NCBI GenBank assembly: GCA_011319805.1
Contig: SJRY01000270.1
Location: forward strand, 248,001-312,000
Length of the DNA: 64,000 nucleotides
DNA from: Macrocybe gigantea
Taxonomy: Eukaryota; Basidiomycota; Agaricomycetes; Agaricales; Callistosporiaceae
Direction of reading: 5' to 3'
Shown one piece after another: positions 1 through 64,000 of this stretch (position 1 is its first letter; each line of letters opens with the position of its first letter). Under the pieces are notes generated by a model. The model was given only the letters and a program-made list of their open reading frames with translations. It had not been told where the DNA came from and ran no database searches. Both the position numbers and the translations under genes were made by a program.

Positions 1-635
1 TCGGAAGGCAGAAACAAACTGCGACTAACCATTCCTCGAATCCGCCAGAGCAAATCGCAGGACGTATTCACCAACAGAGCACAGAAATCAACATCTGACG
101 TTTCGCTTCTAGACCAGCAGGTTAAAAAACGAAAGCATTCACAATTTCGTCAGCGGACAAGCAAAGTATTCCGTATAGTATGACTGGCAGATGGTCCGTT
201 TCGAGCTTGATCCGCCGTGTCTCCTCGAGATGAAATGTCATCGATCATGATCATCATTTATCAGTGCATATCATTACACCTCGGAAAGACACGTTCATCG
301 CATGTCGAAGCAAGTCATAGTGAGTAAAAATGACGCAGAACAAAAGAAAGGAAAACAGACAAAAAAATGTCAGCCCTGACGTCTGATTCGAGAACACCAA
401 CGCCTCGACAAAAAAAAAACATGGGGAATTTGTGGAGGAGAGGCGAAGCGATGACCGGACCCAAGCTTGCTCCAAATGGAACGTGTCTACCAACCCAGAC
501 GGTCCACTCCCGATTCCAAATTGAAAAATCAATATACGATAAACGTCACCTTGAAGCCCTACATATATCAGACAGCCAGAAGGGAAAAAGAACAAAAAAA
601 GCCAAAAAAAAAAAGATGATAACAATTCGTTCGAA
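1..635. other. no gene recognised
   Basis: AT-rich sequence with several A-runs. The open frames here are short, rich in Phe/Leu or Lys and lack recognisable domains. It is probably the 3' flank of the possible minus-strand exon at 636-1043. Confidence 0.5.
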
Positions 636-1043
636 TTACATAACGAAAAGCAACAGCTTCGATGGCACCAAGCGTCTGGGTTTCATTAACGTATCCGGGG
701 CGTTGGAAGAACTTTTGGGCAGCTTCGCAAAGTCTCGCGAGCACCGCGGCAATGACAAAAGAAGGACCATGCCCGAAGCCACGACTCTCTCGACCACCTC
801 TGTTCCGGTGGCGCAAAGCGGAGAGGACGCATCCCCCGCGCCGATCGTTTCGATCGCTCGCATCAGGACCTGCCTTTTGAGCAACGCGAGCACAGCCTTT
901 TGCGCGGTTGCAGGGGGAGCACAAAGAGACGAGCGATATGGACTTCCGTCCGTTTCTCCGGGCTCGGCACTTAGACTCCGGGCGACGTGCCAGACGGGCC
1001 GACTTGACTTGTCTATGATGTGCTGAACATCCTCGGGACACAA
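636..1043 (-). CDS. possible terminal exon of an unidentified gene
   Basis: A GC-rich block of about 410 nt stands out from its AT-rich surroundings. On the minus strand one frame stays open for 135 codons with G/C-rich third positions and ends in TAA at 636. It begins with no ATG, so it would be a last exon after an AG acceptor near 1044-1050, or a 5'-truncated gene. Upstream exons could not be found with confidence between 1050 and 1300. The product shows no motif I recognise: an acidic and Ser/Ala-rich start, then a Leu/Val-rich stretch. Overlapping frames on both strands are also open, so strand and frame are uncertain. Confidence 0.25.
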   Translation of the reverse strand: MCPEDVQHIIDKSSRPVWHVARSLSAEPGETDGSPYRSSLCAPPATAQKAVLALLKRQVLMRAIETIGAGDASSPLCATGTEVVERVVASGMVLLLSLPRCSRDFAKLPKSSSNAPDTLMKPRRLVPSKLLLFVM

Positions 1044-1731
1044 CTCCCCTCACCCTCAGCCTTCGCATCTCATCTCGCAGCTTGCCAGATCTTCGACCGT
1101 TTGGGGTCAAGGTAGGTGATGACGATGCAGGGAGGAGTGGAAGGGGTGGCGAAAAGCCGGAAAGAGAAGCGATGGGACGCAGAATGGAAGAAGGGCTGCG
1201 AGAGTGGGAGACAGCGATGGGATGAGATGAGAAGGATGGGAAAGAAACATAGCTGTAACTCCGTCCGGACTAGTGCGATCCTCGTGCTAGCAGCCACAAA
1301 TATTGAAGAGGAAGGAGAAGCGGCGTTAGGTCGAAGCCGACTAAGGCTGGGTGTCGTCCGTCATCGCTCTTTGATAACACAAATGCTCGTAAAACACAGC
1401 ATCCTTTTCTTTCTCTTTTTTTTTTTTTGTTTCGCCCAAAGTCAAAAAGATTGATTAAGTCCGCAAGCTACTTACATCAAAGTGTGCGAGTCAAGAAGCC
1501 CACCTACGACAGGATTCAGGGAAGGGACATGTATGCTCGATGACGAGGTGAAACAGGGATGAAATCGATGGGAGCAGTCAACGAAAAAATAAAAAGGAAG
1601 CAACGCACAGAAAGCAGTGACATATCAATACTGAAAACCAGGCACAACCAATGCACAAAGTTAATCCCGCATTCCAGAACAAAAAATCAGAGCAAAAAAG
1701 AAAAATAAATCGTCACCTTTCATTTTACTAA
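1044..1731. other. intergenic, no gene recognised
   Basis: T-runs near 1410-1430 and A-rich sequence at 1590-1710. Nothing codes convincingly. It includes the 3' flank of the pinin gene. Confidence 0.5.
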
Positions 1732-2985
1732 CTAATACTCCACAGCGTCTTCATCGTCAGCCTGCATCGAAGCCGGCTCCTCCTTCTTCTCCGACTCGGA
1801 CTGCGGCGCAGCCGTCTCCTTCGGCTCATCGCGGCGTTCTCCAGAGCCGCCGTCGTCCACCTCCATGTCAGCCGCCTTGGTCGGGGGCGGTGGAGGTTCT
1901 GCGGCCACCGCCGAGGCGGGTTCTGGCGGTTCTCGTTTTCGTTCTCCGAGACAGGAGGCTGAAGTTGAGCGGGCACGCTGTCAGTATCCATGTCATCCTT
2001 CGCTACATTCTTCTCCTGTCTTCTACGTTCCTCTTCGTCTGCCACACGCTGGCGAAGCTGATTGATCTCCGTGATTCCGTTCGTCCGCTCTTCTTTGAAA
2101 AACTCCCATTCCTTCTCTACAGCTTCACGGATCTGTGATGATTTTTTTTTTGGATAAGTAGCGTACCTTTGACGAACATAGAGCGGTGCCTACCTCTGCC
2201 TTTCGTCGTTGCAAAACGCTTCTTGTGCAGGCGCCAAGATGGCAGGCAAGTAGTAGAGGGGTGGCGGATGTGTCTAGGAGGAAGAGACAAAGGTTTTTCG
2301 GGTGTCGAGACTGCATCAGGATCGTTAGGGATGTTATCGGACGTGAGAAGAAAGTTTGCATATAAAGGTAGTCGTGCGCGACGGAATTTATACTATGACG
2401 GCAGGAAAACAGTCATCAGTCTTGCGAAGAGAAGACGGCACCTGGCCACTCACGATAGAATCCTTCAGCTGCAGATCCTCCTCCTTTCTGTTCGCTGTCG
2501 TCTTGTCCTTCTTGGCCTCTTCAGCTCGCCGGACAGAGTCGGTCTCCTTGCGCAGCTTGTCTTGCAATCTCTGTTCAATCAGTTGCCGTTTTTTCGCCTG
2601 AATAATAAAGAAAAAAAAGAAAAAGAAATCGGAGATCAGAGTCACCGGTTGGCAGGAGGGGTCCTATTAAAGCCAACACGCACCGCTTCGCTCGCGCTGC
2701 GCTCCTTGTCCTCGATCTTGGCCTTGTTCAGGGTGCCAAGTACGATTCCAAACATGCTTTTTCCGCGTTTGCGCTCTCTACTGCCATCGGCGGACATGCT
2801 GAGATCGAGTCGTGGCCGCTTTTTGCTGCCTGCCGCCATCGCTGCGGGTTGTGTAGGAGGCTTTGGTGCCTCCACCTCCATAGGTTTCTCGACGATGACT
2901 GAGGCTCTGGAAAGACCAGAAAAAAATGGTTATTAGCTCTCATCGTCGACGGTGCATGGAGCAATTCGTACTCTTCTGTGGGCAT
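1732..2985 (-). CDS. PNN: pinin/SDK/MemA-domain protein (exon-junction/splicing factor)
   Basis: Pinin is a nuclear protein tied to spliceosomes and the exon-junction complex. Five exons (minus strand): 2985-2972, 2906-2684, 2597-2454, 2392-2194 and 2132-1732. The first exon is only 14 nt, and its intron has a clear CTAAT branch point. The conserved core starts near residue 52 with KRGKSMFGIVLGTLNKAK, then a charged coiled coil rich in Glu, Lys and Arg (RQLIEQRLQDKLRKE). A second block HPPPLYYLPAILAPAQEAF and a third, REAVEKEWEFFKEERTNGI, follow. The tail is acidic and Pro/Glu-rich and ends EDAVEY. All blocks are present and in order, but one base is missing at three places (near 2270-2280, at the T-run 2213-2216, and near 1926-1936). 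With these bases the model is 328 codons and open throughout. Identification is firm. Whether the frameshifts are assembly errors or real is open; preserved sequence on both sides of each favours error. Confidence 0.85.
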
Positions 2986-3080
2986 GGTCGTGAGTGGATG
3001 TTTAATGCAGAGAGGGACCGTGGGAATTGAGCCTAGGCCCTTTGCATCTCCGCCACGCGTACAAGCTACTTGCACCTACG
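2986..3080. promoter_or_regulatory. 95-bp shared intergenic promoter region
   Basis: The start codons of pinin (minus) and SRP72 (plus) are 95 bp apart, head to head, so the same short interval must hold both promoters or parts of the 5' UTRs. No clear TATA box is visible. Inferred from gene layout only. Confidence 0.5.
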
Positions 3081-4195
3081 ATGTCAGCTGCTGGACGCTC
3101 GAGGAGTTCAAAGCAGGCGAAAGCGCAAGAGAACGCTGGCAAAGACCCTCAGAAGAAGCCTTTGAGCACAGAGGACCAGATCAAGCGCTTGTACTCGTCG
3201 CTTAGCGCTCAGATTGAAGGAGGTCACTTTACAAACGCCATCAAGACGTGCAGCAAGAGTAGGCAGTGTATGAACCCTATCGTGCGTCTCAAAGCTAATA
3301 TGTTTTGGGTGCTTAGTTGCGAGGCTGGTGCCGGGAGACGACGATAACCCGCGGATGATGCTTTCCCTCCTGCTACAAACCGAGCAGTACGACCCTGCTC
3401 TGTCGCTGCTAGACTTGCATGATGATAAGCGTGGCCATGCGTTCGAGCGCGCATACTCATTATACCGCCTGCAGCGCGAAGGCGAAGCCAGGGAGGTGGT
3501 CGAAAGCATCAAGGAACAGAAAGGCAGTACAGATCGCGGGCTCGTTCATCTGGAAGCACAATTGGTCTGCATCACCTTTGCCCTTGCTCTAATCGATGCG
3601 TTCATTGAACTTTATTCCATCTCTTTAGAACTACCGCGAGGGATCCTACGAGGCGGCGCTCGGATTATACAACGAGCTGCTGGACACAGCAGAACCCGTG
3701 AGCCATTCCATTCTGAATGGCTGTGATGTAAATTGAACTTTGACCCCCCGGCAGAACTCCGAAGAGCACTCGGACATTTTGACCAACCTTCAAGCATCTC
3801 AGAAGCACCTGGATTTCATAAACACAGGTTTTCGCAACGCACTGGATGACCACCCAGCACGCCTTGCCGACATTGAAACCAATCCCCCACCGCTCCAGCA
3901 GACCACAGCCCTCCATAGCACGCTCGCAGCGGCTGCCTCAACACCCGAGAAACCTAGAGAGAAGAGCGTGCGCATGTCTCGTGTACCTAAGGGCGTGATA
4001 CCCGGTGTCACGCCTCCTCCGGATCCCGAGCGATGGCTGAAGAAGACCGAGAGATCGAATTACAATCAAGGAAGGAAGAAGAAGGGCGTTAGCGGCGGAG
4101 GAGCAACTCAGGGAAGCGTGAACGTTGATAGTCCGGCCGCTTCACAGAGTCACAGTACCAAATCTTCCGGTGGAAAGGGCAAGAAACGCAAGTAA
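3081..4195 (+). CDS. SRP72: signal recognition particle subunit SRP72, short form
   Basis: SRP72 binds SRP68 and the 7S RNA in the particle that targets secretory proteins to the ER. Four exons: 3081-3258, 3317-3564, 3629-3697, 3755-4195, giving 311 residues with frame kept at each junction. The N-terminal part has TPR-like helices (IKRLYSSLSAQIEGGHF, MLSLLLQTEQYDPALSL, YEAALGLYNELLDTAEP). The C-terminal part has the SRP72 RNA-binding signature GVTPPPDPERWLKKTERS followed by a Gly/Lys-rich tail ending GGKGKKRK. Human SRP72 is 671 residues; the central TPR repeats between the helix near residue 185 and the PDPERW motif are absent here, with no sign of extra exons in the 57-nt introns. It is either a compact form or an internally deleted copy. 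The start is the ATG that opens the exon with typical basic N-terminus. Confidence 0.85.
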
Positions 4196-5067
4196 AGCGA
4201 GCCATCCCTGTGCCTCCCTCCATGCCGTTTACCACGATGCAAGCATTTTCTTCATTCATCAATTCTTGCGTTATCACTGATAAAATGGAATTTTCCCCAG
4301 TTTATGAAAATGTCTAGCATGTGTAAAGGACGCTTTATGCTTTGTATTCGGCCTCATGTATCAACCATGCGTTTTAAGCTCAATCACGGCGATTTTTGTT
4401 GATAGACTTAGATCTATGATCAAGTCGAAAAGACCAAACCAAAGATCATGGCTCGTTCTGTTTCTATGAGGGCTGTCCGCTCAACGCTTTCTTTACTGCT
4501 TGTTTCAGCGTCGATTCCACTGGATATGACGCCAGATCAGTCTTTCTTCGATTTACCCGAAAGGGACCGTTCCATTTTGCCTCATGGCTCACACCAGGCC
4601 CGCGCGGTGTTCTAAATCTGACAGGATGAGCCAAGGGCCTGCCTCTTACGACAGCCTGTCGGTCTAGTTAGCCACGCCTTCACCCATTTTCGATCAAAGC
4701 CTTCCCCAGCGTCACCGAACGAGATGCAGCGCGCCTCAGCCAGCTTGTCACCATTTCGCCGGAGTGCACAGCGTATGGTTTTCTTAGTACTCCGCGCATT
4801 CTATAGAAAGTTTTCACGCAACGTGCCCTCCTTTGTTCTGCCGGCATTTGTTCGCTTCCCTGGTACCGGCACTAGGCAGGAGGTGCGAGCACATAGCGCA
4901 AGAACGCAGTGATCAACATGCGCCAGCCTGGCTGCAGTCGTGACGCGCACCTCTCCTTGTTCACGACAACCCCAGCGGTCTCTTTAAAAGACCGTCGCAA
5001 TGCCGTGTCAGACTCCAGTTTTCTCCGCACCTCTCGCCTTACCAGCCCTTGCGGATTAAAAAAAAGG
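4196..5067. other. intergenic, with one weak small ORF
   Basis: No gene is certain. A 55-codon ORF at 4448-4615 (plus) begins with a hydrophobic stretch like a signal peptide (RSTLSLLLVSASIPLD), but nothing else supports it. The region after 4900 is the upstream sequence of the phosphatase-like gene. Confidence 0.4.
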
Positions 5068-6987
5068 ATGTTGCTATCCAAAGTTCTCGGTGTCATCGTC
5101 ATTGCTCGCAACGGCGATCGCTATAACTATTACCAAGATCCACACACCTACGCGGCCTCGAACACCGAGACCACCGCTCTGGGTGAAGTGCGTCTGAAGG
5201 GTTTAAGAGTAGACATTCCCGCGATAGCTCATGGCTCTTTCGCGTTCTCTAGGTGGAGTCGCATCAACTAGGCGCCCTCCTGCGTTCGACCTATCTCGAT
5301 GCCTCCTCCCCGTCGTACATCCAGGGCATGCGTTCGGACATTGTGGATAACAGCGAAATCAAGGTCCGTGTCAAGGCCGGCGTCGAGGGAACCGTCGTCT
5401 TCGACTCCGCCATCGCCCTTCTGCAAGGCCTTTTCCCGCCCAACCCGAACAACAAGATCACGCTTGCCAACGAGACCGTCGTCACCGCTCCTCTGGGCGG
5501 CTACCAATATGTCCCGGGTATGTCTATTTTTGTCTTCTCCACAGCGTTGTCTCAACACAGACCCAGTTGAAACGGTTGAACCCGGCAATGATCGCTCCCT
5601 GGAAAGCTGGACCAACTGCCCCGTATGCTCCTACCCTCCCCAACTGCGCGCGTCGACTCAAACTTCCATCTTAATAGGCCTTTGAAAAACACACGCGGGA
5701 TTTCTACGCTTCGGATGACTTCAAGAAGAAGGCGAAAGATGCTGAGCCATTCTTCAAGAGCGTCAAGGATTACATCTTCGGTCGCCCGGCTACTTTGGAA
5801 AACATGGTAAGAGCTCGCCTTTGCAGTCCGCCCTTGTGACTGAGATTGATCTGCCTCACAGTGGAACGTGAGCATACCTAGGGTCAATGTAGGATGCATG
5901 CGACCGTTGCTAATTGTTCCCGAAACAGATCTACGACTTCATGAACACTCAGCTCGTACACAACAAGACCTACGCCTACCGTCTCCCTCCCACGCTTATC
6001 GAACAGGCCCACGGTTTCGCTGACTACCACGAGAATGGCGTTTTTTCCGACAAGGACATCAATGGCATTGGCAACAGTGCGTGTTTCACTATTCATTCCT
6101 ATCTATCTAGTTTTCAAATATACCTTATTCGAATAGTCGCCGGTCGCACTCTCCTTCACACTATCCTTACGTCCCTGGAGCGCATTGCCTTCAACGGCGA
6201 CCCTCTCCAATTCCTGCTTATCGAGACAACCTACCAGCCGTTCATTTCTTTCTTCCATCAAACCGGCATCGTCAAGGAGCACCCCGACCTAAAGGGAATT
6301 CGTGAGTGGCGCATGTTTCATTTCGCCAGGAACGTCTTCACATGTGTCTGCAGCCAATTTTGCGTCTGCCATTGCTATCGAATTGCGCCGCGGCTCTCCT
6401 CCTGATCTCCGCGATTTCCTGCGCATCAGATTCAAGAACGGGACTGCTCAAGGATTCCAGGATGTCCACGTCTTCGGCCACCACGCTGACATTCCCTTGA
6501 CCGAATTCATCTATAGAGCCGAGGCAAGTCCTGTATCTGACGTCCTCAAGAGTGGCTAAACAGATTGCTCAACTCCAATCTTTGCTCTGAAACAGAACGC
6601 TGCTATCACTAGCAACAAGCAATGGAGAAATGTTTGCGGCCTCAAGAGCGCCAAGTTCGCCCCCAGGAGATCCTCGAAAGCGCGACCTCCGGCTCTCAAT
6701 TCGCCTTCACCTCGGCCTTCGTCTCCGTCGGGCTGCTGGCGCTCTTCATGCTCGCTAAATTCGTTAAGCGCGCCAGGGCGAAGGCGCGCGAATCTCGTCT
6801 CAGGCTCGAAGGGGATGAGGTGAGTAAGCCCGCCAGCGATTACGGCTCTATCTCTCGCGGCAGACTGGGTCGGTATGACATCGACCCAGCCTCCCAGAAT
6901 CCATCAGATGAACGGGCATTCGATGCCGCCTTGTATTACCCGAACAGCCTCGGTGGATTATCTGATCAAGCGTGGACAAGGCCGTAA
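5068..6987 (+). CDS. histidine-acid-phosphatase-like membrane protein, 9 exons
   Basis: Exons: 5068-5187, 5253-5517, 5567-5622, 5678-5806, 5862-5867, 5929-6076, 6137-6301, 6354-6523, 6596-6987. The family (branch 2 histidine phosphatases: acid phosphatase/phytase) normally uses an RHGxR motif; here the motif near residue 13 is RNGDR (CGC AAC GGC), with Asn in place of the nucleophilic His. Other blocks fit the fold: GMRSDIVDNSEIKVRVKAG, PVETVEPGNDRSLESWTNCP, QLVHNKTYAYRLPPTLIEQA, and near the C-terminus VFGHHADIPLTEF. A hydrophobic membrane segment follows (SAFVSVGLLALFMLAKFV) with a basic cytosolic stop and a short tail. Exon 5 is 6 nt, coding Trp-Asn between ENM and IYDF. The intron after exon 8 appears to be GC-AG (GAG|GCAAGT). 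The C5 run at 6660-6664 seems one base short; with it the model is 484 codons. The start codon is the first ATG in frame, so an upstream signal exon cannot be excluded. Confidence 0.8.
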
Positions 6988-8365
6988 TCGTTGGGGTGTT
7001 TATTAGTACGGTCGAGCCAGCCGCTGACTGAATTGATGATCTGCAGAACCTTCGTGTGAACGTGCCTGTGACGGAGAAGCGACGCTTGATCTAGGATAGA
7101 CAATAGAACGTCAGAATTGGTCGCACACTTTGGTTCTTGCTTCTGCTGGCTGTAAAATATTCCTTGTTCATCATCGGACTGAATATCCTGCATTTTTTCT
7201 CTTCATTTTGTCCTATGTAAATGTTTAGCGCAATCATTCTCAATCCGATGTTTTCTTCAAACATTACCGAATGCTTCATGACATGTCTAAACTTGCCTCA
7301 TGCCAAGAAATTGGAAGTTCTCGCTTAAAGGCCGTCCCCATGTTCCATTATGCACAGCCTCGGTAGCTATGGGAACATGTTTTTGGGAGCAAGCGGAAAT
7401 GGTCTTCGGTCTTTATTACTGTATCACCAACACGAATTCGGAGCCCCACCTGGAGCCAACGAAATAATCGCTCGCCGTGTGTCTACGAGTATGCAAAGTG
7501 GAGCAGACTGTTGCTTTTGTTGCTATTGTTTCTGTGAGCTTGTTTTCGCTCTACCCCACGTGCTGGACTGTCCGACTGATGTCCTGTTTTCCAGCAATAT
7601 GCGGGCATAGCAATTTACTACGATGGTGCTTTTACAGTGAGCGATACTAGACCGTTCTATGAGAAAAATCATGACCAGGCCTCACCAAAGTTCCTTGTCA
7701 AAAATGCTGTTGCAATAAGGGAGACCCAGAAGTCGACGACATGGCGAGAGAAGCGGAGCTCTTTACAGTGCAGCCTGAGCATCACCATGCAGTAATCTCC
7801 CAACAACCGGAACATAAGGCAGAGATATCAGAACTTCGTGCAATGGCGACACACCCTCAATATGTGGATCCCGGCCTTCGCGGTGCGAGACCTAACGTCA
7901 TTGTGGAATAATCGAATGACAAGTCTCTTTGGGTGAAAACAGATCAACCTAGGTAGACGCTCAAACGCTCAAGTCTCTGACCCGCGTTCCCCGTATCTGA
8001 TAGATGATGTATCAGCCTGTGCCATTTAACGCAAATGATATTCTCTGCACATCCCAAGACTGAAGAAAAAAAAAACAAGGCACCAGACTAGTGAACAAGA
8101 GCAAATAACCGCTCGTTCTTTCAGCCTCCTGTACCATCCATGTTGGAATCCACATTTTCATGCCGGTCGGGCCCTGCGGATTTCCAATCTGGCTACACGA
8201 TCCTCCGAACGGATTATGAAACTTGACACTGCCGCAGCAGAATGCGTGCACGAATTTGTCGCGTTCACAGAGTGGACATTTTAGGCCGATGCCGCGGTCT
8301 TGTGCATCGCATGTCGTCCATAAGTTGATTGGTTCGACTTGGCTTGGCTGCTTCGCAAACCCAGG
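6988..8365. other. mostly non-coding, one weak candidate exon
   Basis: No clear gene apart from the candidate exon at 7741-7911. The motif aaatgctgt[ta]gcaataagg at 7702-7720 recurs at 10804-10822, so this stretch and the one after the microexon gene may be related. Confidence 0.4.
7741..7911 (+). CDS. candidate small or terminal exon, unknown
   Basis: A 56-codon frame from ATG to TAA with balanced composition (start MAREAELFTVQPEHHH, end GLRGARPNVIVE). The same frame stays open upstream through a Cys/Lys stretch (CQKCCCNKGDPEVDD) and may be the end of a longer gene whose other exons I cannot see. No family recognised. Confidence 0.25.
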   Translation: MAREAELFTVQPEHHHAVISQQPEHKAEISELRAMATHPQYVDPGLRGARPNVIVE

Positions 8366-8372
8366 TATAAAA
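8366..8372 (+). promoter_or_regulatory. TATA box of the microexon gene
   Basis: TATAAAA 46 bp upstream of the ATG at 8418, the expected distance for a short 5' UTR. Confidence 0.5.
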
Positions 8373-8417
8373 TCTACTAGGCCTCATCCGCGGCTCGGAG
8401 GAGCCCCAGACACAACC

Positions 8418-10562
8418 ATGCTTTCAAAACAGATTTTATCGCCTAATTTCCTTACTTTTTTTCCGTTCTCCTTGGGTATGTGACTGCATCTCCAGTCGCA
8501 GAGCCTCAAATCGTGGTGTCGTACGTCGAACACAACGAATATTTCTTCATTCCGCTAACATGGCCTAGATCGGTGCTAGGGACTGTGTCGACCTTCTTGC
8601 CGCCTCTGACGAGTACGTTCGCAACGTACGTCAGACTCTTTCGATTTTGGTGCACCTCTCCTGTAGCTTACGACAACCCAGGGTTGCGCCTTCTACAGTG
8701 ACCTTCCCCGTTCCCATCTCGAGCACTGTGGTGACTATGTACGCGGTCGCAGGCGCCTCGCTCAGCCCTTGTACTAACGTTCCGTAGTCCTGGCGGTCCG
8801 CAATCCTCCGACGGCCACGGCGGGACAGTGACTACGTAAGAGCCGAGCTACCGCCCAGCTTACAGATTATTCACTTTGTCCTAGCTCTCGCAGTGGAAGC
8901 GCTATTTCGTCTAGCACCGTCCCGCTCACGTACACGACGATTTTCACTCATCCTGTACCTACGTGCGCCGCATCCGAGTATGACATGTTCCGATTGCCTT
9001 TGATCTCACTGCACGAATCGCAGGCTGATTTCGACTGTGACTGTGTAAGTGTCCTGCAGTCACTGACATCCCCGATGCACACTGATAGGTTCATAGAACG
9101 AAGACAGTCTATAACTGCAACGGGCATGGGCACGGGCATGGGCACGGTCACGGTCATACGTCTCCAGTCATCATGTTTGTCTCTGCCGCCAACCGTCTGT
9201 CATTGCCTTATAGCCGACCGCCTGACCTTATAGATCATCTACGGTTACTCCAACCTTGTCCAGGTACGCTAACTTGTTCGTTTATTTTCTTTTCCCCTTG
9301 TTTACCTACCATAGCAGCCCTGTAACTGTTTCCAGCAGCTTCACGACGTAAGCCGCTTTCCTCGTGTATTATCCCGGAATCACAAAGCATAGTACCATCT
9401 GTGATCAGTAAAGTCCCCTGCGCATCGTCGTCTGTCATTGGGTATGTTGTGCAGCGTCTCTTTTTAAATCTTAGCCTCATCACCAGCATTTCGTAGCACA
9501 GTCACCGTTAATGCTACTGTCCCTGGGTGCGTCCAAGCCATCCTTTACTGGATATGCTCGACCCTCATGCGCGAGGTCCTCATAGTAGTACCACTACTTT
9601 ATCTCGACCAGTGTCCAGCAGGTATGCGATACTATAGGAGATATTTGCTGGTATGCCTACCCACATCGGCGTTTTAGCGCTACAGTGTCCATAACTACGA
9701 TCCATGGGTACGTTAGCCTTTGCGTCCATTGATTCGTCAAGTATCCTATTCCCGACTATATCCTGCGTTGATCAGTAATCAAACCACTGTCCTACCTTCT
9801 TCGTCGTATGTCCTCTATGAACGTAATAATTCTATCTCATAATCCAATGCGACTATCAGCGGAGCGACTGTTGGTGTTCCGACTCTGTCTGGGTACGTCG
9901 TGTCGATCTGTTGCGGTCGTACCTCTAGTTCATCGCTTACTGAAACTACTAGCAATCAAACTATCGTTGTTCCCACCCCATCTGAGTGCGCTCCTCTATC
10001 TTCGCCTGGCATGCATAGTGATTCAAAATTTTGTCGGGTCATCAGCGGCCAGACCATTGTGATCCCTACCGCCTCAGGGTAAGTCTTCGATTCAAAGACT
10101 TTGACTGGTTGATAGCTCGCCTTCCTAACTCATGTGCTATATGATTATTAGCGGTCAGACTGAGGTTTCTCCCACTGCGTCAGGGTGCGTCGCCTATTCT
10201 TACCATAGCTCATCCTGATTTTGTGCTTCTGCCCGATCATGATTACAGTGATCAGACGATTGTTGCGCCCACCTCCTCAATGTATGGCGTTCCACATGTT
10301 AAGATATTGTGTTCTAATGAAATCGTCCTGTGCGGTTACAGTGGTCAGACAGTGGTTGCTCCCACTGCATCCGGGTATGTACAATTTTTGCTTTCGATCT
10401 TCCCTTCCGCTTAACGCAGATCGACAGGGGTGCGACCGTCGTAGACCCGATTTCGTCGATTTCACCGGCCATGTCCGTGCTATTTCCTTTTGTTCTGCAT
10501 GCTCGTGCTGATAGGGATACACTGTCGTTGTTAGCGCACGCTTTGCCTCTGGCGAATTCTGA
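8418..10562 (+). CDS. secreted Ser/Thr/Val/Pro-rich repeat protein built from tandem microexons
   Basis: My model has 22 exons: 8418-8520, 8569-8625, 8682-8738, 8788-8835, 8885-8954, 9024-9044, 9089-9159, then thirteen exons of 30, 33 or 36 nt (9234-9263, 9315-9347, 9409-9441, 9497-9526, 9586-9621, 9678-9707, 9776-9805, 9860-9892, 9953-9985, 10046-10078, 10152-10184, 10249-10281, 10342-10374), then 10428-10476 and 10515-10562. Introns in the array are 51-73 nt. All thirteen start and end after the second base of a codon, so the frame is kept. The product begins with a signal peptide ending near GYVTASPVAEP (if the T7 run 8456-8462 lacks one T). It continues with Thr/Val-rich segments, a Cys pair (DFDCDC), a (Gly-His)n run of about 13 residues (exon 7), then 11-residue repeats of type GQTVVAPTASG. 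It has 314 residues in the model. No enzyme domain is seen; a cell-wall or secreted, O-glycosylated stalk is an inference. The last two exons are less sure. Confidence 0.7.
9234..10374 (+). repeat. tandem exon-intron repeat array (13 units)
   Basis: Thirteen units of one short exon plus one intron, spaced 81-106 bp. Exon lengths are 30,33,33,30,36,30,30,33,33,33,33,33,33 nt. The last six to seven exons are clearly similar (GQT/NQT-x-V-x-PT-x-S), while earlier ones have drifted but keep length and phase. Introns share splice signals but little other sequence. The pattern suggests growth by duplication of an exon-plus-intron unit. Confidence 0.75.
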
Positions 10563-11271
10563 TCAATTTAGCAGCTGACTGAGATGCCAACCGATATTTG
10601 TTGGCCACGGTTATGGACCTGGATCAGGAATGGACTAATTGAACTTTTTCGTTTACTGTTTACCCCTTTGTGTCTTGTCTGCATTCTAACTTTGCGTTCG
10701 AGTATACCTAAGTGCAAACTTGAATGCGAAAATCCGAGCTGAACACGTGATTTTCTTAGGATCATAGCCTGAAGCGGACAAGTTCACTGATCAGCCAAGG
10801 TAGAAATGCTGTAGCAATAAGGCGCCGTACGGCCGGCCCTTTCTGCCTCATATCACCACGAAGTCGTATGGAGGACAGCAAAGCTACAGCAGTGCCTGCC
10901 CAAGACCGTTGGGCTCAGCCTCCAGAGTGGTGGTTCAGTTATTCGAGCACAACCGTCACTCGGATTCGATGGCTGCCAAAGAACAGAACTCACGTCCTCA
11001 TTTCCGTTGTTCTCGATGCCGGTACGATCGAACAGTTCTCTGGGGTCCGAATAATAGTTGCCGTTAAAGAGAACCTGGTCGAGGTTCTCGGGGACAAGGT
11101 GAGTTGGAACATCAACATCTCAAGGCAACAGATTGGAAGACGAATGTTCAATTTTATATTCAGCCTCTTCAGCACCAATTTGAATCCAAACATTCCTACC
11201 GGACACGAGCTTGCGTGCCATACAGGAACTTCTTAGAAAACCAGAGCGCCATTCAGCGCCGGACATTCGAA
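10563..11271. other. intergenic, no gene recognised
   Basis: An open frame from an ATG at 10868 (MEDSKATAVPAQDRW...) runs 122 codons but matches no family, and its latter half is doubtful. It could be an upstream exon of the following gene; a possible donor GTGAGT lies at 11099. It holds the second copy of the motif shared with 7702-7720. Confidence 0.4.
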
Positions 11272-12932
11272 ATGACCGCCAATCCGTCCTTGCTTCTACG
11301 TCCGCTATGCACGATCATTTTTGAAGTACAAAATCTAGCAGGCGCCTCTGAAGCTCCCCTCTTAGTACTAGCACCGCTCACCCATCTGGAGCACGACGCG
11401 CACTGGCGAGTCATCTACGACTATGTCCAGCCACACAAACCTGACCATCCTTGTGTAACTTTGCATCTGGACTTGATCTCATCGCTTCCCATGCGGACGG
11501 CATTCCGCTTCTCAAATTTTATAGACAGGGCACTCCCCGTTCATTGCGTCCGCGTGCTTCCATGCAAGCGAAGAACCCATGCGCCGTCTCTGCCGACCTC
11601 CACTGTCCTGCGTATCGCAACGTTCGCCCTAGCAAAAGATGCTCCGGATTGGAAACGGAGGTTATTGTCTCTCGCCCTCGTTCAGAAGGGATGGCTGCCG
11701 ATAATTGACCTTTTCTACAAGAAAATCGGCTGTGCAGGAGGTACCTTGTCTCGCATCATAAACCCTCCGAGTGCTACCGCCGTTGCTCATTCTCTCCTGC
11801 TGAATCCGGAACGTGGCCGACTCATGGAAGCCATCTATCCAATGCGATACAGCGAATTTTACCTAAGTAGCGCTCATTCCAGCCTCTCAGAAGCACTCGC
11901 CACCATCATCGTTCTCTCCCCTAATCTTAGGATCGTTGAGCTGCCACCTATTCCTATCCGTATTTATGCGAAGATCATGACAGCCCTGCGTCAGCTCCGA
12001 CAGATTGAAACCTTTGAACTGGTGTCGCGACTGCATTTTCCAGATATCGGTAGTGATGGAGAGCCAGGCCTTTTGTCGCGATCTCTTAATTTCTCCGACC
12101 TGCAACGGTGCATTCTAAATTGGCCGCATTTGAAGAATTTTGGGTTGCGTCGTTTCTACCACGACTCGCCAGAAAGGTTTGTATATTCTGCTGTTTCCCA
12201 AGAATTTCACATATCGGGCGCTCAACACGAATTTATAGCAATTGGTCAGGTTTATCTGAGGTGGGACAATCGCCTATTGATACGACGTTATAGAGAACAA
12301 TGCTTCTGATATCGTGTCTGCAGAGTGCGGCATCAGTCCCAAAACTCCAAAAATTGGACCTAGATGGTGGTGCAATCACACAACGAATGTTGCAACACCT
12401 TTCCTCGGCATCTCCGTCGACTTTACATACCGTTGAGCTGCGTGACCTTGAGAACGCAGAGATCGATCTATACGGTTTTCTGATACAAATCTCGTCCTCT
12501 ATCGTTGACCTGACACTCAAGAGCTTAGACGTACCTCCCTATATGCAGGGCGAACGTGGGGAGTATGCACTGGATGCTGCGATGCCTCACCTTAGAAAAC
12601 TGCGATATCTGTGTGTCAAAGGCGACCTGTTAAGTGCTCGGTCCATCTCCAGAATGCGGCGCGACATGGATAGAGATACAGGTCAGTTTAGTGCGGTAGT
12701 AGGCACCGGGCCTCTGCATGACTTCCTCTATCTGTCTATCTGTCATGCTCCTGGAATCGATGGCGCTGAATTGGTGGACGCTATCAAAATAACGGACTGG
12801 CAAGTCATCAGCATCCGTGCCTCAGTTTACTTCGACGAGAACTCTATCAGCGCTGCGAATGATGCAGCACAGAAGCGAGGCATTCGCTTCAATTTCTACG
12901 AGACAGATGACATGGTAGACCGGGGATTTTGA
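11272..12932 (+). CDS. F-box/LRR-like protein, divergent
   Basis: Three exons: 11272-12176, 12239-12260, 12324-12932, giving 511 residues with frame kept across a 22-nt middle exon (NWSGLSE). The protein is Leu-rich with repeats of the kind found in Agaricomycete F-box proteins: LATIIVLSPNLRIVELPPIP, SVPKLQKLDLDGGAITQRML, STLHTVELRDLENAEIDLYG, MPHLRKLRYLCVKGD. A canonical N-terminal F-box is weak (LLLRPLCTIIFEVQNLAG region). If functional it would be a substrate receptor for SCF ubiquitin ligase, which is inference from the fold. The start is the ATG opening MTANPSLLLRPL; earlier in-frame codons exist (from 11104) but look non-coding. Confidence 0.6.
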
Positions 12933-13415
12933 TAATCGGGTTATCAAGTCTTACTTGAGTACGTTTCGTCGACTGCACCGTATTGATCCTACCATCTCTA
13001 ACTGAATGCCTCGTTAAGCATTCTACTCCACTTTTTACCTTTATCCGAATCGCCTTTGATTGAGAATGTCTGATTGTGCTTGGCGATCGAGGATGTCCGC
13101 GCTGCAGGCAGTTCCATTCTCTGAAGTTGTCTGCGTCTCATAAGGCTTTTGTTTTGACACCTGCTCGTGGTAGCAAGTGAACGCTTGGGAACATCAAGAG
13201 GTTCTGGTTCAATATTTCCTGGAAGTGTGCAGTGGTGCTTGTGATTAATTTAAGATTCAATGTTTTCAAATTGACCGCCTGGAAGCAAGATGGCCTGCAC
13301 AACTGACTACTATTCATTCGTTGCCTCTAGATTCTGCTATGAATGCCAACCTTTCTGAACGTGGCCGACTCCTCACAACTCTCTATCCTCCGATGAAACC
13401 CCAATGTCATTTAAC
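12933..13415. other. intergenic with a short fragment of the upstream gene
   Basis: No gene. Around 13335-13395 (plus) the translation LSERGRLLTTLYPPMKP resembles residues of the preceding F-box/LRR-like gene (NPERGRLMEAIYPMRYS at about 11805-11850), so it looks like a small duplicated remnant. Confidence 0.4.
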
Positions 13416-14321
13416 TCAAATAAACCGCACTGCTTTCCAATGTCTATCCTGTTCTACCGCAATACCCTGATGGCGCACGATCTCATGGATGGCACGAATG
13501 ACCTCGGATTCTAACTGCGGCTCCACTCCACACTCTCGACAAAGAAGCTCGTAACGGTATAGCAATCTGAATAGCTGCTTCAAGTACTCTTCTAACCGTG
13601 AAAGGTTTAGATGCGGCTCTCGGGCGTTAGATTGATAATTGTACCCGTGCGGGAAGTAGAATTGGCGATGGGGAATCTGCTGAGCGGAGTAACGCATGCC
13701 ATAATTCAACCTCCCAACCATAGCTTCGTATCTCTTGGTGCGCATATACAATCCGTTCCGTAGCAAATCCATGGCTGAGCAAACGTTGAAAAAGATATAT
13801 GCATCCATGGCTCCTTCCGCGACAAATCCAAAGCCAAAGCCGGTGTATCCCCGCCATAAATTTTGCAATGTGTGAAGCGGAACTTTGGGATGACGAGCCA
13901 GAAACAAGATCTTGCCCATCTCGTTCTCGCCCGGCGGGTAGTTCACCGCGTCGGCGAAGTCTCCGTCTTCACTGCCATATGAAAGCTGGTTGACAGCGCA
14001 GCGTTTTGCACCTGTGATCCAGTTGCGCACGTCTTGCGAGCGCCTGGTTAAGAACTCAGAGTATTTTCTTGCCGTCTCGTCCGAGAAGAGCTTCTCTGGT
14101 CCATGCCCCCAATCCGGCAGCCTCCCACAATCTACCTCTTCTGGGTACTTCTCTCTTTCCGTCTTTGCAAACATAACCACCTGTCTCGCAAAATGCGAGC
14201 GAAATGGTTCAGTTCCGGCGCCTGGGTCCGCCCTCCACGTGCGAAGAAGCCACTGTCTCGCAGCATCGTAATGTGGGAAATGGGGGTTTGTTGAAATGTC
14301 TTTCGGGATCGTCAGGGACAA
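13416..14321 (-). CDS. hypothetical protein, 301 residues, single exon
   Basis: An uninterrupted ATG-to-stop frame with steady coding composition. The product is basic and aromatic-rich, with no signal peptide or membrane segment. Notable stretches are GAGTEPFRSHFARQVVMFAK, WRGYTGFGFGFVAEGAMDAY and a C-terminal helical part with CRECGVEPQLESEVIRAIHE. I do not recognise the family. The ATG at 14321 is the first in frame and gives a normal N-terminus (MSLTIPKDISTNPHFPHYDA). There are no introns, unlike most neighbours. Confidence 0.65.
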   Translation of the reverse strand: MSLTIPKDISTNPHFPHYDAARQWLLRTWRADPGAGTEPFRSHFARQVVMFAKTEREKYPEEVDCGRLPDWGHGPEKLFSDETARKYSEFLTRRSQDVRNWITGAKRCAVNQLSYGSEDGDFADAVNYPPGENEMGKILFLARHPKVPLHTLQNLWRGYTGFGFGFVAEGAMDAYIFFNVCSAMDLLRNGLYMRTKRYEAMVGRLNYGMRYSAQQIPHRQFYFPHGYNYQSNAREPHLNLSRLEEYLKQLFRLLYRYELLCRECGVEPQLESEVIRAIHEIVRHQGIAVEQDRHWKAVRFI

Positions 14322-15016
14322 ATGTGAGGTCTTGGGCGAGGAGGTTCCTTGGAATGTTATGCTTTTGGTGCATCACTGGTGAGCTGGTATGTTTTATCTC
14401 TCAACTCTACCCTGCGTCATCAACAATGATCTTTTAGCGGTGGTAAGCTCCAAGCGTCTGACACTCTCGTCGATCCCGCTCGGTCGCGAACTTGTCAATC
14501 AAAGATTACTACTCATGCCGCGAAAGCATGGAAATCCATGAATGGTCTGAAAGCCGGTCTGGTAGGAATCGAATCCATGTCGCCCTTCGTCAAATTAGTA
14601 GGTCGATGTTACGTATCGATGTGCATTAGACGGATGACAGAGAAAGAACCAAGGTAACGTCTGATATCCTTGTGAGCGTGCGACTTCTCGAGGTGACTGC
14701 AGCTGTTACACGGGCCCTCAGGTCTCATGATTCGACTTGCTCGGGCTAATGTCACAATGCAACCGCAGAATGACTTTTCGCTTGTCGGGGGCAAGTTGAG
14801 CTGATGGCCACGGGCTCCGGGTCGTTGAAAGGCGGGGTGTAGGGTTAGTTATATTCACTTTTTTTTTCTACACAATTGCAGTGCGGGAGGCAGAACGAAT
14901 GTGCGTCTCTTCCGTCGTCCAACCTCCCAACTTTTTCATGTGAGCAAGTACGTCAGGTTGCGAAGCGGGGCGTCTTATGTCTCTACAAAGGAAAAAAAAA
15001 AGAGATTCTGCCCAAG
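14322..15016. other. intergenic, no gene recognised
   Basis: Short unrelated frames only, with A/T runs near 14855-14870 and 14990-15003. It includes the 3' flank of the MFS gene. Confidence 0.5.
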
Positions 15017-17370
15017 CTACCGAGATGGTCGGGGAGGTAGTGGCCGACGGCACCGTGTGCCCAATGGCTGCGGCCCGATGTAGAAAAATGCCGCAACGGC
15101 GCAAGCGACGATGAGCCCCATTGCGAGGAAGCAGAGCGCTAACCAGCCGCGGCGCAGGTGGTCATATATCTGTCATTTTGATCGGAATTAGACAAGATAC
15201 GGAACGACGAGGTGGGGTTGATTACCTGGCCGCCGATGATGGGACCCACTGACGGTAGAGTCACGGCATTGACAGTAAGTCGGTTGGAAGCGATCAGGAG
15301 GAACCTTGAGGGAATTACATACCTGAAGAGCCGATACCATAAGCAAGGTTGAAGGCGCCGTAGACATGAGCATCTACGAGATGTCAGTATCGAACCTAAA
15401 AGAGCACATTCCAGGCCAATGAAACGCACATCCGACGCCCTCCATATCCCTCGCCACGCTCGCTAATTCAGCTGTCACGGGCGAAATGACACCGGAGACA
15501 AAGAAATCTGTGCATGAATGAAGAAAGGCAAAAAAAAAAAGGAAAAAAAAATCAGAGTTCGAGGTCATGGAAAAGATTGACTGGGGGTGGCGTACGTTCA
15601 ATTGCGAGCGCGACGATGAATAGCGCTAGCGGGCCCTCAATGGTGATGATGCCCCACCACGGGACGGACAAGAGCAGCGCCGCGGGGGCGATCCACTGCG
15701 TGCCAATGCGGTCGGTCAGGTAACCCATCAGCGGCGAGGCTGTCACGATCGAAATCAAGGAATGAGGTGCCCATGCAACAATCTCAAATGGCGCAAAGGA
15801 ACGCACAGACAAGCGCGGGGACGACGGCAGCAAGGAAGACGAGGCCCACCCTTCCAGAATCGAGACTCCACACATGCTGCAGGTGCAGTGGAAGCGAGGG
15901 TTCCTGGCTGCTATAGACAACACTACCGACTCCACCAATCAGTATTCGGTCCAGGCTCTCCACGACAGCCGATTCTGTGGAACGCACCCATATATGAATG
16001 TGATCACGATCGCCGTCAGCGCGCGCGATGACTTTGCGAGCTTGAGGACAACTGACAGCGGCGTCTCGTGCATACGTTTGCATGTCCTTGGTAGTTCCAG
16101 ACTTTCAGTTGTGGGCTGCGCTCCTGAATCTGCCGCATCTTCGGCCTCTATGCCGGGTGGTGGTGGTGGAGCCGTACACTCAATCGGGTCCTTCTCGTCC
16201 GTCTCAGATACCTTCTCGCTTGTCATCTTTGTCTCCATCCGATCCAAAGTGACCGCGGACTCTGCAGTACAATGCTCTGCATGCCGTTCTCCATCAGCAC
16301 CGGACGCGGCCGATGAAGCAACAGGATGAGGCGTCGACATAATGGCGGTGGGATCGACGCCCCACCGGACGACATCCTTCCTCTCGACGACAAGCAGCCT
16401 CCCCACCAGGTCAAAGAACGTGACGATTAAGCAGAAGACAAAGGGACCGCGGAATCCGAAGCGCGTGTAGAGTGCGCCGCCGACTGGGGGTCCGATGAGA
16501 ATCCTGTAATCGGCGTTGACGAGAAGAAGATCAATTAATGTTAGGTACACTTGCCCTATTGAGAGGCCGGACATGGCGGCCCCGAGCTGTCCTAAAAGGG
16601 ACAAAATTAGCGATCAACGCCAAGAACCAGATGACGAAGACTCACTCCCGACGAATTCCTCCGGCGTCGCGTCGCATCTTTAGCAAAATATAGACACCAC
16701 ACATCAAGATCTACATATGCAGGACTAAGGAATAAGACGGGTACCGACAAGAGCGCAAGCCCGACGACCCAGACCATGGACGAGCCGACGCCCTGAAGGG
16801 CACGCGAGACGCACATGACGGCATAGTTGGGCGCCTCCATGAGCATGACCTGCGAGCCAAGCAAGAGCACGAGACCAAAGAGAAGTGGCGCTCTGCGCGC
16901 CTCGTAGCGCTCCGAGAGTATAGCGATCGGCACCGTAGCTAGAATAACCGCCGTGCCGGAAATCAGGATCCTTTTCAACATGTCAGTGTGCATAAGCACA
17001 TACATAAAGCCAAACCCCCGGACTGTGCAACAAAGATAATGAGTAGGACTCCTTTTCGGCTAGAGAAGAGAGGATGCGGCGCACGTATGCGAACAAGAGC
17101 CAGCCTGAGAGGGCTGAGACATGGTGATAACCCAGTTTTTGCAGCTGAAAGGGTATAACGGGTATGATGATCGAGTACACCAATAGATCCGTCATGATGC
17201 CTACCGTCGCAGCGTACCACCAACATACACAAGCCGTAAGACGACGGAACAGCAATAAGAGAAATCTCGAGAAGCTCACCAAGACCGACAACAAACGTCG
17301 TGAACCAATACGACGCGCGCCATCTCAGGCCTACAGCCGGCGAACGCGCTGGAGGAACAAAAAAGAACAT
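15017..17370 (-). CDS. MFS drug:H+ antiporter-like transporter, 13 exons
   Basis: A major facilitator superfamily exporter (DHA1-like), expected in the plasma or vacuolar membrane. Exons (minus): 17370-17280, 17200-17085, 17022-17004, 16938-16749, 16677-16646, 16591-16555, 16503-15988, 15922-15807, 15739-15596, 15507-15430, 15373-15323, 15248-15226, 15169-15017; total 522 codons, in frame. Family features are DLLVYSIIIPVIPFQLQKLG (TM1), the loop 2-3 motif as ILSERYEARRAPLLFGLVL, VCVSRALQGVGSS-like in TM4 (here CVSRALQGVGSSMVWVVG), LIGPPVGGALYTRFGFRGPF in TM5, a long central loop of about 110 residues, PLMGYLTDRIGTQW in the second half, and VGPIIGGQ near TM11. Two microexons (19 and 23 nt) and a GC-AG intron after exon 6 (ATAGG|GCAAGT) are needed to keep the frame and match the family. 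A decayed second copy lies at 43140-43560. Confidence 0.85.
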
Positions 17371-17855
17371 GGTGGCAGGGCGGCCTCAACTTAGTTGCTT
17401 TTATGACTCTTTCTGCTCTTTCCAACGTGGCCCAGGCCAGCGCCACGTCGTCGCCCACGGTCGCCGCTAGAACACAGCAACACGGCGGAACAAGGGAGAA
17501 AGTGGACAGGGACTTCGAAAGAACGAGTTCCAGAGAAAATAGCTGTCAACTTGTCAAGATCGAGAGCCGCTTGTCCAAGTTGGTCGGTCGATTCGGCGAC
17601 TTGTGTTCGCTTTAGGATGTCATATGTGAAATAGACCTAAGCCAAGTTGATGTGCTCGCAAGCAGAACAGGCGAAGCCCAGTGGTTTGGCGAAGTGTGTG
17701 GGACGACGCATTGGCTTTTCAGCTCCTATATGTTTGTTTCTGGTTTGCCGAGAAAAGTTCGCACTTGCGTCAATCGACCGGCAGCCTGAGCTAACCCTGT
17801 GACACGTTCAAAATCAATCGGTCTTTCTTCGCATCCTCGGTCATCCCTTCTAGTT
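17371..17855. other. upstream region of the MFS gene
   Basis: No gene. Parts of 17400-17620 (for example agtggacagggacttcgaaa at about 17501) are similar to 43580-43680, upstream of the decayed MFS copy, so promoter sequence was duplicated with the gene. Confidence 0.45.
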
Positions 17856-18400
17856 CGTGCCATTCCATATCATCACCCACGGCGAAGGTGGCAGCGGTAT
17901 ACCATTTTGCTGATCTCGCTTGCCTGCTTGTGTGCTTTGCGTGGTTCGATGGGTACGGACATCGGCACTTGCTCAAGTGGTTCTCACCTCTCCGGACGAC
18001 GTCCATGACCTTGACGCCTGGAGGGAATATATGCCCGCGGGGGTCCCTCATCCTGGAGAACCTGAGATGGACATTGAGCTGAAGGACGCAGTCATGACCA
18101 ATCCTACTCACAACACGACTGCCATTGCAGATGAAGATGCGAAGCTCCGCGGATACTATCTCAATGTTCTATTTGCTTGCATCACTGCTGCTGGGACCAC
18201 TACAGTATCTACATCTAATTTAGAAAGACGGAGATTAGCAATGAACACGACGTATTCTACGCATTCGCAATACCCCCTTTAGAGATGCAAATCGGATCGG
18301 GAGAAGGACCGGCTTTGCCAGAGCTAAAGGAAATGGATGCAAAATTGCACGACAATGTGCAATACAACAAGCTAAGTGCTCTCGAATGATCAGGACCTAA
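17856..18400 (+). pseudogene. decayed copy of the HtrL/YibB-like gene
   Basis: Plus-strand pieces match the N-terminal third of the intact gene at 43875-45846, in order but in different frames: a membrane anchor (FAWFDGYGHRHLLKWFSPL against FAWFDGYERHLLKLFSPL), HPGEPEMDIELKDAV, NPTHNTTAIADEDAK and RRLAMNTTYST. Frameshifts, stops and missing segments (the catalytic region is absent) make it a pseudogene. Its neighbour, the MFS transporter, is intact here but decayed at the other locus. Confidence 0.75.
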
Positions 18401-19100
18401 ATTTCGCAAATAATACCAACTGATTCTTGTCGAGACCTTTGCCAATCATTCTAAAAAAACGCCTTTTCACTATCTTGTCCGCCTCAATCTCGCTCATGCT
18501 TTCAATTCCCTCAGTTTGCAGTACTACGATCTGTGGAGCTTGAAAAGGAGTGTTCAGACTCTTTTGGCCCCTATAACATGCGAGTTACGGAGAACGCATT
18601 GCTTTGCTGTCCGATTGATCCGAGACTAACATTGCAAGAATCTTCTTGATCGCGACTGATCATCTGTGTCGGCCTTTCATTGTAAACTTTCTCTATGCCG
18701 ACGATGGCAAGTCCCCAGAAGCCGGTCTGCCTCAACAGAATTTTTCTATTCAAACAAGTCCACCGTGACAACATGCGATTGCTGGGCAACGTACTCCACA
18801 CCATTGGGCTCACTCCCTTGACTTGCTTCTCACCACCTCTAGCAGCAGGGTCAGATTCTTGAGTTGTAGTGCGGTATGGCCCCTCCGAAGCGAGGACAGT
18901 GAAAGGCTTCGCCAGAATGCTCGACATGTATAGCAGACGCGCCGATGAGCAGCCAATTAGATTTGAAACTCCGCAAGTTTGTGGCGAACATATTCCAAGT
19001 TCATTCTCGCTGCTGGTCATCGCAAACGTGTTCCAATTCCAGCACCCCAACTCACTCCCCTGCGATAGCAGTCGTTTTCGCGATGCTTCGGCAACTTATC
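18401..19100. other. decayed sequence and upstream region of kinase copy A
   Basis: No gene. The block tttgaaactccgcaag at about 18962 recurs upstream of the other kinase-like copies (D, F and, diverged, B and C), so it is a duplicated 5' flank. Confidence 0.45.
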
Positions 19101-20088
19101 ATGCTATCATCGAGGGCCGTCTCACTCAGCATTCTCTCAGCTGCTCTGGTAACGGTCACAGTTACATCATGGGCAGTATGGAAAAATACTTCTCGCAGAA
19201 AAGAGACCGCTTTCGCCAAAAGGTGTGACTTATTCTCCAATTTCTAAGCCTCGGCAACGACATATATCTGAATAATGGCTTCCTGCCTCTCTTAGTAATT
19301 GGAGAACCCCGGAGCCACCTATGAGGAGGAGCAACAAATATGGAACGATTTAGAAGAGGTTTTCCATGAAAATGGACTGACGCTTTGGAGCAATCCTATT
19401 GCAAATGCCCTTCACAGTCCTAACTTCTCTTATCCTCTGTCAACGGGGTATAGTTATGCCCTACCCACCCGGACCATTCCACGTCGGCTAGGAAATGTCG
19501 GATGCCTGGGCACTTTCTATTACCAGGCTCGTATCTCTCTATGCTTTCTTGTTATTGTGTCCTTATCTCTTTCTATGTTAATCATTAGAATCCACTGTCA
19601 CGAATGGTGCGAACGCGAGACGGTCATGATCTCGTTGTTCGCGTGCTTGTAATTGGAAACCAAGGCCGAGAACAGTACAAGATCCTGAAGAAAATTGCTA
19701 CAGGAGAGAATAGCTTGTACAGCAATAACCACGTCCTTCCTATGTTTGGCGAATTTTATTTCGAAGATATCATTTTCGGTTAGGTTTGCCTCGGGCCCCA
19801 GAACTGGCCTCTGATCAGGCCGTACGATCCCCTCAAACTAGACGTCTGGCAGTTGGGATACAGTTTCACCGATTTCTCAGTAAGTAACAGTAGTACAGTC
19901 TTGCTCCCGCTCACATTACCCAGAGCACAATCCCGGCCATTGAGGAGATTTTGCAAGATATGACGCGTGACAATCCAGTCGAACGACCGGACGCTAAACA
20001 AGCATTGGATAGACTGGAAAAAGTGCTTCGTTCCATTGCCCCAGAATCACTCCTTATCGCTCCTATTGTGAATCTGCCATATTGGTAA
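19101..20088 (+). pseudogene. kinase-like family copy A, catalytic core deleted
   Basis: It starts with the family's N-terminal membrane anchor (MLSSRAVSLSILSAALVTVT, ATG 19101), followed by the conserved segments IWNDLEEVFHENGLTLW, YSYALPTRTIPRRLGNVG, LVVRVLVIGNQGREQYKILK and NSLYSNNHVLPMFGEF. After FEDIIFG at about 19780 the sequence jumps straight to the segment for subdomain IX (PLKLDVWQLGYSFTDF) and then the C-terminal part (TIPAIEEILQDM, ERPDAKQALDRLEKV). The catalytic HRD loop and the DFE motif are missing, so no kinase can be made. Exon-intron layout otherwise matches copy B. Confidence 0.75.
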
Positions 20089-20769
20089 AACCTGCATCCA
20101 CTCGAGATTGCGATCGGTTAGAGAAGCTTGCTGACCATTGTTGAGCAAATTTTTGCAGAGATATGAGCTCGAGTGCCGAAAATGCTGTGAACCCTACCTC
20201 AGAACATACGAGCTCTCACAAGTGCTTTTATATCCATGTAACGTGGACTTCCAAAGTTAGATTTTTTTTGTGGGACGGTCATGAGAGCAGACGATTCGAC
20301 TCATATCACGGTAAGTTCTCTGCAAAACGTGTGTCCCAATGACAATATCTGTCACAAGTCAACGCCTTCATAGCATGGGAGCCAGGGTTTTCTTGACGTT
20401 ATAGATCTGTTTAGCTATACTGACACTATGGAAGAATTATATCGCGACTGGCAAGAGCCCGCCAACCTGAACTGCTGTGAACAAGAATTCGAGACCGATT
20501 TGAGTCCCCATATAATGTCTTGAGAAAATAGTGACCTATGACTCGATGAGCACATTCTTACCATTCAGGATTATACAGGCTTGATTTCCATGCTGGTGAG
20601 AAAACCATGAGGTTGAAGAGCACTCGGTTTCTGATTCAACGCCCACTGTTCCTGGTTGGACTCGCATGTCCCCACAAGTGCTTGAAACTCCGCTGGTTCA
20701 TTACAAGCTTCGCCACAACCATTTCGGCAGTACAACTTGGTACAACTTGGGACTCTATAGTGGCGTACT
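20089..20769. other. intergenic, 5' flank of kinase copy B
   Basis: No gene. The stretch cgcccactgttcctggttgg near 20640 and cttgaaactccgctggttca near 20682 recur in altered form upstream of copy C (beyond the gypsy element) and at about 31385-31420. Confidence 0.45.
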
Positions 20770-22198
20770 ATGCCCCCATCTACAGCTATCTCGACCAGCA
20801 TTGTGGTGATTGTTCTGACGGCGGCTATGCTCTCGTCGTGGACATTCCACAGAATCTCTTCGCGTAGAAAAAGACAAGACCTTCGACAGAGGGTTGTGTC
20901 CAGTCTCCTTCCTATCGTTCTACTCGATTGACATTATATCTAGCTTCCTCCAAACCTTGATGTTTGGAGAATTCCAGGAGAGACTCGGGAGGCGCATGAA
21001 CAAATCTGGAATGATTTAGACTCAGTGTTCCGAAAGGGAGGGCTTACTCTCTGGCCTAGCGCCTTCTTGTCCACTCTCGAGTCTCCCGATCTGACCTATC
21101 TGGCGTCAAGTGGATATGGCTATGCTATTCCTGAGCGAACTGCTTCAGGCCGACTAGGACACGTTAGCCGACTTCGTCGATTTGCTTACACCGTTCGTGC
21201 TGAATCTGTATGTTCATATCCATTGTAATTAATGTTCGAATAGAATGCTCTCTCACGAGCTGCTCGTACACGCGAAGGCCTTGACGTCGTGGTTCGCGTG
21301 ATTGTCATTGGTAATGAGGGGCATGATCATCTCAAAATGCTCAGAAAAATTGCTACAGGGGAGAACAGCTTGTACAGCAATAATCATGTTCTTCCCATGT
21401 TTGCGGAATTCCGATTTGAAGACATCGTTTTTGGTGTTTTTCCGAAGGTAGGTGCCAGAATGAGTGAGGTTTACGATTCCTGGACCAAAAATTCTGTCGG
21501 AGACATTGTTTACATGATATCCCAAATGCTGGAGGTAAGTTGCACCATTCCCTTGAATCGCCTTGAATCGCCTGGTTAAAGCACCACTCAAGGCTCTCGT
21601 ATATATCCATGATTTGGGTATTGCGCATCGTGTAAGTACTTTGTACGCATTTCATCTTATAAGTACACATCTGAGTCTGTGAACTTTAAGGACGCGTTTC
21701 GTGACAATTTCATTGTCCAATGGCACCCGGAGTCCCTTTTGACGATGAAGACTTCACCCTCGCGTCCTCGAGTCTATCTGATTGACTTTGAGTTTGCTGT
21801 AGAATTTCCTCCGGATTGTCCTGAGACTGAGCGCGTCTCGGTGGGATACCCGCTTGGCGGCTCGGCCACTGATCCTGAGACTTATGCCCGCCCTCTCCCC
21901 CCGAGATCACGTCCGGAGAACCCTACAGCCCATTCAAATTAGACATTTGGCAATTGGGAAACAGTTTTTCGGATTTCAGTGTAGGTAATCCCAATTTGTT
22001 CGAGTGACATTCTCAGCTCATTGTCACCTCATTCAGAGCACAATTCCTGCGATCGATAAGATCTTGCGGGATATGACTGACATCGACGCTCTTCGAAGGC
22101 CGGACGCCAAACAAGCATTCGATCGAATAGAGGCCATTGTTCGATCTATGACACCAGAGTCACTTCTCATTGCGCCTGTCGTGACCCAAAGTTTATGA
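20770..22198 (+). CDS. kinase-like protein, copy B (best preserved)
   Basis: A membrane-anchored protein-kinase-like product. Exons are approximately 20770-20884, 20943-21140+ (to about 21189), 21244-21534, 21590-21631, 21691-21983 and 22037-22198. N-terminal anchor: SIVVIVLTAAMLSSWTFHRI. A conserved family segment follows (WRIPGETREAHEQIWNDLDS, GYGYAIPERTASGRLG). Kinase features are IAHRD split by an intron (HR|DAFRDN, catalytic Asp and Asn present), YLIDFEFAVEFP (Asp of subdomain VII kept, DFE instead of DFG) and FKLDIWQLGNSFSDF for subdomain IX. RRPDAKQAFDRIEAI near the end supplies the conserved Arg. A typical glycine loop and VAIK lysine are not obvious. The C6 run at 21897-21902 seems one base short; with it the reading continues. 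Boundaries are good to a few bases. Confidence 0.65.
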
Positions 22199-22463
22199 TA
22201 AAAGTTCAGACAGCATCATAGCCAGGGCGTCAGTTTTACCAGTCGTTAATTTTTCGTCTCCCATTCCCCCCGTACGACCTACTCCGTTCTAGCGATAGCG
22301 ATTTCACGTCTAGAGAGCACAGGTATTTGGACAAAACCTTTCAAGGACGAACTTCCTTGACTTGATGCTATTGTCGAACAGATACATCACCACCCTATGC
22401 CTCCGTTGGCAGAAGAGCTATTCTGTTAGATGCATACACTTAGCGCCTGGAACGACCATTGTA

Positions 22464-23102
22464 TCAGTAATTGAGGCACACCGTTCGGTCCTGGCGTTTA
22501 ATTTCCGAATAAAGCAATGTCAAGATCAAGAAAACTTCGTCTGCTAGTGCAGCACGCGCTATACGCAATACAGGGGTTTTGGCCTCGCTGAACAAGTGTG
22601 GGCGAAAAGGGACAGAGAATTCCGCGGCTAAGGAAGTTCCGTCATCCATGATGGCCTGATGATCGTTTGAAAATAAGAAAATGAACCAATGAGATTCTGC
22701 CGCTGACCTTCCAACCCTCGTGATGATACTCATAAAGATATTCTTTTCGCTGCTCTGACCATCTCCAAAATTGTTTCCTGAATGAAGAGGAGAGGACGTT
22801 CTTGAACCACAGGCGCAAGATCATATACAAGCAACTTACCTTTTGAACAGCCCTCCTTCAGTCCTCCGAATCTCCGATACCGGCCTTTTATGCCCTCCGA
22901 TCTCGATCATCTTCTCTCTCCAATGGATGATGCCCACCAAAGACGACTTTCCCGGGGCCGGATTCTCATCTCGTAGAACGGTAGTCTGACGACCCGTGAA
23001 ACCGCTGAATGTTGTTTTAACAGTATAAATTATGGAATCATCCCGCTCGATTTTGAGGGACGCGTTTAGAATGTTTGCTTTGTTGTCGAAATAGACGTCC
23101 AT
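22464..23102 (-). CDS. DUF6593 domain protein
   Basis: Three exons (minus): 23102-22840, 22777-22708, 22655-22464, giving 174 residues in frame. The family is common in Agaricomycetes and has an unknown role; it looks like a beta-rich, LURP-one/tubby-like fold. Visible features are the start MDVYFDNKANILNASL, IIYTVKTTFSGFTGRQTTVL, SSLVGIIHWREKMIEIGGH, WSEQRKEYLYEYHHEGWK, and the closing helix ARAALADEVFLILTLLYSEI typical of the family. The start is taken at the ATG of MDVYF; an upstream extension to about 23156 has no ATG. Confidence 0.8.
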
Positions 23103-23359
23103 GGGTCGTTTAGTTGGATTTCTGAGGTGAAGCTGATTGCACAAACGTTTGGTCACGATGCTTCTTGTCGACTTAATGTCAGCTCTCGATTGAAGAGACA
23201 GCGATATAAGCGATGATTGGATATTGTTAGGTTCTAGGGGGTTTTGAGGAATTGGATAAGACGAGACATTGTGTTCTGGCGCTCTTTGTGGATGACAAGA
23301 ATCCGAAGGCTTTCATGGTGAAAACATGGACAAATACGGATCTCTATTATCACAAACGC

Positions 23360-23667
23360 CTAGATGTACTCGTAACAAAGAGGGCGTCTCCGAATATCCA
23401 TCACATCTCTGATACGCAGAACCTCGGCCTCATCCACCATGTCTAAAGGAAAGTCAAGTGTGACGTTTTTGTACGGAGGTTCAACGGTACTACGACCGGA
23501 AATTTGGTACAGCCGCTTGGAGGCATCTTCTTGTTGCCAGAGCCACCAAATTCGGTCTAAATTCTCATGATGAAGGTAGAATAGTGGATCCGACAAAAGT
23601 AAAAACGGTGGTTGGTTGGCTACGCATGGGTGAGCACCAGTATTGACCATCACGGTTTCTAGACCGA
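23360..23667 (-). pseudogene. tyrosinase C-terminal (CuB) fragment
   Basis: Tyrosinases are binuclear copper enzymes of melanin formation. This single exon after a splice acceptor (CAG at 23668-23670) contains the CuB end of the family: DPLFYLHHENLDRIWWLWQQ, with HHxxxD, then SGRSTVEPPYKNVTLDFPLD and IRDVMDIRRRPLCYEY, ending at a stop at 23360. The CuA half and the rest of CuB are absent: just upstream lies the 3' end of another gene (23730). It is therefore a fragment left by rearrangement. Confidence 0.75.
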
Positions 23668-23729
23668 CTGAAAAAAAGATGTTTTTCACGAAAGATGGAC
23701 ACAATGCAATAAGTATCGAAGAATGAAAA

Positions 23730-25394
23730 TCACAGCTCCAACGTTACGGGCGACAATGAGCTCACAACGCCAACCGATCCCCTGTTCCTGCCTTCCTCGG
23801 ACCAGCTAACCGATCCCTCGACCTGGCTACGCCCAACGCGTCTCTCCACTACAGTGCGCCTCCTTCCACGCCCCGTGGGGTCTTCGTCATTCGACGCGTG
23901 CTGGAGGACATCCGGTGTCTTGAGCGAGGACTGCAGTCGGAACGTGCCCTCGTACGTCTTGTGCAACGAGACGCGTGCTGGAGCGATAGATGTCCTGGCA
24001 TTGAGGATGAGCTCCGAGTCGACGGGCGCTGTGGCAAAGTCTGCGTGTAACGGCCCGATTGAAGTGGTCGCGTCGACTTTGAACTTTCCGCCCGTGGTGC
24101 CTCCGGAGGCAGCTAGGCTGAGCGTCGCGTCTAAGGGACTGTGGGATGGCATGCGTCAACGTGCGGATATGAAGTAGTGAAGCGTTTCAGAGTTCTTACC
24201 CGTTTGGCCGCCCTCGACATCATTGGTCATCCCAACGTTGACCTTGATGTGACCATTTGAAGTGATGAGCTGCAGAGAAGAAGAAACATTAAAGGTGCCC
24301 TCGATCAAGTTGTTGCTCGTCTCAATGCGGCCGACATCCGCCAGCAACGACTGATCAAAGTATTCAGCAATGGAAAAAAAAAGGCAAGCAGCGGTGCACC
24401 GCACTCACCTGGGCACGAATCAACGCAATATCAGTCTTGAGGTTAATCGCGCCGAATCTGACTATGTCCTTTAGGTCCTGAATTTCATGGTGGAAAAGCG
24501 GCAAGTTGGTCTCAAAGTTTTTGACGTCTAGCACGGACGAGGGGCCTTCTCCTGCTGCCGGGAGAAATATCGTTGTTTCGAAGAAGACGTGCGCGCGCGG
24601 AAAGGTTCGTGGAGCCTAAAGCGATATCAGCCAGAGGGACGACACAAGCCTCACCGGCACAGAAAAATGAAAATACAAGGCGATGACTCACAAAGATCCC
24701 AACAAGCTTGCACCCTCTCCGCGGTCGACGGTGCAAGCTTTGATGTAGTCAATAGCAGACTCTTGTCTGTAAAGCGCGACGATGACGACCTCGACCGTGT
24801 CCTTGAGCTTGGGCGACTGCGTGACGACGAGCGATCCTGCCGCGGCCCCGCGCGACAACATCAAGAGGTTGACAGGCAGTTCAAATGACGTGTAGGCGGC
24901 GTACGGCTGATGATGTGGCCACCTGGTCCTGCTAGACGAGTGCAGGTGCGAGTGCTCGTGAATATGCTTGTGGGGCAGGTCCTCCCAGTCCTTGCATTCG
25001 TCTACGATGACGTCGGGCGGGATGGGGAACTCAGGGATCGGCGGCTCGTTTTGGAGCTAAAAAGAAATGTTCTTTTTAGTTCAAGAACAGACAACCATGG
25101 CATCGCCAGGAAGGGGGCATGACAACATACCTGGATAGCAGCGAAGTACTCGCCCAGACCGACGCGTATGAGGTGACTGATGAGATGAAAGCACAGGATA
25201 ATTAAAACGCCCGCAGTGATGCGCTTGAAGATTCGACGTCTCCTGCGGCGCCTCTCGTGCGGGTCGCAGCGATGAGGCCCGTGGCGTTCTACGGGCGCGA
25301 TCGCAATGGGCGAGACGTATTGCGGAGGCTGGTGCTCAGATGTGTGTGCCGTCTTGACGTCCATGCCGTCTCGGGGGGTTATGAGGTGCTTCAT
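23730..25394 (-). CDS. membrane protein with adhesin-like (DUF4097-type) repeats
   Basis: Five exons (minus): 25394-25131, 25056-24692, 24615-24409, 24350-24200, 24130-23730. The N-terminal segment is cytosolic and very basic (ERRRRRRRIFKRI), followed by one membrane span (ITAGVLIILCFHLISHLI). The extracellular part has a His-rich stretch (HKHIHEHSHLHSSSR), then a beta-helix-like region with repeats of the form xLxTSNGxI: IETSNNLIEGTFNVSSSLQL, ITSNGHIKVNVGMTNDV, FKVDATTSIGPLHADFA. It ends SSLSPVTLEL. This type of protein is frequent in Agaricomycetes, without a known function. The G-run at 24713-24715 seems one base short; with it the model is 463 codons and open. Confidence 0.75.
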
Positions 25395-26358
25395 GGCCGA
25401 TACTTACAAGAGAAGCGAACTAGAGAAAGAAAAAAAAACATACTAGTCGCGTTTATAAATCTGAGATCGGGCAAGTGGAGCTCGGCCGTGCGTTCTGTGA
25501 TCTTGTCAGAGCGAAAAAAAAAGAGCGCCTGACAAGGTGACGCTTCGAAATTCGAATTGCAAAGAGGAAGTCACTGTTTCCTTGAAATTTTAAGCAATCA
25601 TATGTGACTCGTTGGCGTCTGTGTCCGACTCTGTGCGTAGTTGGCATGTGCTGCCCCGCAAGAGATTGCAGGTTATAATATGTTGAGGCCCAAAATTGGA
25701 ATTTCCACGAAAGGTAGGGATGACTGCTGTGCAGCAGAACGGTCAGGTACGTCCTTTGTTCTTTGCCTTAAACAAATGAGCAGAGCTGTCTAGAACGACT
25801 CGGTCATCCTTTCCATCATCAGGTTATGTAGCACATGACGAGGAGGCATGTTTGGACGAGGTTGTGCAACATCTTTTTGTACTCTCAAGTCCATCCCCTG
25901 GCCTCTCGGAGATATGATGCATATTGGAGCCGAGACATTAGAGCTTGCTAACAGACAGCCTCGAAATTTCCCGGCATCGGAAACGATGGCAAATGTAGGA
26001 GGTTTGTTGGTCGTCTTCAACGTTGAAAGTGATGCCAAGGATCCGTACTCTTGTTGAAACATGATACGGTGAGTCGTCGGCAGCCGTCTTGCAATGCTGT
26101 TTCAAAGAAGCTCACAAATAGTCCGTTAGATCACTTGGATCATTGATTCCCGAACGCAGTTTTTGTCATTCCAAGGGTGCTACTGTTGAGATGCTCATTC
26201 CACCCGTGACTACCACCGTATTGCAATCTTTTGCCACGCAGGTATCACTGATCCGAAGACTATGCATTTTCCTCGACGGCGAGAGTGTCGCGCTCTCGAG
26301 GCCCTACTAAAGGGCGAGTCTCCAGTCTCGATTCCGTAAGCGGCGCTCTCAGTGCACC
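25395..26358. other. intergenic, no gene recognised
   Basis: A 90-codon minus-strand frame (25790-26062) and its antisense partner have no family features. A-runs at 25430 and 25515. Confidence 0.45.
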
Positions 26359-26906
26359 ATGAGATACTTGTCAAGGTTTGACACGATTCATCCTGGGAGC
26401 AAACCCCACCGCTCACTAACCAACCAAACTAACAGTCTCCTCTCCCTCGTCGCGTTGCCCTTTGCGTCTGCGCTGGTGATGCAGATCCCGACCAACCCCG
26501 TGTCAGGCGGGATAACAGACATCCTGTGGACGAACGAGGTGCGCGACCCGCCGACGTGGTCGCTCTTCCTGATGGACTCGCGGGATGCATTCGGGCTGCG
26601 GGCGATCCTGGGCGAGTATGTCGACCCCGCGCCAGAGCGGCTCACGAATATACAGCTGCCGATCATGGAACCTGGGTGAGTATGCTCAAGTGCTTGGTCG
26701 GTCGTTGGAGGACGGTGATAGCTGATTAGCGGATGCCTCATGCTTGCGTTTATTGCGTCAGGGATTACTACATCCTCAAAGCCGTGAACGTTTCGTGAGT
26801 ACAGTGCTGTGTCAGTGGGACTTGAATTGCAATGCTGAACTTGGTTATTCTCCACAGCAATGTTGATATGGCCATTGCATGGAGTCCGAAATTTTCAATT
26901 CCTTGA
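26359..26906 (+). CDS. Kre9/Knh1-like secreted protein (Ser-Thr-rich GPI-anchored family)
   Basis: Four exons: 26359-26375 (17 nt), 26436-26675, 26762-26794 (33 nt), 26858-26906; 112 residues, in frame. A signal peptide is formed across the first junction (MRYLSSLLSLVALPFASAL). The mature part has one Ig-like Kre9/Knh1 N-terminal domain: the opening PTNPVSGGITDILWTNE, then DPPTWSLFLMDS, LPIMEPGDYYILKAVNVSN and the closing AIAWSPKFSI. The family works in cell-wall beta-glucan or surface proteins. This protein is short, ending right after the domain, with no Ser/Thr tail or GPI signal. Confidence 0.75.
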
Positions 26907-27295
26907 GATTAACAATAAAGTAAACTAGTACTGTAAAGGTATATACGTATATGTCTTGTAGAACGCCACGGTTTTGGTGAAATGGAAGATATGTTATATC
27001 GTCACGGTTTACTCGCACCTTCATGAACAACTAAGGTAAGTTATCATGCGAAGGCTGTGTTGGGCTTGTCGTGATGCTCGATGCCTTGCCTCCATAATTA
27101 CTCCGGTTCGACTATCAATGTCGACAAGTCGTTGCCATTCACAGACTTTCTCAAGAACGCTTTGACGTTCCTTCAGACTTGGTCTGTCGCTGACCGTCTT
27201 AAAAATAGAGCACAGATCAGCAGGTGAATTCTCCAAAGGACTGCCAGAGACAGCAAAAAAAGTACTTAGACATCTGGCCCTGTTACTATTGAGGC
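26907..27295. other. intergenic, no gene recognised
   Basis: Only short frames without family features. Confidence 0.5.
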
Positions 27296-27665
27296 GTGTC
27301 GACCCGGAGCGTCACGGGACCTGTCATGTTTGGCCGCGGGCGCGATCAACCCGGCATCCTCATCGAGCCCAAGGCTGAAATATGCCATCGACGTCGCGGA
27401 CCAAACCCAGCTCGCCAGTCTGCGCAACAAACTCTGGTGAACACTTGCACTGCACTGATACGTCGATGGCGCCTTCCTGACGGATGCTACTCTTCGTTAG
27501 GCCCATCGTCGAGCAGGCGAACAAGGTCGCGCCGACATTCAGCCGCGTCTTCAAGGCGGTGATCCTGTTCACATCTCCCGACAAGCCCCTCGCACGTGCA
27601 GGCAAGGGCACCGGCACGTGCAAGGCGTCGCTCAAGTCGTACGACGAGGAGATGAAGCTTTGTAA
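27296..27665 (+). pseudogene. NRPS-like/aryl-acid reductase adenylation-domain fragment
   Basis: The C-terminal piece of an AMP-binding (adenylation) domain as in Agaricomycete NRPS-like reductases: GRGRDQPGILIEPKA, then in another frame YAIDVADQTQLASLRNKLW. An intron (about 27438-27501) follows, then PIVEQANKVAPTFSRVFKAV, KPLARAGKGT with the conserved catalytic-lysine region, and ASLKSYDEEM. The expected VQRK after KGT reads GTCK. A one-base shift separates the first two parts. The N-terminal domain and any reductase domain are missing, so it is a remnant. Confidence 0.65.
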
Positions 27666-27914
27666 GTCCAACCGCAAAAAGAAATCGTTCACTGCATGCA
27701 TGTGTGAAACGAACGGCGTTTTCTGCGTCCGGCGATTTGTTCGAGCAAGGATTCAACAGCTGCATACACAACCTAACCTCCACACACCGCTCACCGTGCA
27801 CTGTTTGATGTATGACATTCGCGCCGGTGCGAGGAGTCATAACTGGTTCACCAAAGCCGGTAAGAGGAAGAAGCCTCGATTCATCTTGTTACCCGGTCTT
27901 GAATCGATTTTCCA

Positions 27915-28094
27915 GGGACGCTGAAGATCGACACGGCATACTACCCAGAAACACTAGAATTTATTCTCAGGGGCAAGGTTGATGACGAGCAGATCGTCAA
28001 CGCAGCTGCGTTTCTCCACGCCTGCCTACAGATACGCCCAGGAGATCGTACTCCAGTTCAAAAGATGATTGATCATCCATGGTTCACAAGCTAA
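27915..28094 (+). pseudogene. C-terminal fragment of an SRPK-like kinase
   Basis: After a splice acceptor at 27914 a frame runs to TAA with features of the end of SR-protein kinases: LKIDTAYYPETLEFILRGK and AAFLHACLQIRPGDRTPVQK, then MIDHPWFTS, matching the PxDR...HPWL end of the kinase fold. No catalytic part lies upstream; the NRPS-like fragment is there instead. Confidence 0.6.
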
Positions 28095-28236
28095 ATTATC
28101 CTATTTTGGCTATTTTTTTTGCATATTAAGAGACTATACATGAAATACCTTCGTAGGAGGGCACGCAACAATCTAATTTTTTTGGTTCCTGATCTGAAAA
28201 GGAGCGAAAATGACAGCATGCCGTCTCCGCACGTCT

Positions 28237-29763
28237 TCATGCCTTAACCTTGAGCGTCTCTACAATGCTAACTTCTTCCGATTCCTCGTCCTGTTTCTCA
28301 ATCCACAAGTCGGCCGATTCCACGGCCTCATTCACGGACGCACACGTCGGGGCCTTCTGCCACGCGACGAACAGCTGAGGCTGGTACATCAGCTTGGCGC
28401 ACTGCAGAATCGGGTACGTCTCCAACAGCCGATGGATAAACATCTTCGCGGACAAGTTCCTCCACGAGGCCGTGAGTCGCGGCAGGCCCATCTGCACCGT
28501 GAGCTGGATGCTCGAAAGCTTCTTGTGGACGCGCGCCATGTTGAGGGCGTAGCTCAAGTCGTGGATGTCGACGCCGAGGCAGGAAATGGCGAGGTGACGC
28601 AGAGAAGGGAAAGAGTCGTGAACGGTGCGCAGGAGGCCGCCATCAAGATGGTGCACTTTGAACTTGAGCGAATGGATCTCGTCCGTCTCCAGTGCGGACA
28701 AAGTCTCCGAGAGGTCTGTGGGCTGGCAAGACGACGTCATCTCAATCCTAGTCACAGGGCGGTCTTTCGCGAACACAGGGATATAGGAGTGGGGCCCACG
28801 GAAGCATTCCAATTTGGGGAGGACATCCGGTGGTAGAGTGAAGTTCAGGGACGGAATGGTGTAGTTTCCAGAGACCAGACGCAGAGACAACTCACGCAGA
28901 TGGGAGAACCGATCCAGGACAGAAATAAAGTCAGGCGATGTGACGCAGCTCACGGGTATGTCGAGAGTCGAAAGAAGCTCAAGCTTGGTAGGCTGTCGAG
29001 CCAGCGCATCGATAATGTCGTTTCCTGGTCCTACAAAGATGCGTTTCATATATTTTGAGCCTAGAACGGCGGACAACAATGGAAGGGAGGCATGATCATC
29101 AAGAGAGGTAAACGGTGCGTCGACCACCAGACTTTCGAGCTGCATGAGAGACAGATCGGGGATCGAAGTAGAAGCTACGCAGCATGAATGCAACTCGAAA
29201 TGGTTCAAAAGAAATTGATGTTGAAGAGTGGCCAAACGTCGAGGTGAGAACGTGATGCTGTGGCAAACCAGCCGTTTTAGGGTAGTAAGGCGAGGAAGGA
29301 CGTTGAAGACGCAGTCGATCATTTCTTCTATGACTTGATGTACTTGCAGGGACGTCTGAGAGTCAGCGTTGGTGAGCGTAGGACGCTCTGGTATGATTCG
29401 CAGTTCTTCAATAGACGCTGAGATGTGAGGGAGGTCCAAAGCCATAATCCGGGAATTGAACTCGGAGACACCGGGATAGATGTTGTCAACGAGGAGAGCT
29501 TTGGAGGACGAGACCCGAGGCCGAACAACGAACGCCTTGAACAAGAATGGTTGAGCGATCCATCTGAGCGGGCGACAGGTCAGCGCTACGGCCTGGATGG
29601 TGTCAGCGGGCACACGGAGGAGCACATCGAGCCAGAGTTCTGTTGGCAATCGGATGTTATGCTCGGTGCGGAGGGTTTGATCCGCCCCGGCTGGATTTGG
29701 TTCGGCCGGAAAGGTCGTCAAGCTTGACATCGTTTCGACGATGTCCATGGACAGAGTCTGCAT
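28237..29763 (-). CDS. F-box/LRR protein, single exon, 508 residues
   Basis: The N-terminal F-box lies near residues 37-80: IRLPTELWLDVLLRVPADTI, then ALTCRPLRWIAQPFLFKAFV. The rest is Leu-rich: FNVLPRLTTLKRLVCHSIT, LSLMQLESLVVDAPFTSLD, FSHLRELSLRLVSGNYTIPS and SFPSLRHLAISCLGVDIHDL. The acidic C-terminus ends EETLKVKA-like (VSIVETLKVKA). It is a likely substrate adaptor of an SCF ubiquitin ligase, by family. The frame is intact, with no introns. Confidence 0.8.
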   Translation of the reverse strand: MQTLSMDIVETMSSLTTFPAEPNPAGADQTLRTEHNIRLPTELWLDVLLRVPADTIQAVALTCRPLRWIAQPFLFKAFVVRPRVSSSKALLVDNIYPGVSEFNSRIMALDLPHISASIEELRIIPERPTLTNADSQTSLQVHQVIEEMIDCVFNVLPRLTTLKRLVCHSITFSPRRLATLQHQFLLNHFELHSCCVASTSIPDLSLMQLESLVVDAPFTSLDDHASLPLLSAVLGSKYMKRIFVGPGNDIIDALARQPTKLELLSTLDIPVSCVTSPDFISVLDRFSHLRELSLRLVSGNYTIPSLNFTLPPDVLPKLECFRGPHSYIPVFAKDRPVTRIEMTSSCQPTDLSETLSALETDEIHSLKFKVHHLDGGLLRTVHDSFPSLRHLAISCLGVDIHDLSYALNMARVHKKLSSIQLTVQMGLPRLTASWRNLSAKMFIHRLLETYPILQCAKLMYQPQLFVAWQKAPTCASVNEAVESADLWIEKQDEESEEVSIVETLKVKA

Positions 29764-30618
29764 GACAAGTCAGAAATGTGTCTTCTTCTGAAAGTCAGAC
29801 ATGTCATCACTGAGCAGGACCGACAAAGAGTCTTGGGGCGTTACGGACTATGTTGTTACGATGATACCTAGGTCAGAGCGTCATTCAACCATCTGGGGCA
29901 GAAAAAACAGATAAAGAGAAGACTACGCACGAGAACGGTCGCAAGAGCAGCTGGAGTTTTTCACCAACATGAGTTCCGTCCGACGATATTTATACAAGAG
30001 AGAAAGTGCCACGACAGTGACGCCGCTTTGGGTATATTTGTTTGCTCTTCGACACGATGATGTTATTTCACGACAACATTGCAGCCTTGGCAGGGCTTTT
30101 CAGGTTTTCGCCGCTGCGTTTCTCTGCCAATCTGGACCGCTCGCGACATGTCCATTGGTCACGTTTATGTGCTTCTTAGGGGAATTTTCTATTAAGCAGA
30201 TTTGCAAATGGCCATGGCCTTATTCACGGATTTCCTGAGGGGACGGAGCTTGCGCGTTTGTAACATCTTTCATTTGATGAACACGACTTGACTGATGATG
30301 TTCCTGCTAGCCCTCGCGTCTTTCCGAAATCCTTGTCACTTGCACCCCAAAATTCCGGATCTTGACTGTGCGGGCAAACAGTCGGATCTTTCTCGTTTCC
30401 ACAGCACTGAGCTCCAACGTGTATAACGAGATGGACGAATGTCATGAAGCGCCTTACGTTGCACTCTCTTCCCAAGGCTAACCGTCACCCAATGTTACCA
30501 GTTTTTGTTTCAGATCATGAAAGAAGCAGGCTCGGCTAAACGGTTTCGTCTGTTTTCCAATGAATGATCACATGAAAACGCTCATGTTTCTTTACGTTTA
30601 TAGTACATACGACTCATG
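29764..30618. other. intergenic, no gene recognised
   Basis: Only short, unrelated frames. Confidence 0.5.
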
Positions 30619-31345
30619 CTAGCGACCGTCAGGCAAGTTGGGAAGCGGGAAGTTGACTTCCATGTGTTCTCTCTGGAGAGAAAAAAAGCAAAGGCGAGAA
30701 GGGTGAGTTATAAATGCGCATGGATTCAAAAATAGTTTGAGCAAGTCTCTGCTGAATTCACATAATGCCGGAAATGCACCGTTTTCCCAACGCGCGTGAT
30801 CTCCTCGATCTCATCTTTGTGGAGCAAGTCTGGCGACATGTTGTACATGGCCGCAAGCTCTTTGATGTGCCCCACGCTCGAGCTGCTCGTCACACCTATC
30901 ACACCCTGCGCACGGTCCACAGTAGCAGCACCGTCGCTTCGTCGATGTCCTGGCCGGTCTTTTTCGACAGCCGCTCGGCAATTCGCTGCAGAACAGGCTT
31001 CAGGGGCCCGCCGGTGGGATGCCGGATGAGCGGCGTGAGCGGTCCAAAGGACGCCGTGCGAATTCCCTGCTTGGCCTGAAGCTCCAACGATGGCTCGAGA
31101 TGACTAAATACATACGATGAAACTCGACTTGTCGTCGCCCATACCGGTCAGGTTCGCCGAAAGATCGGCCTCGCTGCGCATCGAGCACTCCAGCTTACCT
31201 GATTGACGACGGGGATGTACGTCGCGTCTTTGAGGATCTCCTCAAGGTCCTGCACGTGGAAGTTGCTGACGCCGATGCTCTTCAGCTTGCCCTCCGTCTT
31301 CAAGTCTGCGAGGATCTTTCACATCTGCCGCAGCTCGCCCGGCTT
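30619..31345 (-). pseudogene. aldo-keto reductase pseudogene, N-terminus missing
   Basis: Aldo-keto reductases are NADPH-dependent (alpha/beta)8-barrel enzymes. Minus-strand pieces in order: KILADLKTEGKLKSIGVSNF then DLEEILKDATYIPVVNQ (to 31199), VEFH and SHLEPSLELQAKQGIRTASF (31127 to about 30900), TVLLLWT, then in another frame VIGVTSSSSVGHIKELAAMY and DEIEEITRVGKTVHFRHY. A last 18-codon exon (30672-30619) reads REHMEVNFPLPNLPDGR. The catalytic Asp/Tyr/Lys half is missing, a TGA replaces the expected Trp before KILADL, and at least two one-base shifts interrupt the rest. At about 31370 the gene gives way to sequence shared with kinase-family 5' flanks. Confidence 0.7.
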
Positions 31346-32155
31346 TTGGCGAAGTTCGTGTCAAACCTGCGGAGTTTGAAGCACTCAAGGTCCAGCCAGG
31401 AACAGTGGGTCTTGACGAAAAGGGAGTCCTAGGTGCCGTATCTTATTACACGAAACATGAATCCAACCCTGTAGAATAGAACCTATGGCAATGGGAATCA
31501 AAGGAAATAACATACAGGAATCACTGCAACGAAGACTACAAGAAATTCTCAACGTAAGAAACAGCATACGCCCATCGTCCTTGCTGGACTGAGCGTTTTC
31601 GCTGTTGGGGTAATGCTTTACGGCGTCGGCGCTCTGATGAAGGGATTGGAAATCTTACGACCGGAGGCGTCCTCGAGCGCAACTGTGCACGCCAGAAGAA
31701 ATGGTCAGTCCTCCCGAGCGTTTTCATGTCCTACGTCCGAGGCTCACTGGCACATATTTTGGAACTCATTGCGAGACTAGTGACAACTGTTTCACGTATG
31801 CATACATGTATCCAATACTACCTATGCCATAGTGATTTTCCGCCTCCGATCGACTTTAGATTTATCAACTCAAAATGGAGTGTGAGAGGTGACGAGCTCG
31901 ACATTGTCGGTCATCAGTAAGATTCCTTACGTCGGCCCACCTACGCACCATACTCATAAGACATATTTAGGGAAAGACTAAGCATGAACGTCCAATTGAC
32001 TTTACAATGAGCTCCTTACAATCTGGTGGACGAAAATAGGTGATATCTGACTGTAAAAATAAAGAGAAGAAAGGAGAAACCGTGAATAGAATGACTGCGG
32101 CGCAACCCCGGAACTCGAGAAATTACCGCCCATTATACTGAAGGTGCAATCTTCG
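31346..32155. other. rearranged intergenic sequence
   Basis: Positions 31385-31420 (ggtccagccaggaacagtgg) resemble the 5' flanks of kinase copies B and C. At 31555-31660 (plus) an open stretch codes a membrane-like segment (IVLAGLSVFAVGVMLYGVGA) without a clear start; no gene could be built. Confidence 0.4.
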
Positions 32156-33502
32156 TCAGTCATCTCGAATAACGACAGGTGCAATGAGGAGCGATTCTGG
32201 CGTCATAGAACGAACAACCGCTTCTAGACGGTCTAATGCTTGTTTGGCGTCCGGCCTTTGAAGAGCATTGATGTCAGTCATATCCTGCAAGATCTTATCG
32301 ATCGCAGGAATTGTGCTCTGAACGACGTGACAGTGAGCTGAGAATATCAGTTGAATAAATTGGGAGTACCTACATTGAAATCCGAAAAACTGTTTCCCAA
32401 TTGCCAAATGTCTAATTTGAAGGGGTTATAGGGTTCGCCAGATGTTATCTCGGGGGCAAGAGGGTGGGCATAAGTCTCAGGATCAGTAGTCGAGCCACCG
32501 AGAGGGTACCCCACTGAGACCCGTTCAGTCTCAGAACAATTGTAAGGAAATTCTACGGCGAATTCGAAGTCAATTAGATAGACTCGAGGATGCGAGGGAG
32601 AAGTCTTCATCGCCAAAAGGGACTCAGGGTGCCATTGGACAACGAAATTGTCGCGAAACGCATCCTTAAGTTTCAGACTCAGATGCGTACTTATTAGACG
32701 AATATGTATAAAATACTTACGCGATGCGCAATACCCAAGTCATGGACATATACAAGAGCCTTGAGCTATGCTTTAACCAGCATATTCAACGCAATGTGAG
32801 GGAATGGTATACCTTACCTCCAGCATTTGTCAACAACGTCGCCGACAGAATTTTTGGTCCAGGAACCATAAGCCTCGCTCATTTTGGCACCCACCTTCGG
32901 AAAAACACCAAAAATGATGTCTTCGAATTGGAATTCGGAAAGCATGGGAAGAACATGGTTATTGGAATACAAGCTGTTCTTCCCTGTGGCGATTTTTCTG
33001 AGCATTTTGAGGTGGTCATGCCCCTCGCTTCCAATGACAATCACGCGAATCACGACATCAAGCCCTTCACGTGTACGGGCAGCTCGTGAGAGACCATTCT
33101 ATTCAAACATTAGTTACAATGGAAACGAGCATACAGATTCAGCACGAACAGTGTAAGCAAATCGACGAAGTCGGCCGACATGTCCTGGTCTATCTGAAGC
33201 AGTTCATTCAGGAATAGCATAGCCATATCCGCTCAATGCCGGATAGGTGAGATCAGGAGACTCGAGAGTGGTCGAATGAGCGACAGGCCAGAGAGTAAGA
33301 CCTCCTTCTCGGAACACCGAGTCTAAACCATTCCAGATTTGTTCATGTTCCTCTAGAGTCTCTCCTGGGATTCTCCAGACATCGAGATTTGGAGGAAGCT
33401 GAATATAGTATAAAATATCAAGTAGAACAGCAAGAAAGGGAGGAGGGCACATCTTCCATTGGGTGTCTTGTCTTTTTCTGTGTGAAGAGATTCTGTGGAA
33501 TG
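32156..33502 (-). pseudogene. kinase-like family copy C, main part, split by the gypsy element
   Basis: Minus strand. It begins at the gypsy target site (33502) with HRISSHRKRQDTQWK, the cytosolic side of the anchor, then LPPNLDVWRIPGETLEEHEQ and GYGYAIPE. There a TGA replaces the CGA (Arg) of copy B. Downstream are IRVIVIGSEGHDHLKMLRK, NSLYSNNHVLPMLSEF, HR|DAFRDNFVVQW (HRD across an intron), YLIDFEFAVEFPYN, FKLDIWQLGNSFSDF and DALQRPDAKQALDRLE-like ends. The first exon lies beyond the transposon at 40016-40093. Two stops plus the insertion make it non-functional. Confidence 0.75.
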
Positions 33503-33822
33503 TGTTACAGACACCGCCCAAAGGACTATTCATTTTCTTATCTTATCTTTCCCACATCCCTTATCTCCCCCATCATGCTGCGCAGCGCGCAGCCATCGAG
33601 TCATCCCACTTCCCTAGTCATCCTGAGTCATCTCCTTCCAGTCTTACTCATCCGCAGTCCACAGCATTGCGCAGCCCATGGTCCGTGCTCGAGTACTGTA
33701 ATGTATATAAGGACTCCCAGATGTACCAGTAGCGCTAGGCTTAATATTCCTTTTGCCATCATCTCAAGACCACTCTTGCACTTAGTCTGCCCGAGTCCTT
33801 CTGAGATTCGTCTAGCCTAACA
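33503..33822 (+). repeat. 5' LTR of the gypsy element
   Basis: 320 bp. It contains TATATAA at 33704-33710. About 30 nt further, at 33737, begins aggcttaatat, which pairs with the primer site after the LTR and so probably marks the transcript start. Confidence 0.95.
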
Positions 33823-33824
33823 AG

Positions 33825-33835
33825 ATATTAAGCCT
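33825..33835 (+). promoter_or_regulatory. self-priming primer binding site
   Basis: atattaagcct, two bases after the LTR, is the exact 11-nt reverse complement of 33737-33747 in the LTR, the expected 5' end of the transcript. This is the arrangement known from Tf1 of fission yeast. Confidence 0.7.
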
Positions 33836-34388
33836 CGTCGAGACTCGCTCAGACTCACACACACACCACGTCACGCTTTATCAAAGACTTGATCAACATT
33901 CGACGACAAGCAGTCGCCGACCCAGTGAGCACTAGCACGAGCGACGAGAGCACTTGGCTCAGAGAAGTAGACCAGACATTGCAGTCCACGCCATTCGCAG
34001 AGACAGTCCACGCCACCCGCAGAGACACTAGCAATCCAAACAAATGAAAGAGAGAGTGCACGCCTACACCAAGTAGCGACGACGAAGAACAGGCATTTCT
34101 GAGAGAGTTTGCCTTCACCACCACAGACGAGCCCGCTGAGATCCTCAGCAAAGGAGCAGCACAACTCATTGCAGAACTTTTCCTAGAAGGAGAATATGGG
34201 ATAAGCCCAGAAGAGCTGTGGTCAGACCAGAATCTTCTTGCCGAAGAAGAGGACGAACCCATCCGCAAGAAAACGAGAGAAGAACAAACACAAGCCCGAG
34301 ACTTTAGGTGACAACAGATCGAGAACTATAATCGCCGAACACAGGAGGAAGACATACTGATACAAAGAGGGCACGACGCACAGAGCAT

Positions 34389-35640
34389 ATGACAGAACCA
34401 ACGAGAACGACACCAGAGTCAAGGACACACAGGAATGAAACCGCTGAATCCCTTCAGAAGACCAATCTGCCGAAGCACTGCATAAGGAGAGAATCGCACC
34501 ACCGTGGCGAAAGTAAGCAACAGCGACTGGGACGAATACTATCGGTGGAGGGAGCGAAAAGGATTACCAAAGACAAACGGACCGACCGCCGCAGAGTGGG
34601 CCGATTTTGAACAAGCTTGTAGAATCGCAGGAGTCGACCTAGACTACTGGAAAGAACAGAGAGAGGAGCGAAGACAGAAACAGCTCCAAGAACAGCAAGC
34701 CCAAGTACAAGCACAGCAGACCCAAGAACAACAGACCAGGAACAGGAAGACCAAGACCAAGAGAACGACGAAGAAAACCCCCAAAGGATAATGACAGAAT
34801 ACAAGGGAATCATCGCCGACCCGAAATCCTTTACAGGAGATCGAACGTCCTTCGATATTTGGTGGAGAAAGATGAAACTCTACATAACCGCACATGGAGA
34901 CCTCACGGATACACAGAAGATTGGAGCGGTCCTGTCTAGAATGACTGACGGACCCGGAGCCCACTGGGCGTCAAAGAAGATCGACACCACTACCAACCAA
35001 AGCACATGGGCCAACTTCATAACCGAGATAGAGACACGATTCAGCAACGTCATGTCACCATCACAAGCAGGAAGCAAACTATTCAATATCAGACAGGGAA
35101 ACCGACCCATCGACGAATTCTGGATGAATTCGTAGACCTCGCAGGGAAAGCAGGAATGACAGGAACAGCCCCTCGTTTCCTACTCAAGAAGAGCTTAAAC
35201 TGAAGGACAGCAGAAGCCGTACACTCAATCTCCACACTTCCAACAGATGGAGATGAATATATCAAGACAGTTCGAGCGATTGGACGAAACATCGATGAAC
35301 ACAGAAATGTGATGAGAGGAGAATTCACAAGCAATCAGCGCAAGACCAGAAATCCAAGCCGAGGAGCAGGACAGGCCATGGAAGTCGACAAAGTACGAAG
35401 CAATAACTGCTTCAACTGTAATAAACCAGGACACATCTCACGAAACTGCCCGGAACCATGAAAAGGAGCAGCAAATGTCACATGTTTCAATTGTGGCTTA
35501 AAGGGACACTATGCACGAAACTGCAAGAAGAAGAAGAAAGGAAAATCCCGGGTCAGAGAAGTGAAAGAAGAAGAAAGAGAGGACGAAGAAGACAAGGATG
35601 AAGAAAGCTCTGACAAAGAGGGTTTTGCCGAAGGGTCCAA
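34389..35640 (+). pseudogene. gypsy gag region
   Basis: An upstream frame (about 34504-34791) codes a charged, Gln-rich segment and overlaps the ATG of the next frame (34791). That one carries a retroviral-type Gag core (MTEYKGIIADPKSFTGDRTS, then WANFITEIETRFSNVM). It breaks at 35135 and resumes in another frame. Two CCHC zinc knuckles follow, CFNCNKPGHISRNC (35412-35453) and CFNCGLKGHYARNC (35484-35525), separated by an in-frame TGA. A Lys/Glu-rich tail ends at 35640. Confidence 0.8.
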
Positions 35641-35829
35641 CTAGGAGGTGCTAAATCGCGACCCATACAACTGAAACAGACTCGCTTCGATACCGGATGT
35701 AGATCATCCCATACTCTGAAATACACCATTCCGCCAAGCGATCTGAAGCACCAAGAAAAACCATCCAAGGGGACAAACCACCAAAGAGGAAAGAGCTCGC
35801 AGTACCAGCAAGGATACGAACCTGAAAAG

Positions 35830-38800
35830 GAATCACAACGATAACACCAGAAGTTGATAGCGGAGCGGATAGGACCTGCATCAACACCGCGATAGTAGCA
35901 AAAACAGGACTGAAGACACGACGAATCAAGAAGATTCCCATCATAAATGCAGACGGATCACCCAATCGTCAGAAAACAGCAGACCGAGTAGCGGAGGTCC
36001 ACATCGACATTAAAGGACACAAGGAGCACATGGAAGCCATCGTACTCGACATCGGAAAAACTGACATGCTACTAGGACATGATTGGCTTGTCTACCACAA
36101 CCCAACAATCAAATGGAGGACAGGAGAAATTGTCTTTGACAGATGCCCCAAAACATGCAAAATAAACCACCAGACGATCAAGATACAGAAGGTGGCTGAA
36201 CCAGCGAAAACCACAGCCAGCGACAAGACAGGAACCCAGATACCCCCATATCTGATCAGATTCAAACACCTCTTCAAGGAGAAGAACTTTGATCACCTAC
36301 CAGACCACAAAGAATGGGACCATGAAATAAACTTAACGAAGGATGCACCCAAAACGATACCGAGCAAGGTCTACCCGATGACACAGAAAGAGCTAGAGGA
36401 ACTAGATGCCTTCGTCGAAGAAGGATTACGAACAGGAAAAATACGCCCATCGAAATCACCTTACGCAGCACCCTGCTTCTTTCGCAATAAGAAGGATGGA
36501 AGCAAGCGACTCATCCAAGACTACTGGGAAATAAACAAATATACAGTCAAGGACAAGTTTCCACTACCACGCATCAGCGAGCTCCTCGACGTACTACAAG
36601 GAGCAAAGTACTTTAGCAAGATCGATATTATCTGGGGGTACAATAACGTGCGCATTCGGAAAGGGGACGAATGGAAGGCAGCCTTCCTAACAGCAAGAGG
36701 ACTCTTCAAACCGACAGTCATGTATTTTGGGCAGTGCAACACACCAGGCACTTTTAGCCAAATGATGGCGAGCCTCTTCCAAGACCAAATATGAAGAAGA
36801 GCATGCATAATCTATATGGACGACATCATAATCATCGGACGAACACGAGAGGAACTCCAAAAGAACACCATAGAAGTCATGGAAATACTGAACAAGAACG
36901 ACCTATTCATCAAAGGACCGAAATGCATCTGGGAATCATCGAAAGTCCCAGTACTAGGATACATCGTAGGAGAAGGGAAGGTAGAAATGGAACCAGAAAA
37001 GATCACAGCCGTACAATCCTGGCCAACCCCAAAGACAAAGAAAGAACCACAAAAGTTCTTGGGATTCACGAACTTTTACCGACGATTCATCAAGGGGTAT
37101 GCAAAGGTCGCTAAACCCCTGACGGAGTTGACTGGAAACAAAACATTCCAGTGGACAGACAAGCAACAAGGTGCTTTCAAAGAACTGATCCAACATATAA
37201 CCTCAGCACCCATTCTAGCACTACCACAGACAGAAGGAAAATTCCGAGTCGAAACGGACGCCTCAGGATATGCCATTGGAGCGGTACTATCACAACAGCA
37301 GAAAGGACTATGGCATCCGATCGCATTCATCTCGAGATGCATGACCCCAGTGGAACAAAACTATGAAATCTATGACAAGGAACTTCTTGCGATAATGGTC
37401 GCACTAAAGACATGGAGACAATACCTCCTCGAAGCTCAAGAGAAGTTCGAAATATTGACGGATCACAAGAACCTATCATACTTCCGGAAGCCGCAGCGAC
37501 TCAATTCGAGACAGATTGGCTGGTACCTGAAATTACAAGAATACAACTACGAACTACGACACGTACCAGGAAAGGCGAATGGAAAAGCGGATGTCCTGTC
37601 ACGGATGGCAGGATATGAAGAAAACCTAGCAGAGAAGGACGACATACAAATGATCAAAGAAGCAGCATTCATTCGACATCTGGAAGAGAATAATGAACGA
37701 GACTTCAAATTTATGATGTTCAAGGACGAACACCCACGGAAAGAAGAAGCAGAAAATAACGAAACAATACAAACAAGAGGAATCACGATGATCGAATCCT
37801 CAAGGATAGAACAATTCAACAATGCACACGAAGGGAGACAATCGTAACAACAGGACTGAAGGAAAAACCACACTGGTTCACAGAAGACGACCACATCATA
37901 TACGCAGGAGGAAAAATCTATGTTCCTCCAGACAACAAACTGAAGGAAAACATCATGTTTGAACACCACGACACACCCATCGGAGGACACCCAGGACAAT
38001 ACCGCATGCACGAGCTCATAAGCCATACCTATTGGTGGCCATCAATGCTAACAGACATCAAGAAGTATGTCAATGGATGCGAAACATGTCAGCGAAACAA
38101 AATCATCCGACAAAAGAAACATGCACCCCTGCACCCGCATGAAGTCCCACAGCAACCATGGGAAGATATCGGAGTAGATCTCATAGGACCGCTACCTAAC
38201 TCGAATGGCTTTAATGCCATCGCCGCAGTCACAGACCGCCTGACCAAGATGATCCACCTAGTTCCCACAAAGACCGAACTCACAGCAGAAGGTCTCGCAT
38301 GACTATACCGAGACAACGTGTGGCGGCTTCATGGAATCCATGAAAGATCATCAGTGATCGAGGACCCCAGTTCGCAGCACGATTCATGACAGCACTTCTA
38401 AAATTACTCGGAACAAAGCAAAACCTATCAACAGCCTATCACCCACAGACAGATGGACAGGTGGAGCGATCCCACCAAGAAACGGAAGCCTTCCTCAGAA
38501 GCTTCACAAACAACCTACAGGACGATTGGGCAGAATGGATAGCAATCGCAGAGTACCAATACAATGACAAAGCACACCAGGGAACGAAGGAGACACCATT
38601 CTACCTCAACTATGGAATGCACCCCTGGAAGGGAGAGCCGCAGACGACAGAAGGGAATAACCCCGCAGCAAAAGACTTCGTCAAAAGAATGAGCCAAATA
38701 CGAAAGGAAGCAAATGCCGCGCTGCAATATGCACAAACACGAGCCAAAGACAATTATGACGCGAGACGAAAACCTGCCCGTGAATACAAGAAAGGAGATA

Positions 38801-39215
38801 GAGTATGGCTAGAAGCCACCAATATCACAGTCAATCGACCATCAAAGAAGTTATCGGCACTCCGATACGGACCGTTCAAGGTGGTTGAAAAGAAAGGAGC
38901 CTCGGCATATCGCCTGGAACTCCCAGCATCATGGCAGCTGATACACCCCGTGTTCAATGAAACACTGCTCACGCCTTACAAAGGACCCCGTTTCAAGATA
39001 CAAGAGCGACCATCACCACTACCCCCTGAAATCATAAATGATGAAGAAGAGTACGAGATAGAAGAGATCCTAAAAAGGAAGAAACAAGGGAGGGGACACT
39101 ATTCCTGGTCAAATGGAAAGGATACGGACACGAAGAGAACACATGGATCAAAGAGAAGGAGCTGGGGAATGCGCAGCAAGCTCTAGACCACTTCCTAAAG
39201 AAGACTGCGAACCAG
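35830..39215 (+). pseudogene. gypsy pol: protease, RT, RNase H, integrase, chromodomain
   Basis: Protease active site DSGADRT at 35856. Reverse transcriptase includes LPLPRISELLDVLQGAKYF and IYMDDIIIIGR (YMDD at 36811-36822); a TGA at 36792 breaks it just before. RNase H spans roughly 37140-37600 (ETDASGYAIGAVLSQ, EIYDKELLAIMVALKTWRQY, TDHKNLSYF). Integrase has the HHCC zinc finger (HHDTPIGGHPGQ...CETCQRNK, 37960-38100), the core (DLIGPLPNSNGFNAIAAVTD) and AYHPQTDGQVERSHQE, with a TGA at 38300 and a frame change near 38330. A chromodomain follows at about 39045-39215 (YEIEEILKRKKQGRG, then WKGYGHEENTW in a shifted frame). Not functional as written. Confidence 0.85.
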
Positions 39216-39227
39216 GATAAAAGGATC

Positions 39228-39658
39228 ATGACAAGAGGGAAGAAGACCAAAAATCACTTCATGACCACCAACGCCCCCATCAGCATCGACAGCAGCAGGG
39301 CAGCCGCGCACCTACCCCCAACCGCCCAAGCGACCTCGAGAATCTGGCAAGGATTCTCAATGCTAGCGACTACATGGACCCCCTCGCCATCACACTCGGC
39401 GCATATATGCGCTATGTTATGACCATCCGCACGCACCTCTGGACCGGGAGAACCCCTGATGGGACCGGCCCCACTGCAGCTGAACGTATCGCGCTTCGCG
39501 AAGCAATGGAAATGCTTCACACAGAAAACCGGCGACTTAAACTCCTCGCCACCACACTCCACCACATTCGCGCCTATAATGAAGAGCTCATTCATACATG
39601 GGCCCCGCATGCCGCGACCGCCTGGGAGACCAATACTGGGTGGGGACAGCTGGACTAA
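39228..39658 (+). CDS. C-terminal extension after the chromodomain
   Basis: After the chromodomain the frame continues to a stop at 39658 with a helical, His/Thr-rich segment (ASDYMDPLAITLGAYMRYVM, AAERIALREAMEMLHTENRR). It has no similarity I recognise. It probably belongs to the integrase polyprotein. Frame changes make the link to the upstream part uncertain. Confidence 0.45.
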
Positions 39659-39695
39659 GGTTTTTCGCGAGGACGCGAATCTAAAGAGAGGGTGA

Positions 39696-40015
39696 TGTTA
39701 CAGACGCCGCCCAAAGGACTATTCATTTTCTTATCTTATCTTTCCCACATCCCTTATCTCCCCCATCATGCTGCGCAGCGCGCAGCCATCGAGTCATCCC
39801 ACTTCCCTAGTCATCCTGAGTCATCTCCTTCCAGTCTTACTCATCCGCAGTCCACAGCATTGTGCAGCCCATGGTCCGTGCTCGAGTACTGTAATGTATA
39901 TAAGGACTCCCAGATGTACCAGTAGCGCTAGGCTTAATATTCCTTTTGCCATCATCTCAAGACCACTCTTGCACTTAGTCTGCCCGAGTCCTTCTGAGAT
40001 TCGTCTAGCCTAACA
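39696..40015 (+). repeat. 3' LTR of the gypsy element
   Basis: 320 bp, identical to the 5' LTR except for two transitions seen by eye (near LTR positions 12 and about 164). Followed by the target duplication GAATG. Confidence 0.95.
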
Positions 40016-40093
40016 GAATGCCTATGATGAGAGCATAGCTGCCGTCAGAACAATTGCTATAACACTGGAAGCGACAGCTGTAGATGAAGTCAT
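40016..40093 (-). pseudogene. first exon of kinase copy C, beyond the transposon
   Basis: Minus strand from ATG 40093: a membrane anchor (STAVASSVIAIVLTAAMLSS) followed by TAG where copy B has TGG (Trp). Reading on to the target site gives Ala-Phe, which joins His-Arg-Ile on the other side of the element (33502), exactly as in copy B. The 5' flank at 40120-40210 also matches copy B's. Confidence 0.75.
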
Positions 40094-41583
40094 AGTAAGC
40101 TGCTATGAAGTTCAAAGCTGTAGCGTTGAACCGTTTGTGGCGAAGCTCATACTGAACTGGCAGAGTTTCAAGCAATGATGGAAAATCTAGAGTTCAGCCA
40201 GGAACAGTGGGCATTGACTCGGAGACAACCATATGTCTTCTTCAGCCTCATGGCTTTAGATAGGACAGAAAAGCAAGCCTATACAGCGTCAGATGATAGG
40301 TAGGCACTTATTGGGTTATAGAATAACATTTTCTCAAGATCTTCTGTGAGAATCAGATTGGATTCTTACCATGACAAGCATGTACATACCATACATGCAG
40401 TGGTTGACCAGCCAGTTGTCCGTCATGGTGGCAAAAGTCAACTATAGCATTGAGCTATCTAAACCTCACCCGCACACTGGAGAAAATGCAGAGCCCACAC
40501 ACAGCATCAAACTGCTGGTTTTCTTATAGTTCTCAAATTTCACAATTAGAACACCCAGGTTTGTGCAGAGAATCCATTGCTTTATGACTCAACATCTTCT
40601 TTCTCAGGATTGTCTTCCACAGAAAAAAAAATTTCACTTTGCAAGTCCACACTACATGGATATAAAAATCCATCAAATTGTATGGGCTGTTTGAAGTAGG
40701 CCTTGCAGCATCATCTTCCTTATCTGCATTCTTTTCTCTCATGACAACAATGGTCTGTAGCATTAGCATTTCTATAACAGGTTACCTATGCTTAAACCTT
40801 CACTGTGACCAGCATCGCTACAATGCGACCCCTAGACGAACGTTCACTGCTGTTGCTTTACAGGTGTGTCCTCTACGTCCATCAATTCCATCAACCTCTA
40901 GCCAATGGAGCATTTTGCTATGATGACTCACTGGCATAGGGCAACTACATAGTTGTAGTTGGAGGGCAAACCTATGTTGGCCAATTCATATGGCAAATTG
41001 AATCCAGGATAGGAGTATGTGTTCTTATCATTACCTTCTCGGTTCATATGAGCGGTTACTACCAATAATCATCAAATCTTATAGCAGCTTTGATTCGCTG
41101 ATGAAACTACCTACGTAGTTCCTAGGATCCGATGCACACTGGCTGGGTTATTTCATTTGTTTCTTTGTTTCTTGATGTGATAACTTACTTTTTGCAGTGA
41201 CAGGGCCATTTCTGCCACCTCCCCTTAATGAGATTGGAGTTTCCTTGTGAGATGGGATTCCAGCCCTATACAATCTATGCTTCTATATCTGTTTCATTTT
41301 GTATGTAGTGTTCGGTCGGAAGATTATCTGAATGTCATATCGTGGGTTGCAAATAGGAAAGTTAGGCTATGTTGCCTATAGCGGTAGGTTAGCGGAGAAT
41401 TAGGTACGAATTCACCATGACAAAGTCTAGGAGTCCGATTTTAGATGTTAGTAGAATGCACGAAAATGTAATATGCAAAACCAAGACCAGTTGTAAAAAA
41501 AATCCATGCTGGGTACAGCGTGACAGGACAGTTGATATTGGCAAACTAAATAGAATCACAATCATGACGACTTCGAACAATTC
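40094..41583. other. long non-coding stretch
   Basis: Positions 40120-40215 are the kinase-family 5' flank. The rest is AT-rich, full of stops on both strands, with no terminal repeats that I could find. No gene seen. Confidence 0.45.
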
Positions 41584-43024
41584 CTACCAATATCGCAGAT
41601 TCACAATAGGAGGGACAAGGAGCGACTCTGGAGAAAGAGAATGGAGCACCCTTTCCAATCTATTAAACGCCTATTTGGCGTCTGGTCATTGGGCCGGATC
41701 ATCATGAGTCATGTCTTGCAAAATCTCCTCTATGGCCAGGATCATGCTCTGGGTAATATGAGGATGAAATGAATGAGAATGACACCATACGATTGTTACT
41801 TACCGAGAAATCCATGAAACTATATCCCAATTGCCATACATCTAGTTTGAACGGATCATACGGCTGATCAGAAGCCAATTCTGGGGCATGAGGGCAGGCG
41901 TAATGCTCAGGATCTGTGAGCGAGCCACCGAGTGGGATGCCAGTCGAGACGCGCTCAGTTTCAGGACAATCTGGAGGAAATTCGACGGCAAATTCAAAGT
42001 CGATTATATATACTCGGGGACGGGATGGTGAGATTTTCTGAGCCACGAGGGATTCTGGATGCCATTGCATGAGAAGATTTTCTCGGAATAGATCCTGTAA
42101 ACACCGAAACGTGATATGAATGTTGGTTACAGGTCTATGGCTTGTGATACTTACGCGATGTGCGATATTCAAATTGTGAACAAATGCTAGGCCCTTGCAT
42201 GAATATAGCAAATAATCAGCATCGAGCCGCATATCAAAGCATGGAAACTAACCTCCAATGCTTGAAGAAGAAAGTCAATAATATCTCCCACAGAATTCTT
42301 CGCCCAAAATCCATATGCAATGGATACTTCGGCGCCTACTCTCGGGAAGAGTCCAAAAGTGATGTCTTCGAACTGAAATTCAGCAAACATAGGAAGGACA
42401 TGATTATTGCTGTATAAGCTATTCTCTCCTGTCGCAAGTTTCTTCAGCATCTTGTATTGCTCTCGGCCTTGGTCTCCAATGACGAGCACGTGAACAACAA
42501 GATCATGCCCTTCTCGGTTTCATGCAATTCGTGCCAATGCATTCTAGCAGTCCTGCATTAGATACATGCAAATGAAAGTAATTAAAGAGGTACGAGCCTG
42601 ATAACAGAAAGTGCGAAGACATCTGACATTTCCTAGTTTATTTGGAATGGTCTGAGTAGGTAAGGCATAACTGAACCCAGTCGACAAGGGGTAGGATGAA
42701 TCGGGAGCCTTGAGAATAGATAGCCCAGAATAGTTCCACAGCTTTAGTTCGGCCTCATGGAAAACCTCTTCTAAATGATTCCATATCTGCTCGAAAGCAT
42801 CATAGTAGTGTCCAGGATGTCTCCATTTGCTAAGAGTGAAAGGAAGCTATTATGCAGAGACACGCATTAATGAGGGTTATAGAATGAAGAATCAGCCATA
42901 CCTTTTGACAAATACGCTGTCTTTTTCTATGAGAATCATTTTTCTGTACTACCCATGATGCAATCGTGGCCATTGCAACAGCAGCAGTGAGAATGCTGAG
43001 TGAGAGGGCCCTAGATGATAGCAT
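41584..43024 (-). pseudogene. kinase-like family copy D, nearly intact with late stops
   Basis: Minus strand. Anchor exon MLSSRALSLSILTAAVAMAT then RKRQRICQK (ATG 43024, donor about 42900). Further conserved blocks are LVIGDQGREQYKMLKKLATG, NSLYSNNHVLPMFAEF, FHN-like AFVHNLNIAHR with the HRD Asp position changed in the next exon (HR|DLFRENLLMQW), YIIDFEFAVEFPPD and FKLDVWQLGYSFMDF. In the last exon TGA replaces the Arg of RPDAK and TAG replaces the following Gln, about 30 codons before the natural end. The catalytic part is intact, so a shortened protein is conceivable. Confidence 0.65.
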
Positions 43025-43139
43025 GATATTGAACGTTCGCCACAACAGATGGCAAGAATAAACTTGGATATCTTCGCCACAAACTTGCGGAGTTTCAAAC
43101 CTGGACCGGTGGGCGTTGAATGTCATATGTCGACATTCT

Positions 43140-43560
43140 TCAGTTTGATCTCTGCACAGATTGAACGAGACTCACGGTCTGCACGTCCTTTGCGGCTCTC
43201 AACTTGCTGGTGTAGGCTGCTGCCTCTGAATATGCCGCCTCTTCTGCTTCTACGCTAGGCGACGATGGTGATGGAGCCACACACCTGATCAGGTCCTTCT
43301 CGTCTGCCTCGGATACATTCTCGCACATCATCATTTGTCTTCATCTGAACTGGTGTGGCTGCTGATTCTGCAGTCAACAAGGGTAGTAGAAACAGGAATT
43401 GCGAGACACTCACACAAGAACCCATGATGAACATCTTGAACCAATATGACACGCTCCAATCTCCAGCCTTCGGATGGCGAACAGAATAAAAGAGAACAAG
43501 GTAGCTGGGCCCTCCTTTCCAGCCTCAACCTGAGTGTGCTTTTGAGGCTCTTTCTAACAT
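43140..43560 (-). pseudogene. decayed MFS transporter copy
   Basis: The minus strand shows two pieces of the transporter at 15017-17370: the first exon (SVSYWFKMFIMGSC against RASYWFTTFVVGLG, about 43420-43480) and part of the central loop (ENVSEADEKDLIRCVAPSP against EKVSETDEKDPIECTAPPP, about 43260-43330). Everything between, including TM1-TM6, is deleted. The 5' flank (43580-43680) is also similar to that of the intact gene. Confidence 0.7.
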
Positions 43561-43733
43561 GCTACCAGCCCAACACCATGGAAGAGAGAGAAGACAGGAA
43601 CTTCGAAAGCGGAAGGTCCAAAGGTAAAGGACATCAACTCATCCAACTTGACGGCTAACGTGCAAGTTCTATTGGTCGGTTCCGTAACATTGTATTCGAC
43701 ACGGATTGTAGGAACAGGAGAAAAAAGTTAGAG

Positions 43734-43807
43734 TGGCCAACGTGGGGATCGAACCCAAGACCTTCGCGTTATTAGCACGACGCTCTAACCAACTGAGCTA
43801 GTCGGCC
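43734..43807 (-). tRNA. tRNA-Ile (anticodon AAU)
   Basis: A 74-nt cloverleaf: acceptor stem GGCCGAC/GTTGGCC (one G-T pair), D-arm GCTC/GAGC, anticodon loop CTAATAA, T-arm with TTCGATC. No intron, CCA not encoded. In transcript direction it is followed by a T6 run (complement of 43716-43721), a pol III terminator. The opposite-strand copy at 45881-45954 has the same sequence. Confidence 0.95.
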
Positions 43808-43874
43808 ATGTGGAATATGCTAGACTTATCCTATCTGGATGTTAGTATTACTCTCGCGGCTTTCGATCAACCAA

Positions 43875-45846
43875 CTACGGCGATACAGCTACGCTGCCAG
43901 ACGGCCGCGGTCCGACCCATTCGTCGCCAAATACGCTCTTCAACACGCTCTCAAGGGTCAAAACGCGCATCACAGGACACCCGTTGACGCTCTTCACGTT
44001 CGCTTCGTCGACATCTGTGCCGACAACGCCATGATCTCCTACGCGGCGATTGACGCCCCAATAAATCCGCTCAACCCAGCTCATATGCTCCACCCACTTG
44101 ATGCGCATGCGCTGGCGCTCCACTGCGGAGGAAAGCCAGAACTGGTAATAGAACCACTCGTCGCCGCACAGCCCACCTTGTTGCGGCGTCGGTGCATCGG
44201 CATCCATGTCGAACTCCGCGTCCGTTGTGGTGGAGTTGGAACTCGACGAGGGCGCAGGTTTGAGCCCGAACACGCCGCGCCACGCCTCCCAAGCTTTTTG
44301 CTCCGCCTTGAGCTTGAGCCTCTTTAGGCTCTGCCAGAAAGGCGACGCGGCGCCGTGCTCGTGCGTCTGGCTATCGTCACCCGGAGAATGCGCTGGGAGG
44401 AGGTCCCAGTGCGAAGGCGAGACGACGGTGAAAAAACGCTCTGGGTAGAGGAAGAGCAGCGCGTTGATGAGCGTCTGGTCCTTGCCCACAAAGTGGAATT
44501 TGGGCTGCGGAACACTCTGGGGCGCGCGTGCACGTGGTGGCGAGCGACGCGTCGGGGCGGATGGGGGTGTGGTGATGTAGTAGTTGTGATACGCATAAAA
44601 GATCGACGCGTACCACGACATCGACTCTGGCGACGAACCGAAAAATGTGCCTACGTGGAGAGGTGACGTCACTGCTTCCAATTACTTCGTTTTTTTTTTT
44701 TTTTGAGGACGAACCTTCGCTGAAATCCATGTCGATGGGCCCCTTGTCCTCTTTCCAGTTTTTCTGCTCCGCCGTCGGGATTTCAAACACAGGTATAAAT
44801 ATCAGGTCCTCCTTCCGTCCTTTCACGCGCTCCTCCCCATCCCCATTTTCCCCATTCCCCTTCTGCGTCCGCTCATTCTCCCGCTCCAGCTCCTTCGTCC
44901 GCAGCCAGAATGCCTCTTCCCATACCTCTAGCGCACGGCTGGGATCGGGCCACACCTCGTAGGTATGATCATGTCTGAAGCTCCCAGCGTCCATCCAAAA
45001 TATGTAATCGTACGTCGAGTAGGGCTCGGAGTCGAGTGCTTTGACCGCATTCTTCCAGCCCTCGACGAGGAACCACGGCTTCGCGTTCCAGATTGCGTAC
45101 AGCTCTGGTGCATGCCGGTCCTTCTCCCTATCCCATTCGTGCATCTCCTCGTATTTCGTCTTGTACATTCCCAGAGGGGGTATTGCGAATGGTGTAGAGT
45201 ACGTCGTATTCACTGTCAATCTTCGTCCTTTCGCACTAGATGTAGATGTTGTAGTCGTAGCAGCGGCCGATTGAACGAGTGGCTCCATCTCCGGGGTCGT
45301 GAAGAAATACACGTCCGTCGTAATCCTCCCGAGAAACTTCCTCATCCATCGCCTATACTCGTCATCCTTGTGCTTAGACTTTGGGAGCGGGTAGAATGCT
45401 GATACAAGCAGTATCCGGGGAGTCTTTGCGTCTTCATCCGCAACGGTCGTCGTGTTGTGCATAGGGTTCGGCACGGGCACTACTGCATCATCTGGCTCGA
45501 TGCCTGTCTCAGGTTCGCCAGGATGAGGAACTACACCCCCTACAGGTGCATGTGGGCGTATATTCCCTTCGTGCGTCGTACTCGTCGGCGTCGTCATCTG
45601 GTGCTTGAGAGGTGAAAACAGCTTGAGCAAGTGCCGTTCATATCCGTCGAACCACGCAAAGTACACAAGCAGCAGTACGGTGAAGGCAAGCGAGATTAGC
45701 ACCACGGTATACCGCCGTCTCCGCCGCCACGTCAGTTGTCGGTAGGAGTGGTACGAGGTAGAGGCATGAGCGAGGATGCGAGGAAAGAGAGGCATGTAGA
45801 TAGGCAGGGCATGGTGATGTGTGTGTTGCGCGGCAGCCAACTTCAT
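43875..45846 (-). CDS. type II membrane protein, HtrL/YibB-like putative glycosyltransferase
   Basis: Two exons (minus): 45846-44715 and 44650-43875; 635 residues, in frame. A short basic cytosolic tail (WRRRRRYT) is followed by one signal anchor (VVLISLAFTVLLLVYFAWF), as in Golgi enzymes. The lumenal part has ILLVSAFYPLPKSKHKDDEY, YDYIFWMDAGSFRHDHTYEV (an acidic metal-binding-like motif, WMDAG, typical of HtrL/YibB-type proteins), IFIPVFEIPTAEQ and GKDQTLINALLFLYPERFF, with a low-complexity Ser/Asn segment near residue 500. The enzymatic role is inferred from the motif; the substrate is unknown. The gene lies between two inverted tRNA-Ile genes. A decayed partial copy is at 17856-18400. Confidence 0.7.
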
Positions 45847-45880
45847 AGATAATGTAAAGTAAAAAAAACAAAAAGTGTGA

Positions 45881-45954
45881 GGCCGACTAGCTCAGTTGGT
45901 TAGAGCGTCGTGCTAATAACGCGAAGGTCTTGGGTTCGATCCCCACGTTGGCCA
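45881..45954 (+). tRNA. tRNA-Ile (anticodon AAU)
   Basis: Same 74-nt cloverleaf as the copy at 43734-43807 but on the plus strand. A T5 run at about 45978 can serve as terminator. Confidence 0.95.
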
Positions 45955-46428
45955 TATGTCACTTTAACGAAGGGTTCCATTTTTGTGCTTTGTCGTAAAG
46001 CATCCCAAGGGTCGTCGTCAAACTCCTCTTCCATCTGTTGAGCCTTGGTTTGAGTTTGATTTTACCGGCCAGCACCGCCATTGCACCGATATCGATGCTT
46101 GGCACAGCGACATCACGGCTTTTGAGCACAGTCTAACGGGGCAAATTGACAAGGTGTCCGAGTTTCAGCTGTCATCATCGCAAATGAACTCCCTCGTTTT
46201 TCACAGAGCCGCGTAACATTTAAATAGGAACATAAGCGCCCTGCATGCTTCTGACAAGGGCGTCTATCATTATCGCTCTATCATAACACCGGTGCGGGGA
46301 AGTGCGAGTCACTGCCATTGCCACGAGGCGATGTCAAATCACAACATAACAGCGTATAAAGATCCTTGTGAGCCGCAGCCTGCGATGGGCGTCTATTCTG
46401 CTCCCGCTCCATTTTTTGTCATCTTAAT
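45955..46428. other. upstream region of the calpain-like gene
   Basis: No gene. GTATAAAG at about 46352 is a possible TATA element, about 75 bp before the ATG at 46429. Confidence 0.45.
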
Positions 46429-49410
46429 ATGGCCTCGTCTAGTAACGATGAGCCCCACGCACCCACACCTGCTGAGCCGGCCGTTGTCGACCCAGATCCG
46501 GCACTGGCACCCTCGCAGCCCACTGCAACACTGATAACATCACCATCAGATCCAGTGCCGACGACGGAACCTGCACCCGCGGCTGAACTTCCATCCGTCT
46601 CCACATCCGTCCCAGCGCCAAAGGAACCAGCAGCAGCTCCAGTCGCGGCGCCTGCGGCGACGCCGTCGCCTTCCGCAGTCGAGGTCAAGGAGTACCAGCC
46701 CGGCCTGCTCGTCACGGCCGAGCTCGAGAAAGCGCTGGACGAGTGCAAGGCCAAGGTCGCGCGCATCGCACGCGACTGTCGAGCCAAGAACCGCAAGTTC
46801 CGGTGAGCAGCGCACATATGTTTGAGTATGTCGCAGGAGGGATTGATCTCTGGCTTGCCAGCGACAACGAGTTTGACCTCGAGAACGACCAGTACGCGTG
46901 TCTGCACGGGCTCGACTTTCCCTCGTCGGGCAAGTTCGTGCCTTCGGACGTGCAGCGCGTCACCCAGATATTTGACCATCCACAGTTCTTCGTGAATGGC
47001 GCGGACTGCAACGATATCGTCCAGGGGAGGCTGGGCGACTGCTGGTTTCTGTCTGCGCTCGCGACCATGACCGCTGCCAAAGGCCTCGTGGAAAAGTTTT
47101 GCGTCGCGGTGAGCTGCGTTTCCTCCTGGTCATTGACGATTTTTGGTTTGCTTAGCTGTGTGGGCTGTCAGAGGGACGAGCAAGTCGGCGTGTATGGGTT
47201 CGTCTTTTTCCGCGACAACAGATGGGTGAACGTCGTTATCGACGAGTGCGCTTCTTGTTCTTCCACGTCTTCCGCACTCTTCCTGCCTAACTACACATCC
47301 AGCATGCTGTACACTTGCGTTCCTAAATACGAAGAGCTCACGACCGCAGAGAAGGAGCTCTACCATGAGGACAAGGAAAAGTACAACGCCTCGGCGCGCA
47401 AGGGCGGCAAGACGCTCTACTTTGCAAAGTCCGGCGGCGCCGGAGAGACGTGGGTCCCACTCATCGAAAAGGCATACGCGAAGTTGCACGGAGACTATGT
47501 CGCGTTGGTCGGAGGCAAGGCCGCGGAAGCTGTAGAAGATCTCACAGGGTAACGTCTTCCTTTCCCGTGTTTTCTCTTCTCATCGGATCTGTGGCGTCGA
47601 TCGCTGATTTTCCTTTTCCTTCAGTGGCGTGTCTACTGTGTTTCGCAGTCGGGTAAAAATCCCCGCTTCGCTGCTTCTCCTTCTCTCTTGCTGATCTCCT
47701 CGTGTCTGTGCAGGACATCCTCGATCAGGAACGCTTCTGGAACGATGAGCTCCTACGCGCTAACAAGGATCGTATCCTAGGGTGCTCCTTTGACACACTC
47801 GACTCGTCCAGGAGTGGCCTGCGCGACGTCACCGTCGACGGGCTCATCGGCAGCCATGCCTACTCGGTCCTCCGCGCGCGCGAATGCAAGGGTCGCCGCT
47901 TCATCGTGCTTCGCAATCCCTGGGGCAAGTCGGACTGGACCGGCCGATGGTCGAACGGCTCAAAAGAGTGGACGGCGGAGTGGCTTGAGGTTCTGCCCAT
48001 GCTCGAGCACGAGTTTGGGAACGATGGACAGTTTGTGATGGAGTGTGAGCGACTGAGGGTGTTGTAGCGCGATTGATTTTTACTGACGGTTTGGGAGCAG
48101 ATTGCGATTTTCTGACCGTGTGGGAGCATATCAACCGAACGATGATATTCGACTCGAGTTGGACGATGTCCTCGCAATGGCTTCAAGTCCCCATCCCTCC
48201 TCTCCCTGCGGCATGGTCATTCGGAGACGTTTCCTGTAAGCCCCATGTCATATTGCCCAACTTGGACACCGAACATTTACCATGCATACTTACTAGTCAC
48301 GTTTACGATCCCCAAGCCGACGTTCGCGATCATCGTCCTCTCGCAGGTTGACACGCGCTACTTTAAAGAGATTTCGGGTTCGTCGTACTGGGGCTTCGAC
48401 TTTGTCCTCGTCAAGCGCGGCGAGAAGGAACCCATCGGACACACGACATCCGCCATTCTGTACCCGAGGAGCGTCAACTTGGAGGCGCAGCTGGAAGCGG
48501 GAGAGTATGTGGTATACGTCAGTCCTTCCTCTTCTTATATGTGGTATTATTCCGTGCTGATGGACGTTTCGCACAGGTCCGTGTAGAACGCACCATTCTG
48601 CGAGACATAGTTTGTGCATCAGACGTTTCTTGTTCGGTAGTGTGCTCACGGTGCGGAACAGGATTACTACAAGAAAGGTGTAGACAGTGGCTGGGACCAC
48701 CGCAAATTGTCAAAGATTCTGACGGAGAGAGCCAAGAGCCGTTCTATTGCCTCAAGTGGGTACTCATAGTCCTTTATTTCTTCCCCGAGTCAATCTAAGG
48801 TTTGGAAAAACAGATTTTAAACCTGGGTAATTATTGCCCTTTGCCAGCGAAGCTCAGGTCTCAACTATACTAATTTTTTACCACACAGCATTCAGAAGAA
48901 ATACATACCTACAGAACTCTCCGAGCTGATAGAGCGAGACCTCGCTCTCTACGAGAAACAGAAAGAGGCGGAGAAGGTCGGAAAGACCGAGACGGTCGAG
49001 AAGGACAACGGAGACGGCACAAAGACTGTTACTGTAACCACAGTGACCACGACGACGATGACAAAGACCGAGACGACCGTGACGAAGCAAAAGCCGGACG
49101 GTTCAGATAAAGAGCCCCCCGGCTGGTCCCCAACACCGCCGACCCCACCTCGAACACGGCAAACGAAAGCTTCAATGCCCCAGATTACATGCAATTCATG
49201 CCCACGTCACCACCGTCATCGCCTGTTCTACACTCTGCGGCTCCCTCCCCGCCGCCGCCGCCCGCACCGCAGAACCCGCTGTCATCACAGATCGAGATCC
49301 AGGAAGACGAGAACTCGGTCTTTCTGGGCCTCCGGCTATATACGAACAAGGAGGCCCCAGCGGTGATAACGGGACAGCTCAAGGCTGATTCCGAGACGTT
49401 CGCGAAGTAG
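46429..49410 (+). CDS. calpain-like cysteine protease (family C2), 11 exons
   Basis: Exons: 46429-46802, 46862-47108, 47172-47245, 47303-47548, 47625-47652, 47714-48044, 48101-48235, 48297-48517, 48577-48609, 48662-48759, 48889-49410. A Pro/Ala/Ser-rich N-terminus of about 90 residues is followed by the calpain protease core. The catalytic Cys is in QGRLGDCWFLSALATM (about 47020-47070), the His in LIGSHAYSVLRA and the Asn in FIVLRNPWGKSDW (47846-47945). A beta-sandwich (C2-like/calpain III) region follows: WTMSSQWLQVPIPPLPAAW, YWGFDFVLVKRGEKEPIGHT and GEYVVYVRVERTILRD. A helical part (KLSKILTERAKSRSIAS) and a Thr/Val-rich low-complexity stretch precede a C-terminal domain (IEIQEDENSVFLGLRLYTN). 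No EF-hands are seen. The C6 run at 49115-49120 seems one base short; with it the model is 770 codons. Intracellular and probably Ca-dependent, by family. Confidence 0.85.
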
Positions 49411-50375
49411 GATGCTTGAGGAATCGTCGCCGGAATGAATTAAGTTGTTCTGTAGCATTTGAGGGCATTTTTCTTTCTCTGTATTTTTGGCTCATTTTTT
49501 TCTTTTCGAGATTACATTTTATGACCGTGCCATCCGGGCGTTGACCCGCATAGCTCATCTCAGATAGGATAACCATGTAATTACGAGATGTCTAGATGTA
49601 TATATATACCAAAGGACAATCCCCAAGAGAACAAGTTCCGTAATTCACTGTTTTGCGGCTCCGTTAAGATCGTAGCGTCCTGCACTACTCTCACAACTGC
49701 GGAGAATCAATGTGAATACGCAAAGCGTTTCTAGACGAGCGCTGGGAGAAGGACCAGAGTCCATGGCCTTCGTCGCGCTGGGTTGGCCCGTGAATGGCGC
49801 CGTCATGTCCTTTCCTTCAGCCCTAGTGGAGGGCTCTGGCGGGATCTCGGCGAGGGATCGTCTCTAGTTCTTGTGTCTACTCCTCCCGCTGGCCGTCCTC
49901 TGTACCTACGTGATGACTAATCTACTGTATCATGTGATATCTGGAGGGGTGTCCTCCGACACCACTCCACTAGCTGAGAAGCTCTGCTCGGTCTCTTCCT
50001 GAGCGCCTTTGCGCGTTGAGCGTTTTCGCCGCAAGTGATGGCTACTTTCATCGGAAAGCCCGTCAGAAAGTGAAAATATGAGTATTGTCATGCGAATATC
50101 GGGAGTTAGTGGGTATACTAACAGCAACAAAGGCATAGTATTCCCAGATCAAAATTGCTCATCATTCAAATAGGAACGAGCATTTTATAGAGTGGGTAGA
50201 TGGAGGAAAGAACTGATGTTCGATTCGATTGCTTCATATCTCGCTTTAAATTTTGACAGACTACGCTTGCCGTAGAACGTTCGACCTCAGGATAAACATG
50301 GACCAATCAAGCCAAACACCACCGAACTGCACCTCACGACGTTCACCTTCCCTATGATACAGACAACGAGAACGT
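49411..50375. other. intergenic, no gene recognised
   Basis: AT-rich. Just before the copia target site, a short open frame (HDVHLPYDTDNENV) would continue on the far side of the element (see 60797). No other coding signal. Confidence 0.45.
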
Positions 50376-50583
50376 TGTAGAAAAATCGTAGACAACCTTG
50401 TTGCATTCTTGTAGACTACGAGCCCTTTTATACATAGTCGTAGGCCTTTTCCTAGCTACGAAACTTGTAAGGTAGTTCTGATACAGTATGCTAATATATC
50501 ACTGATATATATAATAAAGTCGGGCACAGCCCAGTGTGCGTGTATCTATGCTCGTCGTGATATGGGATTACCCACTTTCAACA
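50376..50583 (-). repeat. 3' LTR of copia 2
   Basis: 208 bp. Read on the minus strand it starts TGTTGAAAG and ends TTTCTACA. Confidence 0.95.
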
Positions 50584-50607
50584 CTCCCCTTAAGCCCATG
50601 TCCAATC

Positions 50608-50916
50608 TGTTGAAAATGTGGCAGCAACCCTGCGCCCTACCATTTTCCCTCTGCCCTAATTTTCTTGGCTTCACAGCACAGCCTGTATGCTCAGTCATAC
50701 CCTGCGCTATTATCACTAGGATTAGTGAGCGCACCCTCAACCCTGATGGTCTGTGCGCCACTTAGATATGTATAAATATGTCCTATGTAGTATGCCAATA
50801 ATATAACCGAGTTTCACTTAACCAAGCCTACACAGTAAGACCAACCTCTAACAATCCACTAACGTAAGTAGTCCGTTCTAGCTCAAGAGCTTCCTAGCTT
50901 GGGTCCAGTTTCAACA
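50608..50916 (+). repeat. 5' LTR of copia 1
   Basis: 309 bp, TGTTGAAAA...TTTCAACA. TATAAATA at about 50769 is a likely TATA element. Confidence 0.95.
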
Positions 50917-50931
50917 GGTTATGGGCCCCGG
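50917..50931 (+). promoter_or_regulatory. primer binding site of copia 1
   Basis: ggttatgggccccgg directly after the 5' LTR. It is complementary to the anticodon arm type sequence CCCATAACC of initiator tRNA-Met, as in copia and Ty5, which use a half-tRNA primer. Confidence 0.6.
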
Positions 50932-51138
50932 TTCGCGGTCAGCGCAGTAACTTGCAGCAGACTGCTTGAGCCGGAACATGCCCTTAGAGGACTACTTTCG
51001 AGTCGAGCGAAGTGCTTCCGCTCCTCGATTGTTCCTGGCAGCTTTATGCGCCATCCTTCGAGAAATATAAGCGACCCTTCGCGGGAAGCCTCTTTCTCAC
51101 AATGAAGCTAACGATCTTTCTTTTAGAAATTGATCGAA

Positions 51139-52095
51139 ATGGCCAGCCTCGCAAAAGACATTTCTATGCTCGACGGCTCCAACTACAGGACCTGGTCGGT
51201 CCAAATGAAAGCTCTTTTAATGTCGCAGGGTGCCTGGGGTATTACCCAGGGCACTTGGACAAGACCTGTTCCCACGGCTTCCGATTCTAAGGCAGATGAG
51301 ATCGCCGAATGGGAAAAGTACAATGAGATTGCACAGGGATACATTCTCTTAAGAACCACCGCTCAGGTTCAGTCCAGCATTAACTTGTCGCAGGCAAACA
51401 CTGCTGCCTTGCTTTGGACTGAACTGCAAACTAAATATTCGCTTACTGGTCCGGCGATCACTTTTGCCGATTACAAAGAGACCCTCAATTTCAAAATTTC
51501 AGGTCAACAAAACCCCAACGTTGAGATTCAACGTCTTGCGACTGCCTATGCCCGCCTCGCCGCGAATAATATCGCGATTCCCGAGATCATTAAGATAATG
51601 ACTCTCCTCGCCGCTCTGCCGCAAGGGTATGATTCCCTAGCACAGACTATTCTTGCCTCGACCGATGAACGTAACCTCTCTTGGTCAGCTGTTACTTCTA
51701 CGATTGTTGCCGAATGGCAACGTCGGCATCCCACTTCCGCCACCAAAGAAAAACATCAGGCAAACAAGTTGTCTGCTGTCAAGCTGAAAGGCTCTAACCC
51801 TCACTGGCGGAATAACAACAATAATCAACAGAAGCAGTCCGATAAGCCATCAGACCAGAATGCTGACAAAAAGCAGAAACGAGGCAGACGAGGAAAGGGA
51901 AAGGGCAAAGCCCCTGAGCACGATCACAACCATGGTCACGACCACCACTTTGCTGAACCGGTAGTTCGACTACCGATGTCTGATGCCGCAGCTGGAGTTC
52001 TCCAGCGCCTTCACGATCCTCCGGCCCAGACCTTCTCTGGCGCCAAACCAACCAGCATGCCGAAAGGCATCTATCCCACCTACGATGCCGCGTGA
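51139..52095 (+). CDS. copia 1 Gag
   Basis: 318 residues. The core starts SLAKDISMLDGSNYRTWSVQ (LDGSNYRxW, typical copia Gag/UBN2) and continues with LLWTELQTKYSLTGPAITFA and IMTLLAALPQGYDSLAQTIL. In place of a CCHC zinc knuckle the C-terminus has a Lys/Arg run (KKQKRGRRGKGKGKAPEH) and a His cluster (HDHNHGHDHH). The frame is intact. Confidence 0.85.
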   Translation: MASLAKDISMLDGSNYRTWSVQMKALLMSQGAWGITQGTWTRPVPTASDSKADEIAEWEKYNEIAQGYILLRTTAQVQSSINLSQANTAALLWTELQTKYSLTGPAITFADYKETLNFKISGQQNPNVEIQRLATAYARLAANNIAIPEIIKIMTLLAALPQGYDSLAQTILASTDERNLSWSAVTSTIVAEWQRRHPTSATKEKHQANKLSAVKLKGSNPHWRNNNNNQQKQSDKPSDQNADKKQKRGRRGKGKGKAPEHDHNHGHDHHFAEPVVRLPMSDAAAGVLQRLHDPPAQTFSGAKPTSMPKGIYPTYDAA

Positions 52096-55000
52096 AATCT
52101 CGCGACACGACTCGATGTTTCGCCCACGATTGGCATCTCAAAACACTCGAAGGCATCACCGAACAAAGCGAATTCGTTCAAGGTTCTTCAAAACGTACAA
52201 TTGACGATCTAGATGCTGAAACCAGCGTCTACAAAAAACTTCGCTTCAAAAAGATCGTCGAGGAAAAAGATGAAGAAACCGTTTCGCTGGGATCAGAGCC
52301 GCTGGATTGGGGATCTGACGAGTATGTCATTCCTGATTGCTCACACATTCAAACTAACATGGCAATACAGCGACCTAATTACATAGATAATGCAGTTTGT
52401 AATGCCGAACATTTGAATAAACATCATGTTTACCCCTGTAATTGTGAGCAATGTAAGAAACGTGCCGATAAAGGCCTTTCATACTGGATCGTCGATTCCG
52501 GCGCATCCGGACATGTATCAGGAAATATAAATGACTACATGGCTTTTACCCGATGGGACGAGCCAAAATACTCGGCAACAGCAAACGGTCGCACTCCTAT
52601 TGAGGGATATGGAACAGTGTTTTTAAGACACAGGATTTATGAGACAAACGGCAGCATATCTGAAAAGATTACGCGCCTACACCCTGTCCTTCTGCTCGGA
52701 GATCCAAATCTGAGATTACTCTCGATGGGACAATTTCTCCGACAAAAACAAAATGTATTAGGCAATATCAATAGAATCACCTTTTACAAATATGGACGTC
52801 AACAAATGATCGCTCTTCCAGCCAAAAAGCCGGATACGATCTATGAAGTCGAAACTAAGATCTTAACCGATCTAGAGATGACGGCAACATATACCATGCT
52901 TGCCACGCCAACTTATGATATTTGGCACCAGCGGATGGGACATCCTTCTCGGATCGTCCTAACTAAAATGGATGAAGCAACTAGAGGTTTTCCTAAAAAT
53001 CTCGATATCCCAAAGATCGACGAATGACCTTGTTCTGGATGTGCACAAGGCAAAATGCCTGCACCGCATTTTCCCAAATCTGACAAAAGAGCCACCGCAC
53101 CTTGCGAGCTCATACACTCAGATTTAAAAGAATTCCCGATATTGTCCTATGGCAAATTCAAATGGACAATTACTTTCCTTGATGACTATAGCAGTTACGC
53201 CTGGGTTAGCCTCCTGCGAAACAAAACTGAAGCGAAAGATCGCATCAAAGAATTTGTAGCGTGGATGGAAACCCAACACAATCTTAAAGTTAAAAGATGG
53301 CGTTCTGATCAAGGGGGAGAATATATATCGGGAGAACTTCAGGAATTCATGCGATCCAAAGGAATTGAGATTGAATATTCGGTGCCTTACATGCACCAAC
53401 AAAATGGTCGAGCAGAACGTCTAAATCGGACATTAATGGAAAAGTGGCAAACAATGCGCTTCCATGCTTGTTTGCCGCCTTCTTGGTGGCAATTCACCAT
53501 TTTCCAAGCAGTACAGGTCTACAATCGTATGCCAACGCACCGCTTGAAATGGAAAACCCCTTACGAAATATTCTCGAACCAAAAACCTGATGTTTCGAAG
53601 CTTCGCGTCATGGGTTGTGGTGCTTATGTCTTCATTCATGAAATCAACGGAAAAATAAACTGTCACCGAGATCTGAACTAATGATTCACCTCGGGTTCAT
53701 TTCGAACAGCGAAGGTTATCTCTTCATGAGACGGCCAAATAATGTGCTTTTCCAAGCAACAAAGCCACCTTCGACGAAAGACTATTTCTGTGTTGCCCCA
53801 CATACAACCATGAAGATCCGCAAACACCCGACTTCAGAAGTAATGATGACGACTATGATCCATCGACTGGCGCACCTCCAGGTGGCGACAATAACGATGA
53901 TCCTGAAACTCCTCATCCACCTCCACCTTCGGAATCACGATCACGAGATCATGGTCAGACTCGTGATAGATCACGTGACCCCCCTTCAGAAAGAGAAGCT
54001 GATGCGCATGACGATGAAGCAGAAGCTCCGGATAATCCTCTACCGGGAAACCAGGAACCTATTCAGGAACCTGAAGAACGTCCCAATCCCTTCGAACCAC
54101 ACGAAGGTGATTTAGAAGAATTGTGTCGCCGCAGAGACCTGTGCGAACCCGCCGATATCTTAAATGATCCTAGGCGACCAACACGCAATCTTCCGAGACA
54201 AAGACCACAGAGAGATATCCATCCGCCCAAAAGGCCAGGCAATGTCTATGGAGATCGCCCTCCAACAGAACAATTTCGAGATATGAACCGACAACGGTTC
54301 TGGAGAAAGAATGTCGAAAACGACAGACCACCTTGAGAAGCACCGGTTCCCGGACTGACTCGAGAAGACGAACCCGTCAATTCTCCACCGAATATGGACA
54401 TTGATCCTGATATGGACACTAGATCCGATCTTACCTGAATAGTCTGGGAAGGGGGAGTAGAGCTATCAAATTATTTGCTTTCTAAAGCACTTCCAGTCGA
54501 TAGCGAAATTCCACAAACAATAGGCGACATAGAGTGCTTACCAGAGCAGCTCAAGAAGGAATGGAAAGACGCTTGCCGTGACGAGTTGTTGTCACTCGAA
54601 AAGCACAAGGTCTTTGAACTGGTGGACTTGCCGAAAGGCAGAAAACCTATAAAAAATAAATGGGTTTTCACCATAAAAGCGACGGATGAAAGAAAGCGCG
54701 CTTAGTCGCAAAAGGCTTCTCTCAGAAAGAGGGAATCGATTATGATGAGATTTTCTCGCCTGTCGTCCGATACGAGACTTGTGAATAATACTCGCAATAG
54801 CAGCTCTCGAAAATTGGGTTATTCTCGCCCTAGACGTCAAAACTGCTTTCTTATATGGCGATTTAGAAGTAGAAATATACATGGAGCAGCCAACAGGCTT
54901 TCAGCTGAAAGGCGCTCTAAAGAATAAAGTCCTGCGACTGAGAAAGGCGCTTTACGGACTTAAGCAAGCATCACTCGCCTGGTGGAAACAAGTTAACAAA

Positions 55001-56001
55001 ACCATGGCAAAACTAGGCTTTAAACGCCTATACACCGATGCTGGCATTTACATCTACAAAGAAGGCTCCAAACTTGTCGTAGCCATAATCTACGTAGATG
55101 ATGGACTCTTCCTAGGCCCAGATCGCAAACTTGCAGCCAAGAAGAAGTCCGAATTCATAAAGATCTGGGAATGCCGAGATCTAGGCGATGCTGAAGAATT
55201 CCTTGGCATCAAGATCAGACGTGATGGTCAAAAGATCATCCTCGACCAACAGGATTACCTCTGAAAGGTCGTTAAACATTTTGGCATTGAGAATGCGAAG
55301 ATCGCATCAACTCCTTTACCCGCCGGCTATCAACCGATAGCTAATAATGCGGCGATCAACCCAGAACTTCGATCACAATACCAAGCAGTTATTGGATCGC
55401 TCCTTTATCTTATGCTCGGTACAAGGCCTGACATAGCCTTTGCAGTCATCAAAATGTCACAATTCTCTGCGAACCCTTCGCAAGAACATCTTAATCGGGC
55501 AATGTACATTGTGCGATATCTCGCTGGTACTCCTGATTACCAATTGACTTTTGATGGTGCCTCAAACGAGGGACTAATTGCATATACCGACTCTGATGGG
55601 CTTCCGACCCGATCAAACGACGATCCATGACGGGTTTCTTTATGAAACTTGCTAATGCCACAATCTGCTGGAATTCGCGACTCCAAAAAACAGTGGCATT
55701 ATCCTCCACTGAAGCCGAATACATGGCGCTCTCTGATTGTAGCCGCCAAGTTGTTTGGATTCAGCAAATGTTCGCCGAACTAGGATTTAAAGAATCTAAA
55801 ACGCCAATCTGTGGCGACAATCAAGGTTCTATTTTCATAGGATCTAATCCAGTTCAAGAAAGACGAACAAAACATATAGACATTCGCTATCACTACATAC
55901 GCGAATGTGTTGAAGATGAAAAAGTCTCAGTAGTCTTCATTCCAGGGAACGAAAATCCTGCTGACATGTTCACAAAGAACTTGCACAAATCAAGTACCTA
56001 A
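52092..56001 (+). pseudogene. copia 1 Pol
   Basis: It overlaps the end of gag in the next frame. Protease active site WIVDSGASGHVSG (about 52485). Integrase zinc part HQRMGHPS...CSGC is broken by a TGA at 53027; the core is HSDLKEF...RWRSDQGGEYISGE...YMHQQNGRAERLNRT. Reverse transcriptase runs from about 54470, with a frameshift near 54705 and 54790, then KALYGLKQASLAWWKQ and IIYVDDGLFLG (YVDD 55091-55102). RNase H includes GSLLYLMLGTRPDIAFAV, TDSDG, LSSTEAEYMALSDCSRQVVW and RTKHIDIRYHYIRE. Several stops (53027, 53681, 54335, 55264, 55630) interrupt it. Confidence 0.8.
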
Positions 56002-56074
56002 AATTCCGCGAGCAATTAGGGCTTACCTTTTATGCCAAACGCACTCAAATTGAAGCTGCATTTAGCGAGGGGAG

Positions 56075-56383
56075 TGTTGAAAATGTGGCAGCAACCCTGC
56101 ACCCTACCATTTTCCCTCTGCCCTAATTTTCTTGGCTTCACAGCGCAGCCTGTATGCTCAGTCATACCCTGCACTATTATCACTAGGATTAGTGAGCGCA
56201 CCCTCAACCCTGATGGTCTGTGCGCCACTTAGATATGTATAAATATGTCCTATGTAGTATGCCAATAATATAACCGAGTTTCACTTAACCAAGCCTACGC
56301 AGTAAGACCAACCTCTAACAATCCACTAACGTAAGTAGTCCGTTCTAGCTCAAGAGCTTCCTAGCTTGGGTCCAGTTTCAACA
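56075..56383 (+). repeat. 3' LTR of copia 1
   Basis: 309 bp, four transitions from the 5' LTR by eye. Confidence 0.95.
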
Positions 56384-58747
56384 CAATCCAATTTCGCGAA
56401 CGAGGCGTTGGTGTGTGGTCGCGGGTAACGGTTTCGTGAAGATGTCGGCGAGGTTGTCCTCGGATGCGCAATGGAAAATCTCAATCTCGTTAGAGATCAC
56501 CTTTTCGTGGACGAAATGGTGTTGGATGTCGATGTGCTTGCTCCGCGCATGAAAGCCCGAATTCGCTGAGAATTATCGTCGAGCTGTTGTCGATAAAGAG
56601 TGTCATCGGGTCGCTGATGGGATATTGAAGCTCATCGTAGACATGGCATAGCCATGCTGCTTCGCGAGTCGCGAGGCTGGCAGCCATGTATTCCGCCTCC
56701 ATTGAAGACAGCGCGATGGTCGGTTGTTTCTTCGCGCGCCATGAAATTGGTCTGCCGGCTAGAAGAAAAACATAGCCAGTGGTCGATCGGCGGTCGTTGG
56801 GGTCGGATCCCAGTCAGCGTCGCAATAGCTGGTCGGCGTAGTGTCTGCGGTCATCCCGTAGGTGATTCCGTAGTCGCGCGTTCCGTTGAGGTAGCGGAAG
56901 ACATGTTTGACGGCAGTCCAATGAGCCGGTGATGGGTTAGAAGAAAATTGACTTAGCTTCTGAACCGCATAGGCTATGTTGGGTCGCGTCCCTATGGCGG
57001 CATACATTAGTGATCCGATGGCCTGCAAGTATTCGGGGATATGGTGGGTTTCCCCTTCAGGGGTTTTCTTGAGTATGACGTGAGGATCGAGCGGCATCTT
57101 GATGGGGTGGGAGTCTTGCATGCCGTGTCGTTTGAGAATGCGCACGACATATTGAGATTGGGAGATCCGGATGGTTCCCGTCTCATTGTTGCGGTGGAGT
57201 TCAAGGCCAACGACTTGGCAGGCTTCGCCTAGGTTGGTTATCTTGAACCGGGATGCAAGCTGGGCCTTAGCTCGCATCGTCACGTCGTCGTCGGAAGCGA
57301 TGATGAACATGTCATCAACGTGAATGGCAACAATTACTAAATCATTACCAAGCTGCCGAAAATAGACGCATTGGTCGGAGAAGAGGCGCGTGAAGCTGAG
57401 TTCGAGGAAAATTTTATTCAGCTTCGCGTTCCATTCTCTCCCTGACTGCTTGAGTCCGTAGAGGGTCTTGAGCAGCAGCAGGACGTTATCTGTCCCGTCT
57501 TCATAGCTGGGGGGCTGGATCATGTAGATCTCCTCTTGGAGGTCTCCATTTAGGTAAGCTCCCACAGCATCAATCACATGCGTTTTGAGTCCTAAACGGG
57601 CGGCGAGTGCAATTAGCAGGCGCAACGTCTCCAGGCGCATCACTGGCACAAACGTCTCCGTGAAATCCATGCCAGGGATTTGGCTGAAGCCCTTTGCGAC
57701 CAGCCGTGCCTTGTATTTCGTCACCCGCCCCTCGCTATCCCGTTTGATGTGAAAGACCCACTTGCAAGGCACGGCCTTGCGCCCTGCAGGTAAGCCCTTC
57801 CTTTTCCAGGTTCCCAAGTCCCTGAGCTGGCTGATCTCATCGTCCATAGCCGCTTTCCATTTTGGCCAGTCAGGCGACTCCTGTGCCTCATGCAATGTCC
57901 GCGGCTCATTGGCCGCTTCCCCTCCTACCAATGCGAAGTCGACGAACTCGAATTCGTCATCGTCGGCTTCCTCAATGCCGACGTTCGCGCGTTCTGCATT
58001 CGCTTTTGGCCTATGGCTGGCTGGATTGTGCAGTCTTGCATAATTCGGCTGGGGTTTGTCCATTACGCGAGTCGTTCGCCGCTGGAGAATTGTTGCAACC
58101 GGAATTTTCGACGGGGTGAGTCCTTTTGCTGGCCGAATTTCTGGTGCAACGTTTTGATCAGTGCCTGATGACATTGTCCCTGCAGCCCTGCTCGCGCTGC
58201 TGGGAACCAGGTTTGCCGGATCCGGCTTGCTTTCCAGATTCGGTGTGTTCTGGCTCACTGGCTCCCCCTCAAGCTGGGAAGGCTGAGCTGGTTCCAGAAT
58301 TATATCATCGTCATGTTCCTCCGGCAGGTCCTCCAGCAAAAAAATGACGTTCCGTGATGTCAATATTCGCCGCGCGCTTGGACTGTAGTAGCGGTAGCCC
58401 TTCATCCCAGCCGCGATTCTGGTAAAGATGAATTTTCGCGACTTGGCATCGAGCTTACTGATTTTGCCATTCTGATTTAGGACCCAGCACAGTCGGCCGA
58501 ACTCCTGCAGATCGGCGATGTCTGGTTTTTTGCCCGTAAAAACCTCGTCGGGCATCTGTCCTTTCAGCGCATTGGTCAGTGAGCGATTTCGGAGGTAATT
58601 GGAGTACGTGATAGCCTCCGGCCATAGGAATTTTGGTACGTTCCATGCAATCATCATTGCGCAGGCCCGTTCGACTAACATTCGGTTCAGTCGCTCGGCA
58701 ATTCCATTTTGGGAAGGTGAGTGCGCGGCTGTGATTTCTAACTCCAT
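56384..58747 (-). pseudogene. copia 2 Pol, integrase end, RT and RNase H
   Basis: A long open frame (58747-56759): integrase end SPSQNGIAERLNRMLVERAC, then the RT part [97 protein letters not shown] (HVDD where YVDD is usual) and GSLMYAAIGTRPNIAYAVQK. It shifts frame near 56800. RNase H follows (SSMEAEYMAASLATREAAWL; DNSSTIILSE), and the end HFVHEKVISNEIEIFHCASE and LADIFTKPL reads in further frames to REIGL, where copia 1 is inserted. Confidence 0.8.
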
Positions 58748-59880
58748 CCCACAGCCGAGAAGAAAATCGCGGAATGCTGTATTGATGAACTCGCCTCCAC
58801 CATCAGCGCGGAACTTCCTAATTTTTCTCCCTGTCTGCGTCTCGAACCACGCCTTGTAGTTCTTGAAGCACGGTAAGGCCTCGCTCTTCTTTTTTATGAA
58901 ATTGACCGTGGACTTCCTGCTTTTCCCATCAGTGAAGCTGACATAATAAAGCTCGCCTCAGATTCCGGCTACGCGCGCAGGTCCCCACATGTCGGCAACA
59001 ATGAGATCGCCGATTTCCTTGATCTCGGTCTCAGACTCCTTTGGGAATGGCATGACATGTTGCTTTGCCTGTATGCAGGTGTCGCACTGTGTACTCGGTT
59101 CACGTGACTCATCCACATCAAGTCCAGTTACGAGTCCCTTAGCCTTCATGGCCCGGATGCCATCCATATGGAGGTGGCCAAGGACCTTGTGCCACTCGTC
59201 CCAAGTACGTTTCGCCAGATTCCTGCTGCTAACGCGAACATCTTTGGAGTAGGCCCCTGGACAGCTGCAATGGCTCTCATGTCATACAGCCACCCGATCC
59301 GGGTCCCCTCCATGACAACTGACCGGCTTTTTGGTGCGATCATGGCAATTTTGTCACCCAAAAGGTTTAGATCAAATCCGGCCTCCATCATCGCGCCTAC
59401 ACAAATCAGGTTAAATGGCGCGCTAGGCATATGGAGCACATCCCTTAGGAGGAAGGTGTGAGATTTCCCTCCCACGTCTCCAACAATCCTGACCGTTCCC
59501 TTGCCTATTACAGGTGCTGGCTTGCTGCCAAATCCTCGCACGGAATGGCCGACGACTTCCTGGTAAGTGATGAAATACTTCCTTTCCCGGGTGATGTGTT
59601 TGGTGACAGCGCTGTCCGCAAGCCACACTTGGCTCGAGATACCCGCTAGGGCCATCATTTCGTCGCCGTCGCCATCCACTCCTGCGCATGCCCAATCGGG
59701 CGGGTCCTTGGAGTCCTCTCCAACATGTGCGCTATCTGACTTCTTTGGATTCTGCCCGGACCTTCCCTCACCCTTGTCGTCTGCCTTCTTTTTCACGTGC
59801 TCCGAGGCGTAATGCCCCTTCTGTCCACAAACGAAGCAGTTCCCTGTGAACTTCTTCTTTTTCTTCTCCTGCTTCCCTGC
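58748..59880 (-). pseudogene. copia 2 zinc knuckle, protease and integrase N-terminus
   Basis: Minus strand: knuckle CFVCGQKGHYASEH (about 59845-59805; last Cys replaced by His), then the protease site VWLADSAVTKHITRERKYF (DSA instead of DSG), VLHMPSAPFNLICVGAMMEA and the GAG-pre-integrase part WRNVLGTSGTRSLATSIWMA, which departs from the family by a shift near 59200. The continuation is HMDGIRAMKAKGLVTGLDV, CDTCIQAKQHVMPFPKE (zinc CxxC). Frame breaks at 59146 and 58958. Confidence 0.75.
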
Positions 59881-59904
59881 CAGGGCTGTTTTGTCCTTGG
59901 GCTC

Positions 59905-60498
59905 TCACACACAATGCTCAACCTCAAGAATTCGTGAGATCAAGTTTGCCGAGTTATCAAGGGTCGCGGTATCGACGCTGGAAATAAAGTTATTCCAGGA
60001 TTCCGGTAATGAGGTGAGTAGGGTGATGGAAAATTCCGCATCAGAAACCTTCTGCCCTAGTGAGTTCAGTTCCTCGCGATAGCCCTGCATCGTTCTGATG
60101 TGTTCCTCGATCGGTGTGGCTTCCTCGCACTGTGCGCGGAAGAGCTTTCTGCACATGACAACAATGCCTAGGGCCCCCTGGGGCTCCATCATTGTCTTCA
60201 GGGTGCTCCAAGCTCCCGACGCGCTTTCTGCTGACATCACGTACACGAAGATCTGGTCACCTACACGTGATCAGATCGTTGTCAAGGCTTGGCGGTCCCT
60301 CTTCTTCCATGCTGCCAGTTTCTCATCTGATGGTTCCGGCATCTTTTCCTCGCCCGTAACGATTTCCCACTGACCTTTTTCGATGAATAGGTCCATCATC
60401 TTGACCCTCCAGATCATGTAGTTCTCGGGTCCTCGCAGCGGCTCGATGCGGATGACGTTCGTCGCTTGGGTGGCTATGTCGGCAACAGTTTCGGACAT
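59905..60498 (-). pseudogene. copia 2 Gag
   Basis: Minus strand from ATG 60498: IRIEPLRGPENYMIWRVKMM, then DEKLAAWKKRDRQALTTI to a stop at 60271. It resumes at 60246: AESASGAWSTLKTMMEPQGA, ALGIVVMCRKLFRAQCEEAT, LPESWNNFISSVDTATLDNS, ILEVEHCV and a stop. Typical copia Gag (UBN2) with two interruptions. Confidence 0.8.
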
Positions 60499-60573
60499 GG
60501 TGGCAGTGTAGGGGGTTTAGCTGGTAGTGTCGAGGGTGTGCAGGTAGAGAAAAATATTTTTTAGAGATTTAGG

Positions 60574-60588
60574 CCGGGGCCCATAACC
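60574..60588 (-). promoter_or_regulatory. primer binding site of copia 2
   Basis: On the minus strand the base after the 5' LTR begins ggttatgggccccgg, the same 15 bases as copia 1. Confidence 0.6.
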
Positions 60589-60796
60589 TGTAGAAAAATC
60601 GTAGACAACCTTGTTGCATTCTTGTAGACTACGAGCCCTTTTATACATAGTCGTAGGCCTTTTCCTAGCTACGAAACTTGTAAGGTAGTTCTGATACAGT
60701 ATGCTAATATATCACTGATATATATAATAAAGTCGGGCACAGCCCAGTGTGCGTGTATCTATGCTCGTCGTGATATGGGATTACCCACTTTCAACA
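60589..60796 (-). repeat. 5' LTR of copia 2
   Basis: 208 bp, apparently identical to 50376-50583. TATAAAAG (minus strand, near 60640) is a likely TATA element. Confidence 0.95.
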
Positions 60797-60899
60797 AACG
60801 TTTTCATTTTGAAGACTTACCTTGATGGCGGGATCACGGCTGTGAACGAGTTTCTTATCGTGCGACACCGGTGAGTTTACCACGCCGCTATATTCATGC

Positions 60900-61430
60900 T
60901 ATCTTTGCTCAGGACGTATTTCTCGACACATTTTTTCATTCAATGGCAATTCAGAACTCCTTCTTGCAATGAGGATTTTTCTCCATCCCACCTCCGCATA
61001 TGTCTCATCGACTTCGAATTTGCCATGAAATTTCCGCAAAGAATGCCCTGAAGTTGAGCGTGTTTCAATTGGCTGCCCGCTCGGCAGCTCTCCCACCAAT
61101 CTAGATGATTACGCCTGTCCTCTGCAGCCGAGATCGCTTCAGGAAGACCATATAACCCATTCAAATCGGACATTTGGCGACTGAGAAATAATTTCTCAGA
61201 CTTCAGAGTTGGTGGTTGTTGCTCTCGTCCTCACCATCTGCCCTTTCCCCGCCTCCCACTTGCTCTTCCAGAGCACGATATGTGCTATTTATAAAATCCT
61301 ATTGGATGTAGCTGATAATAATCCAACTCGACGATAAAATGCTAGACAGGCGTTGGACAGAGTTCAAACGGTGGTTAATTCTATGCCGCCAGAGTCCCTC
61401 CTCAGTGAGAAGTTCTCACTTCGCCTGTTG
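60900..61430 (+). pseudogene. kinase-like family copy E, fragment
   Basis: Plus strand. Only the C-terminal half is left: DFEFAMKFPQ (61010-61040), then in another frame VERVSIGCPLGSSPTNLDDY and ACPLQP, followed by shifted traces of the FKLDIWQLGNSFSDF segment (61155-61205) and of the last exon (61330-61400). Several frame changes and stops. Confidence 0.7.
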
Positions 61431-63684
61431 TTATTGAGATGACTGATGAAAGTCACGTTTTCTCCCTCAAACCAAATCATCCGTTTCATGGATCTGCGTT
61501 ACAGCGTTTAGAATCCAGTTTCAATTCTTGCAATGGCTTGCATGTATCAACAATGCCTGGTCCTCGGGACGATGCTCGTGACTTACGACACATGTACTCG
61601 TACATCCACTAGACTCGCATTTATTGTCCCAGAACGACTCGCCGCCTCATGCTTCTTCATTCTGAATGACGCATTATCAAGCAGATCAAAACCTAGAAAA
61701 CGGGTGTAAAAGCGGTATGGCTATCGATGATTTCCTCAACAGGTGAAGTCCACACGTTGATGCGCCTTTTCTTCTTTTCCGCTGTTTCTGGCCAGAGATG
61801 GTGCATGATACCCTGCGCCGGAACATTTGTCGGCGGCCTCGCTTGATGACATCTTTTTTGCTTTCACATCTTGGTCTCACGCGCATCTGCTAGTGGGATA
61901 TTGCTTCGGAAAGAATGATTTCATCGACCTCGCGATCGTAGTCAAGTTGCTATGCTCGTTCCTATATCTAGGTGTGATTGGAATCCGCTTTTTCTTCCCG
62001 AGCTATAGGTACTTTTCAAACTGCGGTGGTGCGGCGCATATCACATAAGTGTCCCTGTTGTTGACTGTCTAGTTGTGAGTCGTCGTTTTTCATGTTGTGT
62101 ACATTTATCATTGCCCTCATGGTCAACGAGATGTCTGTGGACCGCCTCTGCTCTTAGAAGAACAAAAAAACATAGTATAACGTGTACGTGTTCATGTCCG
62201 AAGTGTCCAACCTCCAAACAGAAATGCGTTCTGGTGTGTGACAAGTCATCCGCTTTTTCTCCATAGTTCATAAACACGTCACTAATCTTTTTTTGCACGG
62301 CACACCAGAAAAAGGCATTGAAAGCTATTGAGGGCGCTACTAAGGTCTGCCTTCTAATATTTCCATCCTGTCACTAAGTCCATGGTGTCGTGGTTGAAAA
62401 CTCACTGCCTTTTCACTTCTTGCAGTGGCGTAATGGGCGCGAACAAGGACTGTATCATCGGGTGTCCAACCTGGCATGGAGCAGCCATCATCTTCGACGG
62501 ACTCGTCAGACGCCATGCATGCCAGGTCCTCCAAGCACTGGTGGAATACGTGGATAACTGTGTCGTTCCTCGGGCATCCACAACGGCAGCGGCTAAATTC
62601 CTCACAAGGTTATATTTCATTAATGACAAGACCGAATAGACCGAATAGCTATACAGAGGTACATAAGTGGAAGACAGAAAGAAAAAAAGCCAGCGAATAG
62701 AATTCACTCTTCAGAATCGGGACCAGTGTTAGAAACCATACTTCCGCTTAATCAATGTGTTAGCAACGAATGATAGAAGTGACGAAATGCGTAACTCAGC
62801 CCTTTGACAGTGTCTTGCGGATACGAGAATAAGGCTACCATCACCGAATTTCAGTTTGAGTAGGTCCTAGTTTAACCCTGGTGAATAGCTACATCTCACG
62901 CATAGGATGAGATTATTACGCACCCCCCTAGTACTTTCAATTCTGTCCATAAACTCGCCAACATATTGCTGCCCATGCCAGGTAAAGCGCCAATTTCCCT
63001 GTCAAAATAATTCAGTCCGATCCTGCCAAACCGTGCGGGTTCCTGATTCAGGAGACTTGCTCGAAGGGCAACAGCAAATCGTTCTGAAAACGTCAGTCCC
63101 GGAATAGTAGTCTTGTGGTGTCGTCAGTTGGACGTGCAACATATGTTGTACAGAGCGTCATACCATCGTTCAGATGGTTAACTGGCTGAGAATGTGCAGT
63201 GCGGGAATGTCTGTGAGATTGTAAGGCGTAAGAGAGTTCTTTTAAGCTTGCAAGCCCAAAATTTCAAACTCAAATTACAGCATTCTGTGAAGAATACTCA
63301 CGTCGACTCATGGAAAGAAAATTGCTGGATCTCCCTTATTGGCGAAATTGAAATTGGAACGGCCGCTCTAACGTCAAGTGTTCCCTTGCATGAGCATGAG
63401 AAAATCAGGTATCGAGTCAAGGATGGAGCTGTGGAAGCTTCTTGATGAGCCCAGAGCCCGAATCGTGCTGAACCTGTGCAGAGATAAACGGAAGAATGCG
63501 TCAGACAGATGAGATTCAAAGCCCACTGTACCTTGCGCTCAGGTAGAAGTCCATCAGATTTGAAACTCCGCAAGTTGTGGCGAACATCTTGCTTTGGGTC
63601 GTCGCAGACATTCCAATTCCAACAACCCAACTTACCCCCGGCTCTGTGATAGCAGATATTTTCATGACCCTTTAGCGACTTATC
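61431..63684. other. no gene recognised; includes the 5' flank of kinase copy F
   Basis: Only unsupported frames, for example a 73-codon frame at 61827-62048 with a hydrophobic stretch and an 85-codon frame at 62382-62639. The block tttgaaactccgcaag at about 63557 is the kinase-family 5' flank. Confidence 0.45.
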
Positions 63685-64000
63685 ATGCTACCATCCAGGA
63701 CCATCTCACTTGGCATTCTCACAGTCGCTATTGCAACAGCCACGGCTGCATCATGGGCAGTACGAAAACATAATGCTCGTAGAAAAAGACAGCGCATTCG
63801 CCAAAAGGTATGCCTCATTCCTCATTCTGTAAGCCTCGTTAATGACATATCTCCGCATGATAGCTTCCTTTCACTCTTAGTAAATGGAGACATCCTGGCC
63901 CCCCCTACGACGCTTTTGAGCAGATATGGAATGATTTAGAAGAGGTTTTCCATGAGGCCGAACTAAAACTGTGGAATTATGCTGGGGCAACTATTCTCAA
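63685..64000 (+). CDS. kinase-like family copy F, start only (cut by window end)
   Basis: ATG 63685 opens the family's anchor exon (MLPSRTISLGILTVAIATAT then RRKRQRIRQK, donor at about 63807). The second exon from about 63882 carries IWNDLEEVFHEAELKLW and runs off the window. No break is visible in the part present, so the state of the gene cannot be judged. Confidence 0.6.

Follow-up and report, generated by a model that had tools for sequence, protein, structure and literature searches.

Introduction

Micro-exon genes (MEGs) of Schistosoma consist of many short exons whose lengths are mostly multiples of three. In the available text of PMC10526429 their exons measure 6-81 bp, the majority being 15 bp, and their introns 100 to almost 5000 bp, while the product is described as secreted with a signal peptide and alternative splicing is discussed. 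Aphid bicycle genes, including megacycle, are putative effectors with about 17 exons on average; according to the accessible portion of PMC9168663 they contain long runs of unusually small internal exons that share a uniform phase, almost all beginning at codon position 2 (termed 'exon phase 2'). A fungal family with dozens of frame-neutral tiny exons is that of the NACHT-ANK genes of Tuber melanosporum, in which 3-bp mini-exons are alternatively spliced in an NLR-type receptor (PMC4986451, PMC9815663, as far as the accessible text of both goes).

Here we analyse a locus of Macrocybe gigantea that lies in a stretch of 64,000 nucleotides, hereafter the window, and that shares features with each of these systems. 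As in the Schistosoma MEGs there are many short exons of lengths divisible by three, but the introns measure 48-73 nt and the exons, of about 33 nt, are mostly copies of one repeat, whereas secretion is only predicted. The run of small internal exons in a single phase recalls the bicycle genes, yet the array exons uniformly begin with codon position 3, so the phases differ; bicycle genes are furthermore animal genes, for which the accessible portion of PMC9168663 does not describe the exons as copies of a single short repeat. Compared with the truffle genes, the exons are 30-36 nt long and the product is probably a secreted repeat protein rather than a receptor. The likeness is structural: we claim neither sequence relation to nor membership in the MEG, bicycle or truffle mini-exon families.

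The predicted product also resembles the Ser/Thr-rich cell-wall proteins and adhesins of fungi, with which it shares low-complexity T/S/V/P repeats and N-glycosylation sequons. In these proteins the repeats usually lie within one exon, and no Pfam family was matched here. Among the matches listed by a search of open-licence literature (titles and abstract starts) there was no fungal gene in which each micro-exon carries one repeat, nor, among the matches listed from the same literature, a fungal surface protein with 13-20 consecutive micro-exons.

Methods

Phase 2 denotes an intron after the second codon base, which means that the following exon starts with codon position 3. The micro-exon size limit of 36 nt was taken from the available part of PMC11121469. 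A strict chain finder accepted exons of 30, 33 or 36 nt between a YAG acceptor and a GTRNG donor, separated by introns of 50-75 nt, all in one phase and without a stop. The donor rule was widened to GTNNGT after GTTTGT had been noticed at the donor of exon 7, hence post hoc. Branch sites were not part of the chain-finder rules and were scored at a suitable distance in the introns. Nineteen other stretches of the assembly, amounting to 181,340 bases or about 0.4% of its 41.2 Mb, were scanned likewise.

A chain of thirteen micro-exons

Thirteen consecutive exons of 30, 33 or 36 nt, exons 8-20 of the gene model, occupy positions 9234-10374 of the plus strand. Both borders of each exon fall after the second codon base and the intervening introns measure 51-73 nt. 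The first seven are found at 9234-9263 (exon 8), 9315-9347 (exon 9), 9409-9441 (exon 10), 9497-9526 (exon 11), 9586-9621 or, by eye, 9589-9621 (exon 12), 9678-9707 (exon 13) and 9776-9805 (exon 14), followed by 9860-9892 (exon 15), 9953-9985 (exon 16), 10046-10078 (exon 17), 10152-10184 (exon 18), 10249-10281 (exon 19) and 10342-10374 (exon 20), all on the plus strand.

Applied to the window, the strict chain finder returned a 13-exon chain at 9234-10374 that is identical to the exons 8-20 read by hand. Elsewhere in the window the longest strict chain was 1 on the plus strand outside the locus and 2 on the minus strand. Dinucleotide shuffles of 8418-10600 did not exceed 2 either, a length reached in 3 of 500, and when the whole window was shuffled the same maximum was reached in 12 of 60 cases. 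In the other stretches of the assembly strict rules gave at most 2 in 38 strand scans, and the longest chain was 3 when exon lengths of 18-60 were allowed. The chain stayed at 13 exons with exons of 15-90 nt, introns of 42-80 and the donor rule unchanged, shuffles then reaching at most 5 (1 of 200). Under the GTNNGT-widened rules it grew to 20 exons at 8580-10472, with shuffles again at 5 or less (3 of 300 reach 5). This longer chain takes in 10428-10472, the donor of which is doubtful, and its 5' exons partly differ from the hand choice.

The thirteen frame-neutral exons of 30, 33 or 36 nt that the earlier note had spliced by hand are thus recovered by a program that follows splice rules, at a length that none of 500 shuffles approaches (2 at most). 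The same note had named a single unspliced frame as one observation that would contradict it; no ORF of more than 96 aa was found inside 8418-10578. By its sequence the locus has the structure of a micro-exon gene, with 13 consecutive internal exons of at most 36 nt, in multiples of three and of symmetric phase.

Loose GT/AG sites are common and at low stringency other splice chains exist at the locus, as might be expected from a chance run of splice-like sites in non-coding sequence. Shuffles are nonetheless confined to 2 under strict and to 5 under loosened rules, and the repeat and codon-position evidence given below is independent of them. Chance splicing is rejected on the shuffle controls of the strict and loosened chain finder, and we assign it a practically negligible probability. 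A dynamic-programming model that uses splice sites only found 7 of the 13 array exons exactly, kept introns 5, 12 and 16 inside exons and changed phase in between. Splice scores alone hence do not give the 13-exon reading, for the common phase and the repeat borders are needed to force it. The micro-exon layout looks real and unusual.

Splice signals

Donors conform to GTRNG in 19 of 20 introns, the one after exon 7 having GTTTGT, and the introns of the gene model, 48-73 nt long, end in YAG acceptors. A CTNAY branch site is present in 14 of the 20 introns, compared with a shuffle mean of 5.1 (0 of 2000 shuffles reach 14) and a presence in 16% of 409 decoys. The looser YTNAY is found in 16 introns (p = 0.003; 31% of decoys) and CTRAY in 6 (p = 0.018; 10% of decoys). 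When the 13 array introns are taken alone the excess is weaker, with 7 for CTNAY (p = 0.02), 9 for YTNAY (p = 0.15) and 3 for CTRAY (p = 0.16). Retention of 5 of the 20 introns, 4 of which are among the 13 of the array, would give neither a stop nor a frame shift.

Repeat units and coding constraint

A repeat finder that knows no splice rules identified a 37-nt unit that is present six times at 9858-10376 with a spacing of 93-106; the copies correspond to exons 15-20 plus flanks. Each copy opens with AG and closes with GT, and these are the borders of six 33-nt, GQTVVAPTASG-like repeat units (9860-10374, plus strand). Mean pairwise identity among exons 15-20 is 0.62 in the exon and 1.0 at AG and GT; in the flanks it drops to 0.33-0.34 on the upstream side, and downstream to 0.53 for the four donor bases after GT and to 0.26 past them. 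Differences at codon positions 1, 2 and 3 amount to 0.267, 0.279 and 0.606 (p = 0.0003, column permutation). This third-position excess reflects constraint on the peptide that this frame encodes.

Among exons 8-14 likeness at the DNA level varies. Exons 8, 11, 13 and 14 are similar to some of the other exons in the array, with z up to 3.5-4.2, exon 13 matching exon 11 best, while exon 10 resembles exon 11 only (z 3.3) and exons 9 and 12 hardly resemble any other array exon (z at most 2.1 and 2.4). Over all 78 pairs of array exons the mean z is 2.1. The notion of one repeat per exon, put forward for the whole array, is clear for exons 15-20, but judged by pairwise DNA z it is weaker or absent in some of exons 8-14.

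Origin and age of the array

In the hand-chosen gene model introns 2-20 all have phase 2, which renders separate insertions unlikely and favours duplication of exon plus intron. Growth by duplication of exon-plus-intron units is the best account of the array, and its uniform phase supports it. A unit with phase 2 on both sides would have been duplicated repeatedly long ago, and given this phase on both sides every unit could be gained or lost without affecting the frame.

Fourfold sites of exons 15-20 are near random: at identical T, V, P, A, S and G residues, 27 of 82 third-position comparisons are matches, where 0.25 would be expected at random. Since third positions are near-saturated, the expansion is old. 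Unit identity at separations 1 to 5 is 0.61, 0.65, 0.63, 0.55 and 0.61 (5, 4, 3, 2 and 1 pairs), hence without a clear fall with distance, and exons 18 and 20 form the only pair that stands out (82% identical). Similarity between introns is nowhere significant, the best of 78 pairs having p = 0.156. Two intron pairs were considered as traces of recent unequal crossing-over and rejected, those after exons 11/12 (z 6.9) and after exons 16/17 (z 4.1), since over 78 pairs neither is significant (p = 0.156 and p = 0.432).

With introns that are not alike, adjacent units only 0.61 identical and third positions at 27/82, the locus is not a recently expanding tandem array. Unequal crossing-over, the mode of growth proposed earlier, may have operated long ago, but the unit alignment (27/82; intron p = 0.156) bears no recent trace of it. 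An array that still varies in length, as the earlier note would have it, finds no support in the same third positions (27/82) or in the adjacent copies, which are no closer than distant ones.

Another order of events would have the repeats arise first in one exon, with introns inserted later at equal points, either at proto-splice sites or in the manner of introners. This scenario is compatible with other readings, and the introns have no significant shared sequence, such that a common intron origin is not directly visible. It would however need many independent phase-2 events, with a rough probability of (1/3)^18 for a model that was chosen with symmetry in mind, and recent introner copies would be alike, which the array introns are not. 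We consider later insertion very unlikely and retain duplication of exon-plus-intron units.

Gene ends and exons outside the array

A TATA-like motif (gtataaaatc, 8365-8374) and a short leader, both recognised by eye, appear to precede the ATG (8365-8417, plus strand). Exon 1 (8418-8520, plus strand), which is uncertain, provides this ATG and a hydrophobic start. In the ATG frame the hydrophobic start is short, and the frame opened at 8418 meets a stop at 8481-8483. Of the routes found for exon 1 in a splice-scored model, the best is a 104-nt intron at 8476-8579 that keeps a frame open. A stronger-looking intron at 8521-8568 (GTACGT, CTAAC, TAG) is entered in phase 2 from a non-ATG frame with secretory-looking residues. 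The misfit of exon 1 may stem from a mistake in the assembly, from a start that is broken or from a splice that went unrecognised.

Exons 2-7 precede the array on the plus strand at about 8569-8625, 8682-8738, 8788-8835, 8894-8962, 9024-9044 and 9097-9174. All are multiples of 3 in phase 2, with borders that are partly ambiguous, as the chain finder picked others for three of them. Exon 7 (9097-9174) contains a His-Gly dipeptide run (CNGHGHGHGHGHGHT), metal-binding-like, ahead of the repeat array. At the 3' end an uncertain exon 21 (10428-10578, plus strand) looks like a degenerate further unit. Its stop lies at 10576-10578 if it is unspliced, which is best by splice score, as opposed to the TGA at 10560-10562 with which the first reading ended and which requires a last intron that looks weak by eye. 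From the 22-exon frame originally drawn over 8418-10562 exons 8-20 are recovered, but exon 1 joins poorly and the final exon allows more than one reading. A direct repeat of 19 nt (95% identical) flanks the gene at 7702-7720 and 10804-10822.

An exon 1 whose frame misfits the strong-looking first intron, together with a 3' end that lacks a clean donor, could point to a pseudogene, in decay or inactivated recently, in which a formerly functional micro-exon array persists. Against this, every one of the 13 exons of the array is bordered by GTRNG/YAG and stays open in a single phase, and the third-position bias is kept in exons 15-20, though past selection may explain that bias. On balance we think it unlikely that the gene is a pseudogene.

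Predicted product and search for relatives

The 300-residue model of exons 2-21 is rich in T (54), S (51), V (38), P (28) and G (26), and has three N-X-S/T sequons. No clear C-terminal GPI signal was seen by eye in this model, the 3' exon structure of which is uncertain, and a 286-aa spliced model matched 0 Pfam families at E <= 0.001. The product is probably a secreted, extended repeat protein rich in Ser, Thr, Val and Pro. It would form a stalk on the surface or in the cell wall that carries O- and N-glycans, the His-Gly stretch being situated before the array.

A protein search of the assembly for paralogues gave 7 matches at E <= 10 among the best candidates scored, all at this locus. DNA searches of the assembly likewise found, among the best candidates scored, the locus itself only and no allele on another contig. 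The unit pattern derived from exons 15-20 occurs at 5 places in the assembly, all within this array, and its backward-read control at 0. In the protein database none of the 7,991 candidates scored reached E 0.01; the fungal coverage of this database looks thin, since a 508-aa protein encoded in the same window drew just 2 relatives among 7,997 candidates.

Splicing of the array

Short introns make intron definition likely. What the sequence shows is the array with its splice signals and, for exons 15-20, both a coding constraint and an old age. We are fairly confident that the locus is a real multi-intron gene, with an old duplicated array that is constitutively spliced into a Ser/Thr-rich, probably secreted protein. 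Expression, secretion, glycosylation and constitutive splicing of the gene we infer. The micro-exons would all be included constitutively by intron definition, each intron of 48-73 nt being recognised via its own donor, its YAG acceptor and, mostly, a CTNAY branch site.

The array might instead serve as a diversity device, in which combinatorial skipping of symmetric exons yields many stalk lengths from one gene, a role that has been proposed for the schistosome MEGs. None of the 91 skip junctions that join exons 7-20 to exons 9-21 creates a stop and all 13 exons are phase-2 symmetric (20 by the loosened rules), so that the earlier note was right in that any exon or run of exons could be skipped without changing the frame. 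The intron definition suggested by the short introns argues against such skipping, as does an array that is old and without recent turnover.

The alternative splicing of tiny exons in the truffle NACHT-ANK genes (PMC4986451, PMC9815663, accessible text) supports a diversity device, and so does the junction-level count for Schizophyllum commune, in which 1,527 skips of exons in coding regions stand next to 7,851 alternative sites. The transcript-based count for the same fungus, in which exon skips in coding regions are 1% of events, speaks against it (both counts from the available part of PMC5034255). Combinatorial skipping in this gene seems to us rather unlikely. We are similarly doubtful that the locus is a fungal equivalent, evolved independently, of the micro-exon genes of schistosomes and aphids, in which skipping of runs would set the stalk length and the glycan or metal-binding pattern per transcript. 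Constitutive inclusion remains our preferred reading.

Neighbourhood and assembly

An SRP72 RNA-binding domain match at 3740-4195 is over the cut-off and a TPR-like match at 3328-3726 below it. The SRP72-like gene at 3328-4195 is perhaps partial and presumably shorter than the usual SRP72. The 508-aa protein is encoded by a single exon at 28237-29763 (minus strand), has no Pfam match and looks F-box-like by eye; its two relatives show 47% and 41% identity and both come from source lgn. Retrotransposon pieces are present at 36816-39186 and 51130-58747, with RNase H and Tf2-type SH3 matches (Gypsy-like) and with Copia gag and RVT_2. Two tRNA-Ile (AAT) genes lie on opposite strands at 43733-43807 and 45881-45954, both scoring 60.4 bits, and Rfam found nothing else in the window. 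A calpain-family protease exon (PF00648) is located at 46743-47552.

P450 exons gave 112 matches in the assembly, which together with the short introns and the Gypsy-like and Copia-like elements would point to an agaricomycete. Contig pairs such as C103/C251, C193/C285 and C216/C248 have P450 exon matches with identical scores. This suggests that the paired contigs are retained second haplotypes or recent duplicates; the micro-exon locus was found once.

Implications for fungal repeat proteins

In fungal surface proteins the expansion of repeats normally takes the form of tandem DNA repeats inside one exon. The growth unit at this locus seems to be an exon together with its intron, which a uniform intron phase has kept open, and the layout resembles that of the micro-exon genes for secreted proteins in flatworms and aphids, here in a fungus. 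Very small exons tend to elude gene predictors, as the accessible portion of PMC11121469 indicates for one fungal microexon, hence further genes of this kind may have gone unnoticed. Should the exons be skipped, the gene would be a fungal generator of isoforms from one gene, outside the animals. If they are not, it would be a good test of whether the splicing of short introns carries 13-20 consecutive micro-exons faithfully.
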